Source of the DNA: Linderina pennispora
Taxonomy: Eukaryota > Kickxellomycota > Kickxellomycetes > Kickxellales > Kickxellaceae
Direction: 5' to 3'
NCBI RefSeq assembly: GCF_002104995.1
Contig: NW_024468254.1
Location: 992,001-1,056,000, forward strand
DNA length: 64,000 nucleotides
The notes below the pieces were generated by a model, which saw only the letters and a program-made list of their open reading frames with translations, was not told where the DNA came from and did not search any database. The position numbers and the translations under genes were made by a program. Positions 1 to 64,000 of the stretch are shown in pieces (position 1 is the first letter of the stretch; each line of letters opens with the position of its first letter).

Positions 1-16
1 ATTCTTACTGTTTTCC

Positions 17-1777
17 ATGCGCGAGATCGACGGTCAAGTCGAAGACCGTCAGAAGGACCGTGATCTTGGCCGCCTGCTGCAAGACTATTGCCGAATCCTT
101 CCCTTCAAGAACGTCGACACCGGTCCACAAGGCAAGGACGACCAGCGGCGTGTTGACATTGGCCTGTACGCACAGGGTGTCAGCGACGACTTCTCCTTTG
201 ACAGCGTTGAGGTCCAGCAGGACATTGACTACAGCAGCACATTTGCTGTGATTGAAGTCAAGCCTGACAGTTTGGCTGCATCGGTCCGGCAGGCGCTTGC
301 TCAATTGCTGCTTTACAGCAGAAACATATATGCGATGCAGCCAAATCGCCGCTTCATCTGGGGCATCACAATGTGCGGAAATGAGGTGCGCACATGTCTG
401 TTTTCCAACGATGTCGTCTTTTCGTCCAGTGCCATCGACATAACAACAGCAGCTGGTCGTCGGCAGTTCGTCGAGCTTCTCGTCAACTTTTCGCTGTGCG
501 AGGTTGATCAGCTGGGCTACGACCCAACGATCCGCTGGCGCCCTGAGCACAATTGCTGGGCCATCGAAGGTCCCGACACTGCGGGCAAGTCGTCGGGCAC
601 CACAACAGTGAAAACGTACTACTCTGACAAGCAGCTCCTGTCCAGTGCGGACGAGCTCTTCGGTCGGCACAGGCGATGCTTTTTGGTGACAGACGAGAAA
701 CCCACTGGCAACGGCATTGCACCCAAGTTCATTCTGAAGGATGCGTGGCCGGAGGCTGAGGAGGATCCTGCCCAGGACAAGCGGAGCGAAATCAGGTTCA
801 TGCACCATATCGCTACAGAGTTGGCGCAGTCGGATGTCGAGGACCTAGTCTATCCCAAGCTCCATGCTGGCGACCGAGTCCACATCGATGCCAACGGCGA
901 GGTCTTCGAGGACAATGTGAAGAACATACTGGGCTCGCTGTTTTCGCTGCGCAAACCAGATGGAGGCGCAATTCCGTTCCGCGTACACACGCGTGTCATC
1001 ATGGACAACATTGGAAAACCACTGAAGCACGTAGAGTCAGTGCACGAGCTCATAGTGGTTCTCGGTGACGCGATGCGCTGTCACTCGGAGATCCTGAAGC
1101 GGTGCAGCATCCTCCATCGTTGCATCACTGACAGCAACATCCTTGTAGTGCGTGAGGAAGGAAAGCCAGTGCGCGGGCTACTCATCGACTTTGACAGTGC
1201 CCTGGAGGTCGGACAGGTCCGAGCACCAGTACGCAGCGAGCAGACAGGTGCGCTCCCATATGCAAGCATCAACCGCTTGCTTGCGTCAGACGTCGAGCAG
1301 ACAGAGTTGGACGACTGGGAGTCGCTGGTCTACCTAATCTGCTGGTACGCAACGATTGGGATTTGCAGGGATAAGAAAGATAGGCGACACCCCGCGAGTA
1401 TGAGGGGCTTGGCAATCAGCAAGTGGCGAAACGGAACTCCTAAGGAAATCGGTGAAGCCAAGAGGAATAATTTGGACACTCTTAATTCTATCGGCGGTAA
1501 GATCATTGAATACTTCCACCTCGTCAAGGATATTGATGTCCTGCAAACCCTGGTGGAGGATATCTATATGGATTTGTTCCAAAATGCGAACCTGCGTAAG
1601 GATGGCACGTGCGATGGGAGTCGTTACAGAGGCTCGGAGCTTCAGATAAATAGAAAAATGGGTATAAAGCGTAACCCATTCAAGGAGCGCTTGGAGAAGA
1701 AGAGCGAGATCACCACAGCACTGTTGAAGACGATGACCGAAGCCTGGAAGAGCTCACGGAACATTTGCATTGCATAG
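17..1777 (+). CDS. FunK1-type protein kinase, 5'-partial, probable pseudokinase
   Basis: Fungal-specific FunK1-family kinase-like protein; the visible part is 586 aa from the first ATG, but the frame is open to the window edge, so the true start probably lies to the left. The N-terminal FunK1 region (LPFKNVDTG, about residues 28-36) leads into a kinase fold with ILHR at about 365-368, a conserved VVREEGKP stretch, and an IDFDSAL metal-binding motif in place of DFG, as is usual in this family. The catalytic loop reads HRC (codon TGC at 1121-1123) where the neighbouring copy reads HRD, so the proton-accepting Asp is missing. The last ~80 residues are almost identical to the second copy. FunK1 kinases are expanded in many fungi; their substrates are largely unknown. 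It is either a pseudokinase or a decaying copy. Confidence 0.8.
   Translation: MREIDGQVEDRQKDRDLGRLLQDYCRILPFKNVDTGPQGKDDQRRVDIGLYAQGVSDDFSFDSVEVQQDIDYSSTFAVIEVKPDSLAASVRQALAQLLLYSRNIYAMQPNRRFIWGITMCGNEVRTCLFSNDVVFSSSAIDITTAAGRRQFVELLVNFSLCEVDQLGYDPTIRWRPEHNCWAIEGPDTAGKSSGTTTVKTYYSDKQLLSSADELFGRHRRCFLVTDEKPTGNGIAPKFILKDAWPEAEEDPAQDKRSEIRFMHHIATELAQSDVEDLVYPKLHAGDRVHIDANGEVFEDNVKNILGSLFSLRKPDGGAIPFRVHTRVIMDNIGKPLKHVESVHELIVVLGDAMRCHSEILKRCSILHRCITDSNILVVREEGKPVRGLLIDFDSALEVGQVRAPVRSEQTGALPYASINRLLASDVEQTELDDWESLVYLICWYATIGICRDKKDRRHPASMRGLAISKWRNGTPKEIGEAKRNNLDTLNSIGGKIIEYFHLVKDIDVLQTLVEDIYMDLFQNANLRKDGTCDGSRYRGSELQINRKMGIKRNPFKERLEKKSEITTALLKTMTEAWKSSRNICIA
1512..1757 (+). repeat. FunK1 3'-end duplicated block, copy A
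   Basis: This block matches 4958-5203 with about six mismatches in 246 bp and a ~170-bp core that is fully identical. The kinase core just upstream is clearly more diverged between the two genes. Confidence 0.85.
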
Positions 1778-2554
1778 TCTCAAGGCAACAAGTAAATATT
1801 TTCAATCACTTCATTTGTCACTATAAAACACACTACATCTACACTACGGCTGCAATTTAATAAGCAAGCGGCAATATAGCACTGTGGACCCAAAGTAAAA
1901 GGTGGCCGTCATATTGATATGCCTCAAAGGGTCTTCGAGTGATCATCGCATTTAGACAGCATGGGCATATCGCTAGTTTATAGGAAACACCAGCCAAATT
2001 CCTACTTTGCAGCAAATGAGCCATTGATGGGTCAAAAATAGATGGGTTATTGGTACACTCTAGAAGTGAAGAAAGGGAACATTGTAGTGACACAAGTATG
2101 TGCCCTCCTTCACATGCACATATGAACTTTGCCCATGCATGCTCAGCACAAGCCCTAAGCGCTCCCTTGTCTCGCCCGACTGTCTTGATCCTGTTATGAA
2201 GTAGTTGGCTCAGAACCCATTGCATTTCTGCGAGCCGGCTCCTCATTCGAATCTGCAGAGCCGTCGCTGAATGCAAGCATACTGATGCAGCCAGCGCCAC
2301 ACTCCCAATCTCTGAAGCAGTGCTTAAAATGCGGGAGCCGATTAAATCGGATCTGCTCAAGCGCCTTTTCGTAAACAGTCTCTGCAGAAAAACCCCAGGC
2401 AGTAAACACGCTGCAGCCAATGGTGATTGCTCGCTCCAGCTCTTAAACCACTCCAGAGCTGCTGCCTACAGCTTTTGTTTCTCTTAGCTTTGCATTAAGA
2501 CATACACATTCTCCTGCATTTGAACACATTCGCATTGTAATTTATCAGTCGACC
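1778..2554. other. Intergenic spacer between FunK1 copies
   Basis: A 777-bp gap. On the minus strand an 82-codon open segment (2197-2442) encodes a Cys/Trp-containing stretch (HFKHCFRDWECGAGC), but it lacks an ATG at its beginning and is cut by a stop upstream (2443-2445). It could be a gene relic or chance. Nothing else is recognisable apart from presumptive promoter sequence for the downstream kinase. Confidence 0.3.
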
Positions 2555-5217
2555 ATGACTACCTGCAACAATATTGCCGAGCTTTCCTGGACTCTGTCAG
2601 CTCCTGCCGCCAGCAAGCCAGCCGCTACGGGTATCAAGCGCAAATTCTCTAGCTCCATTTCATCGCCAGTTAGCAAGTTCTCGCCACCAAAGAAGGCACG
2701 CTCCTCTAGCAACACAGTCTGCATTGGCACCAAGCGGTCGCGCTCGAACTCTGAATCAGATGACGACGACTACTCGGCACAACCACCAGCAAAGAAGACA
2801 CAAAAGGGTGAGAGCGCAAGAGGTAAGCGCATAGTGGACCTTGCTACTATGGTACGCTTATGACATGCACATTTGCTAACTGTGCAGATTCTGGTATAGC
2901 ATCCATTTACCCTAATGGCCGCTGGGTCCGGGCACTAGACCAGTCCTCAAATAGCTGGAGCGACAAAATAATGGCCATGATGAGGGGCAACACGCCGAAC
3001 ATGAACACCCAGCTGAGCCAAGGTATGGAGTGGTGGAATAACAAAGACGAGGTGTTGACCGAAGCCGACCACTGGGCCAAGGAACGACTGATCCGTGATG
3101 CCAACGGCGTATTTGACAGTGTAAAGTCGAGGAATACCATGACAAGCAAACTGGCAGACCTGGTGTCGACTCAGGTCGCATTGGAGCTGGAGCGCCGGCT
3201 CAGCCTAGTCACTGGCAGTGCAGCAAGCAGCGTCGATGATATCCAGGATACTCTCAGAGAACTTGCTTGCGATATCACCACCTGCCAGCAGCAGCAGCAA
3301 CATACACTGTTCGACATTGCAGCATATAACAAGGCGAAAGACGAGAAGCGCGGGTCAACAGACAGCGCTCTTGCAGCGTTTGAGGAGTGGGTTCGCCCAC
3401 CACTGGCTACATCTACAGACAGCCTCGACGATGACGACATACACACGGCGAAGAAGATACATGAATCAGCCATGTCATTCATTCTGTTTGTCGTTCAACA
3501 CATCGACACCCTCATTCGTGCGTTGGATACGGGCCCTTTCAGCAGATATCTTGAGAGTTACTATCAGCTACTTCCATGCACCCGTCCTAGACCCCAGTCC
3601 AGCGGCAATACCGACGCTTCGGAGTTTGAGGCAGGCATCAAGTTTCAGCACGCACTTACAGGTATCGAGCTACTGACTGACTTTCACAGCAAAAATATGG
3701 TGGCCCTTATTGAAGCTCGATCCGGCAAGACCCGGCGCACAGTTGACAAGGCTTACGCGCAGCTGATGCAGAGGACACGCAGCATCTACAGGAATCAGCC
3801 CAACAGACGCTTCGCTTGGGGTCTGACCGTGTGCGACAATGAGGTGCGAGTGTGCCTGTTTTCCAACGACGCGGCTTTTTCATCGAGCGCTCTCGACATG
3901 ACAACAGCAGCCGGTCGTCGGCAGTTTGTCGAGCTGCTGGCTAACTTTGCACTGTGCGAGAAAGACCAACTCGGGTATGACAGAGGTATCCTCTGGAACC
4001 CTGAGCACAAATGCTGGACCGTCGAGTGTCCTGATGCAGCAGAAAAATCGTCGAGCCCTGCAACAACAAAAACGTACTACTTCGACAAGGTGCTACTGGC
4101 AGCGGATGGTATGTTTGGACGGCGTACGAGGTGCTATTTGGTGACAGACGAGAAACCCACTGGTGGCGGCATCACACCCAAGTTTGTTCTGAAAGACGCG
4201 TGGCCGGAGGCAGAGGAGGATCCTGTCCATGACAAGCGAGACGAGGTGCAGATTATGCACCGGATCACCACAGAGCTGGCGCAGTCAGATGTCGAGGACT
4301 TGGTCTATCCCAAGCTTGATGCTGGCGGCAGAGTCCATATCGATTCCAATGGCGAGGTCTTCGAGGACAGCATGAAGCGCATACTGGGTCCATTGTTTTC
4401 ATTGCGCATGCCGGCTGGAGCTGCAATTCCGTTCCGCGCGCACAAGCGGTTGGCCATGTCACCGATCGGCGAGTCGCTCAGCACGGTCGAGTCAGTACAT
4501 GAGTTCATTGCTGTTCTGGGCGATGCCATGCGCTGCCACTCGGAGCTGCTGAATCGGTGCAACATCCTCCACCGGGACATTTCAAGCAACAATATTCTTG
4601 TCGTGCGTGAGGAGGGCAAACCGGCGCGCGGACTGCTCATCGACTTTGATTGCGCACTCGATCTGAGTGGTTCGCAAGGGCCGAACTTGGAGACACGAGG
4701 AACGATCCCATTTATGAGCATCAACAACCTTGCCAAATCAGATGTGGAGCGAACTGCTCTGGACGATTGGGAGTCGCTGATATACCTGATCTGCTGGTGC
4801 GCTACAAAAGGCTTTGCTCCAGATAGCAGGCGGTCATCTGAGGAACTGAGGGAACTACCAATCAATCGCTGGCGTACTGGATCTGCGGATGATATTGGTG
4901 ATTACAAAAAGGACCATTTACGCACTCTTAGTACTATCAGTGGCAGGATCACAGAAAACTTCCACCTCGTCAAGGATATTGATGTCCTGCAAAACCTGGC
5001 GGAAGATCTCTATATGGATTTGTTCCAAAATGCGAACCTGCGTAAGGATGGCACGTGCGATGGGAGTCGTTACAGAGGCTCGGAGCTTCAGATAAATAGA
5101 AAAATGGGTATAAAGCGTAACCCATTCAAGGAGCGCTTGGAGAAGAAGAGCGAGATCACCACAGCACTGTTGAAGACGATGACCGAGGCCTGGAAGAGTT
5201 CAAGGAGTAAACTATAA
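2555..5217 (+). CDS. FunK1-type protein kinase, two exons, intact
   Basis: Full-length FunK1-family kinase. Exon 1 is 2555-2822 and exon 2 is 2888-5217. The 65-bp intron (2823-2887) has GTAAGC at its 5' end, a GCTAAC branch-like site and TGTGCAG at its 3' end. Splicing joins the frames exactly, giving about 865 aa. The N-terminus is Ser/Lys-rich with basic clusters (IKRKF, PPKKAR) and an acidic patch (SDDDD), suggesting nuclear localisation. The middle carries the FunK1 N-terminal region, followed by the kinase core with HRDISSNN and IDFDCAL, so the catalytic Asp is present, unlike the upstream copy. The 3' end is near-identical to that copy. The role of FunK1 kinases is poorly known; an active kinase is inferred. 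Confidence 0.82.
4958..5203 (+). repeat. FunK1 3'-end duplicated block, copy B
   Basis: Partner of 1512-1757. The abrupt rise in identity suggests gene conversion or a recombination breakpoint in the 3' end of the kinase genes. Confidence 0.85.
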
Positions 5218-5935
5218 TCAATTTCAACTTAATACATTATCTTTGATATCTAAATCTACATTAGTACTATGCATTGAGACCGGGTAAGGTCAAGCGACCG
5301 GATGTTGATATACTTCGAACCTGTAATCCTAGTGATCAGTCAAGCGCACTCTGAAAGCTACAAGGCTAACAATGACAGGGGTTTAGATATATAGTCAGAA
5401 TGAGACCGATTTGGGCTTGAATATCAACATCTGGTATCACATACCAGTAGCAGAGCACTCAAGTAGGAGCATGAATGTAGTGTTGCATGCCCAAGCCAGC
5501 GAATATTGGTGCAAGGATTCATGCCGATGTTCTAGGACCCAGCCAGGTGCATAATAGCAGGTGCAGTGACTCAGATGCGGATGATAAGGGTACAACCTCA
5601 TATCTCCGACGCACACAGTGGCATTCTGCCCTTTAGCACATCGCTTCTATCAAACAGATGCTGCAGTATTTTACCTGGAGAGAATCAAGAGGCCAGTGCT
5701 CAAGAGTCCTGGCTTTTCTTCTCTTTTTCATATATTATCGTGCTAATTGCATTTGAAATCCTTAGTCAAACCTCTATTCTCATTCCAAAACAGAGCCCCT
5801 ATAATTTCAACATTTGCATGTTACCCGGTCAGTGATACATTCAAATGTGTCAAAGGCTAGATCGGCGACTTGACTTCTGGTAGGATCCTCGTAACCAGGA
5901 TCTACATTCCGATATAGCAGCTGGCCCTGCTCATT
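5218..5935. other. Intergenic spacer
   Basis: About 700 bp between the intact FunK1 gene and a FunK1 relic. Short open frames here look random, and no domain, RNA gene or repeat is recognised. Confidence 0.5.
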
Positions 5936-6244
5936 GTGGAGCACATCCATAGCTATATGTGCGTTCCTGAGAGCATGGCCGAAAAGCAGCAGTCTGCCGA
6001 CTATCGTCACATTTTGCCCTTCAAGAATGTTGACACTGGTCCACAAGGCAGGGACGACCAGCGGCGTGTTGATATTGGCCTGTACGCACAGGGTGTCAGC
6101 GACAACCGCTCCTTCGACAGCATTGAACTTCAGTGGGACATTGACTACAGCAGCACATTTGCTGTAGTGAAAGTCAAGCCTGACAGTTCGGCTACGTCGA
6201 GTCGACAGGTGTTTTCTGTAGGGCTTTACGATGTGCAGCAATGA
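5936..6244 (+). pseudogene. FunK1 N-terminal fragment (relic)
   Basis: A 102-codon open segment resembles the beginning of the first FunK1 copy: LPFKNVDTGPQG, then DDQRRVDIGLYAQGVSD, then DIDYSSTFAV and VKPDS. At the nucleotide level it matches roughly 110-280 of this window at about 85% by eye. It ends abruptly at a stop with no kinase core, and the following ~700 bp has no kinase similarity. It is best read as a truncated duplicate. Confidence 0.75.
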
Positions 6245-6942
6245 AGTTTGGATGTATCTGCTTTTTTTTAAAAGGGGCAACTAATATAGAAATATCCAAA
6301 ATCAAAAAGAAAGCTAGGGAATGGAAAAGGATAACCCCACTATACCTAGTTGCTTAGTTTTTGCAAAGCATGCAGGCTGATGATGGTATCAAACCTTAAA
6401 TACACTCTGATATCAACCTGTTGCCCAGGAAGATTAGGCGGTCAAGCTATGAGTATAAGAGGCATGGTTGCGTGGTAACAAAAAGCACATGCCGAGGTTG
6501 AAAAAACAAAACGGCATCATACAGATTCTTTCAGTATCTCCAGCCCGTGTTGGGTAGTACATTTCAGATATTATTGAAGATTTCTAAAGCTCTTTACAGA
6601 ATTGGCCGAGCGAATTAACAGATAGGTTTCAGGATCCCGAGTTCTGCATTGGTGCCAAGTAAAATGACAGCTGATGCAAAGAGTTCACAGCCATTGAAGA
6701 TTGAAGGTGTGAGGGAGACGCCCTCAGTCGATTCAAGGGGCGACATTTGAACTTGGCATGGCCCAGCACAAGCGCTTCCTCCACATACTTGCTTCATTGC
6801 CCTTTAAATCACACAGTTGCCACCGGCTATACCTTGTTACCCATTCGCGCACATGAGCTATATTCTAACGACAATGGCCAGTATATGCAGCAGCATACAT
6901 GTGATATATTTTATTTTGCAATATCGACACCCAGCAAAAACC
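6245..6942. other. Intergenic spacer downstream of CTF8
   Basis: About 700 bp of AT-rich sequence between the FunK1 relic and the 3' end of the minus-strand CTF8 gene. No convincing gene, RNA or repeat seen. Confidence 0.5.
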
Positions 6943-7302
6943 TCATACAGTCGGCAAGTTCAGGATCTCTCTTTGCAAGACCACATCGGGCCGCGACTTG
7001 AACAAAAACTTCTCCTTGAGCACTGCCACAATATCGTACTGGATATCAGCCGAGCCATCATTTTCTTCCGCTGGTCTCTTGCGCACAACTGCCAACGGGT
7101 TCTTTAGCTTGACGACCGAGCCGTTTGCATGGTGGATACCGATAACCATCTTCACAGAGCCGTCCGCATTGCGCTGGATTTCGCCAAACCGCTGTTGGGC
7201 GCGCAGGCCAGCAGGGGCATCTGTTTCAAGAGAGCCCTGTGTTTCGATTAGGCAGAACTCGCGCAGCCGGTGCTTGCTGTAGATAAACTCGACTTGGGAC
7301 AT
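6943..7302 (-). CDS. CTF8: Ctf8, subunit of the Ctf18-RFC clamp loader
   Basis: A 119-aa protein matching the Ctf8 family in length and motifs: a LIETQGSLE segment (human CHTF8 has a similar ELQG-E segment), a central VIGIHHANGSVVKLKNPLAVV stretch that parallels the family GHH...KPFAV region, and a C-terminal KEKFLFKSRP that parallels DKILFKTRP. Ctf8 with Dcc1 and Ctf18 forms the alternative RFC that loads PCNA and supports sister-chromatid cohesion in the nucleus. The start chosen (MSQVEF) fits family length; an upstream in-frame ATG would add 21 poorly conserved residues. GET4 lies 166 bp upstream on the same strand. Confidence 0.85.
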   Translation of the reverse strand: MSQVEFIYSKHRLREFCLIETQGSLETDAPAGLRAQQRFGEIQRNADGSVKMVIGIHHANGSVVKLKNPLAVVRKRPAEENDGSADIQYDIVAVLKEKFLFKSRPDVVLQREILNLPTV

Positions 7303-7468
7303 GGAAGACAGAAAAATACAAATGCTGCGCTTACATTTTTTTGCAGCTGCGCCCAATATCAACATCTGCTGGCACCATCAATGTACCGGTTTATGGCATT
7401 GCAGAGCCGGCGTTTATTTATTCTTTGGGTAGGGTTGGTTACTTCAAGGGTGGCTTCTAACTACCTGT

Positions 7469-8491
7469 CTACTCGAGATCCATGGACTCGGGGCCAGTCA
7501 CCGCGCGGTTCGTCGGGGCAGGGGGAGCAAACAGCGAATTGACGATGTCAAACAGCGACTGCTGCTTCTGGACAACCACACCAAAGAACTTGGCAGCAAC
7601 CGCATCGATCAGCTCGCTGGCAGTCTGGGCATTCTCGCCAAATAGCGGCACGTACTGTTGGCGCAGCTCCGCCAGAACACGCGCAGCCTGCGACGACGGC
7701 TTGCCATCCGACCGCTCGACTGCCAGCAGCAAGAGCTGCACAAAGTTGGCCAGCTCATGGCCCTGCACGTGGTACACTGGGCCGATCTTGGTCACCGCCT
7801 CCGAGCGCTCCTGGACGCGATCCGGCAGGGCCTGTGCCAGCCTTCCAGCAAATGCCTTCCAGCACGACACCGCGGCCTCATACCACCCGATGGCCAAGTA
7901 GCGCAGCACTCCGCGGGCAGCAAACAGCCCATAGTCAGCGCAGGACGTGCGCGACGCCCACTCAAACAGCATGTTGCCGAGCACTGCGGGGCTCTCCGGT
8001 GTGCCCACAAGCAGGTGTTGCTCGGCGTCCGTGTACCGCGCATTGCCGCGCAGAATGCACCCCAGGAAATGGTGCATCTGCGTGTCGCCTACGCTCTCTG
8101 CCACACCCGCCTGCCGGTCAGCCGCAATCGACCACTGGATGGCTGTCTCGTACACGCGCGGGTAGTACTCCGTTGCTGTCGCGAGCTTCTCGAAGATGTC
8201 GTACACGCGCTCCTTGCTCTCCACCGTCACTGGCATCTTCTCGTCAATGTAGATGTTGATCATGTACGTGGTCAAGTCAGCGACACTGCCCCACTGGTGG
8301 TACTGGCAGAGCTCCAGCGCGCCCAGGTACAGGAGCTGTATGGCGCGCTCATGCTTCTTCTGCTTGACCAGGCGGCTGGCAATAGCACGCAGCTCCTGGT
8401 GGCCCTCGTAGTAGTTGGCTTCCTTTAGGCTCTGACGCACATTCTTCATGAAGCGATCGATGCGCGAATTGCTGGTAGCGGCAGTCGACAT
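7469..8491 (-). CDS. GET4: Get4, GET/TRC pathway sorting-complex subunit
   Basis: A 340-aa, all-helical, TPR-like protein starting at MSTAATSN. An N-terminal helix repeat (RIDRFMKNVRQSLKEANYYEGHQ) is followed by a LRAIASRLVKQKKHERAIQLL stretch and a HHFLGCILRGNARYTDAEQHLL segment, a pattern diagnostic of Get4/TRC35 (C7orf20). Get4 pairs with Get5/Ubl4A to hand tail-anchored membrane proteins from Sgt2 to the Get3 ATPase in the cytosol. An in-frame extension to 8635 is open, but its residues look non-coding, so the internal ATG is preferred. No intron is visible. Confidence 0.9.
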   Translation of the reverse strand: MSTAATSNSRIDRFMKNVRQSLKEANYYEGHQELRAIASRLVKQKKHERAIQLLYLGALELCQYHQWGSVADLTTYMINIYIDEKMPVTVESKERVYDIFEKLATATEYYPRVYETAIQWSIAADRQAGVAESVGDTQMHHFLGCILRGNARYTDAEQHLLVGTPESPAVLGNMLFEWASRTSCADYGLFAARGVLRYLAIGWYEAAVSCWKAFAGRLAQALPDRVQERSEAVTKIGPVYHVQGHELANFVQLLLLAVERSDGKPSSQAARVLAELRQQYVPLFGENAQTASELIDAVAAKFFGVVVQKQQSLFDIVNSLFAPPAPTNRAVTGPESMDLE

Positions 8492-8865
8492 TTGGGGCTG
8501 TAAATGTGAAAAATGAGTGTGATTGTGATGGAGAGAGACTTTAGAAAAACAAAACACGAAAGTGCAGGGAGAGGAGACCTTTTCGCCCTGCGCTGACCAC
8601 GTTTTGGCGTTAATGATGGCCCGGAAAGTGGTCATTGCGTACCCAGCTATTCTGTCGATCTGAGCTCAACCCCCACCAGCGAGATCCGGTTTCTGGACGA
8701 TATTCTCTGCTTGGTCGGGGGGGGGTTCTCTTCAAAAACCTGACTCAGTGAACTGTGTAGGGGGTCCACGCCGTCTGCAGGGGGTTCACGCCGTCTGCAG
8801 GGGGGCGTCTAGCATCCTGTGCAAGAGAGAGTGGTCTTATTAGATGGCAAACATTAGAAGCGTGG
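8492..8865. other. Promoter region of GET4 and 3' flank of the aldolase gene
   Basis: A 374-bp spacer with a run of ten Gs near 8717-8726 and a 20-bp tandem duplication (listed separately). No gene is seen. Confidence 0.5.
8761..8800 (+). repeat. 20-bp tandem duplication
   Basis: Two adjacent 20-bp units (ggggtccacgccgtctgcag, then the same with one C-to-T change) are followed by another G-run. The pair lies between GET4 and the deoxyribose-phosphate aldolase gene. Confidence 0.85.
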
Positions 8866-9594
8866 CTACTGCTGCGCGGCAGCCTTGCGTGCCCGCATAT
8901 CGTCGATGATCTGGTCAGTAGCCGAGGCACCAATCCGGTCAGCACCAGCCTGCAAGCACTCGATCAGGTAATCCAGCGTGCGCACGCCACCCGACGCCTT
9001 GACGAACGTCTTGCCCTTGGTCGTGTTCGCCCGCATCAGCTTCAGATCCGGGATGGTCGCACCGCCAGTGCTGAATCCCGTGGACGTCTTGACGTAATCG
9101 GCACCAGCCTCCTCCGTCAGCTTGCATGCAACAACCTTCTCCTCATCGGTGAGCAGCGAGCACTCGAAGATGACCTTGATCACAACCTCGGGCATCTTGG
9201 CCTTGGCCGCGCTGGTCAGGCTGCGGATCTCGTCACGGATCTCGTCGTGGCGGCCGGACTTGAGATGGCCAATGTTGAGCACCATGTCGAGCTCGACAGC
9301 GCCGTCCTCGATCGCCTGCAGGGCCTCGAAAGTCTTCACAGAGGAGGGCGTGTTGCCGTGCGGGAAGCCGATCACCGTGCCCACGTCCACGGTGGTGCCG
9401 CGCAGGGCATCGGCGGCCAGCTTGACGTCGCAGGGCTTGACGCAGACGCTGGCAGTGTTGTATTTGGCGCAGAGCTGGCAGCCGGCGAGCACCTCGTCGA
9501 CAGTCATCTCGGGCTTGAGCAGCGCGTGGTCGATGGTCTTGGCCACCATCTCGGGCGTCAGGTTGTCGAAAGTGGGGTTGGCGGGCAGCGACAT
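8866..9594 (-). CDS. Deoxyribose-phosphate aldolase (DERA, DeoC family)
   Basis: A 242-aa TIM-barrel class I aldolase that cleaves 2-deoxyribose-5-phosphate to glyceraldehyde-3-phosphate and acetaldehyde in deoxynucleoside catabolism. Key residues are visible: the Schiff-base Lys at about 169 in DYVKTSTGF, a second Lys at about 199 in VKASGGVRT, and Asp at about 103 in ELDMVLNIG. The length is typical of the DeoC family. The start MSLPANPTF is preferred over an in-frame ATG 16 codons upstream, whose residues look like untranslated leader. It shares a 397-bp divergent intergenic region with PUS1. Confidence 0.93.
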   Translation of the reverse strand: MSLPANPTFDNLTPEMVAKTIDHALLKPEMTVDEVLAGCQLCAKYNTASVCVKPCDVKLAADALRGTTVDVGTVIGFPHGNTPSSVKTFEALQAIEDGAVELDMVLNIGHLKSGRHDEIRDEIRSLTSAAKAKMPEVVIKVIFECSLLTDEEKVVACKLTEEAGADYVKTSTGFSTGGATIPDLKLMRANTTKGKTFVKASGGVRTLDYLIECLQAGADRIGASATDQIIDDMRARKAAAQQ

Positions 9595-9991
9595 TGTTGA
9601 AAAGCCTTGGTGTAGAAAAGAAAAAAAGGTTACATCGGGCAACAGCCTGGGGGCCGGGAAGGGTGGCCCTTTTTATAGCTGTCTGAGCGTGGCCAGCTTC
9701 TCTTTTTGTGTAGCATGCCTATCAGCCCCTACTCCAAGACTACAGACAGGATTGCCGTTCGGCTAGGCTCTACCCGGTGCCTCTAGGGGAGTGTGGGGAG
9801 TTTTGAACATGCATCTTGACCATCATCCGTCGTCTGTTGAGGTGCGGCGGTTGCATGTGGATCCACGCTAATCTCCGATTAGGCCACCAATCAAGCGCCA
9901 CGGGTTTTTCCGTGTTTTTTTTGGAGGTTTGAATTTCACTGCCCATTGCGCCGTTTCTTTTCTTCTCCCAGCCCCTCTCTAATTTGGCTGT
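9595..9991. promoter_or_regulatory. Divergent promoter between aldolase and PUS1
   Basis: A 397-bp region between oppositely oriented genes, so it must hold both promoters. A TTTTTATAG stretch near 9669 could serve as a TATA element for the minus-strand aldolase (reverse complement CTATAAAAA). No clear TATA is seen for PUS1. Confidence 0.5.
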
Positions 9992-11491
9992 ATGTTTTCT
10001 CTCGGACTCCTGACACCCCGTCTCGCAGCAGCTCGATCCGCACCACTATTCCACGCCAGATACTCTTCACTGTTCAGTATGCCTGAGACGCCCACAGCCG
10101 CCGATCCCGTTGCCCAGCCCACGGAAGCAGAGCAGCCCGAGGCACAGCCTTCGGTCGACGCTCCTGAGCCGCCAAAGCGCAAGAACAACCGCGCCCAGAC
10201 ATGCAAAGACCGGCGCGAGTACGCCAAGAAGGTGCGCGTCGACCGCGCCGCCGAGTACGAGGCCAGCGGAGCACCTCGGCAGTCTACCAGCAGCGAGCCG
10301 CGGCAGCCGAAGCGCAAAGTCGCTTTGCTGATGGGCTTCTGCGGAACCGGATACCAGGGCATGCAGGTGAACCACAACGCAAAGACGATCGAAGGTGACC
10401 TGTTCCGCGCCCTGGTGGATGCCGGCGCTGTATCACCGGATAACGCTGGCGACCAGAAGAAGGTGCAGTTCCAGCGCGCAGCACGCACTGACAAGGGCGT
10501 GCATGCTGCGGGCCAGGTGGTATCGCTAAAGATGATTATTGAGGATCCCAAAATCGTGAGCAAGGTCAATGAGAAGCTGCCGGAGCAGATCCGCGTGTGG
10601 GGGTATGTGCGGGTGATCCGGTCGTTCAACGCAAAGACCATGTGCGACTCGCGCGTCTACGAGTACCTGCTGCCGACATATGTGTTTATGCCGCCGTCGG
10701 CGCGCAACGCTGAGATTGCAAAGACTGTGGCATACGGTGAGCGCGAGGTGATAGAGTCGACCAAGGAGGAGATGGAGGAGAAGCGCGCGTACCGGATCAC
10801 GCCCGAGCAGCTGGAGATGACGCGCCAGGCGTTCGCCAAGTACAAGGGCACACACGACTTCCGCAATTTCACGGTGACGCGCGGGTGCACGGCGTCGAAC
10901 TCGAAGCGCTTCATTATGTCGTTCACGGTCTCGGATCCGATGGTCATCGATGGCGGCGAGTGGCTCAGCCTGAAGGTGCAGGGCCAGTCATTCATGCTGC
11001 ACCAGATCCGCAAGATGGTGGGCCTAGTGATCATGATGGTCCGGACCAGCACGCCGCTGACGCTTATTGATGCTTTGTTTGACGGACCACGCGTGAATGT
11101 GCCGAAGGCGCCAGGACTCGGCCTGCTGCTGGAGCGGCCAGTGTTTGATGCGTTCAGCCAGCGTGTGGCCAAGCAGAAGCAGGAGTACAAGGACCCAATC
11201 GTGTTTGAGCCGTACCAGGAGGAGATTGACGCATTCAAGCAAAAGTTCATCTACGACAACATCACACGCACCGAGCGGGACGAGATGGTGTTCGACAACT
11301 GGGTGCAGAACGTTGAGCTGTCGCCAGAGCAGTTCACGTACATTAATGAGGAGGGCACGATTCCCGAGTCGGCTGTTATTGTGCCAGGTGCGGACAACAT
11401 GGGCATGGCAACAAAATGGAAGGGCGACAGAGCCGGAGCGCGCAACGGCGGCGAATCGTCTGACGAGGAGGGCGATGCCAACGACGGTTAA
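9992..11491 (+). CDS. PUS1: tRNA pseudouridine synthase Pus1 (TruA family)
   Basis: A 499-aa TruA/Pus1-type enzyme that isomerises uridine to pseudouridine in tRNA and some other RNAs. The catalytic Asp is about residue 167 in ARTDKGVHA. Further family motifs are KRKVALLMGFCGTGYQGMQ at the start of the fold, YEYLLPTYVF, KGTHDFRNFT and QSFMLHQIRKMVG. The first 29 residues are Arg/Ala/Ser-rich and nearly acid-free, like a mitochondrial presequence. A second in-frame Met at residue 30 could give a nuclear/cytosolic form, as reported for Pus1 isoforms in animals. The C-terminus is acidic (SSDEEGD). No intron is visible. Confidence 0.93.
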   Translation: MFSLGLLTPRLAAARSAPLFHARYSSLFSMPETPTAADPVAQPTEAEQPEAQPSVDAPEPPKRKNNRAQTCKDRREYAKKVRVDRAAEYEASGAPRQSTSSEPRQPKRKVALLMGFCGTGYQGMQVNHNAKTIEGDLFRALVDAGAVSPDNAGDQKKVQFQRAARTDKGVHAAGQVVSLKMIIEDPKIVSKVNEKLPEQIRVWGYVRVIRSFNAKTMCDSRVYEYLLPTYVFMPPSARNAEIAKTVAYGEREVIESTKEEMEEKRAYRITPEQLEMTRQAFAKYKGTHDFRNFTVTRGCTASNSKRFIMSFTVSDPMVIDGGEWLSLKVQGQSFMLHQIRKMVGLVIMMVRTSTPLTLIDALFDGPRVNVPKAPGLGLLLERPVFDAFSQRVAKQKQEYKDPIVFEPYQEEIDAFKQKFIYDNITRTERDEMVFDNWVQNVELSPEQFTYINEEGTIPESAVIVPGADNMGMATKWKGDRAGARNGGESSDEEGDANDG

Positions 11492-11735
11492 ATATTTGAG
11501 TGTCCCGCAATAAATTTGCATGCACAAGCCATCCATTTCACAAATGCCCGCGTGATATACCGAACGGAAATTAATGCAGTAATCGGCTAGGTGTGATCGC
11601 CTGGCAGCGAGGGTGTGTCGTGGCATCGCCCATTAGCGAACAGACTTGGCAGGGTGTGCTCTGTCACTTGTCTTTCTTTTTCGCTCATCTCCATTTTATA
11701 CTAATTCCACACAATTTCACTCACCACAACAATTC

Positions 11736-12844
11736 ATGGACTCCACACCCGGAAAGGTCTCCAGCATGGAAAAGGTACGGCGCCCAGAGTACCGAAAATA
11801 GCCCACACCCGCTACCCCACAGCTCCACGACCCTGTGCACTAACTGCTTTGTTTTAGACGCTACTGGCACCGTACGAATACCTGAGCCAGGTTCCCGGAA
11901 AGGAGATTCGCTCGGTAATGATCAAGGCGTTCAATAGCTGGCTGCATCTGGACACAGCCAAGGAGCAGGCGATTTCGAGCATTGTGCGAATGCTTCATAC
12001 GGCGAGCTTAATGTGCGTATCACTACCAGATGAAATTCCAGTCCACGCACTGCCAGATGATATACAGCCTTTTAATAACCAGCCACACATCACCACCACC
12101 ATTACCACCATTACCACAAATACTGCCGCACTATATAGGATTGATGACGTCGAGGACAACTCTGACCTGCGGCGAGGCGTCCCGGTGACACACAAGATAT
12201 ACGGCGTGCCAATGGCGATCAATACGGCCAATTACGTGTACTTTATTGCTCTGTCCGAGGTTTTGAAGCTGCAGAATCCCAAGGCGGTCGAGATATTCAC
12301 CGACGAGCTCTTGAACCTGCACCGCGGCCAGGGCATGGACCTGTACTGGCGCGACACACTGACGTGCCCGAGCGAGTCGGACTACCTCGAGATGGTGTCG
12401 CACAAGACCGGCGGCCTGTTCCGTCTCGCAGTCAAGCTGATGCAAGAGAGCAGCGACATGCCAAAGGACTTCACGGATTTGGTGAACCTCATTGGCGCGT
12501 ATTTCCAGATCCGTGATGACTACATGAACCTGCAGTCTTCCGACTACTCAAACAACAAGGGGTACTGCGAGGACCTGACCGAGGGCAAGTTTTCGTTTGT
12601 CATCGTCCATGCCATTACACACGGCGAGGACGGAGAGATCATGATGAGCATCCTGCGGCAGAAAACAAACGACGACAATGTCAAGAAATACGCCGTGTCG
12701 CTGATGGACAAGGCAGGGTCGTTCGAGTACACGAAGCAATATTTGATAGAGCTGGAGCACAAGATCGAAGAGGAGATCAAGGCCCACGGCGGGAACCAGC
12801 TGCTGGAGGACCTGATGCAGAAGCTGAGCGCGCCGTTCCACTAA
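11736..12844 (+). CDS. BTS1: Geranylgeranyl diphosphate synthase, three exons
   Basis: A trans-prenyltransferase that makes C20 GGPP for protein prenylation and terpenoids. Exons are 11736-11774, 11858-12012 and 12139-12844, giving 299 aa. Intron 1 (83 bp) runs GTACGG...TTTTAG with a CTAAC branch site. Intron 2 (126 bp) runs GTGCGT...TATATAG; it is a multiple of three and stop-free, so the frame reads through it, but removing it creates the expected ASLMIDDVEDNS with the first Asp-rich motif (DDVED). The second Asp-rich region is RDDYMN, followed by GKFSF. The N-terminal LLAPYEYLSQVPGKEIR is typical of fungal and animal GGPP synthases. Confidence 0.9.
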
Positions 12845-12958
12845 CCTTCCCATATAGTATAGGGCATGTGGCTAGACATGTAATTTTAAAGGCGGGTGGC
12901 AGGTAGTGCGCATCTCGGTATCTTTCTCCTTTTAATTTACTAGTATAACTTATATACA

Positions 12959-14002
12959 ATGGCTGAACTGAAGAAGGCGAAGAAACGCAAGGCTGTGCTG
13001 CTGCCAGAACACAGGGCGCCGGCAATTCTGCCACGGGTTGGCACCATGATTAGCAAGCTATCGATGGCCTTTGCTGGTACACGAGCCAGCAGCATATTCC
13101 AATTCATCCGGCGGCTGCTTGCGCGGCTGCCTCTCCTGTCGCATCTCGCCAACCGCATACACAACTCACTGCCACCCAATCTCCTTTGGCCATGCCAGAT
13201 GCCGTACCGACTAAACGCAACCATCCACATAGTCCGTGACGGCGACATAGTTACCGATCTCTGGGTATGGGCAAATAACCAGCCGGTGCTGTGGACGCAT
13301 GGTAGCTTTGGCAAGGGCATTTTGTCGCGGTCTGAAGCCACGTGGGCAAGGCGGTACTTGCAGCAACTAAGACCTGGTGAGGACAGAAGAGAATACCTGG
13401 AGGACATTACGCGCAGACGTCGGGAAGAGCGCAATCCTACATCAGAGCTGACGTGTGTGGAAATGAAGGATCTTGATGTCGCTGAGGAGGATGTGGAGGC
13501 AATGGAGCCCGTACAGCTTAGCCCGTACGAGACTCTGTTTCTGGTAGAAAACAGATATCTGGTTGTTAGTGATGCGGGTGGACAGATGTATGGGCTTGGG
13601 GACCTCTGGGAGATGTTCAGTTTGGTTGATGGCGACTTGCCGATGCTGTATGCTGCGTACCACTACTACCGGTCGAAGGGATGGATCGTGCGCAGTGGGC
13701 TCAAGTTTGCGACGGACTTTTTGCTCTACAGAAAGGGCCCGGCGTGGTCGCATTCCGAGTACGCGGTGGTCGTGCGGCCGCTGTCTGAACAGACCCCAGA
13801 GGAGGAGGAGCAGCAGCACCGGCTGGCGGATTCATGGCAGTACATGTTTGCAGTTTCCCGGGTGGCGAGTCAGGTCAGAAAGACGCTGGTGGTTTGCTTT
13901 GTCAAGTGTCCAGATCACATCGAGTACCCGCCGGATCTGCGGCAGTTCCAGGTCCAAGAGACCACGGTCCGGCGGTTCGACCCCAATGTCAACAGAAATT
14001 GA
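12959..14002 (+). CDS. SEN2: tRNA-splicing endonuclease subunit Sen2
   Basis: A 347-aa catalytic subunit of the tRNA-splicing endonuclease. The family motif GSFGKGILSRSEATW is at about residues 115-129. The C-terminal nuclease fold contains YYRSKGWIVRSGLKF, then DFLLYRKGP and HSEY (catalytic His), and a later QVRKTLVVCFV segment supplying the Lys. Together these give the Tyr-His-Lys active site of the Sen2/Sen34 type. The N-terminus is basic (KKAKKRK), consistent with nuclear targeting. It lies 114 bp downstream of the GGPP synthase gene and converges on INO1. No intron is needed, although the stretch around residues 38-70 is less family-like. Confidence 0.88.
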   Translation: MAELKKAKKRKAVLLPEHRAPAILPRVGTMISKLSMAFAGTRASSIFQFIRRLLARLPLLSHLANRIHNSLPPNLLWPCQMPYRLNATIHIVRDGDIVTDLWVWANNQPVLWTHGSFGKGILSRSEATWARRYLQQLRPGEDRREYLEDITRRRREERNPTSELTCVEMKDLDVAEEDVEAMEPVQLSPYETLFLVENRYLVVSDAGGQMYGLGDLWEMFSLVDGDLPMLYAAYHYYRSKGWIVRSGLKFATDFLLYRKGPAWSHSEYAVVVRPLSEQTPEEEEQQHRLADSWQYMFAVSRVASQVRKTLVVCFVKCPDHIEYPPDLRQFQVQETTVRRFDPNVNRN

Positions 14003-14137
14003 AATATATTTGACAAGCACTGCAAGAGAAGCGCTGAAGAGGGCAAAATAAAACCGCCGAGTTACCCACACCAAAACCTTTTTGCCTTCTTCGCAGCAGC
14101 TCTTCCCAAAGCTCAGCCGGAGAAGAAAGAAAGAGAG

Positions 14138-15754
14138 TTAGTGGAAGGCACGGTGCTCGAGCAGCATCTCGTTGTTGGGCGGCAGACCGACAAACGCACG
14201 CATGATGTTCTCCATGGCCATGCGCTGCTTGGCAAGGGCGTTGACGACCGGGGTGCCGGGCGGGACGACCGGAGCCTTGAGCATGTACGACAGGATGGAC
14301 AGCACCGAGTGGAACGGCTGCCACTCAGGCTCCTGGGCGTCGGCATCGGACTTGACGCGGTAGGTGACGCGGGTCATCAGCTCGGTCATCATGAAAAGGT
14401 CGATGATGAGCGGCGACGCCAGCAGCGAGTCCTCGCACGTGTTGTACAGCGAGATGGTGTTGAGACCACCCATGAAGATCTCGCTGACGTACTCGTCGAG
14501 CGCGCGCTTCGAGTCACCGACCGACGGCACGTACTTGATCACGATGGTGTGGTCGGGGTGCTCGCCCTTCTTGTACAGGATGTTGTTGGCGCTGACCATG
14601 TCGTCGACGACGCTGCTCTTGGAGATCTCCTTGGAGCGGAACTGCGCCGGGGCCGACAGGTTGCGGCCGTCGTTGTTGCCCAGGTGGTTGTACGAGGTGA
14701 TGGCCAGCGGCTTGATACCGGCGTTGACCAGGAACTCGGCCAGCACAGACTTGATCTTGGTCTGGCCGGACTTGAAGTCGTCACCGCCGACGAAGCTGCG
14801 CTCACGCTCAGCCAGATCGATGACACCAGGCACCAGGGTGTTCTGCGGCGAGCCGTTGACGAAGGGCGCACCCTCGAGGATCGAGGCGACGGCGAACAGG
14901 GTCGACGGCGAAACCTCCTCGTGGCCATTGGCAATGGCCTGCAGCAGGTTGTCGGCGGTGTCGTTGACGCCGGCCAGGATGTCGGCGTAGCGCTCAGTGT
15001 TGGCAGTCCACATGACAATAACGCGGTCCAGCTCGTTGGCCTGCTTGAACTCGCGGATGTCTCTGCGCAGGTGCTCGAGCTGCTCCTGCTTGGTGCCGCC
15101 GATGGTGTTGTCGGCGCGCTCCTCCTGGTTGGCGGCGATGAAATCGGGGTAGTAGACCGAGGGCAGCGGCTTGAGCTCGTTCAGCTCATCGTACAGCTTG
15201 CGCTGCAGGTCAACCGGCAGCACCTCGGCGCGGCGCATGGCATCGCCAATGCTCAGCGAGTTGATGTCCCAGCCGCCGATGACAATGTCGTTCGGGTGCA
15301 CCATGGGCACGATCTCGTTGAAGGGGACATACACGTCGCGCAGGTTCTCGTCGACACCGAGCTTGGTGGTCGAGGCAAGCATGACCGAGCCAAAGTAGTT
15401 GGGCTCCTGGGTGCCCTTGCGGGTTTCCCACGAGATCTTCTTCTTGTTGGCGATTATCGAGGCGGTGATGGTCGAGCCGTTGTTGCCACCCCAGCCGATA
15501 AGCATCAGGCCGACGCGGCCAACCTTGGTGCGGGTCTTGAACTGGTAGTGCACCTTGGTCGGCTTGGCCTTGAGCTTGCCCGACTCGGAATCGCGCGAAA
15601 CGATCGTGGTGTCGTACAGGTAATCGGACTCGATGGATCCCTCAGAGTAGTGGACATAGGGCGAATCGACCTGGAATGCAGTAGCGCCGGAGGCAGTGGC
15701 GGTGTTGGCGGACGGAGCGCCGTTGGAAGCAGTGATGTTGTTAACAGGAGACAT
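14138..15754 (-). CDS. INO1: Inositol-3-phosphate synthase (Ino1)
   Basis: A 538-aa NAD-dependent enzyme that converts glucose-6-phosphate to myo-inositol-3-phosphate, the first step of inositol synthesis in the cytosol. The NAD-binding motif GWGGNNGST is at about residues 88-96. Other conserved stretches are DIVIGGWDINSLSIGDAM, VMWTANTERY, GDDFKSGQTKIKSV, SYNHLGNNDGRNL and KYVPSVGDSKRA. The length matches the fungal family. A TATAAAAGG box lies 369 bp upstream on the minus strand, so the leader is long. I did not find a clear UAS-INO element. A very long open frame on the opposite strand is a shadow. Confidence 0.97.
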   Translation of the reverse strand: MSPVNNITASNGAPSANTATASGATAFQVDSPYVHYSEGSIESDYLYDTTIVSRDSESGKLKAKPTKVHYQFKTRTKVGRVGLMLIGWGGNNGSTITASIIANKKKISWETRKGTQEPNYFGSVMLASTTKLGVDENLRDVYVPFNEIVPMVHPNDIVIGGWDINSLSIGDAMRRAEVLPVDLQRKLYDELNELKPLPSVYYPDFIAANQEERADNTIGGTKQEQLEHLRRDIREFKQANELDRVIVMWTANTERYADILAGVNDTADNLLQAIANGHEEVSPSTLFAVASILEGAPFVNGSPQNTLVPGVIDLAERERSFVGGDDFKSGQTKIKSVLAEFLVNAGIKPLAITSYNHLGNNDGRNLSAPAQFRSKEISKSSVVDDMVSANNILYKKGEHPDHTIVIKYVPSVGDSKRALDEYVSEIFMGGLNTISLYNTCEDSLLASPLIIDLFMMTELMTRVTYRVKSDADAQEPEWQPFHSVLSILSYMLKAPVVPPGTPVVNALAKQRMAMENIMRAFVGLPPNNEMLLEHRAFH

Positions 15755-16122
15755 TTTTTCTTGGATTTTCTGGTAGTAGTTTCGTAGGCAGGGGGTTGTA
15801 GGTTAGAAGTCACAGTCCACACACAAAGGTGAAGAAGTCGGTGAGCGAGCTAAAAATTAATGCGTTTTAGGCTTGGGAAGGGTCCTCTTCCTTCCTCTGT
15901 GTGGGTTGTGCAGCGAAGCAAGAAGATTAGCGAACGTTGCTGAAGTGCGCTAAAGCGAGTGGCTCTCCTGAGACTGGTCGAGTGTCGGGAAAACCTTAAA
16001 AACCGGGGTGTGCTGGGCGGTAAAGTGGAAGCGAAGGCTAGGTATTCTTGGAAAGAATTGGCAAAAGCAGAAGGAGGAATCAGGAAAGGAGAGGCGGAGA
16101 GGAGGCTGGACCGCATGTCTGG

Positions 16123-16131
16123 CCTTTTATA
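16123..16131 (-). promoter_or_regulatory. TATA box, probably for INO1
   Basis: The minus strand reads TATAAAAGG, 369 bp upstream of the INO1 start. This implies a leader of ~340 nt or a leader intron. Confidence 0.6.
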
Positions 16132-17638
16132 CCCGGCCAGTGCAGAAAATAACAGAGCGCGCTTATCAGCAACGGCATTTCGGGCTGTGAATGAAAGCGC
16201 GTGGGCGGTAGTGCGGGATTCACTCGCTCTGTGGGCTGAGGCATCGAATTTCTGTGCAGATGGTGATTGCGTCTTTTTTGGGCAAACCGATGGGCGAGGC
16301 AAGAGCGCATTCATGTTTTTCTCAGGCACGCCGGGCGTCAGCACGCATGCCGATGATTGACCAGGCAGCGGGCGCGCAAGTATGTGCCTCCGCCCCTTGC
16401 TGACTCTGTCGCTGCCCTAACCCGGCGCCGCCGCTCGGGAAAAGTTCGCGCCGGGAGCGAAGCCTATGGAATCCCAGCAGGGGACTGGGATTGCCACCTG
16501 CCTCGAGTCATGGAACCGGAACTGAAGCCAGAATGCGGCCCTTGGAAGCCAAGCAGCAGTAATAATGGCTTGGGTTTGTTGTTTTTTCTTGGCAGGCCGC
16601 CCGCTGTTGCATTTGGCGCCATTGGCTGGGAATGGCGCGTCTGGACGATCGTTCACATTGTCTCCACTGAACAACCTCCACCCAACACCAGCAATTCTCC
16701 GAACAAACATGTCTGCTCTTGAAGAATTAGGAGCGTGACGCAGCATGCGGTCGCAGTAGAATGCCACATTCACGCCCACGAGCAGGCTACAGCAGCCGAC
16801 AAGCCTGCCCCAGGTATCCTTGGCCTGTGGTTGGCAAAAGGAAGACCATGGCTGCATTGACGCTGATTGGCGGCAGCGAGCCGAGCGCACATCCAGCTCG
16901 CCCTTGAGGCCTCCGCCTTGACGACTCTGCATAACGTGGGTCCGGAAAATTAGGGTTTGCCCGGATGTCTTCCGTTTTCCAGAGCTGGACCACAGGTGGG
17001 ACCGTTTTTGCTCGGGCCAGGGGTCTTGTGCAAGTCACCTGGCGACTATTGCATACTATTCATTGCCGGGCATGCCTGCAGTGGCGGGTGTCATGGGTGG
17101 GCTCGGTATGCCCATGTGCGCCGACTAGACCCCTCTCCACACCTCGCTTCCGCAAGCCCACCTCATAGCCAGCATGATTCGTCCATTACTGGCACTTGTA
17201 CATAGCCTGACATATTTGTCGACCCCGGTGTCGTCTGTGTGCTTTCCAACATGCCTCGCTGCATGTTCATAGCTATCGCCCGCACAAGTGACGCCACACT
17301 TGGTGCTTCAGTTTCGGTCCTTTATTTAGTTCCTAGAAGTCACCAATCGGGATACAGAGTGTCACAGCCCATGGTGGGACCTGCACTCTACATGGTTGCG
17401 TGCCAATCTTACAAATAGCCCATCACCACTACCGCTTTGGCTGTCCTGTTTAGTCAGCCGATAGTCAGAAAAAGGGCCGATCCCAGTATTGTCATCAAGT
17501 AACTTTTCCTCTTATTCCAGTGCCTGGTAATGACTATTACGGATCCAGAGAGAGAATCTCACTAGCCGACACAAACTGAAGGTAAACTTGCAAAAAAAAA
17601 AAATAGCGTCATTAGAAAGCACCACATCTTCACACGAC

Positions 17639-17645
17639 TATAAAA
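17639..17645 (+). promoter_or_regulatory. TATA box of the first cluster gene
   Basis: TATAAAA about 105 bp before the ATG at 17744. Confidence 0.6.
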
Positions 17646-17743
17646 AGGCCGCCCGTCATGGACATTCAGAAAAACTTGTACCCTTGCTTTCCTTCATTAC
17701 TTCATTCACATTCCTCAATATACTCAATAGTTCCATATTAACG

Positions 17744-17983
17744 ATGACGACCACGCTGACTGTGACCAAGCCAGAGGCTACAGCTCTGCTCAAGAAGACC
17801 GCCAAGACCTCGCAGAAGAAGCGCTTTTCCAAAACTCCCAGCGTTGCCAGCCGTCACCGCCAGTCCCCGCCAAAGGTGTCCATGGGCCCGCTTGCCCGCT
17901 TGCTTGCTGGATACGAGAGCATCTTTGGCAAGAAGCCATATGTCAAGCGTGTAAGGCTGACTGGCAAGCCTGTAGTTGCATAA
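17744..17983 (+). CDS. Small basic protein with GYxxIFGKKP motif
   Basis: A 79-aa, very basic protein of unknown function. Residues about 55-64 read GYESIFGKKP, followed by VKRVRLTGKP near the C-terminus. The same C-terminal signature (GY..IFGKKP, then VRL.GK) recurs in the small protein at 19601-19858, and a variant (GYHDLFGEKP) ends the CsbD-like protein at 18291-18650. A TATA box lies about 105 bp upstream. The ATG at 17744 follows a pyrimidine-rich leader and is preferred over an upstream in-frame ATG. Its job is unknown; its neighbours suggest a stress-related role. Confidence 0.6.
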   Translation: MTTTLTVTKPEATALLKKTAKTSQKKRFSKTPSVASRHRQSPPKVSMGPLARLLAGYESIFGKKPYVKRVRLTGKPVVA

Positions 17984-18172
17984 ATTATCTCCCAGGCTGA
18001 CTTGGGTATCGGTCCTTTGTTTAGCATCTCACAATTAATCCGAACACGGTCTTTAACCAATGGCAGCCCCAACTAGCACGTTGTAACGTGGCAGCCCGCG
18101 CATATATGGTATGCAATATGCGTATGGGCCTAGACTGTCTTCAAACAGCGGCTGCTGGGGTGGAGGAAAAGC

Positions 18173-18180
18173 TATAAAGG
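18173..18180 (+). promoter_or_regulatory. TATA box
   Basis: TATAAAGG 118 bp upstream of the ATG at 18291; the same octamer precedes the gene at 19601. Confidence 0.6.
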
Positions 18181-18290
18181 CAGCTGAGTACCATCGACCA
18201 GGGTGCGGCTTCCTCATCTACCTGCAGTCAATTTTCTCTACACCCGCTCTACTAACAAAGTAGTCTTTCTCAATATTCCTTTATTCAACC

Positions 18291-18650
18291 ATGTCTAACG
18301 ACGGCAAGCTCATGAGAGACGATGCCCAGATTGCTGCTGGCGGAACCAAGCGCACTATTGGCAAAATAATCCGCAATGAAGCCATGGTGGCCAGTGGCAA
18401 TGAGGAAATGGCCGCTGCCCGAACAGATAAGCAGCGAATCCATGGGGATGCACACAGTCATCACTCTGGCAGCACTGGCAAGTCCAGCGGCGACAGCCCA
18501 GAGGGAATGATCCGCCGAGCGACACAAGATATCGAGCAAGGTGTGGAGGCTGTGACTGACCCCATCGTCCACGGGTACCACGATCTCTTTGGCGAAAAGC
18601 CCAAGCACCCCCTCCACCCTCACCCCCACCACCACCACCACCAGCAATAG
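18291..18650 (+). CDS. CsbD-like small protein with C-terminal GYHDLFGEKP and His-rich tail
   Basis: A 119-aa protein. Residues about 5-50 resemble the CsbD-like stress fold: an amphipathic start, AAGGTKRTIGKIIRNEAM, then ASGNEEMAAA. A central low-complexity Ser/Gly/His linker follows. Residues about 94-103 read GYHDLFGEKP, the motif shared with two neighbouring small proteins. The tail is Pro/His-rich with a run of five His. CsbD-like proteins in bacteria and fungi are small, hydrophilic and often stress-induced; the biochemical role is uncertain. It joins both modules of this cluster in one protein. Confidence 0.65.
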   Translation: MSNDGKLMRDDAQIAAGGTKRTIGKIIRNEAMVASGNEEMAAARTDKQRIHGDAHSHHSGSTGKSSGDSPEGMIRRATQDIEQGVEAVTDPIVHGYHDLFGEKPKHPLHPHPHHHHHQQ

Positions 18651-19600
18651 CTTTGTTCTGCAATTATTCCGCTTTTTACCAAATATAGAACGTCGACAGC
18701 TATGACTGTGTTTTCGGCACTTTCTGCGTGCTGCTGGTCGGCTACACATTACAAATATGCCCGAGGATGGGCTGCCGCTACGCGCACTGAACGGCTATTA
18801 TCTGTGAACCATTTGTCATGCCTGAATAAGCGCAACCGACCTCACCCCCTTGCCACATGCAGGCAGATGAAGTGTGGTCGGAGTAGACCCCTGTCGAGTG
18901 CCCACAGTCTGCTCCGCTTGGCAACAAACTCGTGTTCATCATATCTGGCTGTTTTCTTGACACTGCCCGCTGACACCCCCTGCACTATGCAAAAATACCT
19001 TTCCCTTGTATTAACTCTTACTGGCCAGTAAAGTCCATTTGTATGCTAGGCACGCTTAAACCACGCAATGAAACTAAATGTCCGGTGGCAAAACAGAAAT
19101 AGCTGCATCTGGCTGAGACCCTATGGGTAAAGCGGATCTGGAGCGATGCCCCTGACTTTGTGTCCACAGACATGTGAATAAATCTCTCCGTTTTCCACGC
19201 CTTGTAAACAACTGACAAACAAAGCTGCTGCGGTTCCCATCGTTTTGCCAAGTTTCAACCGTCTGTATGCAGAGACATTCTGACTGCTTGACCAGGCAAT
19301 ATTAGTAATGTGCTAGCTCCAGCACAGCTACAGATAGTCTCGTGTCCTAGTGTTTGCACACTTGTCCATATGAATAGCGGCTCCTGGCGCCGCAGCCATA
19401 CCGCGGAATTGAAGTGGGACTCGCAGCTGGCTGTTCCGAACGAAGCTGGAGAACACGAGCGATTCCTATAGATTTTTCCTAGCCCCCTCCTGGCTGATAT
19501 AAAGGCGCTGCTGTCTGGTGTGCTGGATGCCATTCTCACTACCACTATCTCCGCATTCAACATCCCAAGATAGCTTTCAAATACCTTTATTTCACCACCC
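18651..19600. other. Intergenic spacer within the small-gene cluster
   Basis: About 950 bp with no supported gene. It ends with the TATA box for the gene at 19601. Open frames here look random. Confidence 0.5.
19498..19505 (+). promoter_or_regulatory. TATA box
   Basis: TATAAAGG 103 bp upstream of the ATG at 19601. Confidence 0.6.
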
Positions 19601-19858
19601 ATGCCTACCGCTCTGAACCAAGCCAAGGCCGAACTCCAGGTCCCAACCCCTCATCAGAACTCCCACCAGAACTCCCCAACAAGACGCATTAGCAAAGCAT
19701 TCGCTGACCTCAGTAACCACCGCCACCATCGCCACGAGCACAGAGAGTCGCCACCAAGCAACTTGTTCTCATCCATCGCCACTGGATACAGAGACATCTT
19801 TGGAAAGAAGCCAGAAACCACGCATGTCAGATTGCGTGGAAAGCGCCCAGTCTCCTGA
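19601..19858 (+). CDS. Small basic protein with GYRDIFGKKP motif
   Basis: An 85-aa basic, His- and Ser-rich protein of unknown function. The C-terminus reads GYRDIFGKKP and then VRLRGKRPVS, closely paralleling the protein at 17744-17983 (GYESIFGKKP, VRLTGKP). The N-terminal half is low-complexity (QNSHQNSP, HRHHRHEH) and not conserved with it. It looks like a divergent tandem duplicate in which only the C-terminal motif is under constraint. A TATAAAGG box lies 103 bp upstream. Confidence 0.6.
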   Translation: MPTALNQAKAELQVPTPHQNSHQNSPTRRISKAFADLSNHRHHRHEHRESPPSNLFSSIATGYRDIFGKKPETTHVRLRGKRPVS

Positions 19859-20187
19859 GACCTCAAACTTTGCTTGTTACATTTTGTAACCAATCTCGCA
19901 TTCGCGTGAATAGATATTATATTCTGAGCACATCCCTGGCCGGCATGCTGGATACTGTACTGCTAAAGCGCACTGGTTATGTTTGTAACGCCATGCAGTC
20001 TAGACCCTTGCCACACTATCTGCCTAACGGTCAAGGAGCAGCTTCGTGTTCTTGCGAGAGCCCTAAGACACTGGTCTTTGCTGAGCATACCGAACCCAGT
20101 GTCTGCCTTCTTGCTGCACGCTTCTCCACTCTTACTATTACATCTATTTTTCTGTACAGCAATTACGTTTTAACACTACCCACTATC

Positions 20188-20538
20188 ATGCCGCGTACAC
20201 GTGACAAGTTGAAGGACGATGCTAGAATCTTTGCGGGCATAACCAGGTGTCTCATAGGGCAGATGATCCGCAGCGAGCCAATGATGGCAAGAGGAAACGA
20301 TGAGATTCTCACTGCCAGGGAAGATAAGCAGCGAATCCGGAATGAATCGCGCAGGCACAGCTCAGACAGAGCTGCCAGATCCAGCGGTAGCAGTGGCCAT
20401 CCGACTGGTGCATCCCACGGGGCCCAGTATAATGTCGAGCAAAACAGCGAGGTGGATACTGGGCCAGTTGTCGAGAGGCGCCAGGAAGTATTCCGCGAAA
20501 AAGACGAATATAGAAATGCTGCTCCTAACCATCACTGA
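20188..20538 (+). CDS. CsbD-like small protein with degenerate C-terminal motif
   Basis: A 116-aa protein. The N-terminal half (DKLKDDARIFAGITRCLIGQ, then MIRSEPMMARGNDEI, then DKQRI) aligns with the CsbD-like module of the protein at 18291-18650. The C-terminal RRQEVFREKDEY appears to be a decayed form of the GY.DIFG.KP motif. The linker is Ser/Arg/Gly-rich. No strong TATA box is seen upstream, in contrast to its cluster neighbours. It could be a diverging paralog, possibly less active. An upstream in-frame extension to 19870 was not used because it reads like leader. Confidence 0.55.
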   Translation: MPRTRDKLKDDARIFAGITRCLIGQMIRSEPMMARGNDEILTAREDKQRIRNESRRHSSDRAARSSGSSGHPTGASHGAQYNVEQNSEVDTGPVVERRQEVFREKDEYRNAAPNHH

Positions 20539-21079
20539 TATCCCGTCCCGTTTCGTTGACTCCGCGCACTCTCATTCAGTGCCAAAATCTGAGATTAGGG
20601 CTGTGGACTGGTGGTCACAAATGCGGCTGTAGTTTACTCCAAGCTATTCAGTGCAATGCGCCTGAAACGTCGTTCGATGTTGCTGCGCAGAGAGTCGGTA
20701 CAGCAGAGGGCCATATCCACGCGCGTTATACAAGCTGGGCTGCTGGCGAATAGACGACCATGCCGTGTACTACATGCGCAGTCATTCTCGACAATATTAG
20801 TTATTTGCATGTCTCCACTGGATTTACATTCAGCCGTGACTCTGTGTAACCAAATTCACACTTGTGCTTTGTTCAGTCGTGCACCATTCTGAATATTGGT
20901 AAGCAGGATGGGCTGCGTCGGAGAATATAAAGCTGGCCACCAAAGCCTAATCCTGTAGCAGCAGCAACAGCAACAGCAACAGCTTATCTTGCAAGTCTGC
21001 GTGAATTTTCCATCAACACTTTTCCTCATCGAGATTCAGCACAGCTTTGACCATCATCCGCAACTAGAATATCTTCAGC
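20539..21079. other. Intergenic spacer
   Basis: A 541-bp spacer holding the TATA box and the CAG/CAA triplet repeat of the next gene's leader. No gene supported. Confidence 0.5.
20926..20932 (+). promoter_or_regulatory. TATA box
   Basis: TATAAAG 154 bp upstream of the ATG at 21080; the leader contains a CAGCAACAG repeat at about 20958-20982. Confidence 0.55.
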
Positions 21080-21379
21080 ATGCCGCGCACCGGAGACCAG
21101 ATCAAAGAAAACATCAATATGGCTGTTGGTGAAGTAAAGCAGCACCTTGGCCACCTCATGAAGAACGAGAAAATGACAAGAGGTGGCGCCGAAGAGGTAG
21201 CCCGGGCAAAGGTGAACCTGGAGCAGATCCACAACGAGGCACCCGAACGTGCAGCAGAGTCCGCCGTCAGAAACACCGGCAAACGCCCTTCAATTGTCGG
21301 CGGCTTTGGCAACCGAGTCCGCGAGGCGGTCGGCGAAGTGGCCGACAATGTGCGTAGCCTGGGACACAAGAAGGATTAG
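21080..21379 (+). CDS. CsbD-like small protein
   Basis: A 99-aa hydrophilic protein. Residues about 5-45 (GDQIKENINMAVGEVKQHLG, then HLMKNEKMTRGGAEEVARAK) form the clearest CsbD-like domain of the cluster: a helix with a G.VK..LG core followed by a G-A-E stretch. A second amphipathic helix (GNRVREAVGEVADNVRSLG) ends the protein, and the GY..IFGKKP motif is absent. Family members such as bacterial CsbD and fungal Hmp1-like proteins are small and often stress-induced. It converges on the MFS gene at 21509. Confidence 0.7.
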   Translation: MPRTGDQIKENINMAVGEVKQHLGHLMKNEKMTRGGAEEVARAKVNLEQIHNEAPERAAESAVRNTGKRPSIVGGFGNRVREAVGEVADNVRSLGHKKD

Positions 21380-21428
21380 AAATCGGAATGTCTGATATTC
21401 TAAACTATAACATACCTCTTTCTTTTTG

Positions 21429-21462
21429 GAGAGTTGGAAAAAGGATAGCAAAAACAATATAC
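21429..21462 (+). repeat. 34-bp 3'-flank repeat, copy 1
   Basis: A 34-bp segment identical to 24490-24523. Each copy lies just beyond the stop codon of one of the two minus-strand MFS genes, about 45 bp from it. Confidence 0.85.
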
Positions 21463-21508
21463 AGAAATATCTATAGCGTAAAGTGGCCGTGTAGCACCTG
21501 TCTCCATA

Positions 21509-22888
21509 CTACACCTTCTGGAGGAATCGCTTGCTAGGCAGCTTGCGGATAATATGGAAACGCAGACCGAGGACGACGATCCCTGAGAAGAGAATGAACA
21601 TGGCTGAGAAGATGATGGTGTTGGTGAAGCCCTGGCGCTTATCGTACAGGTCAAAGATGCGGCCCTGTGAGAGGTTTCCAGAGAGCACGCCGATGCCAGC
21701 AAACAGGTTGGTCATACCCATGACGCTGGCCATCACGTCCTGGTCAAAGTACGTTGAGACCAGAACCGGGTTGATGGAGATGAATGTCGGTGAAATCATT
21801 CCATACAGTGCACACAGCGCATACAGCGGCCCAAGGCTGTTGGCCTTCATCCACAGCGGCATCTGGATGATAACCGTGGCAAAGTCGCTAATGACCAGCA
21901 TGTTGATGCTTCCGATCTTGTCAGCAATGTACCCAGCCGCGATGCGGCCAACGGCACTGCCGGCGTTCAGAACAAGCAGCAGATTCGAGCCATCCTGCAG
22001 CGTGCCGCCGAGCAGCTTTGCAGTTGAGCCGATGTAGAAAGTCAGTGCCCAGTAGCCGATGTACATTGCTGTCGCCTCGATGGAAATCAGCCAGAAGGTC
22101 ATCCTCTTGGTGGCATTCCACTCAAACAGGTTCTTGCGGGGCTTGGCTGGCACACGGCGGTAGTAGAACATGTTCATGATGCCGGTAATGGCAAATGTGA
22201 GGATGCCAAGGATCCGCAGCGCCCACGCAGCGCCCAGGTTTTCAAGCATTGCCTGGGTGGCGGCAGTGAACCACAGACCGCCGAAGCTGCTGCCTGCAAC
22301 AGCAATTCCATTGGCGACACCGCGGTACTTGTTGAACCACTGTGGTGGAATGGAAAGGCTAGGGGCAATCAGGAAGGAAGCGCCAATACCGAACAGCACA
22401 CCTTGGGTCAGAATCAGCTGCCAAACTTGGTTGGCAAATGATGCCAAAATATAGGCGACAGTGCAGAGAACAGTTCCGATATATGCTGTAGGACGGTACC
22501 CGATCTTGTCCGCCAATGCACCAGTGATGATATTGCAGCCCAGCATGAGTGAGGTGATAAGCGTACCGATCCATGAGAGTGTCGTGGCAGGCGTGCCGAC
22601 GAACCGTTCAGTCAGATAGTATGTTGAGAAAACGCCGTACGAATTGGATGCACCAAAGATAAACATGTAGTTGATGCAGACAGCGATTGTCGGAATCCAG
22701 CCAAACGCACAGTCCTGGGGACGCACCTTGGGACCGTCATCTTCAGCGACTGACACATCGGTCTTCTCCTCATCTGACTGAGGACGCGAAAGGTGCTTTT
22801 CCAAATGATTCTCAGTGTATTGCACTGGCATCTGCTCCACCTGTTGAGGCTCGCTCGTTATTGATTCTGTCGTGCCGTGCCCTTGCAT
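21509..22888 (-). CDS. MFS transporter, monocarboxylate-transporter-like, copy 1
   Basis: A 459-aa major facilitator with 12 predicted membrane segments after a ~65-aa hydrophilic, acidic N-terminus. The start of the membrane domain, DCAFGWIPTIAVCINYMFIFG, resembles the SLC16/MCT-like fungal group (DGGWGW-type motif), and the loop after TM2 reads GALADKIGYRPT. The likely role is proton-coupled transport of a monocarboxylate or related metabolite at the plasma membrane; the substrate is not predictable. It is a tandem paralog of the next gene with closely similar sequence throughout. A TATAAAAG box sits 88 bp upstream. Confidence 0.85.
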   Translation of the reverse strand: MQGHGTTESITSEPQQVEQMPVQYTENHLEKHLSRPQSDEEKTDVSVAEDDGPKVRPQDCAFGWIPTIAVCINYMFIFGASNSYGVFSTYYLTERFVGTPATTLSWIGTLITSLMLGCNIITGALADKIGYRPTAYIGTVLCTVAYILASFANQVWQLILTQGVLFGIGASFLIAPSLSIPPQWFNKYRGVANGIAVAGSSFGGLWFTAATQAMLENLGAAWALRILGILTFAITGIMNMFYYRRVPAKPRKNLFEWNATKRMTFWLISIEATAMYIGYWALTFYIGSTAKLLGGTLQDGSNLLLVLNAGSAVGRIAAGYIADKIGSINMLVISDFATVIIQMPLWMKANSLGPLYALCALYGMISPTFISINPVLVSTYFDQDVMASVMGMTNLFAGIGVLSGNLSQGRIFDLYDKRQGFTNTIIFSAMFILFSGIVVLGLRFHIIRKLPSKRFLQKV

Positions 22889-22975
22889 GAGAGTACAAAT
22901 GAAAGTATGACTGGGACAAAGGGAAAGACCTGGGTAAGATGAAGATTGGGCGAGAACGCCAGTCAGAATGAACTG

Positions 22976-22983
22976 CTTTTATA
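22976..22983 (-). promoter_or_regulatory. TATA box of MFS copy 1
   Basis: TATAAAAG on the minus strand, 88 bp upstream of the ATG. Confidence 0.6.
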
Positions 22984-24489
22984 GCAGCCTTGTGCTGTCG
23001 AGCTACTGAACTGGAAGCGAGGTTTGGGGAAGACACAGGATTGGCATTAGTTGGCAGCTGCGTCTTTGGCTTTTGTTGAGCATAGGGCAGTGTTGCTAGC
23101 AACGGAGGGAGGGCGCTGATGATCGTGGAAGATAGATTTTGCGTGAATTCCGAAAAAGAAGTTTCTTCAAAAGTCATCGATTCTATTAGAAGGGTGCTGT
23201 TTTGGAAATTCTCCGCTAAGCGAGGAGATTTTTTTTCGATTGCATTGTGACCGAGGAATCAGGATCCGCAGCTCTGGAGTGTGTGCATCCCACTTCGCAG
23301 GTACAAGCAAGGTGTGCACCACGGGTCAAGGGATCCCATGCTCTCCAGCAGAGCAATGAGTCCCATGCAAAAAGATAGCTCTGCATATCGCGTAAACGCA
23401 GTCACATTTTGTAGAAATCACAGCGATACCCTCAGAAACATGACAAGCGGCACATGTAGTATCAAAGTTAAAAGTAAGCAGGTATGAGAGCAGGTTATGT
23501 CCTGCTCTATTATTACGATTAAACCCGCACGCGTAGCAGAGCAACGACAAGACGACAAGACAAAACGACTCAGAGAAAGCCCTGCCATGGGCGGCGAAAA
23601 AATTTCTTGGCATGTTGCAACAGCAAACAAAAATGGAAACAGATAGTAGAGCGATTTGCATCCGCCTTGTGACGCTAGCGCCGTATACTCACAATTCTTC
23701 TGCGGATTCCGACACATGCAACGCACACCAACTGTCCACACCTGCCCAGGAAGAGTAAAAATAATGATTGTAAACAAGGCGGAAAATAATCATCAATAGG
23801 CATATTCCTGGTTGCTGCTGGTGTGCAGCCAGAATGGCTGGAATGTGCTCGTCTAGTGATGTAAGGCTCTTTCCATGATCTGCCTGAAAGATAAATTCTC
23901 CGCCACACTCCAGCACGAGACTGGTGTAGAGCAGGACCAGAATACGGTGTCCGATCAGTAATCGAGCTGTTGATATGCAAAATGCATTGCTATGCGTACA
24001 GTCAACAAAAATAACTGCCCAAGCAATATATTTCAACACTATACAACGATGTGATAAGCGCAAACGGTATTTATCCAGACCTTATCATCTGGATGTTTTC
24101 ATCTCTATGCTAGTACACGATACGAAGACAAAGTAGGAAGAAATGAAAGAAAATTTTAATGTTTTCTGGCAAGCGTCGACCCTTGTGTTAATAGTTGATG
24201 AGGTAGCCCCTGAAGACCCCAAAGCATGTACTAGCCATGGCCCTTTGCTAGTATTGTTTGAATGTCAAATTCTGTCTACCTGTGCTTGAGCACATATCTT
24301 TCTCGTGATGTCATGCGAATGGATGGAAATGTAATATAATGCATGCCACGCACTTTTATACCGACGCTTCTACATATTCCATTACAATAGATGTTGATAG
24401 TGGCCTTTGTGTTTCTAATCTAGGAATGACATTTGTTATATCAAGAAATGTCCAAGAAAAAAGTAAAAAAGAAAATTAACCCTTTTTAT

Positions 24490-24523
24490 GAGAGTTGGAA
24501 AAAGGATAGCAAAAACAATATAC
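24490..24523 (+). repeat. 34-bp 3'-flank repeat, copy 2
   Basis: Identical to 21429-21462; lies downstream of the second MFS gene in the equivalent position. Confidence 0.85.
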
Positions 24524-24568
24524 AAGAGGGGTTTCTATAAATTTGAAAAGCCTGGGCTTTCCCGTAAT

Positions 24569-25930
24569 TTACACCTTCTGCAGGAACCTTTTGTTGTCTG
24601 ACTTGCGGATGACATGGACGCGCAAGAGATAGACGACGATTCCTGAGAAGAGAATGAACATGGCCGAGAAGATGATGGTGTTGTTGAAGCCCTGGCGCTT
24701 ATCGTAACGGTCAACAATATGGCCCTGCGAGAGATTACCGGCCAGACCGCCAACACCCGCAAACATATTGGCCATGCCCATGACGCTGGCAAGGATGTCC
24801 TGGTCGAAATACGTGGCTACGATGACGGCGTTGATCGAGATGAAGGTCGGCGAGAACATCCCGTACAGAATGCAGAGTGCGTACAGCTGGCCAATGCTCT
24901 TGGCGGTCATCCAAATCGACATCTGGATGACGACTGTTAGCACATCACTGACCACCAGGGTGTTGATATTTCCAGCCTTGTCAGCAATATACCCAGCACC
25001 AATTCTCCCAATGGCGCTGCCTGCGTTCAATGCAAGCAGCAGGTTTGAGCCATCCCGCGACGTGCCGCCGAGTTGAAGTGCTGCGGTACCGACATAGAAA
25101 GTGACCGCCCAATAGCCGACGTAGATGGCTGCACCCTCAATGGCAATGAGCCAGAAGGTCATGCTCCTGAACGCCTTCAGCTCAAACAGGTTCTTGCGCG
25201 GCTTTGCGGGCACGCGCCGCTGGTAGAACATATTCATAACACCTGTAACCACAAATGTTAGAATGCCAAGGATCCGCAGCGCCCACGCAGCACCCAGATT
25301 GTCAAGCATTGCCTGGGTGGCGGCAGTAAACCACAGACCACCAAAACTGCTACCTGCGACAGCAATACCATTAGCGATACCACGGTACTTGACGAACCAC
25401 TGCGGCGGGATCGACACGCTGGGTGCGAACAAGAACGATGCACCGATGCCAAACAACACGCCCTGGGTTAGAATCAGCTGCCAGACCTGGTTGGCAAACG
25501 ACGCTAGAATATACGCAAGCGAGCACAGCACAGTGCCGACGTATGCCGTGCGACGGAACCCGAGTTTGTCGGCCAGTGCACCGGTGACGATGTTGCAGCC
25601 CAGCATCATTGTCGGAATCAGCGTGCCGATCCAGGCCAGCGTCGTGGCAGGCGTGCCGACGAACCGTTCATTCAGATAGTAGGTCGAAAAGACACCATAC
25701 GAGTTGGACGCGCCGAACATGAACATGTAGTTGATGCAGACAGCCAGCGTAGGAATCCAGCCGTAGGCGCAGTCGGGAGGACGCACTTTCGGACTGCTGT
25801 CCTCAGCGATGGACACGTCGGTCTTCTCGTCAGAGGGCGCATGCGAGGGATTCTTTTCCAGCGAGGTGTCCTGGGGCGGCATGTAGTTGGTTTCGACGGC
25901 CAAGGCTGTGGGTTTATCAACAGGATCCAT
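24569..25930 (-). CDS. MFS transporter, monocarboxylate-transporter-like, copy 2
   Basis: A 453-aa paralog of the neighbouring transporter, with 12 membrane segments and nearly the same motifs (DCAYGWIPTLAVCINYMFMFG, GALADKLGFRRT). Differences concentrate in the N-terminal tail and around TM7-TM8. The start MDPVDKP is chosen because it aligns with the paralog's hydrophilic tail; the open upstream frame to 26155 is leader-like. A TATAAAC element lies 84-90 bp upstream, the same spacing as in copy 1. The pair indicates a local tandem duplication with the promoter and 3' flank included. Confidence 0.85.
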   Translation of the reverse strand: MDPVDKPTALAVETNYMPPQDTSLEKNPSHAPSDEKTDVSIAEDSSPKVRPPDCAYGWIPTLAVCINYMFMFGASNSYGVFSTYYLNERFVGTPATTLAWIGTLIPTMMLGCNIVTGALADKLGFRRTAYVGTVLCSLAYILASFANQVWQLILTQGVLFGIGASFLFAPSVSIPPQWFVKYRGIANGIAVAGSSFGGLWFTAATQAMLDNLGAAWALRILGILTFVVTGVMNMFYQRRVPAKPRKNLFELKAFRSMTFWLIAIEGAAIYVGYWAVTFYVGTAALQLGGTSRDGSNLLLALNAGSAIGRIGAGYIADKAGNINTLVVSDVLTVVIQMSIWMTAKSIGQLYALCILYGMFSPTFISINAVIVATYFDQDILASVMGMANMFAGVGGLAGNLSQGHIVDRYDKRQGFNNTIIFSAMFILFSGIVVYLLRVHVIRKSDNKRFLQKV

Positions 25931-26492
25931 CTCGGAGACTAAAGGAAAGCGGAAGAGGTAGGGCTGAAAAAGATAATGAGGAGCCGGCCGAGGGTGTAGG
26001 GAGGAAGCTGCCCGTTTATATTCACTATTGCCCGGTCTGCTCTGCTGTGTTTGCCATAGGCCGATCTCGTACTGAAGTACTACCACTGAAGAGGTGGGGG
26101 CTGCCGATGCTCGGATTGGCAGCGGATGCAAATGGCTCGGTCGCTTTTCTGCCAAAAGTCCACAAATCTACTGACAAAATCCGTGACAAGCCTGTCCCGA
26201 ACACCGAGATTCATGCGAGTAGGATGATGATCTGTGGCAGGCACTAGCTTTTAGCGGAGAATTTTTCTAAACACGGTCTTGCGTTGGAGGGGATTCCACA
26301 TGTGCACGAGGGTTGCTATGCAAAATGGGCACGGTGACTCGCAGGATACTGCTTGCGTTCATTCAGTGGCATACTCGCTTTCATGTGGCCAAAATGAACT
26401 TTCATTATGTATCAAGTTCTGCGCACGGGCCTTGTCTGGTATGAGCAGTTTTATGTGTGAGACATGCGCAGAAATGCTTGTGTATGTGCGAT
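25931..26492. other. Intergenic: MFS copy 2 promoter and SWA2 3' flank
   Basis: A 562-bp spacer; apart from the TATA element nothing is recognised. Confidence 0.5.
26014..26020 (-). promoter_or_regulatory. TATA box of MFS copy 2
   Basis: TATAAAC on the minus strand, about 87 bp upstream of the ATG. Confidence 0.55.
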
Positions 26493-28721
26493 TTAGCTGA
26501 TCCCTTCCTGTGTCTTGAACGCATCCCAGGCCTCATTCAACGTGCTGAACACATTTGCCGAGATCATTTTTGTCTTGACATCCAGGTCCTTGTCGAGCTT
26601 GTCCGGATGCAATCTGGCAATGGCCCGCATATACGCCCTCTTGACCTTGTTCGGCTCCAGGATCTCATGCATGCCAATCGGCTTGAACGTCAGCAACAGC
26701 GTGTGCAGGCTCGACAGCAGCGCACGGATATTCTGGCGCTTGCCGTCACGCCACTGGGCCAGCATTGCATCGACCTCGTCGTTGATGGCCAGGCGCTGGG
26801 CATCTTCCTCCTGCTTCGCCCTCTCCTGGCGCCGCATCTCGCCAACCGCCGCCGAGTTCTCGACGCTGGCGGTAGCGGGACCGCCAGTGCTCTTGACGTG
26901 CGACATCGAGATGGACGCAAACACATTGGCCAGATCTTCGGCTCGCGGCTCGGGCTTCTTCACTGGCTTCTTCACCGGCTGCGCAATCCCCAGGGCCTTC
27001 TCGCACCGCTGGATGCCGCGCACGGCCTGCTGGCGCGACGACGGGTCGCGTGCAATTTCGCGCAAAGCCTTCCAGTCAGCGTACGCGTCTTGGTACCGCT
27101 CCGCAGCCTCGTTAGCCTCGCCGCGCCGCTGGAGCGCCTTGCTGCGCTGCTCCTCCAGCCCAATGGTCTCGGTGCTGTCCAGCGCAATGGAGCCATGGGC
27201 GCGGTATTTCTCGTACAGTTCCAGCGACGCCGTGCAGTCGGCCAGGCTCTGCTTGGCTTCGCCGTTGCGCGCATACGCCAGGGCACGGTTGTTGTAGAGC
27301 ACAATCAGGATCGGGTGGTCGGCTGTGTGCTGGGACACGCGCCTGATTGCAAGGGAGTAGCCGGCGATGGCGTCGCCGAACTGGCCCAGCTTGAACTTAT
27401 CGTTGGCGTTGCCCTTGATTGTGCGTGACTCGCGCAGAATGTTCGCTGCCAACTGGGGCACAGGGGTCGACTGCGCAGACCTGGGGGCTGATGGCGGCTG
27501 TCGCTGCTGCGGCGGCCGTGGGGGCTGGGTGGGCGCGGTTCGGGCTGCGGAGACAGGTGGGGGCTGGGCACGGCGCTGTGGGGCGGCAGGTCCGGACTCA
27601 AGCACATCGCCAAAGTCAATAAACGCTGATGTCTCCTGCTGGCTCCTTCCTGCTGACCTCGCCAGCTGTGGCTCGGCCCTCCTTGGCGGTTCTGGCTCGG
27701 CGCTCCTTGCGGGCTGCCCGCCCCGTCTACGCGACGACACATAGACCTCCTCTTCGTCCGACGAATCGTCCCTGTATCGCTGCATGTTCGGGTTATTGGA
27801 CGGCCACCCGGACTTCCACAGCTCGTCGGTATTCTCTCTCCGCCTCTGGTCCTGCAGCGACTCTTGCATTTCAGTGATCTTCTTCTTGCCAAAGGCGAAC
27901 AGCGAATTGGCCTGCTTCCACACAGACGCACCGATCTCGTTGGCTGCGGCCACCAGCGAGTCAGAACCACCAGCAAACATATCGCGGGGCTGCCGAGGCT
28001 GGCGATTGTACGAGTACCCGGTGCCGTCATCGTCCGATGACTCGTCGTGAAAGCGCTGCGACGGTTGCCGGTGCATCTGGCGCTCGGCTGACTTTTGCTC
28101 GCGCAGCAGCTGAATGGCCTTGCGTGTACTGCCGCCCGACAGCTCCAGCGCCGACCGCGCCTGGTCTGCCGAGAACCCGTGCTCGACGATCTGTGCAATC
28201 TCGAAGTCACGATCAACGCCTGCGGGCTGGCTGGCCGCTGGCGGCGGATTGATATCCATGGGGATCGGCTCGTCATCGTCCAGCAGGATGGGCGCTGTGG
28301 CCGCTGCATTGGGCCTGGGTGCGGGTGCTGCCATGGGCTGTTTAGGTGCGGGCTGGCTCGGTGACGCAAACGGGTCAAAGTCCATGGCGGTGCTCTGCGG
28401 CACTGGCGTGTGCGACACTGACCGCGGCGTTGAGGCCCGCTCCAGCGCGTCGAAATTCCACAAGCCGTCCGCAGCGCTTGTTTGCGATGGCTTTGGCGAA
28501 GCCGACGGCGAATTGCGCGACTTTTGCTCCAGCTGCTCGCGCAGGGTCAGCTTAGACCTGTCGCTTGGCTTGGCTGTGCTCGTAAACGACACGAGCTCGC
28601 CGAATGGGTCGTCCTTGCTCTGCGTCTGCTTGCTCATGGGCGAGACTTGGCCAGCACTGCGGCTAGGCGTCGTGCTCCCGCCGCTTCTGTTCTGCCAATT
28701 CAGGCCGCGAAAGTCATCCAT
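26493..28721 (-). CDS. SWA2: Auxilin-like clathrin-uncoating J protein (Swa2)
   Basis: A 742-aa protein with the Swa2/auxilin layout. A long disordered N-terminus carries DPF motifs (DDPFGEL, DFDPFASP) that typically bind clathrin adaptors. A UBA-like domain spans about 168-210 (DFEIAQIVEHGFSADQARSAL). A three-repeat TPR region spans about 420-560 (ANDKFKLGQFGDAIAGYSLAI; YNNRALAYARNGEAKQSLADC; KALQRRGEANEAAERYQDA). The C-terminal J domain carries the HPD triad in ARLHPDKLD. It recruits Hsp70 to strip clathrin from vesicles in the cytosol. No intron is visible; CWC15 lies 78 bp upstream on the same strand. Confidence 0.93.
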   Translation of the reverse strand: MDDFRGLNWQNRSGGSTTPSRSAGQVSPMSKQTQSKDDPFGELVSFTSTAKPSDRSKLTLREQLEQKSRNSPSASPKPSQTSAADGLWNFDALERASTPRSVSHTPVPQSTAMDFDPFASPSQPAPKQPMAAPAPRPNAAATAPILLDDDEPIPMDINPPPAASQPAGVDRDFEIAQIVEHGFSADQARSALELSGGSTRKAIQLLREQKSAERQMHRQPSQRFHDESSDDDGTGYSYNRQPRQPRDMFAGGSDSLVAAANEIGASVWKQANSLFAFGKKKITEMQESLQDQRRRENTDELWKSGWPSNNPNMQRYRDDSSDEEEVYVSSRRRGGQPARSAEPEPPRRAEPQLARSAGRSQQETSAFIDFGDVLESGPAAPQRRAQPPPVSAARTAPTQPPRPPQQRQPPSAPRSAQSTPVPQLAANILRESRTIKGNANDKFKLGQFGDAIAGYSLAIRRVSQHTADHPILIVLYNNRALAYARNGEAKQSLADCTASLELYEKYRAHGSIALDSTETIGLEEQRSKALQRRGEANEAAERYQDAYADWKALREIARDPSSRQQAVRGIQRCEKALGIAQPVKKPVKKPEPRAEDLANVFASISMSHVKSTGGPATASVENSAAVGEMRRQERAKQEEDAQRLAINDEVDAMLAQWRDGKRQNIRALLSSLHTLLLTFKPIGMHEILEPNKVKRAYMRAIARLHPDKLDKDLDVKTKMISANVFSTLNEAWDAFKTQEGIS

Positions 28722-28799
28722 CTGGAATTTGCTGTATTTAAAAAAAGAAGGGGTAAGACAAAGAGCAGGTTGCTGCCAAGCGGAGAGCCTGGGCAGATT

Positions 28800-29453
28800 T
28801 CAGCGAACGTACTTTTTCATAAACTTGCGGTGGAAGTCGGACCGCAACATGTCATTGATGAACCGCTTTTTTGGCTTGTCGTCATCGCCCCGCGCCTGGT
28901 TCCGGAACACAACGTCGTCATCCCACCTCCGCTTGACGCTAAAGTCCTTCTTCCCCAGCAGCGGGTTGTCGCCCAGCGCCGACACCTTCTCGGCCTGCTC
29001 CTCCAGGGCCTCCTGCTCCTCGCGCGCCTTCTCCTCTGCACGCTCGCGCTTGATTTTCTCGAGCTCGCGCATTAGCATGGCCGTCTCGTCTTCGCTGTCC
29101 GAATCGCTGGACTCGTCGGCCGAGCTCCCGCCGTCATTGCTGTCGTCTGCTTCGTCGTCGGATGATTCGGCGTCGAGCCGCTGTGCCATCTCGATAAATT
29201 TGAGCTTCTCTTGCGGGTCGTCGGGGGCGTGCGCGCCGTTTTTTATGCGCCTGGATTCAAAGTGCCTGCGCTCGGCTTCGCGCAGCTCTTCTTTGAGATC
29301 CTCGATCGTGTACTCGTCCTCGTTGCTCTGGCCCGGCTGCCGGTACTTCAGCTTGGTGTGGCTGGCGAGATCGGTCTTGTGCTGCTGGTACGTAATCACC
29401 ACTGTCTCCTTGCCCCGCGCGGGGTCGAACGTTGGTCTAGCTGCTGTGGTCAT
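28800..29453 (-). CDS. CWC15: Cwc15/Cwf15, spliceosome component
   Basis: A 217-aa protein of the Cwc15 family, part of the Prp19-associated (NTC) spliceosome. The N-terminus MTTAARPTFDPARG and the C-terminus (LLGKKDFSVKRRWDDDVVF then RDFHRKFMKKYVR-like ending) are the family's conserved ends. The middle is a Lys-Tyr-Arg segment (HTKLKYRQPGQ), an acidic Ser/Asp stretch (SSDDEADDS...DSDSEDE) and a long charged coiled coil. The internal ATG at 29453 is chosen because family members begin this way; the open extension to 29633 includes a poly-Phe stretch read from an A-rich leader. Confidence 0.93.
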   Translation of the reverse strand: MTTAARPTFDPARGKETVVITYQQHKTDLASHTKLKYRQPGQSNEDEYTIEDLKEELREAERRHFESRRIKNGAHAPDDPQEKLKFIEMAQRLDAESSDDEADDSNDGGSSADESSDSDSEDETAMLMRELEKIKRERAEEKAREEQEALEEQAEKVSALGDNPLLGKKDFSVKRRWDDDVVFRNQARGDDDKPKKRFINDMLRSDFHRKFMKKYVR

Positions 29454-29654
29454 GTTGTGGAAAAAAAAAAAAGCTGGGTTTGTGAAAGATATAATATACC
29501 AGTCGCCGCCTGGCCTGCGGACTGACCGCCTGAGCCCAAACACATTTTCCAGATCAATCCAAACTATGGCATTTTCCACAGTCACAACAAAATACTGAAA
29601 GGACCCCTCACGTTGCAAACAGAAAGACGACAAAAGGAAATACTATGAAGGCAT

Positions 29655-30038
29655 CTAGTGGTGCTCGGCGTGCTTGTGGTGCTTCAGGTGCATAAAGTAG
29701 TGGATAGAGTATCCGCTGACCAGCAGAGCGCCAATAACGTGCACGATCGGGGCACCCGACGGCTTGTCTCCGCCGATGTAGCGCGCGTAGTAGCGGGCCA
29801 GGGGGCCGCCGCGGGCCGCCGGGGCCGCAAGCTCGCCCTTGGGCAGACCGCGGTACAGCGACACCACCTTGCTGATGTCCTTCACCGACGCTGCGACGCC
29901 AGAGGCTGCCTCGGGAGCCGCCGACTCACCGGCGCGCGCCGCGAATCCAATGTTGGGCGGAATGATCTCGCGAAGGCTCGAGTAGTTGCGCAGGGCAGTG
30001 GTGCGCTTGAGCATGGTCCGTCCAATAACAGCGTTCAT
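29655..30038 (-). CDS. ATP17: Mitochondrial ATP synthase subunit f (Atp17)
   Basis: A 127-aa precursor of the Fo-sector subunit f in the inner mitochondrial membrane. The N-terminus is basic and hydroxylated (GRTMLKRTTALRNYSS), typical of a presequence. The mature part reads VVSLYRGLPKGE, then ARYYARYIGGDKPSGAP, a single membrane helix (VHVIGALLVSGYSIHYFMHL) and a His/Lys-rich C-terminus (KHHKHAEHH), matching fungal Atp17. Subunit f helps stabilise the Fo complex and dimers. No intron is visible. Confidence 0.9.
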   Translation of the reverse strand: MNAVIGRTMLKRTTALRNYSSLREIIPPNIGFAARAGESAAPEAASGVAASVKDISKVVSLYRGLPKGELAAPAARGGPLARYYARYIGGDKPSGAPIVHVIGALLVSGYSIHYFMHLKHHKHAEHH

Positions 30039-31231
30039 CGTAGTTGAGGCTTCTGGGGATTGAAGGTGAAATCTAATAGCGATTGAGTACAGGAAAAGAA
30101 AAGGCTGTCGAAATTGCGAATTTGAAACCGGGTGTATTTTCCGTCCTCTTTTCTGCTATCTCTTGTGGGCACCCCAGAGCCATTTGGCCCTTCCCCTGCT
30201 GTGCCAGCAGCGCTGGCGCTGTGCACCAGCCTGCCAGGAAAAAGCCCACAGGCAACTGATAGCAGCGTGATCCAACGCTGTGATGCATCTGCAGATTAGC
30301 TGATTTGGATCCACATCACGAGCTATTGATGGCTGTGATTGGGCACTGATGCCGACATTGGCCAGGCGACTGGGTGCAAAAGCTATAGGCAAATGAGCGG
30401 AGAACCTGGTCCCAACATGTTCCTTTATGAGGAAAGAAGGACGCGCTTTTCGTTTGTGCTGCCATCGCAGACACATTTCCGTCGCTTCGCGTTCCACCTG
30501 CCAAACCGGCTGTGCACCCTCAGCTAATCTCGTTGTGCGCAGTCTGCTGCAGCCCGGTGCCAGCGATAGCAGCAACAACAAAGCCTTCGCACATCCGATT
30601 ATGCGTGTCCATTCTGCTGGGCATCAGGCGGTAATTAGTGCCATCGATGACAGACTAGTGCATTGTCCAGCCCGGGATTGTTTGCATTCTTGAAAAGGGA
30701 AAAAGAGCTTCGGTTGCGGCGAGCGCCGATGCCAGGCAATCTAAAAATACAGCGGGCAGCTGCACAGACAAAGCCAGGATGATTTATGAGCTCACTGCGG
30801 ATCGGCTTGATACCATCACCATGTCGGGGAAGGGCTAGTGAGAAAAGGCGATATACATGCAGAGGTGTGCATGACTGAGAAAAGACCGTATGCGGTCCCA
30901 GGGCCGGGAGGTGCATCAGCGGGAGTCTGCGCATAGGCGACTAGTGTTCAAAAATCCCGCCTGCCAAGAGAGACTACTACTGACCAAGGACCATCAAAGT
31001 TATGATTGAGGGGTGGGGCTTTTGTTTACTAAAAAAGCGAGCGGTGATCTGGAGAATGGTTGAGCTGCCGGGTCTTGCCACATGGCTACCATGCTCGATT
31101 TGGTGCAGCACCGAGTGCAACATTTTATTTTCTGTGGACGAAAAAAGCCGGGAGCGCACGAAATCTACGAGTGCTGTCGTTGGGGGAGGACCTTTTATTC
31201 CTGATACCTAGCATACACGCTTCTCAAACCT

Positions 31232-31240
31232 TATATAAAA
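31232..31240 (+). promoter_or_regulatory. TATA box of the orphan gene
   Basis: TATATAAAA about 400 bp upstream of the ATG at 31638; the long leader is T/C-rich. Confidence 0.55.
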
Positions 31241-31248
31241 CCGCCAGA

Positions 31249-31269
31249 CCGCCCGACCATGCCGGGCGG
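31249..31269. promoter_or_regulatory. GC-rich inverted repeat near the predicted transcription start
   Basis: CCGCCCG, a 7-bp spacer, then CGGGCGG. The dyad lies 9-29 bp downstream of the TATA element, where transcription would begin, and could be a regulator site or an RNA hairpin. Confidence 0.4.
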
Positions 31270-31637
31270 GTTTTTCCAAGACACCTTTTATTCTCTTTCT
31301 CAGTATTTTATTAATAACTCCCCGAGCAGCTTATGCCCTTTTCCTGGTTGCAAACATAGCACCTTGTTGGAAGCCTACTGCGTTTACTGCCCAGCCCTCG
31401 CCAGATCGCATTATTTTAACCACACAAACCATCTGCCTCCCCCCGTTGTTCGTATTCAACCTTCGCCCATTCTCCTGACGTGCTACTTTTCTTTGCTCTC
31501 CTTCTCCTTTTTTGATAATCGACTTGCTGCAGTTACCACGCCCCTACTCTCTTCCCACCCTCTCCAACGACTTGCCAAATACTCTGTATATGCTATAACT
31601 CTTTCCCACATTTTCCACACATCCACACATTTTTATA

Positions 31638-33542
31638 ATGAATATCTTTCGCAGAAAGCGCGATGCGGTAGCAGCGGCAACCAGCCAAGCCGCAACCGCC
31701 TTTGAGGAAGCCGAGGATCTGCATGACAACCATGCGACTGTTTTTGAATACACCGCAAAGCCAGCTAAGCGCCGGACATATTTCTCGTCTCTGCGCAGCA
31801 GCCCGCCGGCAGCAGACTCGCTGCAGCACCCAAAGCCCGCAGTCATCCACTCGCACATGGAGATTGACCAGACACTGGTAACGCACGACTTGCCGGTGCG
31901 GCGCAGCTTCCTGGGCATAAAGTTCACGCATGATAAGCACTCGACGCTGCGGGGCAAAAAGTCCAAGGGCCTGATGCGGCGGTGGCAGCACGACGAGGGC
32001 GGCAGCAGCGGCAGCAGCGGCAGCAGCAGCGAGGGAGACTCAGATGACACGCTGGCAACAAAGGAGCCGCGGGAACTGGAGCGCAGCACAATCCGTGGTT
32101 CCGCTCCGGGGCGGCAGCTCTCGGCGTATGCGGGCAAGGATATTAATTGTGCGCTCCCGCCGGCAGCATCTCCCAAATTACATCAGGTCCAGATGGCCAG
32201 CAGCGCAATGGCCAGCAGCTGTCACGAGGATCGAGGAGCCCACCACATGGCCACCTCATCAGCGGAATCGGGTGCGCCAGCAGCAGCAGGACCCGGTGTG
32301 GTTGGGGCCACTGCTGGATCCAGTGTACAGCACCAGCAGCACCAGTACACTGCTGGCTCCGGGTCAGCAGTGGGCTATAGCCCGGGTCAAGCTGGCAGCA
32401 GGGTTTCTGTGCTGGGTGGGGGGCAGCGTACACTGAGCCTGGCCCGGAAGACCGCCATGCCAGCCACCACCAACAGGCATCACCCAGCACTGGTCCCCAA
32501 GCCGGCGCCAGTGGCCAAGTCCCCACTTCTCAATATCGGCTTTCGGCATCACCACCACAGGCACTATAGGTCCAATGCGTCTGGTTCGCCGACCACTAGC
32601 CCAGAGCTCACGCCAACCACCTCTGACACGCGCCAGACGCACGCCAAGAGCAAGCCCAGAGTCCACGACGGCGATGCCTACGAAGGCACTGGTGCGCTTA
32701 GTGGGATCCTGGCACCACCCCCGCCCTCGGCACACGAACAGCAGAAGATGGATGCATGGGCAGCCGACGACGACGACGTCTCAAACTACGAGTACGACGT
32801 CTCGGGGGCGTTTTACGATATGCCGTCGCTGCCCAAGACAACAGCGGGCGACATTGGCGACCGCTATGCTCTGGCAGCTACGGTGAGCGGCAGCTCGTCT
32901 AAGCAGCAGCAGAAGCGCCACGACAGGCGTGGGTGCAGTTTCTCCAGCATCTCGCCTACAAGCCGGCTGTCGTCCAGCTCGACAGTGATCGAGAGCGATG
33001 AGCTGACGGCAGAGCAGCTCAAGCGCATCTTTGTGGCCAGCGCGCGCAAGCTGCGGTGGCAGAAGCCGCAGCGGGGGATCTCGGGGCTCATGCACATCCG
33101 CAACACGATGGCGCAGGCCAACACGCGGTACATGGCCCGCATGGGAGGCGAGCGGCTGGACAAGTACCAGCAGGTGATTGTCTCGCTCAGCGACCTGTAT
33201 ACAAACGAGGGCAGTGTGCCTAGCGCCAACCGATGCGATGGGTTGTACACGCTGCGATCTGCAGGCGCACAATGGCGTGTGGATAGCGCGGCCCCCAGCC
33301 AGGGCTCCCAGATGGTGATGAGTCGGGACCAGCGGGCTGGCGAGGCCAGCGAATCAGATTCAGGCGTCGATCAGTCGCCGATTGCGGATTCGGAGCTGCT
33401 GGGGTTCGGCAGTGGTGACTTGGTGTCACTGGTACCAGTGCGACTTGGCGAGCAGGCGCCCGTGTACCGGCCCAGGCGCCGCAGGGGTGCAGCGCGGCGC
33501 GGCAACTACCTGATGCCGCTGCCAGCCATCCCCGTCCAGTGA
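31638..33542 (+). CDS. Orphan, mostly disordered protein
   Basis: A 634-aa protein in which I recognise no domain. It starts with a basic patch (RRKRD) and has long Ser-, Gly- and Gln-rich stretches with short repeats (SGSSGSSSE, HQQHQYTAG, HHHHRHYRS). Two regions look more ordered: about 70-120 (ATHDLPVRRSFLGIKFTHD-like) and about 450-520, predicted helical (LTAEQLKRIFVASARKLRW, then MHIRNTMAQANTRYMARMGG). The C-terminus is basic (RPRRRRGAARRG). Codon use and the absence of stops over 1.9 kb support it as a real gene. A signalling or cytoskeletal scaffold is possible, but the function is unknown. Confidence 0.7.
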   Translation: MNIFRRKRDAVAAATSQAATAFEEAEDLHDNHATVFEYTAKPAKRRTYFSSLRSSPPAADSLQHPKPAVIHSHMEIDQTLVTHDLPVRRSFLGIKFTHDKHSTLRGKKSKGLMRRWQHDEGGSSGSSGSSSEGDSDDTLATKEPRELERSTIRGSAPGRQLSAYAGKDINCALPPAASPKLHQVQMASSAMASSCHEDRGAHHMATSSAESGAPAAAGPGVVGATAGSSVQHQQHQYTAGSGSAVGYSPGQAGSRVSVLGGGQRTLSLARKTAMPATTNRHHPALVPKPAPVAKSPLLNIGFRHHHHRHYRSNASGSPTTSPELTPTTSDTRQTHAKSKPRVHDGDAYEGTGALSGILAPPPPSAHEQQKMDAWAADDDDVSNYEYDVSGAFYDMPSLPKTTAGDIGDRYALAATVSGSSSKQQQKRHDRRGCSFSSISPTSRLSSSSTVIESDELTAEQLKRIFVASARKLRWQKPQRGISGLMHIRNTMAQANTRYMARMGGERLDKYQQVIVSLSDLYTNEGSVPSANRCDGLYTLRSAGAQWRVDSAAPSQGSQMVMSRDQRAGEASESDSGVDQSPIADSELLGFGSGDLVSLVPVRLGEQAPVYRPRRRRGAARRGNYLMPLPAIPVQ

Positions 33543-34395
33543 GATGGATGGGTTTTATGTAACTTTTATGTTTGTTTTTTCCTCTTGTGTATTAAATGCT
33601 TTAGAACCTTTTTTCATTTCAGCAGACCGCAAAAGGGGCCGGGAAAGCCAGTCTGTGTCTGCAGGCCAAGACGCGTATTAATAGGCATTGAAAGTGACAT
33701 GTGGGTAATTTGAGCCCCCGTAGATATTGAACACCCACGGTCAGACAGTCTGCAAACAATAATAGTGGGCACAATTGTTTTGCGCCAACAATAGGCCAAG
33801 GTCACCACAAAGGGCCGGGAATCTTATGCGAGACCTTTCTGCCAAAATGGTCCTTTCTAGGCACTCTCCTTTACCTAGCCGCGCAAGTCCGATAGCGCCC
33901 AATAGGATGCCGTGTATTGTTGCAAGTGTTTTTCTCAAACGACCATGTCTATATTCCTATACACATGTGCTTGAGAACAGCAGATATTCAGTGTGGTAAG
34001 GTGCGAGCCAGGTGAAACCCGCCAGGAAATAGAAAAATCATGCTGAAATGCCTAGAGATGAGGGGGAAGGGAACAGAATAAGGAAGGGGGAGTGTGGGCG
34101 ACGTGCAAAACATGTATTTCCCAGCGGATGATCCCTGTACGCTTTAATGAATAAGCGCTTTGGCGTGCTCCACGAAGCGGTGTTTTTTATTTTGCGAACA
34201 CGCACAGGCACGAATTATAAAGCTAGTTTTCCGTGCTTCGCGTCTTATCCAGGCAGTTTGTCTTCTCTTTTTCTCCCCCCTTCATCGAGCTATTTCTTTT
34301 TCACTTTCATTTTTTTTTACTTTTTGCACCCCCTCCTGGCCTTTCATTTCACTTTTTCTATTCTCTTCACATTCCATTTCCTTTCTTTTTATCTC
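33543..34395. other. Intergenic region upstream of the RRM gene
   Basis: About 850 bp. The last 150 bp is a strongly pyrimidine-rich leader of the RRM gene. No other feature recognised. Confidence 0.5.
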
Positions 34396-36283
34396 ATGGC
34401 TGACGAAATCACCACGATTTTTGTTGTCGGGTTCCCCGACGACATGAAGGAGCGCGAGTTCCAAAATATGTTTACGTTTTCGCCGGGGTTCGAGGCGGCC
34501 ACGCTCAAGGTGCCGGGTCCCGAAGAGTCGATCGACAAAGACGGGAACCTGCAGAAGAAGCAAATTGTAAGTTTTGGCGCAGTAGTTTTGCCCCTCGCTT
34601 GCTCGTTGATTGTCTGGGAAGTATCCCAGATACCTGTGGCTCGATGGCGGGCTTGTTCCCTTCGCCCCTTCCTTCCCCCACATTTTTTGTGTGTTCGCCG
34701 AGCCTTTTTCCTGTGGCTTGGGAATGAGTGGGTAAGAGCGCCCCTCCCCCACATTTTCCTAGCTGAAGTGCTTATTAAAGGAACGCGTTTCCGTGATGAA
34801 GGATGTCTACCACATGGGAGTTCGTTGGCCCTCCCCCGTCTGCCATTGTGAAAAAACCCCAACACATGGTAGGGGCAGCCAAAGCGCATGTTTCTCCACA
34901 CGTCAAGCTAACCATAGAAATATTTGCTTTGCGTAGATTGGGTTTGCAAAGTTTCATACACGGCTCGAGGCCCTGGAAGCGCGGGATATTCTGACTGGAC
35001 GCAAGGTGGATGCCGATAAAAACTGCGTGCTGAAGGCAGAGATGGCCAAGAAGAACCTGCACACGAAGCGGGGGCTGTCGTCGCTGGGGGCCCTGGCAAC
35101 GGGCACCACGGCGACCTTCGGGCTAGACAGCCCCTCGACCGTGCTCAGCGGGTACCAGCAGGTGCCGATGACAGCGGGGCTGTCGACAGCGGGACTGCAG
35201 ACAGCCGGCCTGCAGACGCCGCTGGCGCCAAGCGCGCTGCTGGCGAGCCGGCCAGAGAAGCTCCGAATTGCGTCGATGCGCAGCTTCAATCCGTTCAACG
35301 ACGGGTCGTTGCAGTCAGCGCCGGTGCTGGGGAACGGGCGACAGTTCCAGCTGCGGCAGGACCAGTACACGTCGGCGTTTGCAGAGGCGTCGGGCGGGTT
35401 CTACCAGAACGAGCTGTCGGCGCTGGAGTCAGCGAATTCCTCGGCAGCCCCGACGCCGCATCCGGCTGGCAGGCGCGGGTCCGTGCACGGGGCGCTGGCT
35501 GAGGAGGCGCCCAAGCCGAAGCAGGGCGCGCGGCCGGTGCTGGACCTGGCGGCGCTGCAGCCGCACCTGAACAGCATGCACGTGGGTGCGCCGAAGCCGC
35601 CGGGCTCGGCCTTGAGCATTCCGTACTCGGCACTGGCGAGCGCCGGGCTGCTGGGTCCGACGACGCCCGGGCTGGTGTTGCCTATGGCGACCACGCGCAG
35701 CGTCAACTCGAACGACCAGAACCCGCCGTGCAATACTTTGTACGTGGGCAATCTGCCGGTGGGCGCGTCTGAGGAGGAGCTGAAGCTGGTGTTCCGCAAT
35801 GCCCCCGGATACAAGCGCATGTCGTTCCGCACCAAGCCCAACTCCGGGCCCATGTGCTTTGTCGAGTTCGAGGCAATCGACTACGCGACGCTGGCCATGC
35901 ATGAGCTGGACGGCCGCAAGCTGTCGAGCTCCGTTGGCGGCGGCATCCGGCTGTCGTACTCGAAGAACCCGCTGGGCGTGCGCTCGCAGGCGCACAGCGC
36001 TTACCCATATGCGTCGCCGATCAACCCGTCGTTTGGCGTCGGCTCGTCGCCGTCCCCCACCGCCTCGTCGGTGGCTTCGCAGGGTACGCCCAAGACGCCT
36101 GCGGCCTCGGTCGACCAGCCGTCGTCCGCTCCGTCCCCCACCCACAGCATCTCGGCCGAGATGCCGCCCAAGGACGCCCTGTCGTTCCTGCACCAGCCCA
36201 TCCACCAGCTGCACAAGCAAGCCAAGGATACTCCCAAGCCCGCGTCGCCTGTGCCTGGCGCCGAAATCGCTGCATCCGAGTAA
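34396..36283 (+). CDS. Two-RRM RNA-binding protein, WHI3/Scw1 family
   Basis: Exons are 34396-34566 and 34937-36283, giving 505 aa; the 370-bp intron (GTAAGT...GCGTAG) interrupts the first RRM. RRM1 spans about residues 5-100 (IFVVGFP as RNP2, IIGFAKF as RNP1). A ~180-residue disordered linker follows. RRM2 spans about 300-385 (TLYVGNLP as RNP2, MCFVEF as RNP1, then LDGRKLSSSVGGGIRLSYSKNPLG). This RRM2 is characteristic of budding-yeast Whi3/Whi4, fission-yeast Scw1 and animal RBPMS, mRNA-binding regulators of cell size, cell wall integrity or differentiation. The intron has no stop-free continuation, so splicing is required. Confidence 0.85.
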
Positions 36284-37231
36284 TATCCTCCTCCCATTCC
36301 ACATGTCCCACATGCCCACATCCCCCATCAGCCCTCATGCAACTCAAAATAACGCACACACACGGAGGGGTTGTCCACTCTACTTCTCACTCTCCCTCCC
36401 CTCTCGCCCATTCCGTAACATCTAGCTTCCCTCTCCCCTATTCTCTCCTCCTGCGTCTTTTAAGTGTTCACATCTATTTTCCCTGCGTCCAATCTCCTAG
36501 TGTTTTCAATTATATAAGTTTCTGCTCACTCACACCAATGGCCCAGGTCCTGGCGACTCCAGCTCCCCTGGTACCGCTCTGATATCCCCCCAACGGTTTT
36601 TCTTTTTTGGTCTGGATTCTCACAACCCGCTCCTGCTTGACACGATCTGCTGGAGACGACTCGCTGCCCATTGGCTGAGCCGCAGATAGAGCCGGCTCGG
36701 CCAGCCATTGTGGATCACCCGCGCATCCCCGGCTCACCCAACAGAAGCAGAAATCCTGCTGTTCCCGGATGCGGGGACTAGGCCGACCAGCCCACATTAT
36801 TTTGTGCTGGCGCAGAGAAAGAAAAAATTTTCACGCCCGCCTCCCGACTGGCAGTATGCGAGCCCAGATCGAGTATAAAAGAGGCTCGCTCTCCGCTGGC
36901 AAGAAATGATGCTGGGGCATCGACTTTACTCTCGTTTGCCCCCTTACTTTATTTCTCATCTAAAGAAACCCACCCAAACCGCTGCGCTTCTGCGACTTCC
37001 CGTCCTGCAATCAAGCACATCATCCAGAACCTCTGCTGGATCACACCTCTGCCCGGCAAAATAACTCCCTGCGCCAGTCCCGATCCTCTATAAACCACCC
37101 CGCTGGTTCCAAAAAGCCCTAAATCGTCGTCACTATCTGCACGCTCGTACATTTCGTCGGCAACGGAAACGTCAATCCACACCACTCTTTACACAAAAAT
37201 TCCCCGTCATTTCTACCCAAAATCACAAAAG
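36284..37231. promoter_or_regulatory. Promoter and leader of the IMP dehydrogenase gene
   Basis: About 950 bp. A TATAAAAG box at 36874-36881 lies ~350 bp before the ATG, so the leader is long and may contain an intron. Nothing else is supported. Confidence 0.55.
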
Positions 37232-38791
37232 ATGGACTACACGCTCGCTCATCAGGAACTCGAGAAGGCTGGCCACGATGGTCTGACCGCACACGAGCTG
37301 ATCGACCTCAAGGTGACTGGTGGTCTGACGTACAATGACTTCCTGGTCCTCCCCGGTTTCATCGACTTCCCGGCCGACATCGTTCCGCTGGACTCCAAGA
37401 TCACCCGCAACATCACGCTGAAGACGCCTCTGATGTCGTCGCCCATGGACACCGTCACCGAGTCGGAGATGGCGATTACCCTGGCGCTGCTGGGCGGTAT
37501 CGGCATTCTGCACAACAACTGCACACCCGACGAGCAGGCGGCGATGGTGCGCAAGGTCAAGAAGTACGAGAACGGCTTCATCACCGACCCGATCGTGCTG
37601 AGCGCCACGCACAAGATCAAGGACGTGCTGGACATCAAGCACCGTCTGGGCTTCGCCGGCATCCCGATCACTGACACGGGCAAGGTCGGCGGCAAGGTCG
37701 TTGGCATTGTGACGAACCGCGACATCCAGTTCCGCGAGGACATCGACACTCCGGTGTCCGAGGTCATGAGCACCAACGTGGTCACGGCTCACCACGGCGT
37801 GACGCTGGCGGAGGCTAACGAGATCCTGCGCACGTCCAAGAAGGGCAAGCTGCCGATCGTCGACGACAACGGCAGCCTTGTCTCGCTGGTGGCGCGCTCG
37901 GATCTGCTCAAGAACCGCGACTACCCGTGGGCCAGCAAGCACCCGGTGACGAAGCAGCTGCTTGTGGGCGCCGCCATCGGCACGCGCCCGGGCGACCGCG
38001 GACGCCTGGCGAAGCTCGTCGAGGCCGGCCTGGACGTGGTCGTCATTGACTCGTCGCAGGGCAACTCGTCGTTCCAGATCGAGATGGTCAAGCACATCAA
38101 GGAGACGTACAAGGACAAGGTTGACGTGATTGCCGGCAACGTGGTGACGCGCGACCAGGCGGCCAACCTGATTGCCGCGGGCGCCGACGGCCTGCGTATC
38201 GGTATGGGCTCGGGGTCGATCTGCATCACCCAGGAGGTCATGGCCGTGGGCCGCCCGCAGGGAACTGCTGTCTACCAGGTCTCCCAGTTTGCGCGCAAGT
38301 TTGGCGTGCCGACGGTTGCCGACGGCGGTATCAGCAACGTCGGCCACATTGCCAAGGCTCTGTCGCTCGGTGCGTCCTCGGTCATGATGGGCAGTCTGCT
38401 TGCAGGCACCACCGAGTCCCCCGGTGAGTACTTCTTCCTTGAGGGCAAGCGCCTGAAGAAGTACCGTGGTATGGGCTCGCTTGACGCCATGGAGAAGAAC
38501 GACTCGGACAACTCGGGCTCCCAGGCCCGCTACTTCTCCGAGTCGGACAAGGTCAAGGTCGCCCAGGGCGTCACCGGCGCCGTCGTCGACAAGGGCTCCA
38601 TCAAGCAGTTCATCCCGTACCTGATCACCGGCCTCCAGCACTCGCTCCAGGACATGGGTGTCCCGGGCCTGCCCCAGCTCTGGGAGTATGTCGATTCCGG
38701 CAAGGTCCGCTTCGAGCGCCGCTCGGCTGCTGCTCAGATCGAGGGCGGTGTCCATGATCTGTACCAGTACGAGAAGAGGCTGTACAAGTAA
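37232..38791 (+). CDS. IMD2: Inosine-5'-monophosphate dehydrogenase
   Basis: A 519-aa enzyme that oxidises IMP to XMP with NAD, the rate-limiting step of guanine nucleotide synthesis. The TIM barrel is interrupted at about 115-235 by a CBS-domain pair ([40 protein letters not shown]). The catalytic Cys is residue 331 in [11 protein letters not shown], the same number as in human IMPDH2. The mobile flap and K+ region follow ([12 protein letters not shown]). The length matches eukaryotic IMPDHs. The codon use is strongly C/G-ending, suggesting high expression. A 557-codon frame on the other strand is a shadow. Confidence 0.97.
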
Positions 38792-38907
38792 ATAGCTAAA
38801 CTTTTCCCTCCAAAAGACACCCTTGGTCCAACCAGCAAAATTCCATTCAATATTATAATTTCCACTACTTTTACTTGCTGCCAGAGCCAGAGCCATTAAA
38901 TGTGAGG

Positions 38908-40551
38908 CTAGAGCTTTGCCATGCGCTTCTGCAACTCGCGCTCCTTCAGAATACGGCGGAGGATCTTTCCAGTCGTTGATTTTGGAATGGCATCAACGAT
39001 CTCAATTCCACCTCGCAGTCGCTTGTAACTAACAACACGTGAAGACAGCCACGAGTGAATCTCATCGACAATACCAGGCTTGTTGGCACCAGGTCGAATA
39101 ACCACAAAGCCTTTGGGAACCTCTGTAGCCTGGGCGTCGTCATAGATGCCAATGACTGCTGCGTCCAGAACTGCCGGATGATCGGTGAGCAGACCTTCGA
39201 GTTCAGCGGGCGGGATCTGGAAGCCCTTGTACTTGATCAGCTCCTTCTTGCGGTCAGTAATATAGTTGTAGCCATCCTTGTCAATGTACCCAATGTCGCC
39301 TGTGTGCAGATATCCATCCGAATCGATTGACTCTGCGGTAGCAGCCGGGCTTTTCAGATAGCCCACCATGATGTTGGGGCCACAGTAGCATAGCTCGCCG
39401 ACCTCGCCAGGACCAAGCTCTTTGCCATTCTCGTCGATAACCTTGGCCGACATATTACATAGAATCCTACCGGCCGATCCGTACACTACATCGGACATGG
39501 TAGCGCGGGCGACCGTTGGGCTTGTTTCAGATAGGCCATATCCCTGGCAAACCGGAAATCCCAGGACCTTCTGCGCCTCCTGCTGCAGTTCCCTGGAGAA
39601 CGGGGCTGCCCCACTAATGGCAAAAACAATGCTCGACAGGTCGTATTTCCTGGCAACTGGGCTCTTGGTCAGACCAAGAGTGACGGGCGGCACGAGGAGG
39701 GCAGCCCGAACGCGGTACTTTTGCACTAGCTGGCAGAACTTTTCAAGCTCAAACTGTGCCATGACCACAAGCGCATAACCCGAGCAGAGCTGATAGTGAA
39801 GAACACATGTCAACCCGTAGATGTGGAAGAATGGGAGGAAAGCGAGCGCGTGGGGTGTTTCCTCAATCTCAGTGAACCGCTTTGCACGCATCACATCGGT
39901 ATTATCGAATGCGCCATTCTGCAGGATGTTGGCGACGACGTTGCGATGACTGAGCATGACGCCCTTCGGATTGCCGCTGGTGCCGGAGCTGAAGACGATA
40001 AACGCAATTGTGCTCCCTGCCTCCTCTTTCGTGCGTAAATAGATGCGGGGAAAGGGCTTCGCTGAGAGTACATCAAAGATGCAATTTTCGCTGTCAAGCG
40101 TGAAAATGAAGCTGTCTGGAATGGACGACTCGGCGAGCTTGACTGCTTTTTTAATAGCTGTAACTTTTGAACCGATAGTGATTACAGCCCTGGCTTCTAT
40201 CAGCTTCAACTGGTGCGCAAGTTCGCGTGCAGTGTACTGAGGATTGGCTGTACAAACGACGCCACCAGCCATCTGAGCCGCCAAGGTAATTGCTGGGTAA
40301 TAAACGGTGTTTGGCAGCACCACCAGCAGAGTATCGCCATGCTTCAGACCAGTGTTATTGGCCAAGCCTGAGGCAAAGGCATATGTGAACTTTTCGAACT
40401 CGGCGAACGACAGGGTCTTTTGCTCGCTGATCAGGAACGGAATCTCGGGCTTTCGTCCAAACACGGTCCTCTTTGCGATCGTATCAAAAAAGAAGGTCGG
40501 GAGATCAACCGATGGAATGGGAATGCTTGGAAATGGGGAGTGAAAGAGCAT
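38908..40551 (-). CDS. 4-coumarate-CoA ligase-like acyl-CoA synthetase, peroxisomal
   Basis: A 547-aa ANL-superfamily enzyme that activates a carboxylate to its AMP ester and then the CoA thioester. The AMP-binding P-loop reads SSGTSGNPKGVMLSH at about 195-209. Other motifs are QGYGLSETSPT, then YLHTGDIGYID, the hinge DRKKELIKYKG, and the catalytic Lys near PKSTTGKILRR. The C-terminus is AKL, a type-1 peroxisomal targeting signal. The fungal 4CL-like group acts on fatty, aromatic or jasmonate-like acids; the substrate here is unknown. No intron is visible. It shares peroxisomal fate with the uricase encoded further downstream. Confidence 0.9.
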   Translation of the reverse strand: MLFHSPFPSIPIPSVDLPTFFFDTIAKRTVFGRKPEIPFLISEQKTLSFAEFEKFTYAFASGLANNTGLKHGDTLLVVLPNTVYYPAITLAAQMAGGVVCTANPQYTARELAHQLKLIEARAVITIGSKVTAIKKAVKLAESSIPDSFIFTLDSENCIFDVLSAKPFPRIYLRTKEEAGSTIAFIVFSSGTSGNPKGVMLSHRNVVANILQNGAFDNTDVMRAKRFTEIEETPHALAFLPFFHIYGLTCVLHYQLCSGYALVVMAQFELEKFCQLVQKYRVRAALLVPPVTLGLTKSPVARKYDLSSIVFAISGAAPFSRELQQEAQKVLGFPVCQGYGLSETSPTVARATMSDVVYGSAGRILCNMSAKVIDENGKELGPGEVGELCYCGPNIMVGYLKSPAATAESIDSDGYLHTGDIGYIDKDGYNYITDRKKELIKYKGFQIPPAELEGLLTDHPAVLDAAVIGIYDDAQATEVPKGFVVIRPGANKPGIVDEIHSWLSSRVVSYKRLRGGIEIVDAIPKSTTGKILRRILKERELQKRMAKL

Positions 40552-41503
40552 GGCAAAAGTTCAAATGCAAGTGGTAATAAGAAGTGTATGAGGTCTTGCA
40601 AGGAAACCCCAGAGACATACGTGTGCGGCTGGAACGTGTCTGGCACGCAATTCCTACACTCTGTCTGAAGAGTGCTGGAAACAACTGATTAGCCCCTTTT
40701 GGTGGCTAACAATGCTATTTGGTCGCTATTCACATCTGAATAGCTGGTGAACCTGAAAGGTGTATTTTTGAGTGGCGGTGGCATCTGCTCCACGTTCCTG
40801 ACTTGTTTAGTCCTGGCGTGGGTGTAGAGTGCTGGTATTATTCAGGTTGGCCACGCCACTACCGAGCTTGTGAGTGACTTGGCATAGGAGGTAATCTTTA
40901 CCTATATATAAGATTTTATAGTCTAAAAAGTGTCCGACCACCTGCTAGAGCCCTATTAATTGGTTAAAAAAAACTCGTAAACCTCAAAGCGAGTTCGGGT
41001 TACTTGCTCTGTAAACTCCTTTTGATCTTGTGCGGCATCTGACCTCATCGGTGAAACCAGGGTGACAGGCTGGTATTGTAGTGGTCACAAGTCTCCACTA
41101 GATATCTCCATTGGTTCGGCGCAAGAGCTGCTCTCATTGTCGGTCAGCCTGATAACTTCCATGGCGTCATCATGGTGGTCATCACCGGCTGCGCAACACT
41201 CTTAGGATATCTATTTATGAGCACCTATTGAATAAGGCCATATAGCTCTTCTAGCGGTCATGCAATATTTGTGGGTTTATTTTACAAATTAATTTCTTAT
41301 GAACATGCGTAAGCGGTAGTATTTGGGCCACAATGGGCCCAGTCTGTATAGACTGATTCAAGAGACTGTATCGGTGCTAAGGGCCCCAAGAACCATACAA
41401 GCCAGATCATTTTTAATAAAAAGTTCTTAATGCTATGCATACGCAATAAAGCAAAACCGAACAGCGTCATTTCTCTTCTTACTTTGCCTATTGAATTTCT
41501 CAA
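40552..41503. other. Intergenic region between the ligase gene and the Fanzor relic
   Basis: About 950 bp, AT-rich. It includes short inverted repeats (AGTCT...AGACT near 41340; GGGCC...GGCCC nearby) upstream of the Fanzor start. Terminal inverted repeats of a Fanzor-carrying transposon were looked for and not found by eye. Confidence 0.4.
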
Positions 41504-42839
41504 ATGAATATTACCCGCAGCACTACTGTCATAAAGACATCACTTGGTGGTATTGGCTTCCGTGATTCTATGTTGCCCCGCCTAGAGCAATTTGTACACA
41601 GCGTCAATATCATCAAAGAGCATACATACATGCTTGCACGATGGATACTACTCCATCAGCTAGCTGACGGGGATGCTTTTGACCCTGGAACATTTGTGAA
41701 AAAGGGAGTTTTTTTCGTTCGATTTATTTATTCATTTATCACAACCTGAAGGCAAAGACTGTCATATCTGCCAAGGATTTTGTCAACCCGAAGGATAGGT
41801 CAGAACTGTCAAGTGCAGATTTCGGTGATGCAATTAGATACCATATTTATGATTATCTATTGCATAATGGCAATATTGAGCTATATGGCATACGTGAAAT
41901 GAATCAAGTAGCAACATATGTGGATACCGAGCTGATGACAGCATACAAGAACAACATTGTGTTGCACTATGGCACTTTCCTACAGCGGATTCTGGCCAAA
42001 TTGATTGATATTCGCAGCCGCAAAAACACACTGCACAGTACAATGGGCAATGTGTCCAAGGCTGAGTTTAATAGTGCATGTCAAGTGTGTATTTATACAC
42101 CTGCACAGAAGCTCCGCCAGGCAGTTGCCTCTAGACGCCCTGATCTCAGTGTGCTCACTCCACCGATGCTTGAAATCTACAACAAGCTGGCACCAGTCCT
42201 TAATGCCTATGGTGCCAAGTACAGATTCGCCAAAGACAGCCGATACTATGATGCCAAGGCAAATCCACTTAAGCATCTGTGTGCATACATTCGCCTATGC
42301 CAGCCTATCGAGAATGAGCAGCTTGGCAAGTCTCCCCCCAATGCTTGCCTCTGCAGACATCATGGATCCCAGGCCATGTGCGCTTAGACAAGCAAATAAT
42401 CAAGCAGGTGTTTGTTTCGAAAACACGTGAGGAGGTTACCAAGATCAACGCAGCAAAGAGGGCAGCAACAGAGGCAAGGAAAGCAGCAGAAAGGGGCGAA
42501 AAATTAGCCAAGAAGGCTGCACGCGAAGCAGCGAAGATGCCATCAGATGAAACAGAGGCCACTGCAGCAACTACAGCAGTAGCGGCTGATTCACTTGCTG
42601 GTGTATCAGCGGCAGCAGCAGACACTGTTGCAGCACTTAACAATGCATATGCATCAGCACCCCCAGTCTGTGCACACGACCCAGTCCAAGGGATCACACA
42701 ATCTGTGTGGGATGTGTGGGGCCAGGTCGCAGATCTAACATCAAAGCCATTTAAGGCGCATGGTGATAGAAAATTCCATGGAATGGCAACAACAGATGGT
42801 GTAACGATATGCATTTTGCTACAAGACAAGATATTCAAG

Positions 42840-42990
42840 GCTGATGGTGCAGTAGATGCTGATAGTGCAGTAGATGCTGATGGTGCAGGAGGCGATGCTA
42901 CGGGAGGCGATGCTGTGGGAGGCAATTCTGTGGGAGGCGATGCTACAGGCAATGTTGCAGGAGGTGGTGCTATAGGAGGCAATACTATAG
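42840..42990 (+). repeat. Gly/Ala/Asp-coding imperfect tandem repeat in Fanzor
   Basis: Short repeated units of the type GATGGTGCAGTAGAT and GGAGGCGATGCTACG encode an acidic Gly/Ala-rich linker between the N-terminal half and RuvC-I. Most Fanzor homologs would not be expected to share this expansion. Confidence 0.6.
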
Positions 42991-43235
42991 CTGACTGTCG
43001 CTATATCCACCAGATCCCACAGCCAGAGCTTCAGAATCTGAAAGGCCACTGTGTATTCATCGATCCAGGTCGGGGCGATTTACTGTATATGATGCATGAA
43101 AATAGCAGCAATGGGAAAGAGGGTGAAAAGATGCTCTACCACTACACATGGCAGCAGCACAATAAGGAGCTCAAGCTGCGTCACTATGACAGGATTCGTC
43201 GGGCTACAAAGGATCAAGTCCCAGAAGATGCTGTC

Positions 43236-43240
43236 CGCAG
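43236..43240 (+). repeat. Target-site duplication, left copy
   Basis: CGCAG directly before the 5' LTR; the identical pentamer follows the 3' LTR at 49168-49172. Confidence 0.9.
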
Positions 43241-43457
43241 TATCAGAATTAGATTTTCCTCATTTCATTGTTCTATTTTCTCTTTATATTTTGCTACCCA
43301 GTCCAATACTGGACTGGATCCTTCTTGTCTTCTTTCTATATTTTTCTACTTGCTTAGTGCCGTTCTGCACTCTCTCACATTTTTAACCAATATATCCATC
43401 TTCGGGTGTTCCAGCCCGCTCTATAATTTTATTTATATCGCTTGTAACCTTCTGACA
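43241..43457 (+). repeat. 5' LTR (217 bp)
   Basis: Identical to 48951-49167. It contains TATATT and TTTATATT promoter-like stretches and T/C-rich sequence; the ends form a short imperfect inverted repeat (TATCAGAA...TTCTGACA). Confidence 0.95.
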
Positions 43458-43471
43458 GGTTATGAGCCCTG
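43458..43471 (+). promoter_or_regulatory. Primer-binding site for a half initiator tRNA-Met
   Basis: GGTTATGAGCCCTG abuts the LTR. Its complement matches the anticodon stem-loop of fungal initiator tRNA-Met (CAGGGCUCAUAACC), not the tRNA 3' end. This is the half-tRNA priming mode known for Drosophila copia and yeast Ty5. Confidence 0.85.
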
Positions 43472-43669
43472 TGCTCCTCTAGTTATCCTCACACAGTTAT
43501 TATCTATTCCTCCTTTATTTCTTTTATTCGCAATATCAAAAAAAAAAAAAAAAAAAGCATATTATTTTATCATTATATCATCTTATTCTAGTACCACCCC
43601 TCTCCTTTCCATTATATTATCCTTACTTCTCCCTCCCTCTTCTTCTAACTGTTGAGTCATACGTTGAAC

Positions 43670-46600
43670 ATGGATGACAAGATTGACCATGGTCGACCTA
43701 GTAGGCAGCTCACCGGTGCCCAGAACTATGAGCTGTGGCTGGCAGAAATCAAACTCCAGCTACTGTTTGCCGGTCTATTGGACAACGCTTTTGAGCCAAC
43801 CAAGCTTGAACCGAAAACTGATGACACAGATGAGACAGCTGAGAAGAAGCGCAAGGACCATATACGCACTGATGCACAGACGCAGTACAAGATTCTCCAG
43901 ACGCTACCAGAGGAAATTGCAAGCAAGGTCATGCACAAGTCCCCAAGCGAGACCATGCAGTACTTGAGTAGTGCCTATGGATCGGAAACAGCAACTGCTC
44001 AGGCCAACGAGATCATCCGAGCCCTATCTGTCAAGCAAGGACCTACTGAGCCACTGATGCAGTATGTCCTAGAGAGTGTTGAGATGATAAACAAGCTCTC
44101 GAACAAGTCCCTTCCCTTGGAAAAGGTTGCACTGGTGGCCCTCATCAATGGTGTCAGACCTGAGTACAGCGCCCTACGTGAACGCTTTATGATGACCAAG
44201 CCGGAGACCCTAGCAAGCAAGGATATCATAGACAACGCCAACCTGATCCTGCAGTTCAACATATCAGCGAGTATGGAGGCATCTACAAAGGTCAGCGCAG
44301 CGAGTGCAGTTAGGTCCCAACCAGTATGCCAGCTATGCAACATTCGTGGTCATACTGCGATAAAGTGTGCAAGATTCATTGATGCTGGTCGAGAGAAACA
44401 GGATGAACATCGAAAGATTAAGTTCTGTGGAATCTCATACTGGGCACAAGCAGCAAGTGCGGCACCTGATTTCCCAACATCAATGACAGATCTGAGCCTA
44501 CCGACCACTTGGGTCTTAGATAGTGGAGCCTCGGCAAGCTCGACACCGCACGATATCTTCACAACATTCGATGGCAGCACGACCAGCTCGATGATCGACT
44601 TTACGGGCAAGCAGAATGAATGCAGCGGAGTAGGAACAGTGGAGGTATCTGACGGCAGCAACTCCCTGGAAATCTCCAATGTTCACTATGTCCCTGGTTC
44701 AGCGATGAACCTCCTGTCAGTTTCCAAGCTGGCTGCAAATGGAATGCAAGTTCTGTTTGATAAGGACAGGGCATATCTGTACAAGGATGGCCAAGTCTAC
44801 GGCGCAGTCAAGCAGACCAACAGCCTCTACTTGGTCAGTCCAAACATGCTCGACAATGCTGAACTTGTCAACAATGCTCCCCGTGTGGTCAAGTCGGATG
44901 CTGGACACTCTACCATCTTGGCTGATATTGGTTTTACTGCCGACAACAATAAACCAATTTCCCACTATGCAGCTGGTATGAGAACGGCGACAGTGCGAGG
45001 ACTCTCGATGAATGACGCTCATGCTCGATACGGTCATGCTTCGACACAGTACCTTCGCAAAATTGGTGAAGCCCTCAAGGTTACCTTTCATGGTGAACTG
45101 GATGCTTGTGAGGCTTGCTTCCAGGGCAAGCCACGCGAGAGAGCCCGTCGATCCCATTTTGCAAGGGCAACAGAGCCACTCGAGGTTGTGTACTCGGATG
45201 TCTGCATGGTCAACTATGCGAATCCGGGCAAATACAGGTACTTTGTTACATTCATGGATTCGTATTCCAGCTTTGTCTGGATTTATTGTATCCAAAACAA
45301 GTACGATGTATTTGACAAGTTCAAATTGTTTGTGGCGTATGCGGAAAACCACTCGCAGCGCACAGTCAAACGACTACATACAGACAATGGCAGTGAATTT
45401 GTAAACACAGCGATGAGAGAATTTTGTCAAGAACGCGGCATTCTGCATACAACCACTTCGCCTCACTCACCACAGGAGAATGGACCGTGTGAGCGGTACA
45501 ACCAGACTGTAGTAGGCATGGCGAATTGCATGTTGCTACACAGTGGTGTACCACTGGAATTCTGGCCATTCGCAGTTGAGTATGCCAACGAGACGCTGAA
45601 TTTGCTAGCCAAGAAAGCCCTCGACATGAAGTGCCCGGCAAATCTGTTTGGCTTCAAGTCTGACATACTGAATCTCCATACATTCGGGTGTCTTGTACTT
45701 AGCAACATACTGGTACACATGCGAGAGAAACTAGGTGACAAAGTGCAACGTTGTGTCTATTTGGGCAACAAGCATGGAAAAGCAATTCTCTATCGTTTGG
45801 AAACTGGCCGAGTTTTCTCAACAACTCGTGCTCTTTTCCAAGAGCAAGAGTTCCCACTCAAAAACGGAGAGAGGCATCCCGGTTGGATATATTTCGACCC
45901 AGCAACAGGAAAATCACCGATTAGTACTGGAGGCAGTGGGATGATTATCAGAGCCGAAAACGATACAGCTGCGACTGTTGAGGGTGCAGATGGTCAGCCA
46001 AGCAACAACAGCATGATCGACGACGATGGAGAAGAGGTGACAGACACATTGATGGAGGAGGAGTCAGACGAGGACATATTCCACGGCACGACCCCAAATT
46101 CCTTAGATCCGGTTCCCTATATCGGTGAACATGATCGGTGCACTGGAATTTCTGATGATGAGTCAATGTCCTCAGCGTCCCATGAGGACCTAGGACAGTT
46201 TGTTGAGAACAATGGTTCAACAACGAGGACAAATGTCTCAGAGTATTCCCAGCGTAGTGATGATCCACAGGAGCCATCGAATGCAAACTCTCTCTCACCA
46301 AATCTACCAAGTCAACCACGATCAATAATGGTGAGAAATCCAGATAGAGTACCACCACCACAGAGTCTGCCGGAACTGCCAACAAACGCTGCTCAACCAT
46401 CAACCCATGCCGCAGAGCCCATTGCCAGATCAACTCGCTATCAACATCAACTGAGAGAAAATGAGAGATGGGCAAGAGAAATTGAGGCTGGGCCGATTGC
46501 AGGGAGAACTCGTAGTCAAATGAATCGGTTGAATCCGCGAAACATTGGTAGACCAACAGTGCAAGTCCAACCAAGAGGCACTCGTAGGCAGCCACAGGGC

Positions 46601-48940
46601 AGAAGACAAACAAACCAACCACAGTCAATGCCAACTGACTCAAATCGGTCTGTGGTGATACCAGTGCAGACTGAGCCACAAGTGCAGAGAAGTGCGACTC
46701 AAGCAGATCACCAGCCTAGTCCAGATATCTCATACATAGTCGACTCACCAGTATCGGAGATAGACCTAGAGATCCAACCACTAAATTCGCCAGAACTCCC
46801 CATGCTACCCGAGCCGCGAATGCCTCAGATGCTGCCAATGCCCACCAATGACACTACAATGTCTGAGTCGCATGCAGGACCACTGGTTGAAATGAGAGAA
46901 TCAGCACTCGAGTTGACTAGGGCTAGGGATCCTGAGTTGAGGGATGAAATGATGAGTTCACCCCCTCCAGAAGCACCAAGGAGAACTCGAACCTATCAAT
47001 CTCTAGGTGATACTGGCACTGATCCTGATGCACAAGTTCAGCCAAAATATCGGCGCAAAAACCACCAGGGTAAACGCATATATGAGGCATCCTCAGAGAG
47101 AGCTCTACCTCAAGCAGATATAGAGATCATAGATCTGCTACCATATTCAACTCGCAGGGCCCAACTAGAGTGGAATCGTGCAGAATCATCACGACAAAAT
47201 GATGTGATTGATCTTACCCTGGAGACTGATCTAGAATCAACCCAAACATATGCTGATCAGTCAAGCACAAATGAGCTTATGTTTGGTCTTGGTCAGATAA
47301 TGCTCCATACGAGCCAGGCCGACAAGGACCAATATGCAAATGACAAGTATGAAGACCAGCTGATGTCACATGGAACCATATATATGTGTGCCTCAGTCCC
47401 AGGTCCAGACAACTACCGTCAAGCAGTTCAAGGTATGGAGGCGAGTAAGTGGCTGACAAGCATCCAGTCAGAACTTGACTCAATCCGTGAAAACGAGGTC
47501 CTTGAGATCGTAAAGAAACCCACTGGCAGGCGCATTCTGGACACACGGTGGGTGTTTGTTAAGAAGCTCCCAGCTGATGACAAACCACCGATCTATAAAG
47601 CTCGACTTGTGGTTCGTGGCTATATGCAACAACCAGGTGACTATGGAGACATCTTTGCCCCAGTAGTGCAATATAAGTCCATCCGCATTATTCTTGCAAT
47701 AGCGGCACAACAAGGACTACAAGTTCACTGCATGGATGTCAAAACAGCATTCTTGAATGGACACCTAGAAGAGGATGTCTATATCAGGATCCCTGATGGA
47801 CTACCTGGTGATCGCCTATCTACAGTCTGTAAGCTGAACCGATCATTATATGGTCTAAAACAAGCACCTCGAGCATGGAATAAGCGACTGCGGGATTATC
47901 TCATAGATAACCTAAAGTGCAAGCCATTCGCATCAGATCGAGGGGTCTTTGTTTTTGGTGACAACAGGTCCTTCTGCTTCATCGCAACTTACGTTGATGA
48001 TCTGATTCTCGCAGCCACGGATGATCAAGTACTCACTACTGTGAAGAAAGGACTTGCGGCAGAGTTTCAAATGAAGGACCTGGGTGAGGCAAACAGCATT
48101 CTCGGCTTCAACCTCAAGCGGACCAAGTCGGGCTTCTTAATCCATCAAAGAAGTGCGATACAGTTAATGCTAGACAAATTTGGCATGACTGCTGCTAATC
48201 CAAGTGCGTTGCCACACTGTACATCAGTTGACTTGGTTCCAGCCGAAGCACATGAGAAAAGAGCTGATGCAACGTTGTATAGATCAATAGTTGGATCTCT
48301 ACAATACCTGGCAATGGTGACCCGACCCGACATTGCCCAGATAGCTTCAGCTCTGGCATCATATAACCAAGATCCATCGCTAAAGCATCTCGGTATGGCC
48401 AAGCGAGTGCTCAGATACCTAAAGAAGACCCCAGAATTAGGCATTGAGTACAAACGCTGTGACAAGCTAGCTCCAGTTACCTTCACTGATGCCTCGTACA
48501 ACCTGCGTACTCCAAAGGAAATGGTGATAGGGTATGCTGTACTTCTCGCGAATGGTGCAGTCTCATGGAAGTCCACGAAGCGAAAAGGAGCCGCTCCCCA
48601 GTCGACGACAGAAGCTGAGACGATTGCTGTTAATAGCGGGACAAAGGATCTGAAATGGACCATGGACTTCCTCCTCGAAGCCGGATTCCCAGTAGACAGA
48701 TGCGTAATCTATTGCGACAATGCGGCTACAGTATCAAACATCAGGAATGGCAATACCACTGACCGTAACAAGCATTATGTACGCGACATTGTCCTACCAA
48801 ACCAGATGTTTGAAGAGAAGCTCATAGACATCAGACACGTGCCCACTGACCAACAAACCGCTGACTTCCTAACTAAAAGATTACCAACTCAGGGATTCGA
48901 ACGATGCCGGAAAGACATGGGAATGAATGAAATATCGTAA
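43670..48940 (+). CDS. copia-type Gag-Pol polyprotein
   Basis: A 1,756-aa uninterrupted polyprotein. Gag occupies about 1-260 and ends in a CCHC zinc knuckle (CQLCNIRGHTAIKC at about 222-235). The aspartic protease site is WVLDSGAS. Integrase follows with HHCC zinc residues (HARYGH...CEAC) and the DDE core Asp-Asp-Glu (YSDV; HTDNGSEF; ENGPCERYN). A long low-complexity linker leads to the reverse transcriptase (NRSLYGLKQAPRAW; active site YVDD) and RNase H (FTDASY; STTEAE; YCDN). All catalytic residues are present. The frame opens at ATG 43670; the whole of Gag and Pol is one frame, so no ribosomal frameshift is needed. Confidence 0.95.
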   Translation: MDDKIDHGRPSRQLTGAQNYELWLAEIKLQLLFAGLLDNAFEPTKLEPKTDDTDETAEKKRKDHIRTDAQTQYKILQTLPEEIASKVMHKSPSETMQYLSSAYGSETATAQANEIIRALSVKQGPTEPLMQYVLESVEMINKLSNKSLPLEKVALVALINGVRPEYSALRERFMMTKPETLASKDIIDNANLILQFNISASMEASTKVSAASAVRSQPVCQLCNIRGHTAIKCARFIDAGREKQDEHRKIKFCGISYWAQAASAAPDFPTSMTDLSLPTTWVLDSGASASSTPHDIFTTFDGSTTSSMIDFTGKQNECSGVGTVEVSDGSNSLEISNVHYVPGSAMNLLSVSKLAANGMQVLFDKDRAYLYKDGQVYGAVKQTNSLYLVSPNMLDNAELVNNAPRVVKSDAGHSTILADIGFTADNNKPISHYAAGMRTATVRGLSMNDAHARYGHASTQYLRKIGEALKVTFHGELDACEACFQGKPRERARRSHFARATEPLEVVYSDVCMVNYANPGKYRYFVTFMDSYSSFVWIYCIQNKYDVFDKFKLFVAYAENHSQRTVKRLHTDNGSEFVNTAMREFCQERGILHTTTSPHSPQENGPCERYNQTVVGMANCMLLHSGVPLEFWPFAVEYANETLNLLAKKALDMKCPANLFGFKSDILNLHTFGCLVLSNILVHMREKLGDKVQRCVYLGNKHGKAILYRLETGRVFSTTRALFQEQEFPLKNGERHPGWIYFDPATGKSPISTGGSGMIIRAENDTAATVEGADGQPSNNSMIDDDGEEVTDTLMEEESDEDIFHGTTPNSLDPVPYIGEHDRCTGISDDESMSSASHEDLGQFVENNGSTTRTNVSEYSQRSDDPQEPSNANSLSPNLPSQPRSIMVRNPDRVPPPQSLPELPTNAAQPSTHAAEPIARSTRYQHQLRENERWAREIEAGPIAGRTRSQMNRLNPRNIGRPTVQVQPRGTRRQPQGRRQTNQPQSMPTDSNRSVVIPVQTEPQVQRSATQADHQPSPDISYIVDSPVSEIDLEIQPLNSPELPMLPEPRMPQMLPMPTNDTTMSESHAGPLVEMRESALELTRARDPELRDEMMSSPPPEAPRRTRTYQSLGDTGTDPDAQVQPKYRRKNHQGKRIYEASSERALPQADIEIIDLLPYSTRRAQLEWNRAESSRQNDVIDLTLETDLESTQTYADQSSTNELMFGLGQIMLHTSQADKDQYANDKYEDQLMSHGTIYMCASVPGPDNYRQAVQGMEASKWLTSIQSELDSIRENEVLEIVKKPTGRRILDTRWVFVKKLPADDKPPIYKARLVVRGYMQQPGDYGDIFAPVVQYKSIRIILAIAAQQGLQVHCMDVKTAFLNGHLEEDVYIRIPDGLPGDRLSTVCKLNRSLYGLKQAPRAWNKRLRDYLIDNLKCKPFASDRGVFVFGDNRSFCFIATYVDDLILAATDDQVLTTVKKGLAAEFQMKDLGEANSILGFNLKRTKSGFLIHQRSAIQLMLDKFGMTAANPSALPHCTSVDLVPAEAHEKRADATLYRSIVGSLQYLAMVTRPDIAQIASALASYNQDPSLKHLGMAKRVLRYLKKTPELGIEYKRCDKLAPVTFTDASYNLRTPKEMVIGYAVLLANGAVSWKSTKRKGAAPQSTTEAETIAVNSGTKDLKWTMDFLLEAGFPVDRCVIYCDNAATVSNIRNGNTTDRNKHYVRDIVLPNQMFEEKLIDIRHVPTDQQTADFLTKRLPTQGFERCRKDMGMNEIS

Positions 48941-48950
48941 AACGGGGGTA
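48939..48950 (+). promoter_or_regulatory. Polypurine tract
   Basis: AAAACGGGGG directly upstream of the 3' LTR; it overlaps the end of the polyprotein stop codon. It would prime plus-strand synthesis. Confidence 0.6.
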
Positions 48951-49167
48951 TATCAGAATTAGATTTTCCTCATTTCATTGTTCTATTTTCTCTTTATATT
49001 TTGCTACCCAGTCCAATACTGGACTGGATCCTTCTTGTCTTCTTTCTATATTTTTCTACTTGCTTAGTGCCGTTCTGCACTCTCTCACATTTTTAACCAA
49101 TATATCCATCTTCGGGTGTTCCAGCCCGCTCTATAATTTTATTTATATCGCTTGTAACCTTCTGACA
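48951..49167 (+). repeat. 3' LTR (217 bp)
   Basis: Identical to the 5' LTR at 43241-43457 in every position compared, indicating a recent insertion. Confidence 0.95.
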
Positions 49168-49172
49168 CGCAG
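49168..49172 (+). repeat. Target-site duplication, right copy
   Basis: CGCAG, matching 43236-43240. Confidence 0.9.
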
Positions 49173-50016
49173 AGCAGAGGCTGAGCTTTCCAAGCACTGC
49201 TGCCGGACCCTTAGCCCAGCAAAATTCCATGCCTACGTTGCTGCCCGTGCATCTGTGCGGTGTGTCCTAGCACCGTTTTATGCCAACATGATGACAGCGC
49301 AAAGGTTACCAGAGCAGCAGCTCACTAAGTCAAACAAGCAGCACCAAAGGCGCTGGAAGGCCCATCCAGGTGTCAGTACCAGTCCCAAGGTGTACCTGCT
49401 TCACCGCAAGCTGCGCCTTGATTCATTCATGAACCAGGCCCGTGCAGACCACAGGCTTGCCGCAAAACTCTAGAGCAAGTTCGGTCCAGATCCAGTGCTG
49501 ATCATGGGCAATTGGAGTGCGCTGATGGCCCGATACCATGTGCCGATTCATGGCAAGGAGTGGTACAACAAGTTCAAGCACCATGGCTTTGAAGTCTATC
49601 TGATCGACGAATTTCGGACATCGTCGATGTGCCCGTTCTGCTGCGAAAAGTCGCTGCAGACATTCCGGCATGTTCCCAATCCGCGGCCCTACCAGAGATC
49701 GAAGAACCCAATTGTGAAGTGCCATGGCCTTCTCCGCTGTACAAGCGAGTCATGTAAGCGGGCGATGGCACAATACAGGTGGGCCTATTCGTCTCGGCTC
49801 TTGAACCGCGATCTCGCAGCAGTTCTAAACTTCAGACTCATTTTCCAGTCACTCTGTGATTCAGGCAGTATTCCTGAACAGTTCTGTTGCCCTACGGCCA
49901 TTGTTGCCAATGCTTCTGGCACCACCCCTGCAACAAAGAGGTCGTGCAAGAGGCGTGCAGCAGCAGGCGATTCTGCTGCCAGCAGCAGCGAACCAGCGCT
50001 GAAGCGCCTGCGCTGA
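49173..50016 (+). pseudogene. Fanzor (TnpB-like) nuclease, 3' part, with premature stop
   Basis: Continuation of the Fanzor reading frame after the copia insertion. An in-frame TAG at 49471-49473 interrupts it. The remainder contains the nuclease signature: DEFRTSSMCPFC (Glu codon 49609-49611, first Cys pair 49630-49641), a second zinc-ribbon Cys pair (49738-49740 and 49753-49755), and RuvC-III Asp in LNRDLAAVLNF (codon 49810-49812), with a basic C-terminus. No acidic residue is obvious at the usual RuvC-II place upstream of the zinc ribbon. The Glu of DEFRTS may take that role, as has been described for Fanzors. It ends at TGA 50016. Confidence 0.8.
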
Positions 50017-50858
50017 GCAGGCCACCAAGGTGGGAGATGTCCATGATCGACATTGCACGAACAACCATCCGACACGTTCAAATGATCAGTTTGCCGTGAT
50101 GCCCTTATCGACGTGTCAACTCATGCTGACTAGCAGCCGAGCTCGCATCGCGGGTGGGGTAATTCTAGTATGCATAGCTGGAATAAAGCACACTACCTTA
50201 AAGTATAATGGATATTTTATGTAGCAATTAAGATGGCCGATTCGACACCAAAGACGTATTACTCTTCAAACAACAATCTAATGTCCATGTCCCAACTACA
50301 AACAGTTGCTAAAATAGGTTTGTCAAGTTTATAATGTAGAGTAATATTTAGTAAGGTACATTCAGGGCGATATATGCATGTGTGGTCGATGTTCTATTGA
50401 GGTGTTCGCAGTTAATAAAAAGATAGCTTAAAACTTGCGGTACATGGTGCATTTATGTTTAAATACCACTTTATTGTTGGATATAGTCAAATATACATGG
50501 CTCATGAAACACTAGTATACAGTACCTCAAGACAGCTTGAAATCATCTTCTTTGGTAGCTGTGCCATCCGAAATGTATTGGTATAACCTACATCGCCAGT
50601 GGTCCTCCAAGCAGACCAGGTATCACAGTTAATATAGCACCAGCAAACCTCTGCATATGCTACGCATCTTTGCATTAGGGGCATATCCGCATCGAGACAT
50701 TTTAAAACAGGGTAATCGCTTGATCAGATACGCACCTGGATTTTCGTTTTTTTTCCTTTGAACCACCAGCTTGATGAAAAATTGACCTAGTTTTCTTTTT
50801 GGTTGACTGTACTTGTTTCTTCCTCAATTTCACAACCACATTTTCACAGCGGGGTACA
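50017..50858. other. 3' flank of Fanzor and TMA16 promoter
   Basis: About 840 bp, AT-rich after 50160. A 7-bp inverted repeat (GACACGT at 50071-50077, ACGTGTC at 50111-50117) lies where an omega-RNA scaffold could be encoded. No gene is supported. Confidence 0.4.
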
Positions 50859-51554
50859 ATGGTAGGGAACAGCAAGACAGGGGGTCGTGCATATGGCGTT
50901 TGATCAATACACGAGCTAAAAACGACCTGCACGCATACACACCTGTAGCCTAACAACAAGCGCAAGAGAGTCAGCAAGATCAAGGGCCGGGACAAGGCGC
51001 ACCCGTACTCGCGCAAGGCACGGCAGATCAACCGCGCTATGGAGGCTGAGGCCAAGATTGCCGCAGCAAAGTCACAGCGCATTGAGACAAACATGGCGAT
51101 GGGACAAAAGGTGCTGTGGTTCCGCGATCACATGGATCTGGACGACAAGGGCAACACTATTGAGGACCGCAAAGCGTTGAAAACCGTATGGACGAAGCTT
51201 GAGCTGTGCCTGCTACTAGATGAGTACCTCACTCGGAATGATGAGGAGATCGAGGAGATCAAGGAGCGTAAGCGGCCAGGACGCCCGTTGGCCGCCAAGG
51301 ACGAGCTGGTGCTGCAGGTAGCTGAATTCGAGAACAAGGAGGCACGGTTGGCAGGTCTGGAGGTCCCTGAGCTGACAAACGGCAGCGTTGTCAAAGCCCT
51401 GCGGGCATGGGACGGCGATCTGAACAGCATCAAGACGATCAAGCTCGTCAAGTGCAAACCGGCGAGCCAGATCGAAATGGAAAAGCAGGAGGCGGGCAAG
51501 AACACAACAGAGGACTCGGCGCTTACTGAGGCCACAGGAATGATTGTCAGCTAA
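50859..51554 (+). CDS. TMA16: Tma16, ribosome-biogenesis-associated protein
   Basis: Exon 1 contributes only the ATG (50859-50861); an 87-bp intron (GTAGGG...CCTGTAG, 50862-50948) follows, and exon 2 (50949-51554) reads PNNKRKRVSKIKGRDKAHPYSRKA and continues to a 202-aa protein. This N-terminus is characteristic of the Tma16 family. The rest is a long charged helical protein (LEWF-like WFRDHMD; LCLLLDEYLTRNDEEIEEIKERKRPGRP). Tma16 associates with pre-60S ribosomes. Without the intron no ATG precedes the conserved start, so splicing right after the initiator codon is the simplest model. Confidence 0.8.
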
Positions 51555-51615
51555 GGCGTGCAAGGGTTAAGCGCATTTTTCCATTCTGCTAAGAATACAT
51601 GGACAACAGCGACTA

Positions 51616-52026
51616 CTAGTCCTGCTCCCAGGGCTTCCTGGGTGCTTTGGCAGTGGAGACACTAGGCGGGTTCTCGTTCAGTTGCTCGGGGATCTGGCGG
51701 ATGTCGTCGAACGGCTCGTTGTTCAGGATCTTGCGTACGACCTCGGCAAAGGGCGCTGAATACGGCGCGCCTGGGACCATCGATGCCTCACCGACACCAT
51801 CGGGCTGCTCGCCTCCAGACTGCTCAGTCTTCCATTGTAGATAAGCCTCGTAGTCAAACTCATCCCTGGTCCTGCAGTAGTAGAAGTGCTTGGCTTTGCT
51901 CTGGACTTGGGTGTCCTCGTGGTTGGGGATCGATTTGATGCCTTGTTGGAACGCCTGGTCGTTGGCAAAGTCGTAGCTGTCAAATTCCTTGAAAATGCGT
52001 TGGGCAGCGGCAGCAGTAGGTTCCAT
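51616..52026 (-). CDS. PEX39: Pex39-like peroxisomal protein with C-terminal KPWE motif
   Basis: A 136-aa soluble protein. Residues about 90-105 (FAEVVRKILNNEPFDDIRQIPEQL) match the conserved EVV..I..G.P.PGI..IP signature of the C6orf226/Pex39 and Pex14-related group, and the C-terminus reads RKPWEQD, carrying the KPWE motif. Pex39 has been described as a helper of Pex7-dependent import of PTS2 proteins into peroxisomes. The N-terminal half (AAAAQRIFKEFDSYDFANDQAFQQGI) is acidic and helical. A start at 52026 gives a clean family-length protein. It could instead be another peroxin-related small protein, so the name is moderately certain. Confidence 0.6.
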   Translation of the reverse strand: MEPTAAAAQRIFKEFDSYDFANDQAFQQGIKSIPNHEDTQVQSKAKHFYYCRTRDEFDYEAYLQWKTEQSGGEQPDGVGEASMVPGAPYSAPFAEVVRKILNNEPFDDIRQIPEQLNENPPSVSTAKAPRKPWEQD

Positions 52027-52311
52027 GTCTATGTCGAGTATTGCTAGGGTAATTGGTGTTGACGCGTACTAGAAGCGTAATAACCCTAGCGAGTGGGGCA
52101 ATGCCGCACGATTTTCAGCTCCTCCGCCTGTGCGGCCAAGTATGGAGAGAATGATCCCCACAACGAGACGCAGAACGATACTGCAGTCTGATAAGATAGT
52201 AGGCAAAGTTAAGCAAGCGTCCCAAAGGATACCTGGTATCCTGAATAAATGCCCATACTCCCCCCCCATTAGCTATTAATAATACTCGGCATTCTCCTAC
52301 CGTCGATACCA

Positions 52312-53259
52312 ATGTCTGCCGTCATTCTGTTTCGCGATCAGGCCAAAGAAGGTGATGACTACAGTCGACTGGTTTCGCAGGACCACTCGTATGTGGCCAG
52401 CGTACCAGCAATCGGACACCAGATGACCCTGACCGCGGCTGATGTAGACAGGGTGCTCGCGATGCACGAGTCGGCCCATCCATTCGACGCACTGATATTG
52501 ACGAGCAAAAACGCAGTCGCCGCATTGAGCCAGGCGGTATGCGCATGGCACAGTCAAGGTGATCTCCAGAGTCGGAGAGCCCAGTGGCAAGAGTTTATGC
52601 GTAGGCCTGTGTTTGTAGTTGGCCGCGCCACTGCAGCAGCATGCAGACAGGCATTGGGCGGATCGGCCGAGCTGGATATCCGCGGCGAGGACTCAGGCAA
52701 GGCGACGGTGCTGCTGCCAGAAATTCTTGCATATTGCAGCCAGTTCGAGAACAGGCGGTGCCGCCTATTGTTTTTCTGCGGCGATCTGCGCAGAGACACC
52801 CTGCCAGACAGGCTACGGAGCAGCGGACTTGCCGACCTAGAAGAGGTAGTGGCATACACGACTGTGGGTCTCAGTGCTGGCGACATACAGTATGATCTGG
52901 CGGAGCGAATCGGCTCGGCCGTACAAGCATGCGCAGGACAGCAGCAGCAGCATTCACAAGCCGGCTCGTCAGTTACTCTTTGGCTTGTGTTCTTTAGCCC
53001 CTCGGGCGTACGAGCAGTCTGGCCAGTGCTACAGAATCTGCCAGAAATGCTCTGCCATTCTCTGCATGATAGCCAGAGAGAGCCCAGACCTGCCAAGACC
53101 CCCCTTTTGCGCCAGAGTGTCTCATATAGAATGGCAGCGATAGGTGACACAACTCTGGCTGCGCTTATCTCACATGGTGCAAATCGGTGTGAGGTCACGG
53201 TTGCATTGACACCAACTGCCGAGGGCGTGCGCAAAGCCTTGTGCGAGGGCACGCATTAA
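52312..53259 (+). CDS. HEM4: Uroporphyrinogen-III synthase (Hem4)
   Basis: A 315-aa protein of the Hem4 fold, which cyclises hydroxymethylbilane to uroporphyrinogen III in heme synthesis. Recognisable parts are the N-terminal VILFRDQAKEGDDY, FDALILTSKNAVAALSQAV, FVVGRATAAACRQALG, LLFFCGDLRRDTLPDRLRSSG, VVAYTTVG, VFFSPSGVRAV and MAAIGDTTLAALISHG with a final VTVALTPTAEGVRKAL. The family is poorly conserved, but the order of these segments is diagnostic. A Gln-rich insert (QQQQHSQ) lies before the sixth segment. No intron is visible. Confidence 0.88.
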   Translation: MSAVILFRDQAKEGDDYSRLVSQDHSYVASVPAIGHQMTLTAADVDRVLAMHESAHPFDALILTSKNAVAALSQAVCAWHSQGDLQSRRAQWQEFMRRPVFVVGRATAAACRQALGGSAELDIRGEDSGKATVLLPEILAYCSQFENRRCRLLFFCGDLRRDTLPDRLRSSGLADLEEVVAYTTVGLSAGDIQYDLAERIGSAVQACAGQQQQHSQAGSSVTLWLVFFSPSGVRAVWPVLQNLPEMLCHSLHDSQREPRPAKTPLLRQSVSYRMAAIGDTTLAALISHGANRCEVTVALTPTAEGVRKALCEGTH

Positions 53260-53651
53260 CTGGCGGCGTTAGAGATAATAGTAGTAATAATATGGATGTT
53301 TGTTTGGGCATTTGACGGACCAGCAAACCAGCGCTCTTATAGCGAGAGAGGCGTCGACGTCACCAGTGCCGACAACGAATGCCTGTCAAAATCGCTGTCG
53401 CAGCCAGAGCATCCGTCAGAGGAGAGGACAAGGGGTTCTTGGCAGCTGAAGAGCAACATATAAAAGTCCCAGCGCCCTTCGCTGGCACTGGAGCCACCAT
53501 CCGTCATACACTCTAGCAGCATCTCGCTATTTCTCTCTTGAAATTCTGTCGTAACCTCCCAGCTTACATATACCCAAGGCCTTTCGAACATAACATCTTT
53601 TCTCGGTTTGCCAATAGCCAACACAAGCTCCTCAAGTCCCTCGTAACAACC
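53260..53651. other. HEM4 3' flank and promoter of the LEA-like gene
   Basis: A 392-bp spacer holding the TATA box at 53459-53466; no gene. Confidence 0.5.
53459..53466 (+). promoter_or_regulatory. TATA box of the CsbD/LEA-like gene
   Basis: TATAAAAG 193 bp upstream of the ATG at 53652. Confidence 0.55.
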
Positions 53652-54056
53652 ATGTCTAACCCGCTTGACAAGCTCGCTGGTGGAATCCAATACGGCATCG
53701 GTGCCGTCGAGCAGTCTATCGGCGACACCTTCGGCCTCGACTCGTGGAAGGAATCCGGAGGGTCCTGGAAAGGATCGGGTGAAGCCAAGATGAATTCTGA
53801 TTCCACCACCCAGTCTGCCAAGGACATGGCCAGCTCTGCTAAGGGCTCCGCCCGCGACATGGCCAGCTCCGCCAAGGACGCAGCCCGCGACATGACCAAT
53901 TCGGCCAAGGACGCAGCCCGCGGCATGAAGAACTCGGCCAAGGATGCGGCTCACGATACAAAGAACTCGGCCAAGGATGCGGCTCACGATGCAAAGAACT
54001 CGGCCAAGGACGCAGGCCACGATGCAAAGAACTCGGCCAAGGACGCGATGCACTAA
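53652..54056 (+). CDS. CsbD/LEA-like stress protein with 11-residue repeats
   Basis: A 134-aa hydrophilic protein. Residues about 5-50 resemble CsbD (IQYGIGAVEQSIGDTFGL, then ESGGSWKGSGEAKMN). The rest consists of 11-residue repeats (NSAKDAAHDAK-type, about seven units) like group 3 LEA proteins, encoded by 33-bp tandem repeats at 53811-54053. LEA-like and CsbD-like proteins are linked to dehydration and stress tolerance. The ATG at 53652 follows an AAC context and is preferred over an upstream in-frame ATG at 53538 with leader-like residues. It is a distant relative in theme of the cluster at 17.7-21.4 kb. Confidence 0.75.
   Translation: MSNPLDKLAGGIQYGIGAVEQSIGDTFGLDSWKESGGSWKGSGEAKMNSDSTTQSAKDMASSAKGSARDMASSAKDAARDMTNSAKDAARGMKNSAKDAAHDTKNSAKDAAHDAKNSAKDAGHDAKNSAKDAMH
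53811..54053 (+). repeat. 33-bp tandem repeats
   Basis: Seven-plus imperfect 33-bp units, each beginning with an AACTCGGCCAAGGA-like stretch, encode the 11-residue LEA-like repeat. Confidence 0.85.
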
Positions 54057-55008
54057 AAAAATTGATTGCTTTCCAAAATGTACTTTTTTCTCCGCGATGC
54101 ACGGGTGTTGCGTCTGTCAAACAGCAAAATAAAGCTCTTTCAAAAACGTCGACCACAGGTTTTCCTATTCGGGCGAGGGTTAAGCGTTTTCATGAGGCAT
54201 ATCGTTGACTCTGCGGGGAATTTATTTCACGTCGAATCGCGTGCAAGGCTGCTGTGGCAGGCAGGCTATCCAGCATGCGCGATGCTGCTCTTGGAATCTC
54301 TCTACCGGGGCTGCTGCTGGATGCGAAAAATTGGCGCAATAGAACAGACAAAAGGGAAATTCTCCTTATGTGCATTGGCGCAGATAGGGGCACATGTCCA
54401 ATCTCCCAAACGCGCTCCTCTCGGTGACGCGGTTTTGAGGATGCATGTTGATGCGCATGGGCGGCGATATATTTTTGCAAATGGACTCCCGGCCATTAAG
54501 ACATCGCAGATGGGCACCGGCCAGATATTCTCAAGGGAAGCAGAAATGTGTACCTTTGAATCGAGCAAACAGGGGATGGGTGTGCTCGGGACGCCTGACA
54601 TGTTGGATAGGGTGGTGCTTGGAGGATCAGTCATGCAGTCGCGATGGCTGGGAGATACTGAAAAATTCGCCGCACTGGCACGGAAGGGATCGCCATCTGT
54701 GCTTCTATTTTTCTTGCATACGAGTAAAAGCCGTCCTGGACAACCAGTGAGGATGGAGCACAGGGGGTCGCCCGTCGTCACTTTCCCGCTGCTTACAGTA
54801 TGGCAATGGAGAGATATCGCTCTCTCCGATTCCGAGGAGGGATGGGGAGAATCGCATTCCCTGCTACCGCCAGCTGACCACCAGAGAGGGGTATAAAAGG
54901 GAGGCCAGCCGGAGTGGACATATTGGCATCCTCAGTTCTGGCATTCATCTGAATTACCGCTTCTACTTCCGACTAACCAACTCGCTTCGCCCCTTTCCAG
55001 CAATCGCA
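54057..55008. other. Intergenic region upstream of the uricase gene
   Basis: A 952-bp region with a TATAAAAGG box at 54892-54900, 109-117 bp from the uricase ATG. A 276-codon open frame (54066-54896) runs through it and stops inside the TATA box. It has no recognisable domain, so it is not called as a gene. Confidence 0.5.
54892..54900 (+). promoter_or_regulatory. TATA box of the uricase gene
   Basis: TATAAAAGG, 109 bp before the ATG. Confidence 0.65.
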
Positions 55009-55947
55009 ATGGAGTCCTCGATCATCAAGTCCCAGGCCTACGGTAAGGACCGCGTCCGCGTTGTCCGCGTCGTCCGCCACGCCGACGGCTGGCAGGAGGT
55101 TGCCGACTACTCGGTCTGCTGCCTGCTCTCGGGTGCCCAGTTCGAGTCCTCGTACACCAAGGGCGACAACAAGCTGGTCGTCGCCACCGACTCGCAGAAG
55201 AACACCGTCTACTACCTGGCCAAGACGCTGCCTGCCGAGAAGGTCATGGTCCCCGAGGTGTTCGCCACCGAGATCGCCAAGTTCATGGTCAACAAGTACG
55301 CCCACGTCACCTCGTGCCAGGTCAAGATCATCACCAAGCCGTGGGAGCGCATGAAGTTCGACAACCGCAGCCACCCCCACTCGTTCTACCGCGAGGGCAA
55401 GGAGACCCGCTGGACCGAGGCCGTGGTCACCAAGACCAACCCGCCGTCGAACGCGTCTCTGGTCGCCGACGTCACCTCGGGCTTCTACGACCTGGAGGTG
55501 CTCAAGACCACCAACTCGTCGTTCACCGACTTCTGGCGCGACGAGCTGGCCACCCTGCCGGACATGCCCGACCGCATGCTGTCGACCAAGGTTCTGTGCC
55601 AGTGGAAGGTTGTGTCCAAGGACATCGACACCATCCAGGCGCTGCCCTTCGACACCATCTACAACGGCGCCAAGCGCAACACCCTCGATGCGTTCGCCAA
55701 CGACCCCCGTGCCTGGGTCCACGCCTCGGTCCAGACCACCCTGTACATCATGGCCGACCGCATCCTCAACGAGTTCGCTGCCGTCGACGACGTGTACTAC
55801 GCTCTGCCCAACATCCACATCTTCCCGTTCGATCTGAGCAAGTTCGGCCTGAAGAACCTGGCTTCGGACGCCGAGGTCTACATGCCCATTGCCGACCCGT
55901 CCGGCTTCATCACTGCCACCATCTCGCGCCCCGCCACCAAGCTCTAA
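55009..55947 (+). CDS. Urate oxidase (uricase)
   Basis: A 312-aa cofactor-free uricase that oxidises urate to 5-hydroxyisourate in purine catabolism. Motifs visible: QAYGKDRVRVVRV at the N-terminus (catalytic Lys region), VVATDSQKNTVYYLAK with the catalytic Thr, FYREGKETRWTEAVV, SGFYDLEVLKTTNSSF, and LPNIHIFPFDLSKFG with the catalytic His. The C-terminus is TKL, a variant of the PTS1 signal, so peroxisomal import is likely. The length matches fungal uricases. Codon use is strongly biased, suggesting high expression. No intron is visible. Confidence 0.95.
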   Translation: MESSIIKSQAYGKDRVRVVRVVRHADGWQEVADYSVCCLLSGAQFESSYTKGDNKLVVATDSQKNTVYYLAKTLPAEKVMVPEVFATEIAKFMVNKYAHVTSCQVKIITKPWERMKFDNRSHPHSFYREGKETRWTEAVVTKTNPPSNASLVADVTSGFYDLEVLKTTNSSFTDFWRDELATLPDMPDRMLSTKVLCQWKVVSKDIDTIQALPFDTIYNGAKRNTLDAFANDPRAWVHASVQTTLYIMADRILNEFAAVDDVYYALPNIHIFPFDLSKFGLKNLASDAEVYMPIADPSGFITATISRPATKL

Positions 55948-56476
55948 GCCTGCTGTCGGTTCCCAGCGTAAGATCGGAGGTTTAGCCAACCCAAGGTTTT
56001 CTTCGTTTTTGCTCTGCCAGAATTCCTAATCGCCGCCCCTCTGCGGTTCGGCGCTCCCATCCCCTCTGCCTTCTGCCTACTTGTACATTAGAAATTCGGG
56101 TGTTGCTTTTTCTTTCTTTCCCTTTTTAGCTTTCATCCGGGCGCAAAGCTGGATGCTGGCGATTAATGCACGAAAGAAAAATTCAATATATATCGTTTAC
56201 AAAAAACAATGGTATGCCAATGATGCAAATGAATGTGGATATACAGTATAGTCTATGCCGCCAGTGTAGCAGATGGCCCTTGGCTGTGCGCAGCGGTAGC
56301 AGCATGCAAGGCGTGTTTCTGAGATATGATGGGCATCACATGACAGGAGCGCAGCATACATCCAATCACCGCCAACGTGGTTTTATGCTCCTTCATTTTG
56401 CGCAATTTCGGCTCTGACGAATTTCCCCTCCCTTTTCCCGCACATACACATTTCGTTTTCTTTTAATCCCACTAGT
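55948..56476. other. Uricase 3' flank and promoter of the 5-phosphatase gene
   Basis: A 529-bp spacer; nothing else recognised. Confidence 0.5.
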
Positions 56477-59089
56477 ATGGAGGCTAATTCGATATCAGAC
56501 AAAACGCTAGTGGACGCAGCTATGGCCGGTCCTGGAGTGAATGGGCACAAAGGTTCTGAGGCGCGTGTGAGCAATCCAACCAAGGAAGCGTGGATTCTGC
56601 AATCGCTGCGGAAACGGCGAAGCGAGTTTCTGTCGACATCGACGATCCAGGCATTCGTTGGCACATGGAACGTCAACGGACAGGCAGCTGCCAGTGTTGA
56701 GGAGCTGGCGGAGTGGCTTGGGTTCGTGCCCCCAGCTAATGCACCTGTGGTAGTGGCAGAGCTTCCTGAGCTCCTGGTACTCGGGTTCCAGGAGCTGGAT
56801 GTGCGCGCCGAAGCCTTTGTATATAATAACGCGGTAAAGGACGGGGAATGGACACAGGCGGTGGAGCGGAGTCTTGGCGAAACCCGGTACTCATACGCCA
56901 AGCTTGCGTCGAAACAGCTCATTGGCATGTTTATTATGGTGTACGCCCGTATCGATGTCATGGACGAGATTGTGGATGTGCAGGCCGCGTCAATTGGGTG
57001 TGGGATCATGGGAATGGTGGGCAATAAGGGTGCGGTTGCTGTGCATCTGGTGTTCCGGCATACTCCCATCTGCCTCGTATGCTCGCACCTGGCACACGAT
57101 GCGTTGCAGCTGGAGAAAAGAAACGCGCAGTTCCATGACCTGTGCAAGCGGCTCACATTCAGTAGCACTGAGGGCGTGCCGGCAGCGGATCCGCTGGTGC
57201 CTGCTAGCCAACAGAGCGTGACTGGAACAGGGGCAGCAGTTGGCCGGCCACTGACTGTATTCGACCACAGCTATCTGCTGTGGTTCGGTGATCTGAACTA
57301 CCGTCTAGCTGTAGATACTGGCGACTCGGAAGAGTATATTGCGAGGCACGAGTACGAAGCGATCCTGGGGCTGGACCAGCTCAAGATCTCAATTCTGAAC
57401 AAGCAGGCATTTGTCGGGTTCGAGGAAGCCAAAGTGGACTTTGCCCCTACATACAAGTACATGATTGGGACCGGGGAGTACGATGCCAAGCGGCGCCCTG
57501 CGTGGTGTGACCGGATTCTATGGTGGACGCGGCCAGGGTGCGACGGTGGGGTGCGGAGTCTCTCGTACGAGTCGGTTCCGTCGCTATCTATATCGGACCA
57601 CAAGCCCGTGCGGTCTAGGCTCGAGCTGGATGTCTGGAAGGTACAGGAGGAGAAACGGCAAGCAGTGTTCTTGGAAGTGTTGCGTGAGCTGGATAGATAC
57701 GAGAACGAGTGCATTCCGCTTGCCACACTGGACTCATCGATTGTAGACTTTGGGTATGTGTACTATGGAAAGCCGGCTAAAGCTACGCTGAAGCTGGCCA
57801 ACACGGGCCAGGTGCCACTGGAATTCGGCTTTATATCGACACCAGCGCGCGAGCGGAGTGCGCCTGAGTGGCTGCGGATCTCTCCTGAGAGCGGGATGCT
57901 GCTGCCAGGCGAGCACATTAACATGGAGTTCTCGGTGTTTGTCGACTCTGCCACGGCCATGCCTCTGAGCACGCGCATTGACGAGCTCAACGACATTCTA
58001 ATCCTACATCTCAACCGCGGGCGCGATTATTTTATCCAAGTGCAAGGCGACTACATGTCGTCGGTGTTTGGCATGAGCATGGATGTTTTGGTGCACTGCA
58101 AGCGACCAGTGCGCCTAATGTCGCGCGAGGACTTTGAGGCTTGCCTAGGCTCGGGTCAGTATAGCGTTCCAGTATGCATATGGACGCTGACAGATTTCCT
58201 GACGAGATTCGGTATTGACCGCGGCTACTCGTTGTTCTACTGGAAAGGAGATAGCGAGTTGGCATGGAGTGTGCGCGAGTGCCTGGATACGGGCGAGAAG
58301 CTGAACCCGGATCGCATTCTGCAGTGGCAGGGCGAAGCTGAGGGCCATGTGGCGCGGACTGCCAGCGAACCGGTAGGGCTAGCACGTGGTAACACAGCGA
58401 ACCTGAGCTTGACCGATCAGACACTAGTGTCATCATCCGCCATGCAGTCAGCGCTAAGTGGGTTTGCGTTGTCGTCGGTTCCCAGTACAGCAGAGGCGCT
58501 GGAGCGGCTAACGCTGAATCCGTGGAGCGCGATTTCACCGGCACAGAGCCATCAGTATGAGCCAGAAGCTACTGAGCAGCAGAATGAGGAGGTACGGCTT
58601 TCGGTGTCGGATTCAGATTCTATCGCCCAGGACCAGATCCCAATGCGACCGTCACTGCAGTCTACAGGTGGTGATGAAGCACTAGCGGGCTCGCCGCTAC
58701 CAGAGACAATTGCTGATGCTGCAAATATAGCGCACGATGTGGGCGTGGATACTGTGGCCATGGTACTAGTAGACTTTTTGAAGAGTCTGCCCGAACCATT
58801 GATCCCTACAGAGATGTACTCGGCATGCGTGGAAGCAGGCGGTATTTCACGTGCTGCAGCGCTTGAGGCGATGGAGGTACTGCCACCTGGCAACCTGAAC
58901 GTGGTCGTGTATCTGCTGGCATTCTTGCGTGAAGCCGTGGACCAGGGGTCTGTGTCGGCACAGCGGGTTGCCAGTGTGTTTTCCACTGTACTGCTGAGGG
59001 CGCCTAGAGAGCGCCACCAGACCCCTGGGGATAATGAGAAGGCAGAGAATTTTGTTAGTTTCTTGCTGAGGTCTCACGGCGAAATATAA
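56477..59089 (+). CDS. OCRL: OCRL/INPP5B-type inositol polyphosphate 5-phosphatase with RhoGAP-like domain
   Basis: An 870-aa protein. The 5-phosphatase domain spans about 55-390 (FVGTWNVNG; LGFQELD; SHLAHD; WFGDLNYRL near 269; PAWCDRILWW near 341; SDHKPV near 373). An ASH-like beta domain follows at about 400-540. A disordered region of about 200 residues leads to a C-terminal RhoGAP-like domain at about 735-870 (LKSLPEPLIP; VLPPGNLNVVVYLLAFL). This order matches OCRL and INPP5B, which dephosphorylate PI(4,5)P2 on endosomal and Golgi membranes; the RhoGAP domain is non-catalytic in those relatives. The protein is close to full family length. No intron is visible. Confidence 0.9.
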   Translation: MEANSISDKTLVDAAMAGPGVNGHKGSEARVSNPTKEAWILQSLRKRRSEFLSTSTIQAFVGTWNVNGQAAASVEELAEWLGFVPPANAPVVVAELPELLVLGFQELDVRAEAFVYNNAVKDGEWTQAVERSLGETRYSYAKLASKQLIGMFIMVYARIDVMDEIVDVQAASIGCGIMGMVGNKGAVAVHLVFRHTPICLVCSHLAHDALQLEKRNAQFHDLCKRLTFSSTEGVPAADPLVPASQQSVTGTGAAVGRPLTVFDHSYLLWFGDLNYRLAVDTGDSEEYIARHEYEAILGLDQLKISILNKQAFVGFEEAKVDFAPTYKYMIGTGEYDAKRRPAWCDRILWWTRPGCDGGVRSLSYESVPSLSISDHKPVRSRLELDVWKVQEEKRQAVFLEVLRELDRYENECIPLATLDSSIVDFGYVYYGKPAKATLKLANTGQVPLEFGFISTPARERSAPEWLRISPESGMLLPGEHINMEFSVFVDSATAMPLSTRIDELNDILILHLNRGRDYFIQVQGDYMSSVFGMSMDVLVHCKRPVRLMSREDFEACLGSGQYSVPVCIWTLTDFLTRFGIDRGYSLFYWKGDSELAWSVRECLDTGEKLNPDRILQWQGEAEGHVARTASEPVGLARGNTANLSLTDQTLVSSSAMQSALSGFALSSVPSTAEALERLTLNPWSAISPAQSHQYEPEATEQQNEEVRLSVSDSDSIAQDQIPMRPSLQSTGGDEALAGSPLPETIADAANIAHDVGVDTVAMVLVDFLKSLPEPLIPTEMYSACVEAGGISRAAALEAMEVLPPGNLNVVVYLLAFLREAVDQGSVSAQRVASVFSTVLLRAPRERHQTPGDNEKAENFVSFLLRSHGEI

Positions 59090-60190
59090 TTCCATGCTAG
59101 CCGCTGTAGAAAGCAAAGTTGAAACTGTATCCTATCTAGATGTGTTGGTCATAAATGGTGATGTGTGCGTATTTATAGGAGTTTTTTGTTGGCGCAGCGT
59201 CAACATTGGTTATTCCCTTGGTGCTTTTCTAGTTCTTGACTAGATGGATATTGACAGCGTATGCTAAATCATGCTAATTGAATATCGATTATTTCAGCCA
59301 CATGAAATAACAGTTCGTTCAAGAAGAGAGCAGCCACATCAAAACTATCACTGAGGCTATACGTGCAGATGTCAAGCTCCAGCACTTCATAGTTGGTACC
59401 AAAAGACACTACTCGAAAGATGCTTACCAGCGTTTATTCAGACGGTACTGTCAGTATGTATGGACAGCATACAGGGACGATAGGTACAGCTACGATATTG
59501 TCGACGCCAGGCACTATCCTCTCTTCAACACCGACATATACCCTGGGCTTGTCATCCTGTATCAGTTCGGCGCTTGTGGCGGTGGCAGACATGATGGACC
59601 TACACCTGATATGCACGATGCCTATATCCCAAGCGCTAGCTTCTTGACCCCTCCAGCATTGCACTGCCTCCTCGGTTTGATGGGAGCAGTGTGCTTGGGG
59701 ACAGATGGATATTGTGCACTTCGGGGATCTAAGTCTGTGTGCACATTGCCATGCGGTTGGCTCAGTCTCAGGCCACCGGCCCTAATCATTGCGCTGATGT
59801 TCGCCGATCTAGCCACGCAGCAAATGCGAATCTATTAGTTTCTGTAAGAGAAATGCACATGCTACACGGTTGACGAACAGCGAAGAAGTGAGCAAGAGAC
59901 AGTAATGGGGACACTAATAGCGTGACATGAACACTGGGCCATTCTTCCGCAGCCACCAGGGCGCGAGGATGTGCGCGTCCAAGCTTAGGTTGGCTTCATT
60001 CCATTGTTTATTCTAAGCTGACAAAGCGCCGTCTGGACCGTCGGTCGGCCATTTGTCACCGATCACTGGTACTGCTGCTTCAAAGACGGTCTGCATGTGG
60101 CTGATATCGCCTGCATGCTTCTACATGTGGCAGCCGATTCGAATCGAAATGTAATGTATTCATGATCATTGTTTTACACATAGCTAGGGT
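59090..60190. other. Intergenic region with an unrecognised open segment
   Basis: About 1.1 kb. From 59311 to 59838 a 176-codon frame is open without an early ATG. Its first ~110 residues look protein-like (TKRHYSKDAYQRLFRRYCQY; YSYDIVDARHYPLFNTDIYPG), but I recognise no family. It could be a relic of a transposon or gene. No other feature. Confidence 0.35.
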
Positions 60191-60727
60191 TCACACCAGG
60201 AAACTCTCACCGCATCCGCACGCCGCCTTGACATTCGGGTTGTTGAACACAAACTGGCTTGCCAGCTTGCCCTCGAACCAGTCCATTTCGGTACCAATAA
60301 GCGTCAAAAGCGCCTTCGAGTCAATGAGCACGGTGACACCTACAGCAGAAAAGTGCTTATTAGTAATCGCTCGGGCTGCCTTCGGATATTCCGCGCTAAT
60401 CAAGATAACGTACCGTCCTGCGTCACTTTCTCGTCGAATTTTTTGGCCTGGTCTACCCACGATAGCGTGTATGCGTTGCCCGAACACCCTTTGCCCTGGA
60501 TCCCAATCTTCAGTGTCTTGTTCTGATCCTGCGTGGAGCTGTTTGCCGAAAGCTCCTTTAACCGGGTAACCGCGGCTTGGGTCTAGAGAGCATAGCTTAG
60601 TTCCTAGTCTCGACAGGCTGCGTGCCTTGGCTGCAGTCCTCTCCATTTCCAGACTTACCAATGTGAGTGGGCTGCGGCGGCCCTTCAGCGCGGGCGCCAT
60701 TCTAACCATTACTCGAGCGGAAGACAT
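60191..60727 (-). CDS. ISA1: Mitochondrial iron-sulfur assembly protein Isa1, three exons
   Basis: A 128-aa A-type iron-sulfur carrier. Exons on the minus strand are 60659-60727, 60414-60582 and 60191-60339; introns are 76 bp (GTAAGT...CTCTAG) and 74 bp (GTACGT...CTGTAG). Splicing gives a continuous protein with a short basic presequence (MSSARVMVRMAPALKGRR), the first ligand Cys in GKGCSGNAYTLSW, then GTEMDWFEGKLASQFVFNNPN, and the CGCGESF Cys pair. Isa1 with Isa2 helps mature mitochondrial 4Fe-4S proteins. The unspliced frame is open through both introns, so a naive reading would give a wrong longer protein. Confidence 0.9.
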   Translation of the reverse strand: MSSARVMVRMAPALKGRRSPLTLVSLEMERTAAKARSLSRLGTKLCSLDPSRGYPVKGAFGKQLHAGSEQDTEDWDPGQRVFGQRIHAIVGRPGQKIRRESDAGRYVILISAEYPKAARAITNKHFSAVGVTVLIDSKALLTLIGTEMDWFEGKLASQFVFNNPNVKAACGCGESFLV

Positions 60728-61005
60728 TGCGTGTTTATGTGCTGAAAAATAATGAGAGATATAGTTTGGAGGAAAGGATGAGATAATTTGCCATGCATTC
60801 ATCTTTAGCGCTGTGCGGTGACTTTTGGAGCCGAGCAGCTGATCGAGCCGAGCCGATTGATCGCTAAGGAGGAGATCAGCTCGGTGAAAATAAAAAATTT
60901 CTCAACCCAAATATTTTTTCTCCTAGCCGCTTGCTTCTCATTTGGCCACACCAAGCTCCTCCTTCTCTTTCACAAAACAACTCTATTACGACCATACATT
61001 TCAGA

Positions 61006-61722
61006 ATGACAGACGCCAAGCCAGTTGCACAGGACGTCGCCATGGACGCCGAAGAAGTCATTATCACAGCGGACCAGCTCCCGGCCAGCACCACGTCAGC
61101 CGGCCCCACACAGCCTGCAGCCACCACCGACAAGCCTGATTTTGCGCCGCTGTCGGCCAAGGAGGTGCGCAGCAAAAAGAATGAGTTCCGGCGAATCCGG
61201 GTGCCGCCGCACCGGTTTGCGCCGCTGAAGAACGACTGGCTGAAAATCTACTCGCCCATCGTCGAGTACCTGAAGCTGCAGGTGCGGATGAACCCCAAGT
61301 CGCGCATGATTGAGATCCGCACATGCGCGGAGACCGAGGACCCTGGAGCGGTGCAGAAGGCAGCCGATTTTGTGCGTGCCTTTGTCCTGGGCTTCTCAGC
61401 CGAGGACGCGCTGGCGCTGCTGCGTATGGACGACCTGTACCTGGAGAGCTTCGAGATCAAGGATGTGAAGACACTGAACGGCGACCATCTGTCGCGCGCT
61501 ATTGGTCGCATTGCCGGAAAGGACGGCAAGACAAAGTTCACCATTGAGAATGCCACTAAGACGCGTATCGTGCTGGCCGACTCCAAGATCCATGTGCTGG
61601 GCACTTTCCAGAATATCAAGGTTGCGCGGGACGCTGTCGTCAGCCTGATTCTCGGTAGCCCGCCTGGCAAGGTCTACGCCAACCTGCGCACAATCGCCTC
61701 GCGGATGAAGGAGCGCTTCTAG
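61006..61722 (+). CDS. PNO1: Pno1/Dim2, KH-domain pre-rRNA processing factor
   Basis: A 238-aa protein needed for 20S-to-18S rRNA maturation in the pre-40S particle. A disordered N-terminus is followed by the family-typical RIRVPPHRFAPLKNDW stretch (about 64-79), a KH-like fold with MIEIRTCAET, then AADFVRAFVLGFSAEDALALLRMDDLYLESFEIKDVK and a second KH region ending in GSPPGKVYANLRTIASRMKERF. Pno1 works with the Dim1 methyltransferase and Nob1. The start chosen (MTDAKP) is the first ATG after a stop-free leader. It converges on COX18, with only 7 bp between the two stop codons. Confidence 0.95.
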   Translation: MTDAKPVAQDVAMDAEEVIITADQLPASTTSAGPTQPAATTDKPDFAPLSAKEVRSKKNEFRRIRVPPHRFAPLKNDWLKIYSPIVEYLKLQVRMNPKSRMIEIRTCAETEDPGAVQKAADFVRAFVLGFSAEDALALLRMDDLYLESFEIKDVKTLNGDHLSRAIGRIAGKDGKTKFTIENATKTRIVLADSKIHVLGTFQNIKVARDAVVSLILGSPPGKVYANLRTIASRMKERF

Positions 61723-61729
61723 ATGTCTT

Positions 61730-62842
61730 TTATTTTGGTAGTGGAAATTTGAGCACTTTACGCAGCCCCACGTGCTGGAACACCAGGTTCTGCACCAGAC
61801 TGAATGCCGCCGACACTGCCCAGTAAAGCACGATCGCTACGGGCTGGCCAGCAGCAATGTATGTCATCAGCACCGGGCTGCCAAACGCAACAACGTCAAT
61901 GACCCTGGACATTGTGGTTGGCGGTCCTCTGCGCATAAATTTGGCGGCCGAGCGCCGGGCAACTACAGCATTGGCCAAATACAGCGCACCTGTGATTGCT
62001 GGCAGCACAAACGTGGGGTCTGCCACCGTCAGGTCCGAGAACCACAGGATGCCCTCATGTGCCATGGCGGGCGCGACGTCTACGCTTGATCCCACTGTGT
62101 CGAAATATGGCAGCGGCACGCCGCACAGATGGCGCAACACGTACGTCATCGAGACCCATATGGGGAGCTGCGCCAGCGGTAGCAGAAAGTTCATGATCGG
62201 GTGGCTCCCCTGTTTCAACAGCAGCTCGTGGTGCTTCCGCCGGACCCGCTGCTCCAGCAGCGCCTGGAATTGCATTGGTGTCAAGCTTTTGTCGGCCGTC
62301 TCCAGCCGCAGGGACGCCCTCATGCTGTGCTGCCATGCCGCGCTGACCCGCCCCAACCGCTGTGCGCGTGCCATTGCCCGTTGCTGGTAGATAAACACGG
62401 GCAATGTCAGACTCCCACGCAGCACCACTGCTGACCCAACAATTACTGCCCACCACGGTGTCGCCGTTGCCGCGCCCCCATGCGATGTCTCAAGGAGCGC
62501 CTGCACCAGCTTGAAGATAAACGGGTAGCTGGCATCAGCATTGCCCCCCACGATATCAATGTCCCCAAGACTTCCCCGGTGGCCTTGTGTTACCAACATA
62601 TCTTTATCACTGTCAGCCGACGAGGTTTGCATGAATTTCGAGGTACTGAACGCACGTCGATCAGCCATTATGCCCATTGGCGTTACAATGCCACTGCCAC
62701 CGGGCAAAAATCGAGATTTCGCCTGTAACAAAGATACGGATCGCCAAGTTGCAATATGAGGTGCGTTGTGGAGAACCAGTCGTGGGCCCAGTGCGAACTG
62801 ACGCGAATGGCGAAGTGCCATAATCATAGCGCTGCGCCGCAT
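61730..62842 (-). CDS. COX18: Cox18, mitochondrial insertase of the Oxa1 family
   Basis: A 370-aa inner-membrane protein that helps export the C-terminus of Cox2 during cytochrome oxidase assembly. A basic presequence-like N-terminus is followed by the Cox18 signature WWAVIVGSAVVLRGSLTLPVFIYQ (first membrane helix), a long charged matrix loop, HPIMNFLLPLAQLPIWVSMTYVLRH, GILWFSDLTVADPTFVLPAITG, and SPVLMTYIAAGQPVAIVLYW before the last helix. These match Cox18 better than Oxa1. It is close to family length, with no visible intron. Confidence 0.9.
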   Translation of the reverse strand: MRRSAMIMALRHSRQFALGPRLVLHNAPHIATWRSVSLLQAKSRFLPGGSGIVTPMGIMADRRAFSTSKFMQTSSADSDKDMLVTQGHRGSLGDIDIVGGNADASYPFIFKLVQALLETSHGGAATATPWWAVIVGSAVVLRGSLTLPVFIYQQRAMARAQRLGRVSAAWQHSMRASLRLETADKSLTPMQFQALLEQRVRRKHHELLLKQGSHPIMNFLLPLAQLPIWVSMTYVLRHLCGVPLPYFDTVGSSVDVAPAMAHEGILWFSDLTVADPTFVLPAITGALYLANAVVARRSAAKFMRRGPPTTMSRVIDVVAFGSPVLMTYIAAGQPVAIVLYWAVSAAFSLVQNLVFQHVGLRKVLKFPLPK

Positions 62843-63111
62843 ATTACTTTGCTAATCAACCTCTTGTCGAAATGAAATATCGATAGCTAATGAGTTGAAA
62901 AGAGTGTGGGCTACTTCGAATATCTCTCGTAATAATAGCCCCAGAATAGGAATTTCGATGAAACAAAGAAAGTGGTTCGGGACAAGTGTAAGTGAGTGGT
63001 ACGTTTTTTTTGCATGAATCAAACAACCCAACCCCTGCCACAATACTGCCAATGATTAGGGGGAATGAGCAAAGGCCGAGACGGAAAGGATTGCCAAAGT
63101 CGCAAATGCAC
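62843..63111. other. Spacer between COX18 and the roadblock gene
   Basis: 269 bp with a poly-T run near 63002-63009; nothing recognised. The segment 63772-64000 beyond the roadblock ATG also shows no gene. Confidence 0.4.
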
Positions 63112-63771
63112 TCAGTCGCTCAGCTGCGGTGCTTGGATAACAACCAGCAGGTAGCTGTGGTCGAGCGCAACCATGATCTCGTGCTTCGTCGTCCTGATCC
63201 GCAAGAACGACAGCTCATCAGAGCTCTCTAACTCTTCGACAATCTCCGCCGCGTCCCTTGCCAGCTTACTCAGTAGCTTTCCGTGCAGTTCGCTTCGCTC
63301 AGTCTCTCCTGTTGTGCGGATCACACGCCCATCCTTGGTCATTACTATTACTGACTCGACTCCACGCTTTGACGCCAAGCGATTGACGGTCTCATCAATA
63401 TCAATTTGCGATTCACTAGTTGCCTACAAGCATAGATTGTGACAGTGGATTATTCATAGGATTGCCCTTGTCTGAGCGGCAGCATGCATGGTGAAGTAGT
63501 CTGGGGACGAGAGAGGGGAGAAAAGGAGGCTGTTGGGCTCAAAGAGCAGTTGAAAGCGTTTGCTCTAAGCGGAGTTCAAATCCGGGCTGGTGAAATTGCA
63601 ACCAAATACCGCAGTTGTGCGCGCACTTGGTGCTTGTGCGTCCGAATGCAAAAACGGAAGGCGGCTGTATTAGCTTCATATAACTTTATAAAGATCCGTA
63701 CCACCCCTCCACATTGTGTCAGGATCCCTACAAAGCACTGACTCCTGGTACAAAGCGCTGACTCTTACCAT
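63112..63771 (-). CDS. DYNLRB: Dynein light chain roadblock/LC7
   Basis: A 104-aa roadblock-type light chain of cytoplasmic dynein. Exon 2 (63112-63423) encodes SESQIDIDETVNRLASKRGVESVIVMTKDGRVIRTT and continues to LSFLRIRTTKHEIMVALDHSYLLVVIQ, matching DYNLRB over its full length. It lacks its own ATG: a stop (TAG) directly precedes it and would serve as an acceptor. The proposed exon 1 is just ATG (63769-63771), joined to a 345-bp intron with GTAAGA at its 5' end and CTTGTAG at its 3' end. The domain is certain; the distant first exon is inferred and may be wrong. Confidence 0.7.
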
Positions 63772-64000
63772 TGAAATTCCTTCTTGTGGGATAAATAAAT
63801 TGGCTGCTATATGTGTTTGGTCGATCGGAAAGGATGGGGGAAATGAGATAGACAGTGGCCAAAACATCCATGCGCTAGAACCGCGGCCTGATCAATCCAT
63901 ATGAAATGTGTATTGCCTATCAAGACAGATGTATGGGATTGGTCCTTAATCGCAACTTCATTAGTAAACAGATTGCAAAAACAGATGATTGAAAACGAAT

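Follow-up and report, generated by a model that had tools for sequence, protein, structure and literature searches.

The locus raises the question of whether a resident Fanzor gene was caught here in inactivation by a copia retrotransposon, as the original prediction held, or whether the broken gene is part of something larger. In the window, which is the whole 64,000-nucleotide stretch of Linderina pennispora DNA analysed, the two flanks of the retrotransposon had been proposed to carry complementary halves of one Fanzor/TnpB-like protein, and both were shown to match Fanzor1 proteins of known structure. Positions 49474-50013 matched Fanzor1 of P. parasitica (PDB 9cf0; E=6.9e-34) and of S. 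punctatus (E=2.1e-21), pieces of the left half matched Fanzor1 at 42318-43240 (E=1.4e-10), 41683-42384 (E=3.1e-12) and 41495-41746 (E=5e-4), and 49168-49470 by itself gave a weak match (E=0.27). The halves also rejoin in frame as proposed: EDAVRRAEAELSKHCC is read in one frame once copia and one CGCAG are left out, and the paralog L028 reads likewise. At RuvC-II, IDEFRTSSMCPFC contains the E-alt signature (E-FRTSSM-CPFC), with the glutamate six residues ahead of the CxxC. The gene and its lesions are arranged as follows, the coordinates of the three RuvC motifs being hand-counted:

41504..43240, + strand: left part of the Fanzor1 ORF, from the start Met (MNITRST) up to the point where copia inserted
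41708..41709, + strand: frameshift, two bases extra compared to L028, exact position in the run ambiguous
42339..42339, + strand: frameshift, one base absent compared to L028
43056..43079, + strand: RuvC-I FIDPGRGD, the Fanzor DPG signature
49173..50016, + strand: right part of the Fanzor1 ORF, to the stop codon
49471..49473, + strand: TAG in frame
49603..49641, + strand: RuvC-II IDEFRTSSMCPFC and start of the zinc ribbon
49804..49830, + strand: RuvC-III NRDLAAVLN

The view of a single gene did not hold, since at least 150 matching places were found in the same genome (150 scored of 268 candidates) and the gene is carried in a Helitron; a lone resident Fanzor gene was ruled out by this repeat family. 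Paralogs with an open frame do exist: a Fanzor frame of about 860 residues was open in 9 of 20 chosen copies, each time as a single frame, which ruled out introns. The DPG motif (FIDPGRGD) and the E-alt spacing were present in all nine, copies that had themselves been picked for open frames. Paralog L028 matched PpFz1 from P. parasitica (E=2.4e-83), SpuFz1 (2.9e-33) and GtFz1 (7.9e-06). Judged by sequence, the family protein is Fanzor1, based on the E-alt, the long similarity to characterised Fanzor1 proteins and the DPG, which is defined for Fanzor1 in PMC10711439. NCBIfam and Pfam profiles barely detect it (guided_TnpB 15.6 bits and TNB 20.3 bits, both below cut-off), and L028 gave no Pfam match at E 0.01. 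Among the best 8000 candidates of a protein search, one relative was found, in Coemansia sp. RSA 2673, with 37% identity over half of the query.

Variants common to at least three of 18 copies comprised 81 synonymous and 73 nonsynonymous changes and no stops, and singletons comprised 80 synonymous and 180 nonsynonymous changes and three stops (p=1.7e-5 for singletons versus shared variants); variants found in exactly two copies were omitted from this count. The singletons show no difference from the transition expectation (p=0.30). The pattern of shared substitutions is evidence of purifying selection on Fanzor, and such selection keeps Fanzor in the lineages that spread.

The ends of the carrier were read against family copies, and the family copy L028 matched window positions 40894-43240 and 49168-50168 in blastn. 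Without copia and one target duplication, the window copy measures about 3342 bp:

40894..40894, + strand: host A ahead of the element, giving the target ATA together with host TA at 50169-50170
40895..50168, + strand: Fanzor-carrying Helitron copy, from 5′ TC to 3′ CTAG, with copia nested
40895..40973, + strand: 5′ terminal region common to the RepHel Helitron, 87% in the decayed window copy
50141..50155, + strand: 3′ subterminal hairpin, decayed in the window copy, coordinates hand-counted
50165..50168, + strand: CTAG (CTRR) 3′ terminus

The family has the features of a Helitron: its elements start with TC, end with CTRR, sit between a host A and a host T and have a 3′ subterminal hairpin. 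Most other copies read have GCTCGC-ATC-GCGAGC about 10 nt ahead of CTAG, and the order at the family 3′ end is hairpin, then CTRG; the alignment used for this end excludes five opposite-strand loci (L007, L012, L014, L017, and L020). A TIR transposon was ruled out, as the TC and CTAG ends have no obvious inverted repeats. By eye, a possible 5′ hairpin (ATCTT...AAGAT) was also noted; such a hairpin, along with asymmetric terminal inverted repeats, is a mark of the Helitron2 subgroup.

In the 26-Mb genome, 220 places match the family 3′ end and 128 match the 5′ end. An A precedes 54 of 65 exact 5′ ends genome-wide and TA follows 113 of 115 exact 3′ ends; two 5′ ends read as single insertions (L015 and L022) have no preceding A, and a recognisable 5′ end is absent in three of 20 fetched copies (L030, L033, and L035). 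Inspection by eye showed no target duplication at the junctions that were read. A joined-flank search, run for 12 sites (the last query being a few bases short) and three more, found unoccupied relatives for 3 of the 15 sites. These depart from clean A^TA joins, the differences amounting to about 2 to 11 bp, and at the repeat-family site some copies read GTA. In the likely reading, what the window contains is one dead member of a Helitron family in which Fanzor1 is the only recognised gene and whose living members move as Helitrons.

The family would transpose with the putative helicase/HUH protein of RepHel Helitrons having the same 5′ end. These partners contain Helitron_like_N and PIF1 (E=2.6e-77) domains and end in a similar 3′ hairpin and CTAG; at L045, the 5′ ends of RepHel and of the Fanzor element are 98.8% identical over 81 bp, and of the seven Helitron_like_N places into which 13 matches were grouped by hand, six have the common 5′ end upstream. 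All eight RepHel 3′ ends found (two mismatches at most) adjoin a family 5′ end, and seven of them continue into Fanzor-element sequence, compared to 2 of 33 Fanzor-element 3′ ends read (p=4.7e-7), the 33 being a non-random set with duplicated insertions. There is an even chance that these head-to-tail pairs are a by-product, formed where the common 5′ ends of resident Fanzor elements recombine with RepHel circles or receive them as insertions. The roughly 80 bp in common could be a substrate for recombination; at one homologous site, C112 carries the pair and C208 the Fanzor element alone, with the same 5′ base; and Helitrons inserted at or within the 5′ ends of other Helitrons are described from other fungi (PMC5148889). 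Against this, four distinct 3′ flanks (L026, L027, L033, and L044) and five distinct 5′ flanks (L044, L045, L055, L060, and L061) could mean that the pairs moved as units, so that the flank data may fit both readings.

Fanzor1 in non-autonomous Helitron2 elements has been described for CRe-1, CRe-2, and CRe-3 of Chlamydomonas reinhardtii (Bao and Jurka, 2013; PMC3627910). As in Linderina, Fanzor1 there lies in a Helitron whose 5′ end is in common with confirmed Helitrons, many loci are named (150, 70, and 35), 3′ ends outnumber 5′ ends and internal deletions occur (PMC3627910). The CRe elements differ in having a TTTT target, frequent target duplications and five or ten exons, whereas the Linderina family has ATA, CTAG ends and one exon, and a RepHel directly ahead of the Fanzor element, as found here, is not reported for CRe in the available part of PMC3627910. 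Fanzor in Helitrons is thus known from Chlamydomonas, and the Linderina family is a new, tractable variant. It is abundant, many of its copies are open, its ends are defined and a partner has its 5′ end in common; it also shows a selection signal and includes a decayed copy with a recent copia. The closest solved protein is PpFz1 (PDB 9cf0; PMC11423790; E=2.4e-83 to L028); judging from match gaps, the presumed cyclophilin-binding FRI insertion stretch covers about 105 residues in PpFz1 and about 30 in L028, and a run of about 100 residues in L028 that is rich in Ala and Lys has no PpFz1 counterpart. SPu-1/SpuFz1 of Spizellomyces punctatus is likewise a multicopy fungal Fanzor1 with protein-less relatives (ghost loci) and with Gypsy/Ty3 elements inserted within or close to Fz genes (PMC10432273), but SPu-1 is described there as an inverted-repeat DNA transposon with TAM CATA and no transposase between the repeats, in contrast to a Helitron with a RepHel partner. 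FoHeli1/2 of Fusarium oxysporum also prefer AT then A and show tandem and 5′-end insertions; their ends are Helitron2-like, and Fanzor is not mentioned in the available part of that source (PMC5148889). The available part of PMC12730594 mentions neither Fanzor nor Linderina. According to PMC10432273, what Fanzor nucleases do biologically is not known.

The choice of landing site by the Helitron family suggests how Fanzor may aid its spread. In IS200/IS605 elements, TnpA-TnpB combines an HUH enzyme with an RNA-guided nuclease, and the insertion target and the TAM coincide. A Helitron-Fanzor parallel to this system is drawn in PMC10432273; in Linderina, a Rep-helicase stands in place of TnpA, and the modules are separate elements. 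The TAM of P. parasitica Fanzor1 is 5′-ATN-3′ (PMC11423790), and the Helitron target ATA fits it, although PpFz1 is only distantly similar and comes from another fungal order. This suggests that the Helitron target is the TAM, in which case insertion would erase it. The guide RNA would end in the element 3′ end, with the adjoining 3′ flank supplying the guide. Where the target is unoccupied, ATA, fitting an ATN-type TAM, would stand ahead of the guide-matching flank, and an occupied site would read GTA; Fanzor would therefore cut the unoccupied copies, and repair of the cut from the occupied copy would leave the element retained or copied. We give this role, with the guide from the 3′ flank, unoccupied sites cut and the occupied copy as repair source, about the same weight as its negation. 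A fuller reading is tentative and rather less probable: the pair would be a eukaryotic counterpart of TnpA-TnpB in which the ATA target is the Fanzor TAM, the change from ATA to GTA on insertion protects the occupied site, the terminal Helitron hairpin is the last guide-RNA stem-loop and the result is gene-drive-like homing. The family predicts an AT-type TAM, a guide RNA ending at CTAG, and cutting of unoccupied sites with occupied ones spared.

That the agreement of the Helitron target with the ATN TAM is due to chance has somewhat less than even probability. Agreement at two fixed bases arises by chance about 1 time in 16, and AT then A is also preferred by fungal Helitrons elsewhere (PMC5148889). 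The target therefore need not be set by Fanzor. The agreement of target and TAM in IS605 TnpB argues against coincidence. So does IS607, where the TnpB TAM includes the transposon's crossover dinucleotide (PMC10711439).

The proposed role would place the guide RNA here:

50057..50168, + strand: 3′ end region, candidate omegaRNA scaffold, decayed in the window copy

Six tests of 3′-end conservation gave one p=0.048 (4 of 112 versus 81 of 863 shared-variant columns) and otherwise p=0.11 to 0.30, so that the 3′ end appears at best weakly more conserved. Folds of the 3′ end were unremarkable (z -1.9 to +0.1 in six copies), as was the fold that starts at the stop codon in the window copy (z +0.88). 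A conserved guide RNA thus gained no support from the folds, with conservation tests mostly non-significant. In the window, ARAGORN gave no tRNA, and Rfam gave no match at gathering scores.

Helitrons frequently capture genes, and Fanzor might on that account be a captured passenger with no part in transposition, the copies amplifying only through their Helitron ends. Shortened copies are indeed common (in 41 of 150 scored rows, from 268 candidates, the match to the 180-residue query starts only at its residue 58-62), and L044, the sole shortened copy read whole, has lost RuvC-I and RuvC-II; such copies could, however, be served in trans. The purifying selection on shared substitutions and the catalytic motifs in all nine open copies, with the caveat that these were picked for open frames, also speak against a passenger, which we consider unlikely.

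The remaining part of the original prediction concerned copia itself. Its insertion within the Fanzor gene was borne out by identical LTRs, a 5-bp duplication and copia-type domains:

43236..43240, + strand: target duplication CGCAG, left
43241..49167, + strand: nested copia LTR retrotransposon
43241..43457, + strand: 5′ LTR, identical to the 3′ LTR (0/217 differences)
43649..48940, + strand: open frame of copia, 1763 aa between stops, with gag, integrase and RT pieces
48951..49167, + strand: 3′ LTR, 217 bp, identical to the 5′ LTR
49168..49172, + strand: target duplication CGCAG, right

As in Ty1/copia elements, the integrase (rve, 2.8e-18) lies ahead of the RT (RVT_2, 1.3e-66); a copia-type gag match reached 25.3 bits, below its cut-off of 27.

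The claim that the gene is caught in inactivation by copia is probably wrong. It is very improbable that a resident gene worked until copia broke it and that gene loss is under way: the insertion point does lie between RuvC-I and RuvC-II and is recent, as the LTRs are identical, but the window Fanzor has two further frameshifts and a stop, the window copy differs from the family by 5.1%, and Fanzor, open in 9 of the 20 chosen copies, is not lost from the genome. Because of these three other disabling lesions, and of 170 substitutions in 3341 positions relative to the family consensus against 0/217 between the LTRs, copia most likely landed in a Fanzor gene that was already dead and was probably the last of the lesions. 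The case shows that, among all copies in a family, a conspicuous broken gene can be the one that tells least. The decay of the window copy is marked by a strong excess of CpG transitions, found at 52 of 320 CpG positions compared to 42 of 1344 other C/G positions (p=8e-16).

The original prediction described one Fanzor gene in two halves that flank a copia element and rejoin in frame. Both sides of the element were shown to match the Fanzor1 of Parasitella parasitica (PpFz1; PDB 9cf0), at 49474-50013 (E=6.9e-34, the best match), 42318-43240 (E=1.4e-10), 41683-42384 (E=3.1e-12) and 41495-41746 (E=5e-4); 49168-49470 by itself gave a weak match (E=0.27). When the copia element and one copy of its target duplication (CGCAG) were taken out, the halves joined in frame, as predicted, to give EDAVRRAEAELSKHCC, which is also present in the paralog L028. 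The copia element has identical LTRs of 217 bp and contains pieces matching the Pfam families rve (2.8e-18), RVT_2 (1.3e-66) and, slightly below its cut-off, Retrotran_gag_2 (1.2e-05). Its LTR had 29 matches in the genome including the two in the window, and the best other copy was 99% identical. The features of the locus are:

40894, host A
40895-50168, forward strand, Fanzor-carrying Helitron
43241-49167, copia element nested inside the Helitron
50169-50170, host TA

The claim that copia inactivated the gene is probably not correct. Compared with L028, the window copy contains two additional bases near 41708, lacks one base near 42339, both causing frameshifts, and carries an in-frame TAG at 49471-49473. 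Since these lesions come with 170 differences from the consensus of 18 other copies across 3341 positions, while the two LTRs differ at 0 of 217, we infer that copia was most likely a late arrival in a Fanzor gene that was already dead. Of these 170 differences, 52 are CpG transitions (52/320 CpG positions compared to 42/1344 other C/G; odds ratio 6.0, p=8e-16), and because of this strong over-representation the sequence of the window copy looks like decayed methylated DNA. Ahead of RuvC-I, the Fanzor frame also contains 18- and 15-bp tandem repeats (42840-42946), where insertions of 3 and 15 bp, both in frame, distinguish the window copy from L028.

A search of the 26.2-Mb genome with the C-terminal 180 residues gave 268 candidates, of which 150 were scored and all 150 matched. 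The 3′ end of the element was found at 220 places and the 5′ end at 128 (up to three mismatches), and reversed-pattern controls for both searches gave 0 matches. The search for intact paralogs succeeded: nine of 20 fetched copies, picked among those with longer open frames, were open from start Met to stop (857 to 876 aa), and all nine kept FIDPGRGD, E-x6-CPFC and NRDLAAVLN. DPG and the alternative E are described as fingerprints setting Fanzors apart from most TnpBs (PMC10711439). Single-copy variants in the open frame (80 synonymous, 180 nonsynonymous, 3 stops) showed no difference from the split expected when all single transitions are counted (872, 1667, 50; p=0.30). Variants common to at least three of 18 copies, those in exactly two being left outside the tally, numbered 81, 73 and 0 (p=1.7e-5 compared to singletons), the copies having been picked for long frames, a choice that disfavours stops. 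The simplest reading of these sequence patterns is that purifying selection acted on the Fanzor protein in those lineages that have spread.

The carrier of Fanzor1 is a Helitron. Most copies follow an A, start with TCTTTACC and end in a hairpin and CTAG or CTGG, followed by TA; across the genome, exact 5′ ends had a preceding A in 54 of 65 cases, and exact 3′ ends had TA after them in 113 of 115. Among the 11 5′ ends that lack this A, five were junctions with RepHel, a helicase-bearing Helitron with the same 5′ end. The single insertions read without a preceding A were L015 (G) and L022 (T). No recognisable 5′ end was found in three of the 20 fetched copies (L030, L033, and L035). Extra TCTTTA/TCTTTACC units often extend the 5′ terminus (L021, L023, L024, L031, L044, L045, L055, L060, and L061), and most of those read up to the outer edge have an A before them; these repeats look like slippage or repeated end use in rolling-circle replication. 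Unoccupied relatives, found for three of 15 queried sites, deviated by about 2 to 11 bp from an exact join. This much target was seemingly lost on insertion (L034/L046, L038/L047, L040/L048-L052, and L044/L062), and both breakpoints often lay at A^TA; another explanation for the apparent loss is repair scars in the unoccupied copies.

The TAM, the motif beside the Fanzor target, is reported as 5′-ATN-3′ for PpFz1 (PMC11423790). The sequence expected is A-TA-flank at an unoccupied site and CTAG-TA-flank at the 3′ junction of an occupied one, so that insertion would swap the A required by the ATN TAM for G. Provided that the guide derives from the 3′ flank, as it does in other Fanzors, unoccupied sites would be cleaved by the nuclease and occupied ones left uncut. 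In this proposed mechanism, the Helitron hairpin would occupy the position of the one short stem-loop described between the first stem and the guide in PpFz1 (PMC11423790), and there is a precedent in IS607 TnpB, whose guide scaffold is described as having taken up a fixed base of the flank (PMC10711439). By eye, ATA lay ahead of the guide match at the unoccupied L038 site. The unoccupied L034 site also had ATA there in one of its two possible alignments, and copies of the L040 site had either GTA or ATA. The latter site belongs to a separate dispersed repeat family (L040 flank, L048-L052) present at several places, into which at least one Fanzor element has inserted. Conservation of the 3′ end was at best weakly higher (p=0.048 in one of six tests, 0.11 to 0.30 in the others), and its folding was ordinary, with nothing remarkable.

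About 80 bp of the family 5′ end are shared (98.8% identity) with the RepHel element at L045, which encodes Helitron_like_N and PIF1 domains according to domain matches. Six of seven Helitron_like_N places (13 matches, grouped by hand) had the family 5′ end upstream. All eight RepHel 3′ ends found (up to two mismatches) directly abutted a family 5′ end, and seven ran on into Fanzor-element sequence, from 163 bp to a whole element within the sequence covered; the eighth (L056) diverges 55 bp into the 5′ end. By eye, something like a family 5′ end followed only two of 33 Fanzor-element 3′ ends (Fisher p=4.7e-7 for 8/8 compared to 2/33), a non-random sample including duplicates of one insertion (L029/L039, L015/L053). 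In these two, L037 (at 6490) and L059, a diverged second 5′ end stands right after the 3′ end; short head-to-tail Fanzor-element arrays thus exist. At one site on two related contigs, C112 carries RepHel followed by a shortened Fanzor element and C208 a lone Fanzor element of 3295 bp, with an identical start base and 3′ junctions 9 bp apart. RepHel-Fanzor pairs may move as units, or they may form by RepHel insertion at, or recombination with, resident 5′ ends.

Fanzor1 was described in Chlamydomonas Helitrons in 2013, with three families of 150, 70, and 35 named loci (PMC3627910), and other Fanzor-bearing transposons are reported to reach hundreds of copies (PMC10711439). As far as the searched open-licence literature shows, new features are the Kickxellales family and its strict association with RepHel, together with the signal of selection and the match between target and TAM. 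LTR insertions in Fanzor loci are already described in S. punctatus, whose ghost loci the shortened L. pennispora copies resemble (PMC10432273). By hand count, 41 of the 150 scored rows begin at query residue 58-62, and this recurrent shortened element appears to have been amplified. In L044, the only one of these that was fully read, element positions 1735 and 2814 are joined, which removes RuvC-I and RuvC-II and leaves the N-terminal coding part and both element ends in place; because of the common start, the other 40 presumably carry the same deletion. Deletions of other kinds were found in L002, L015, L019, and L053.
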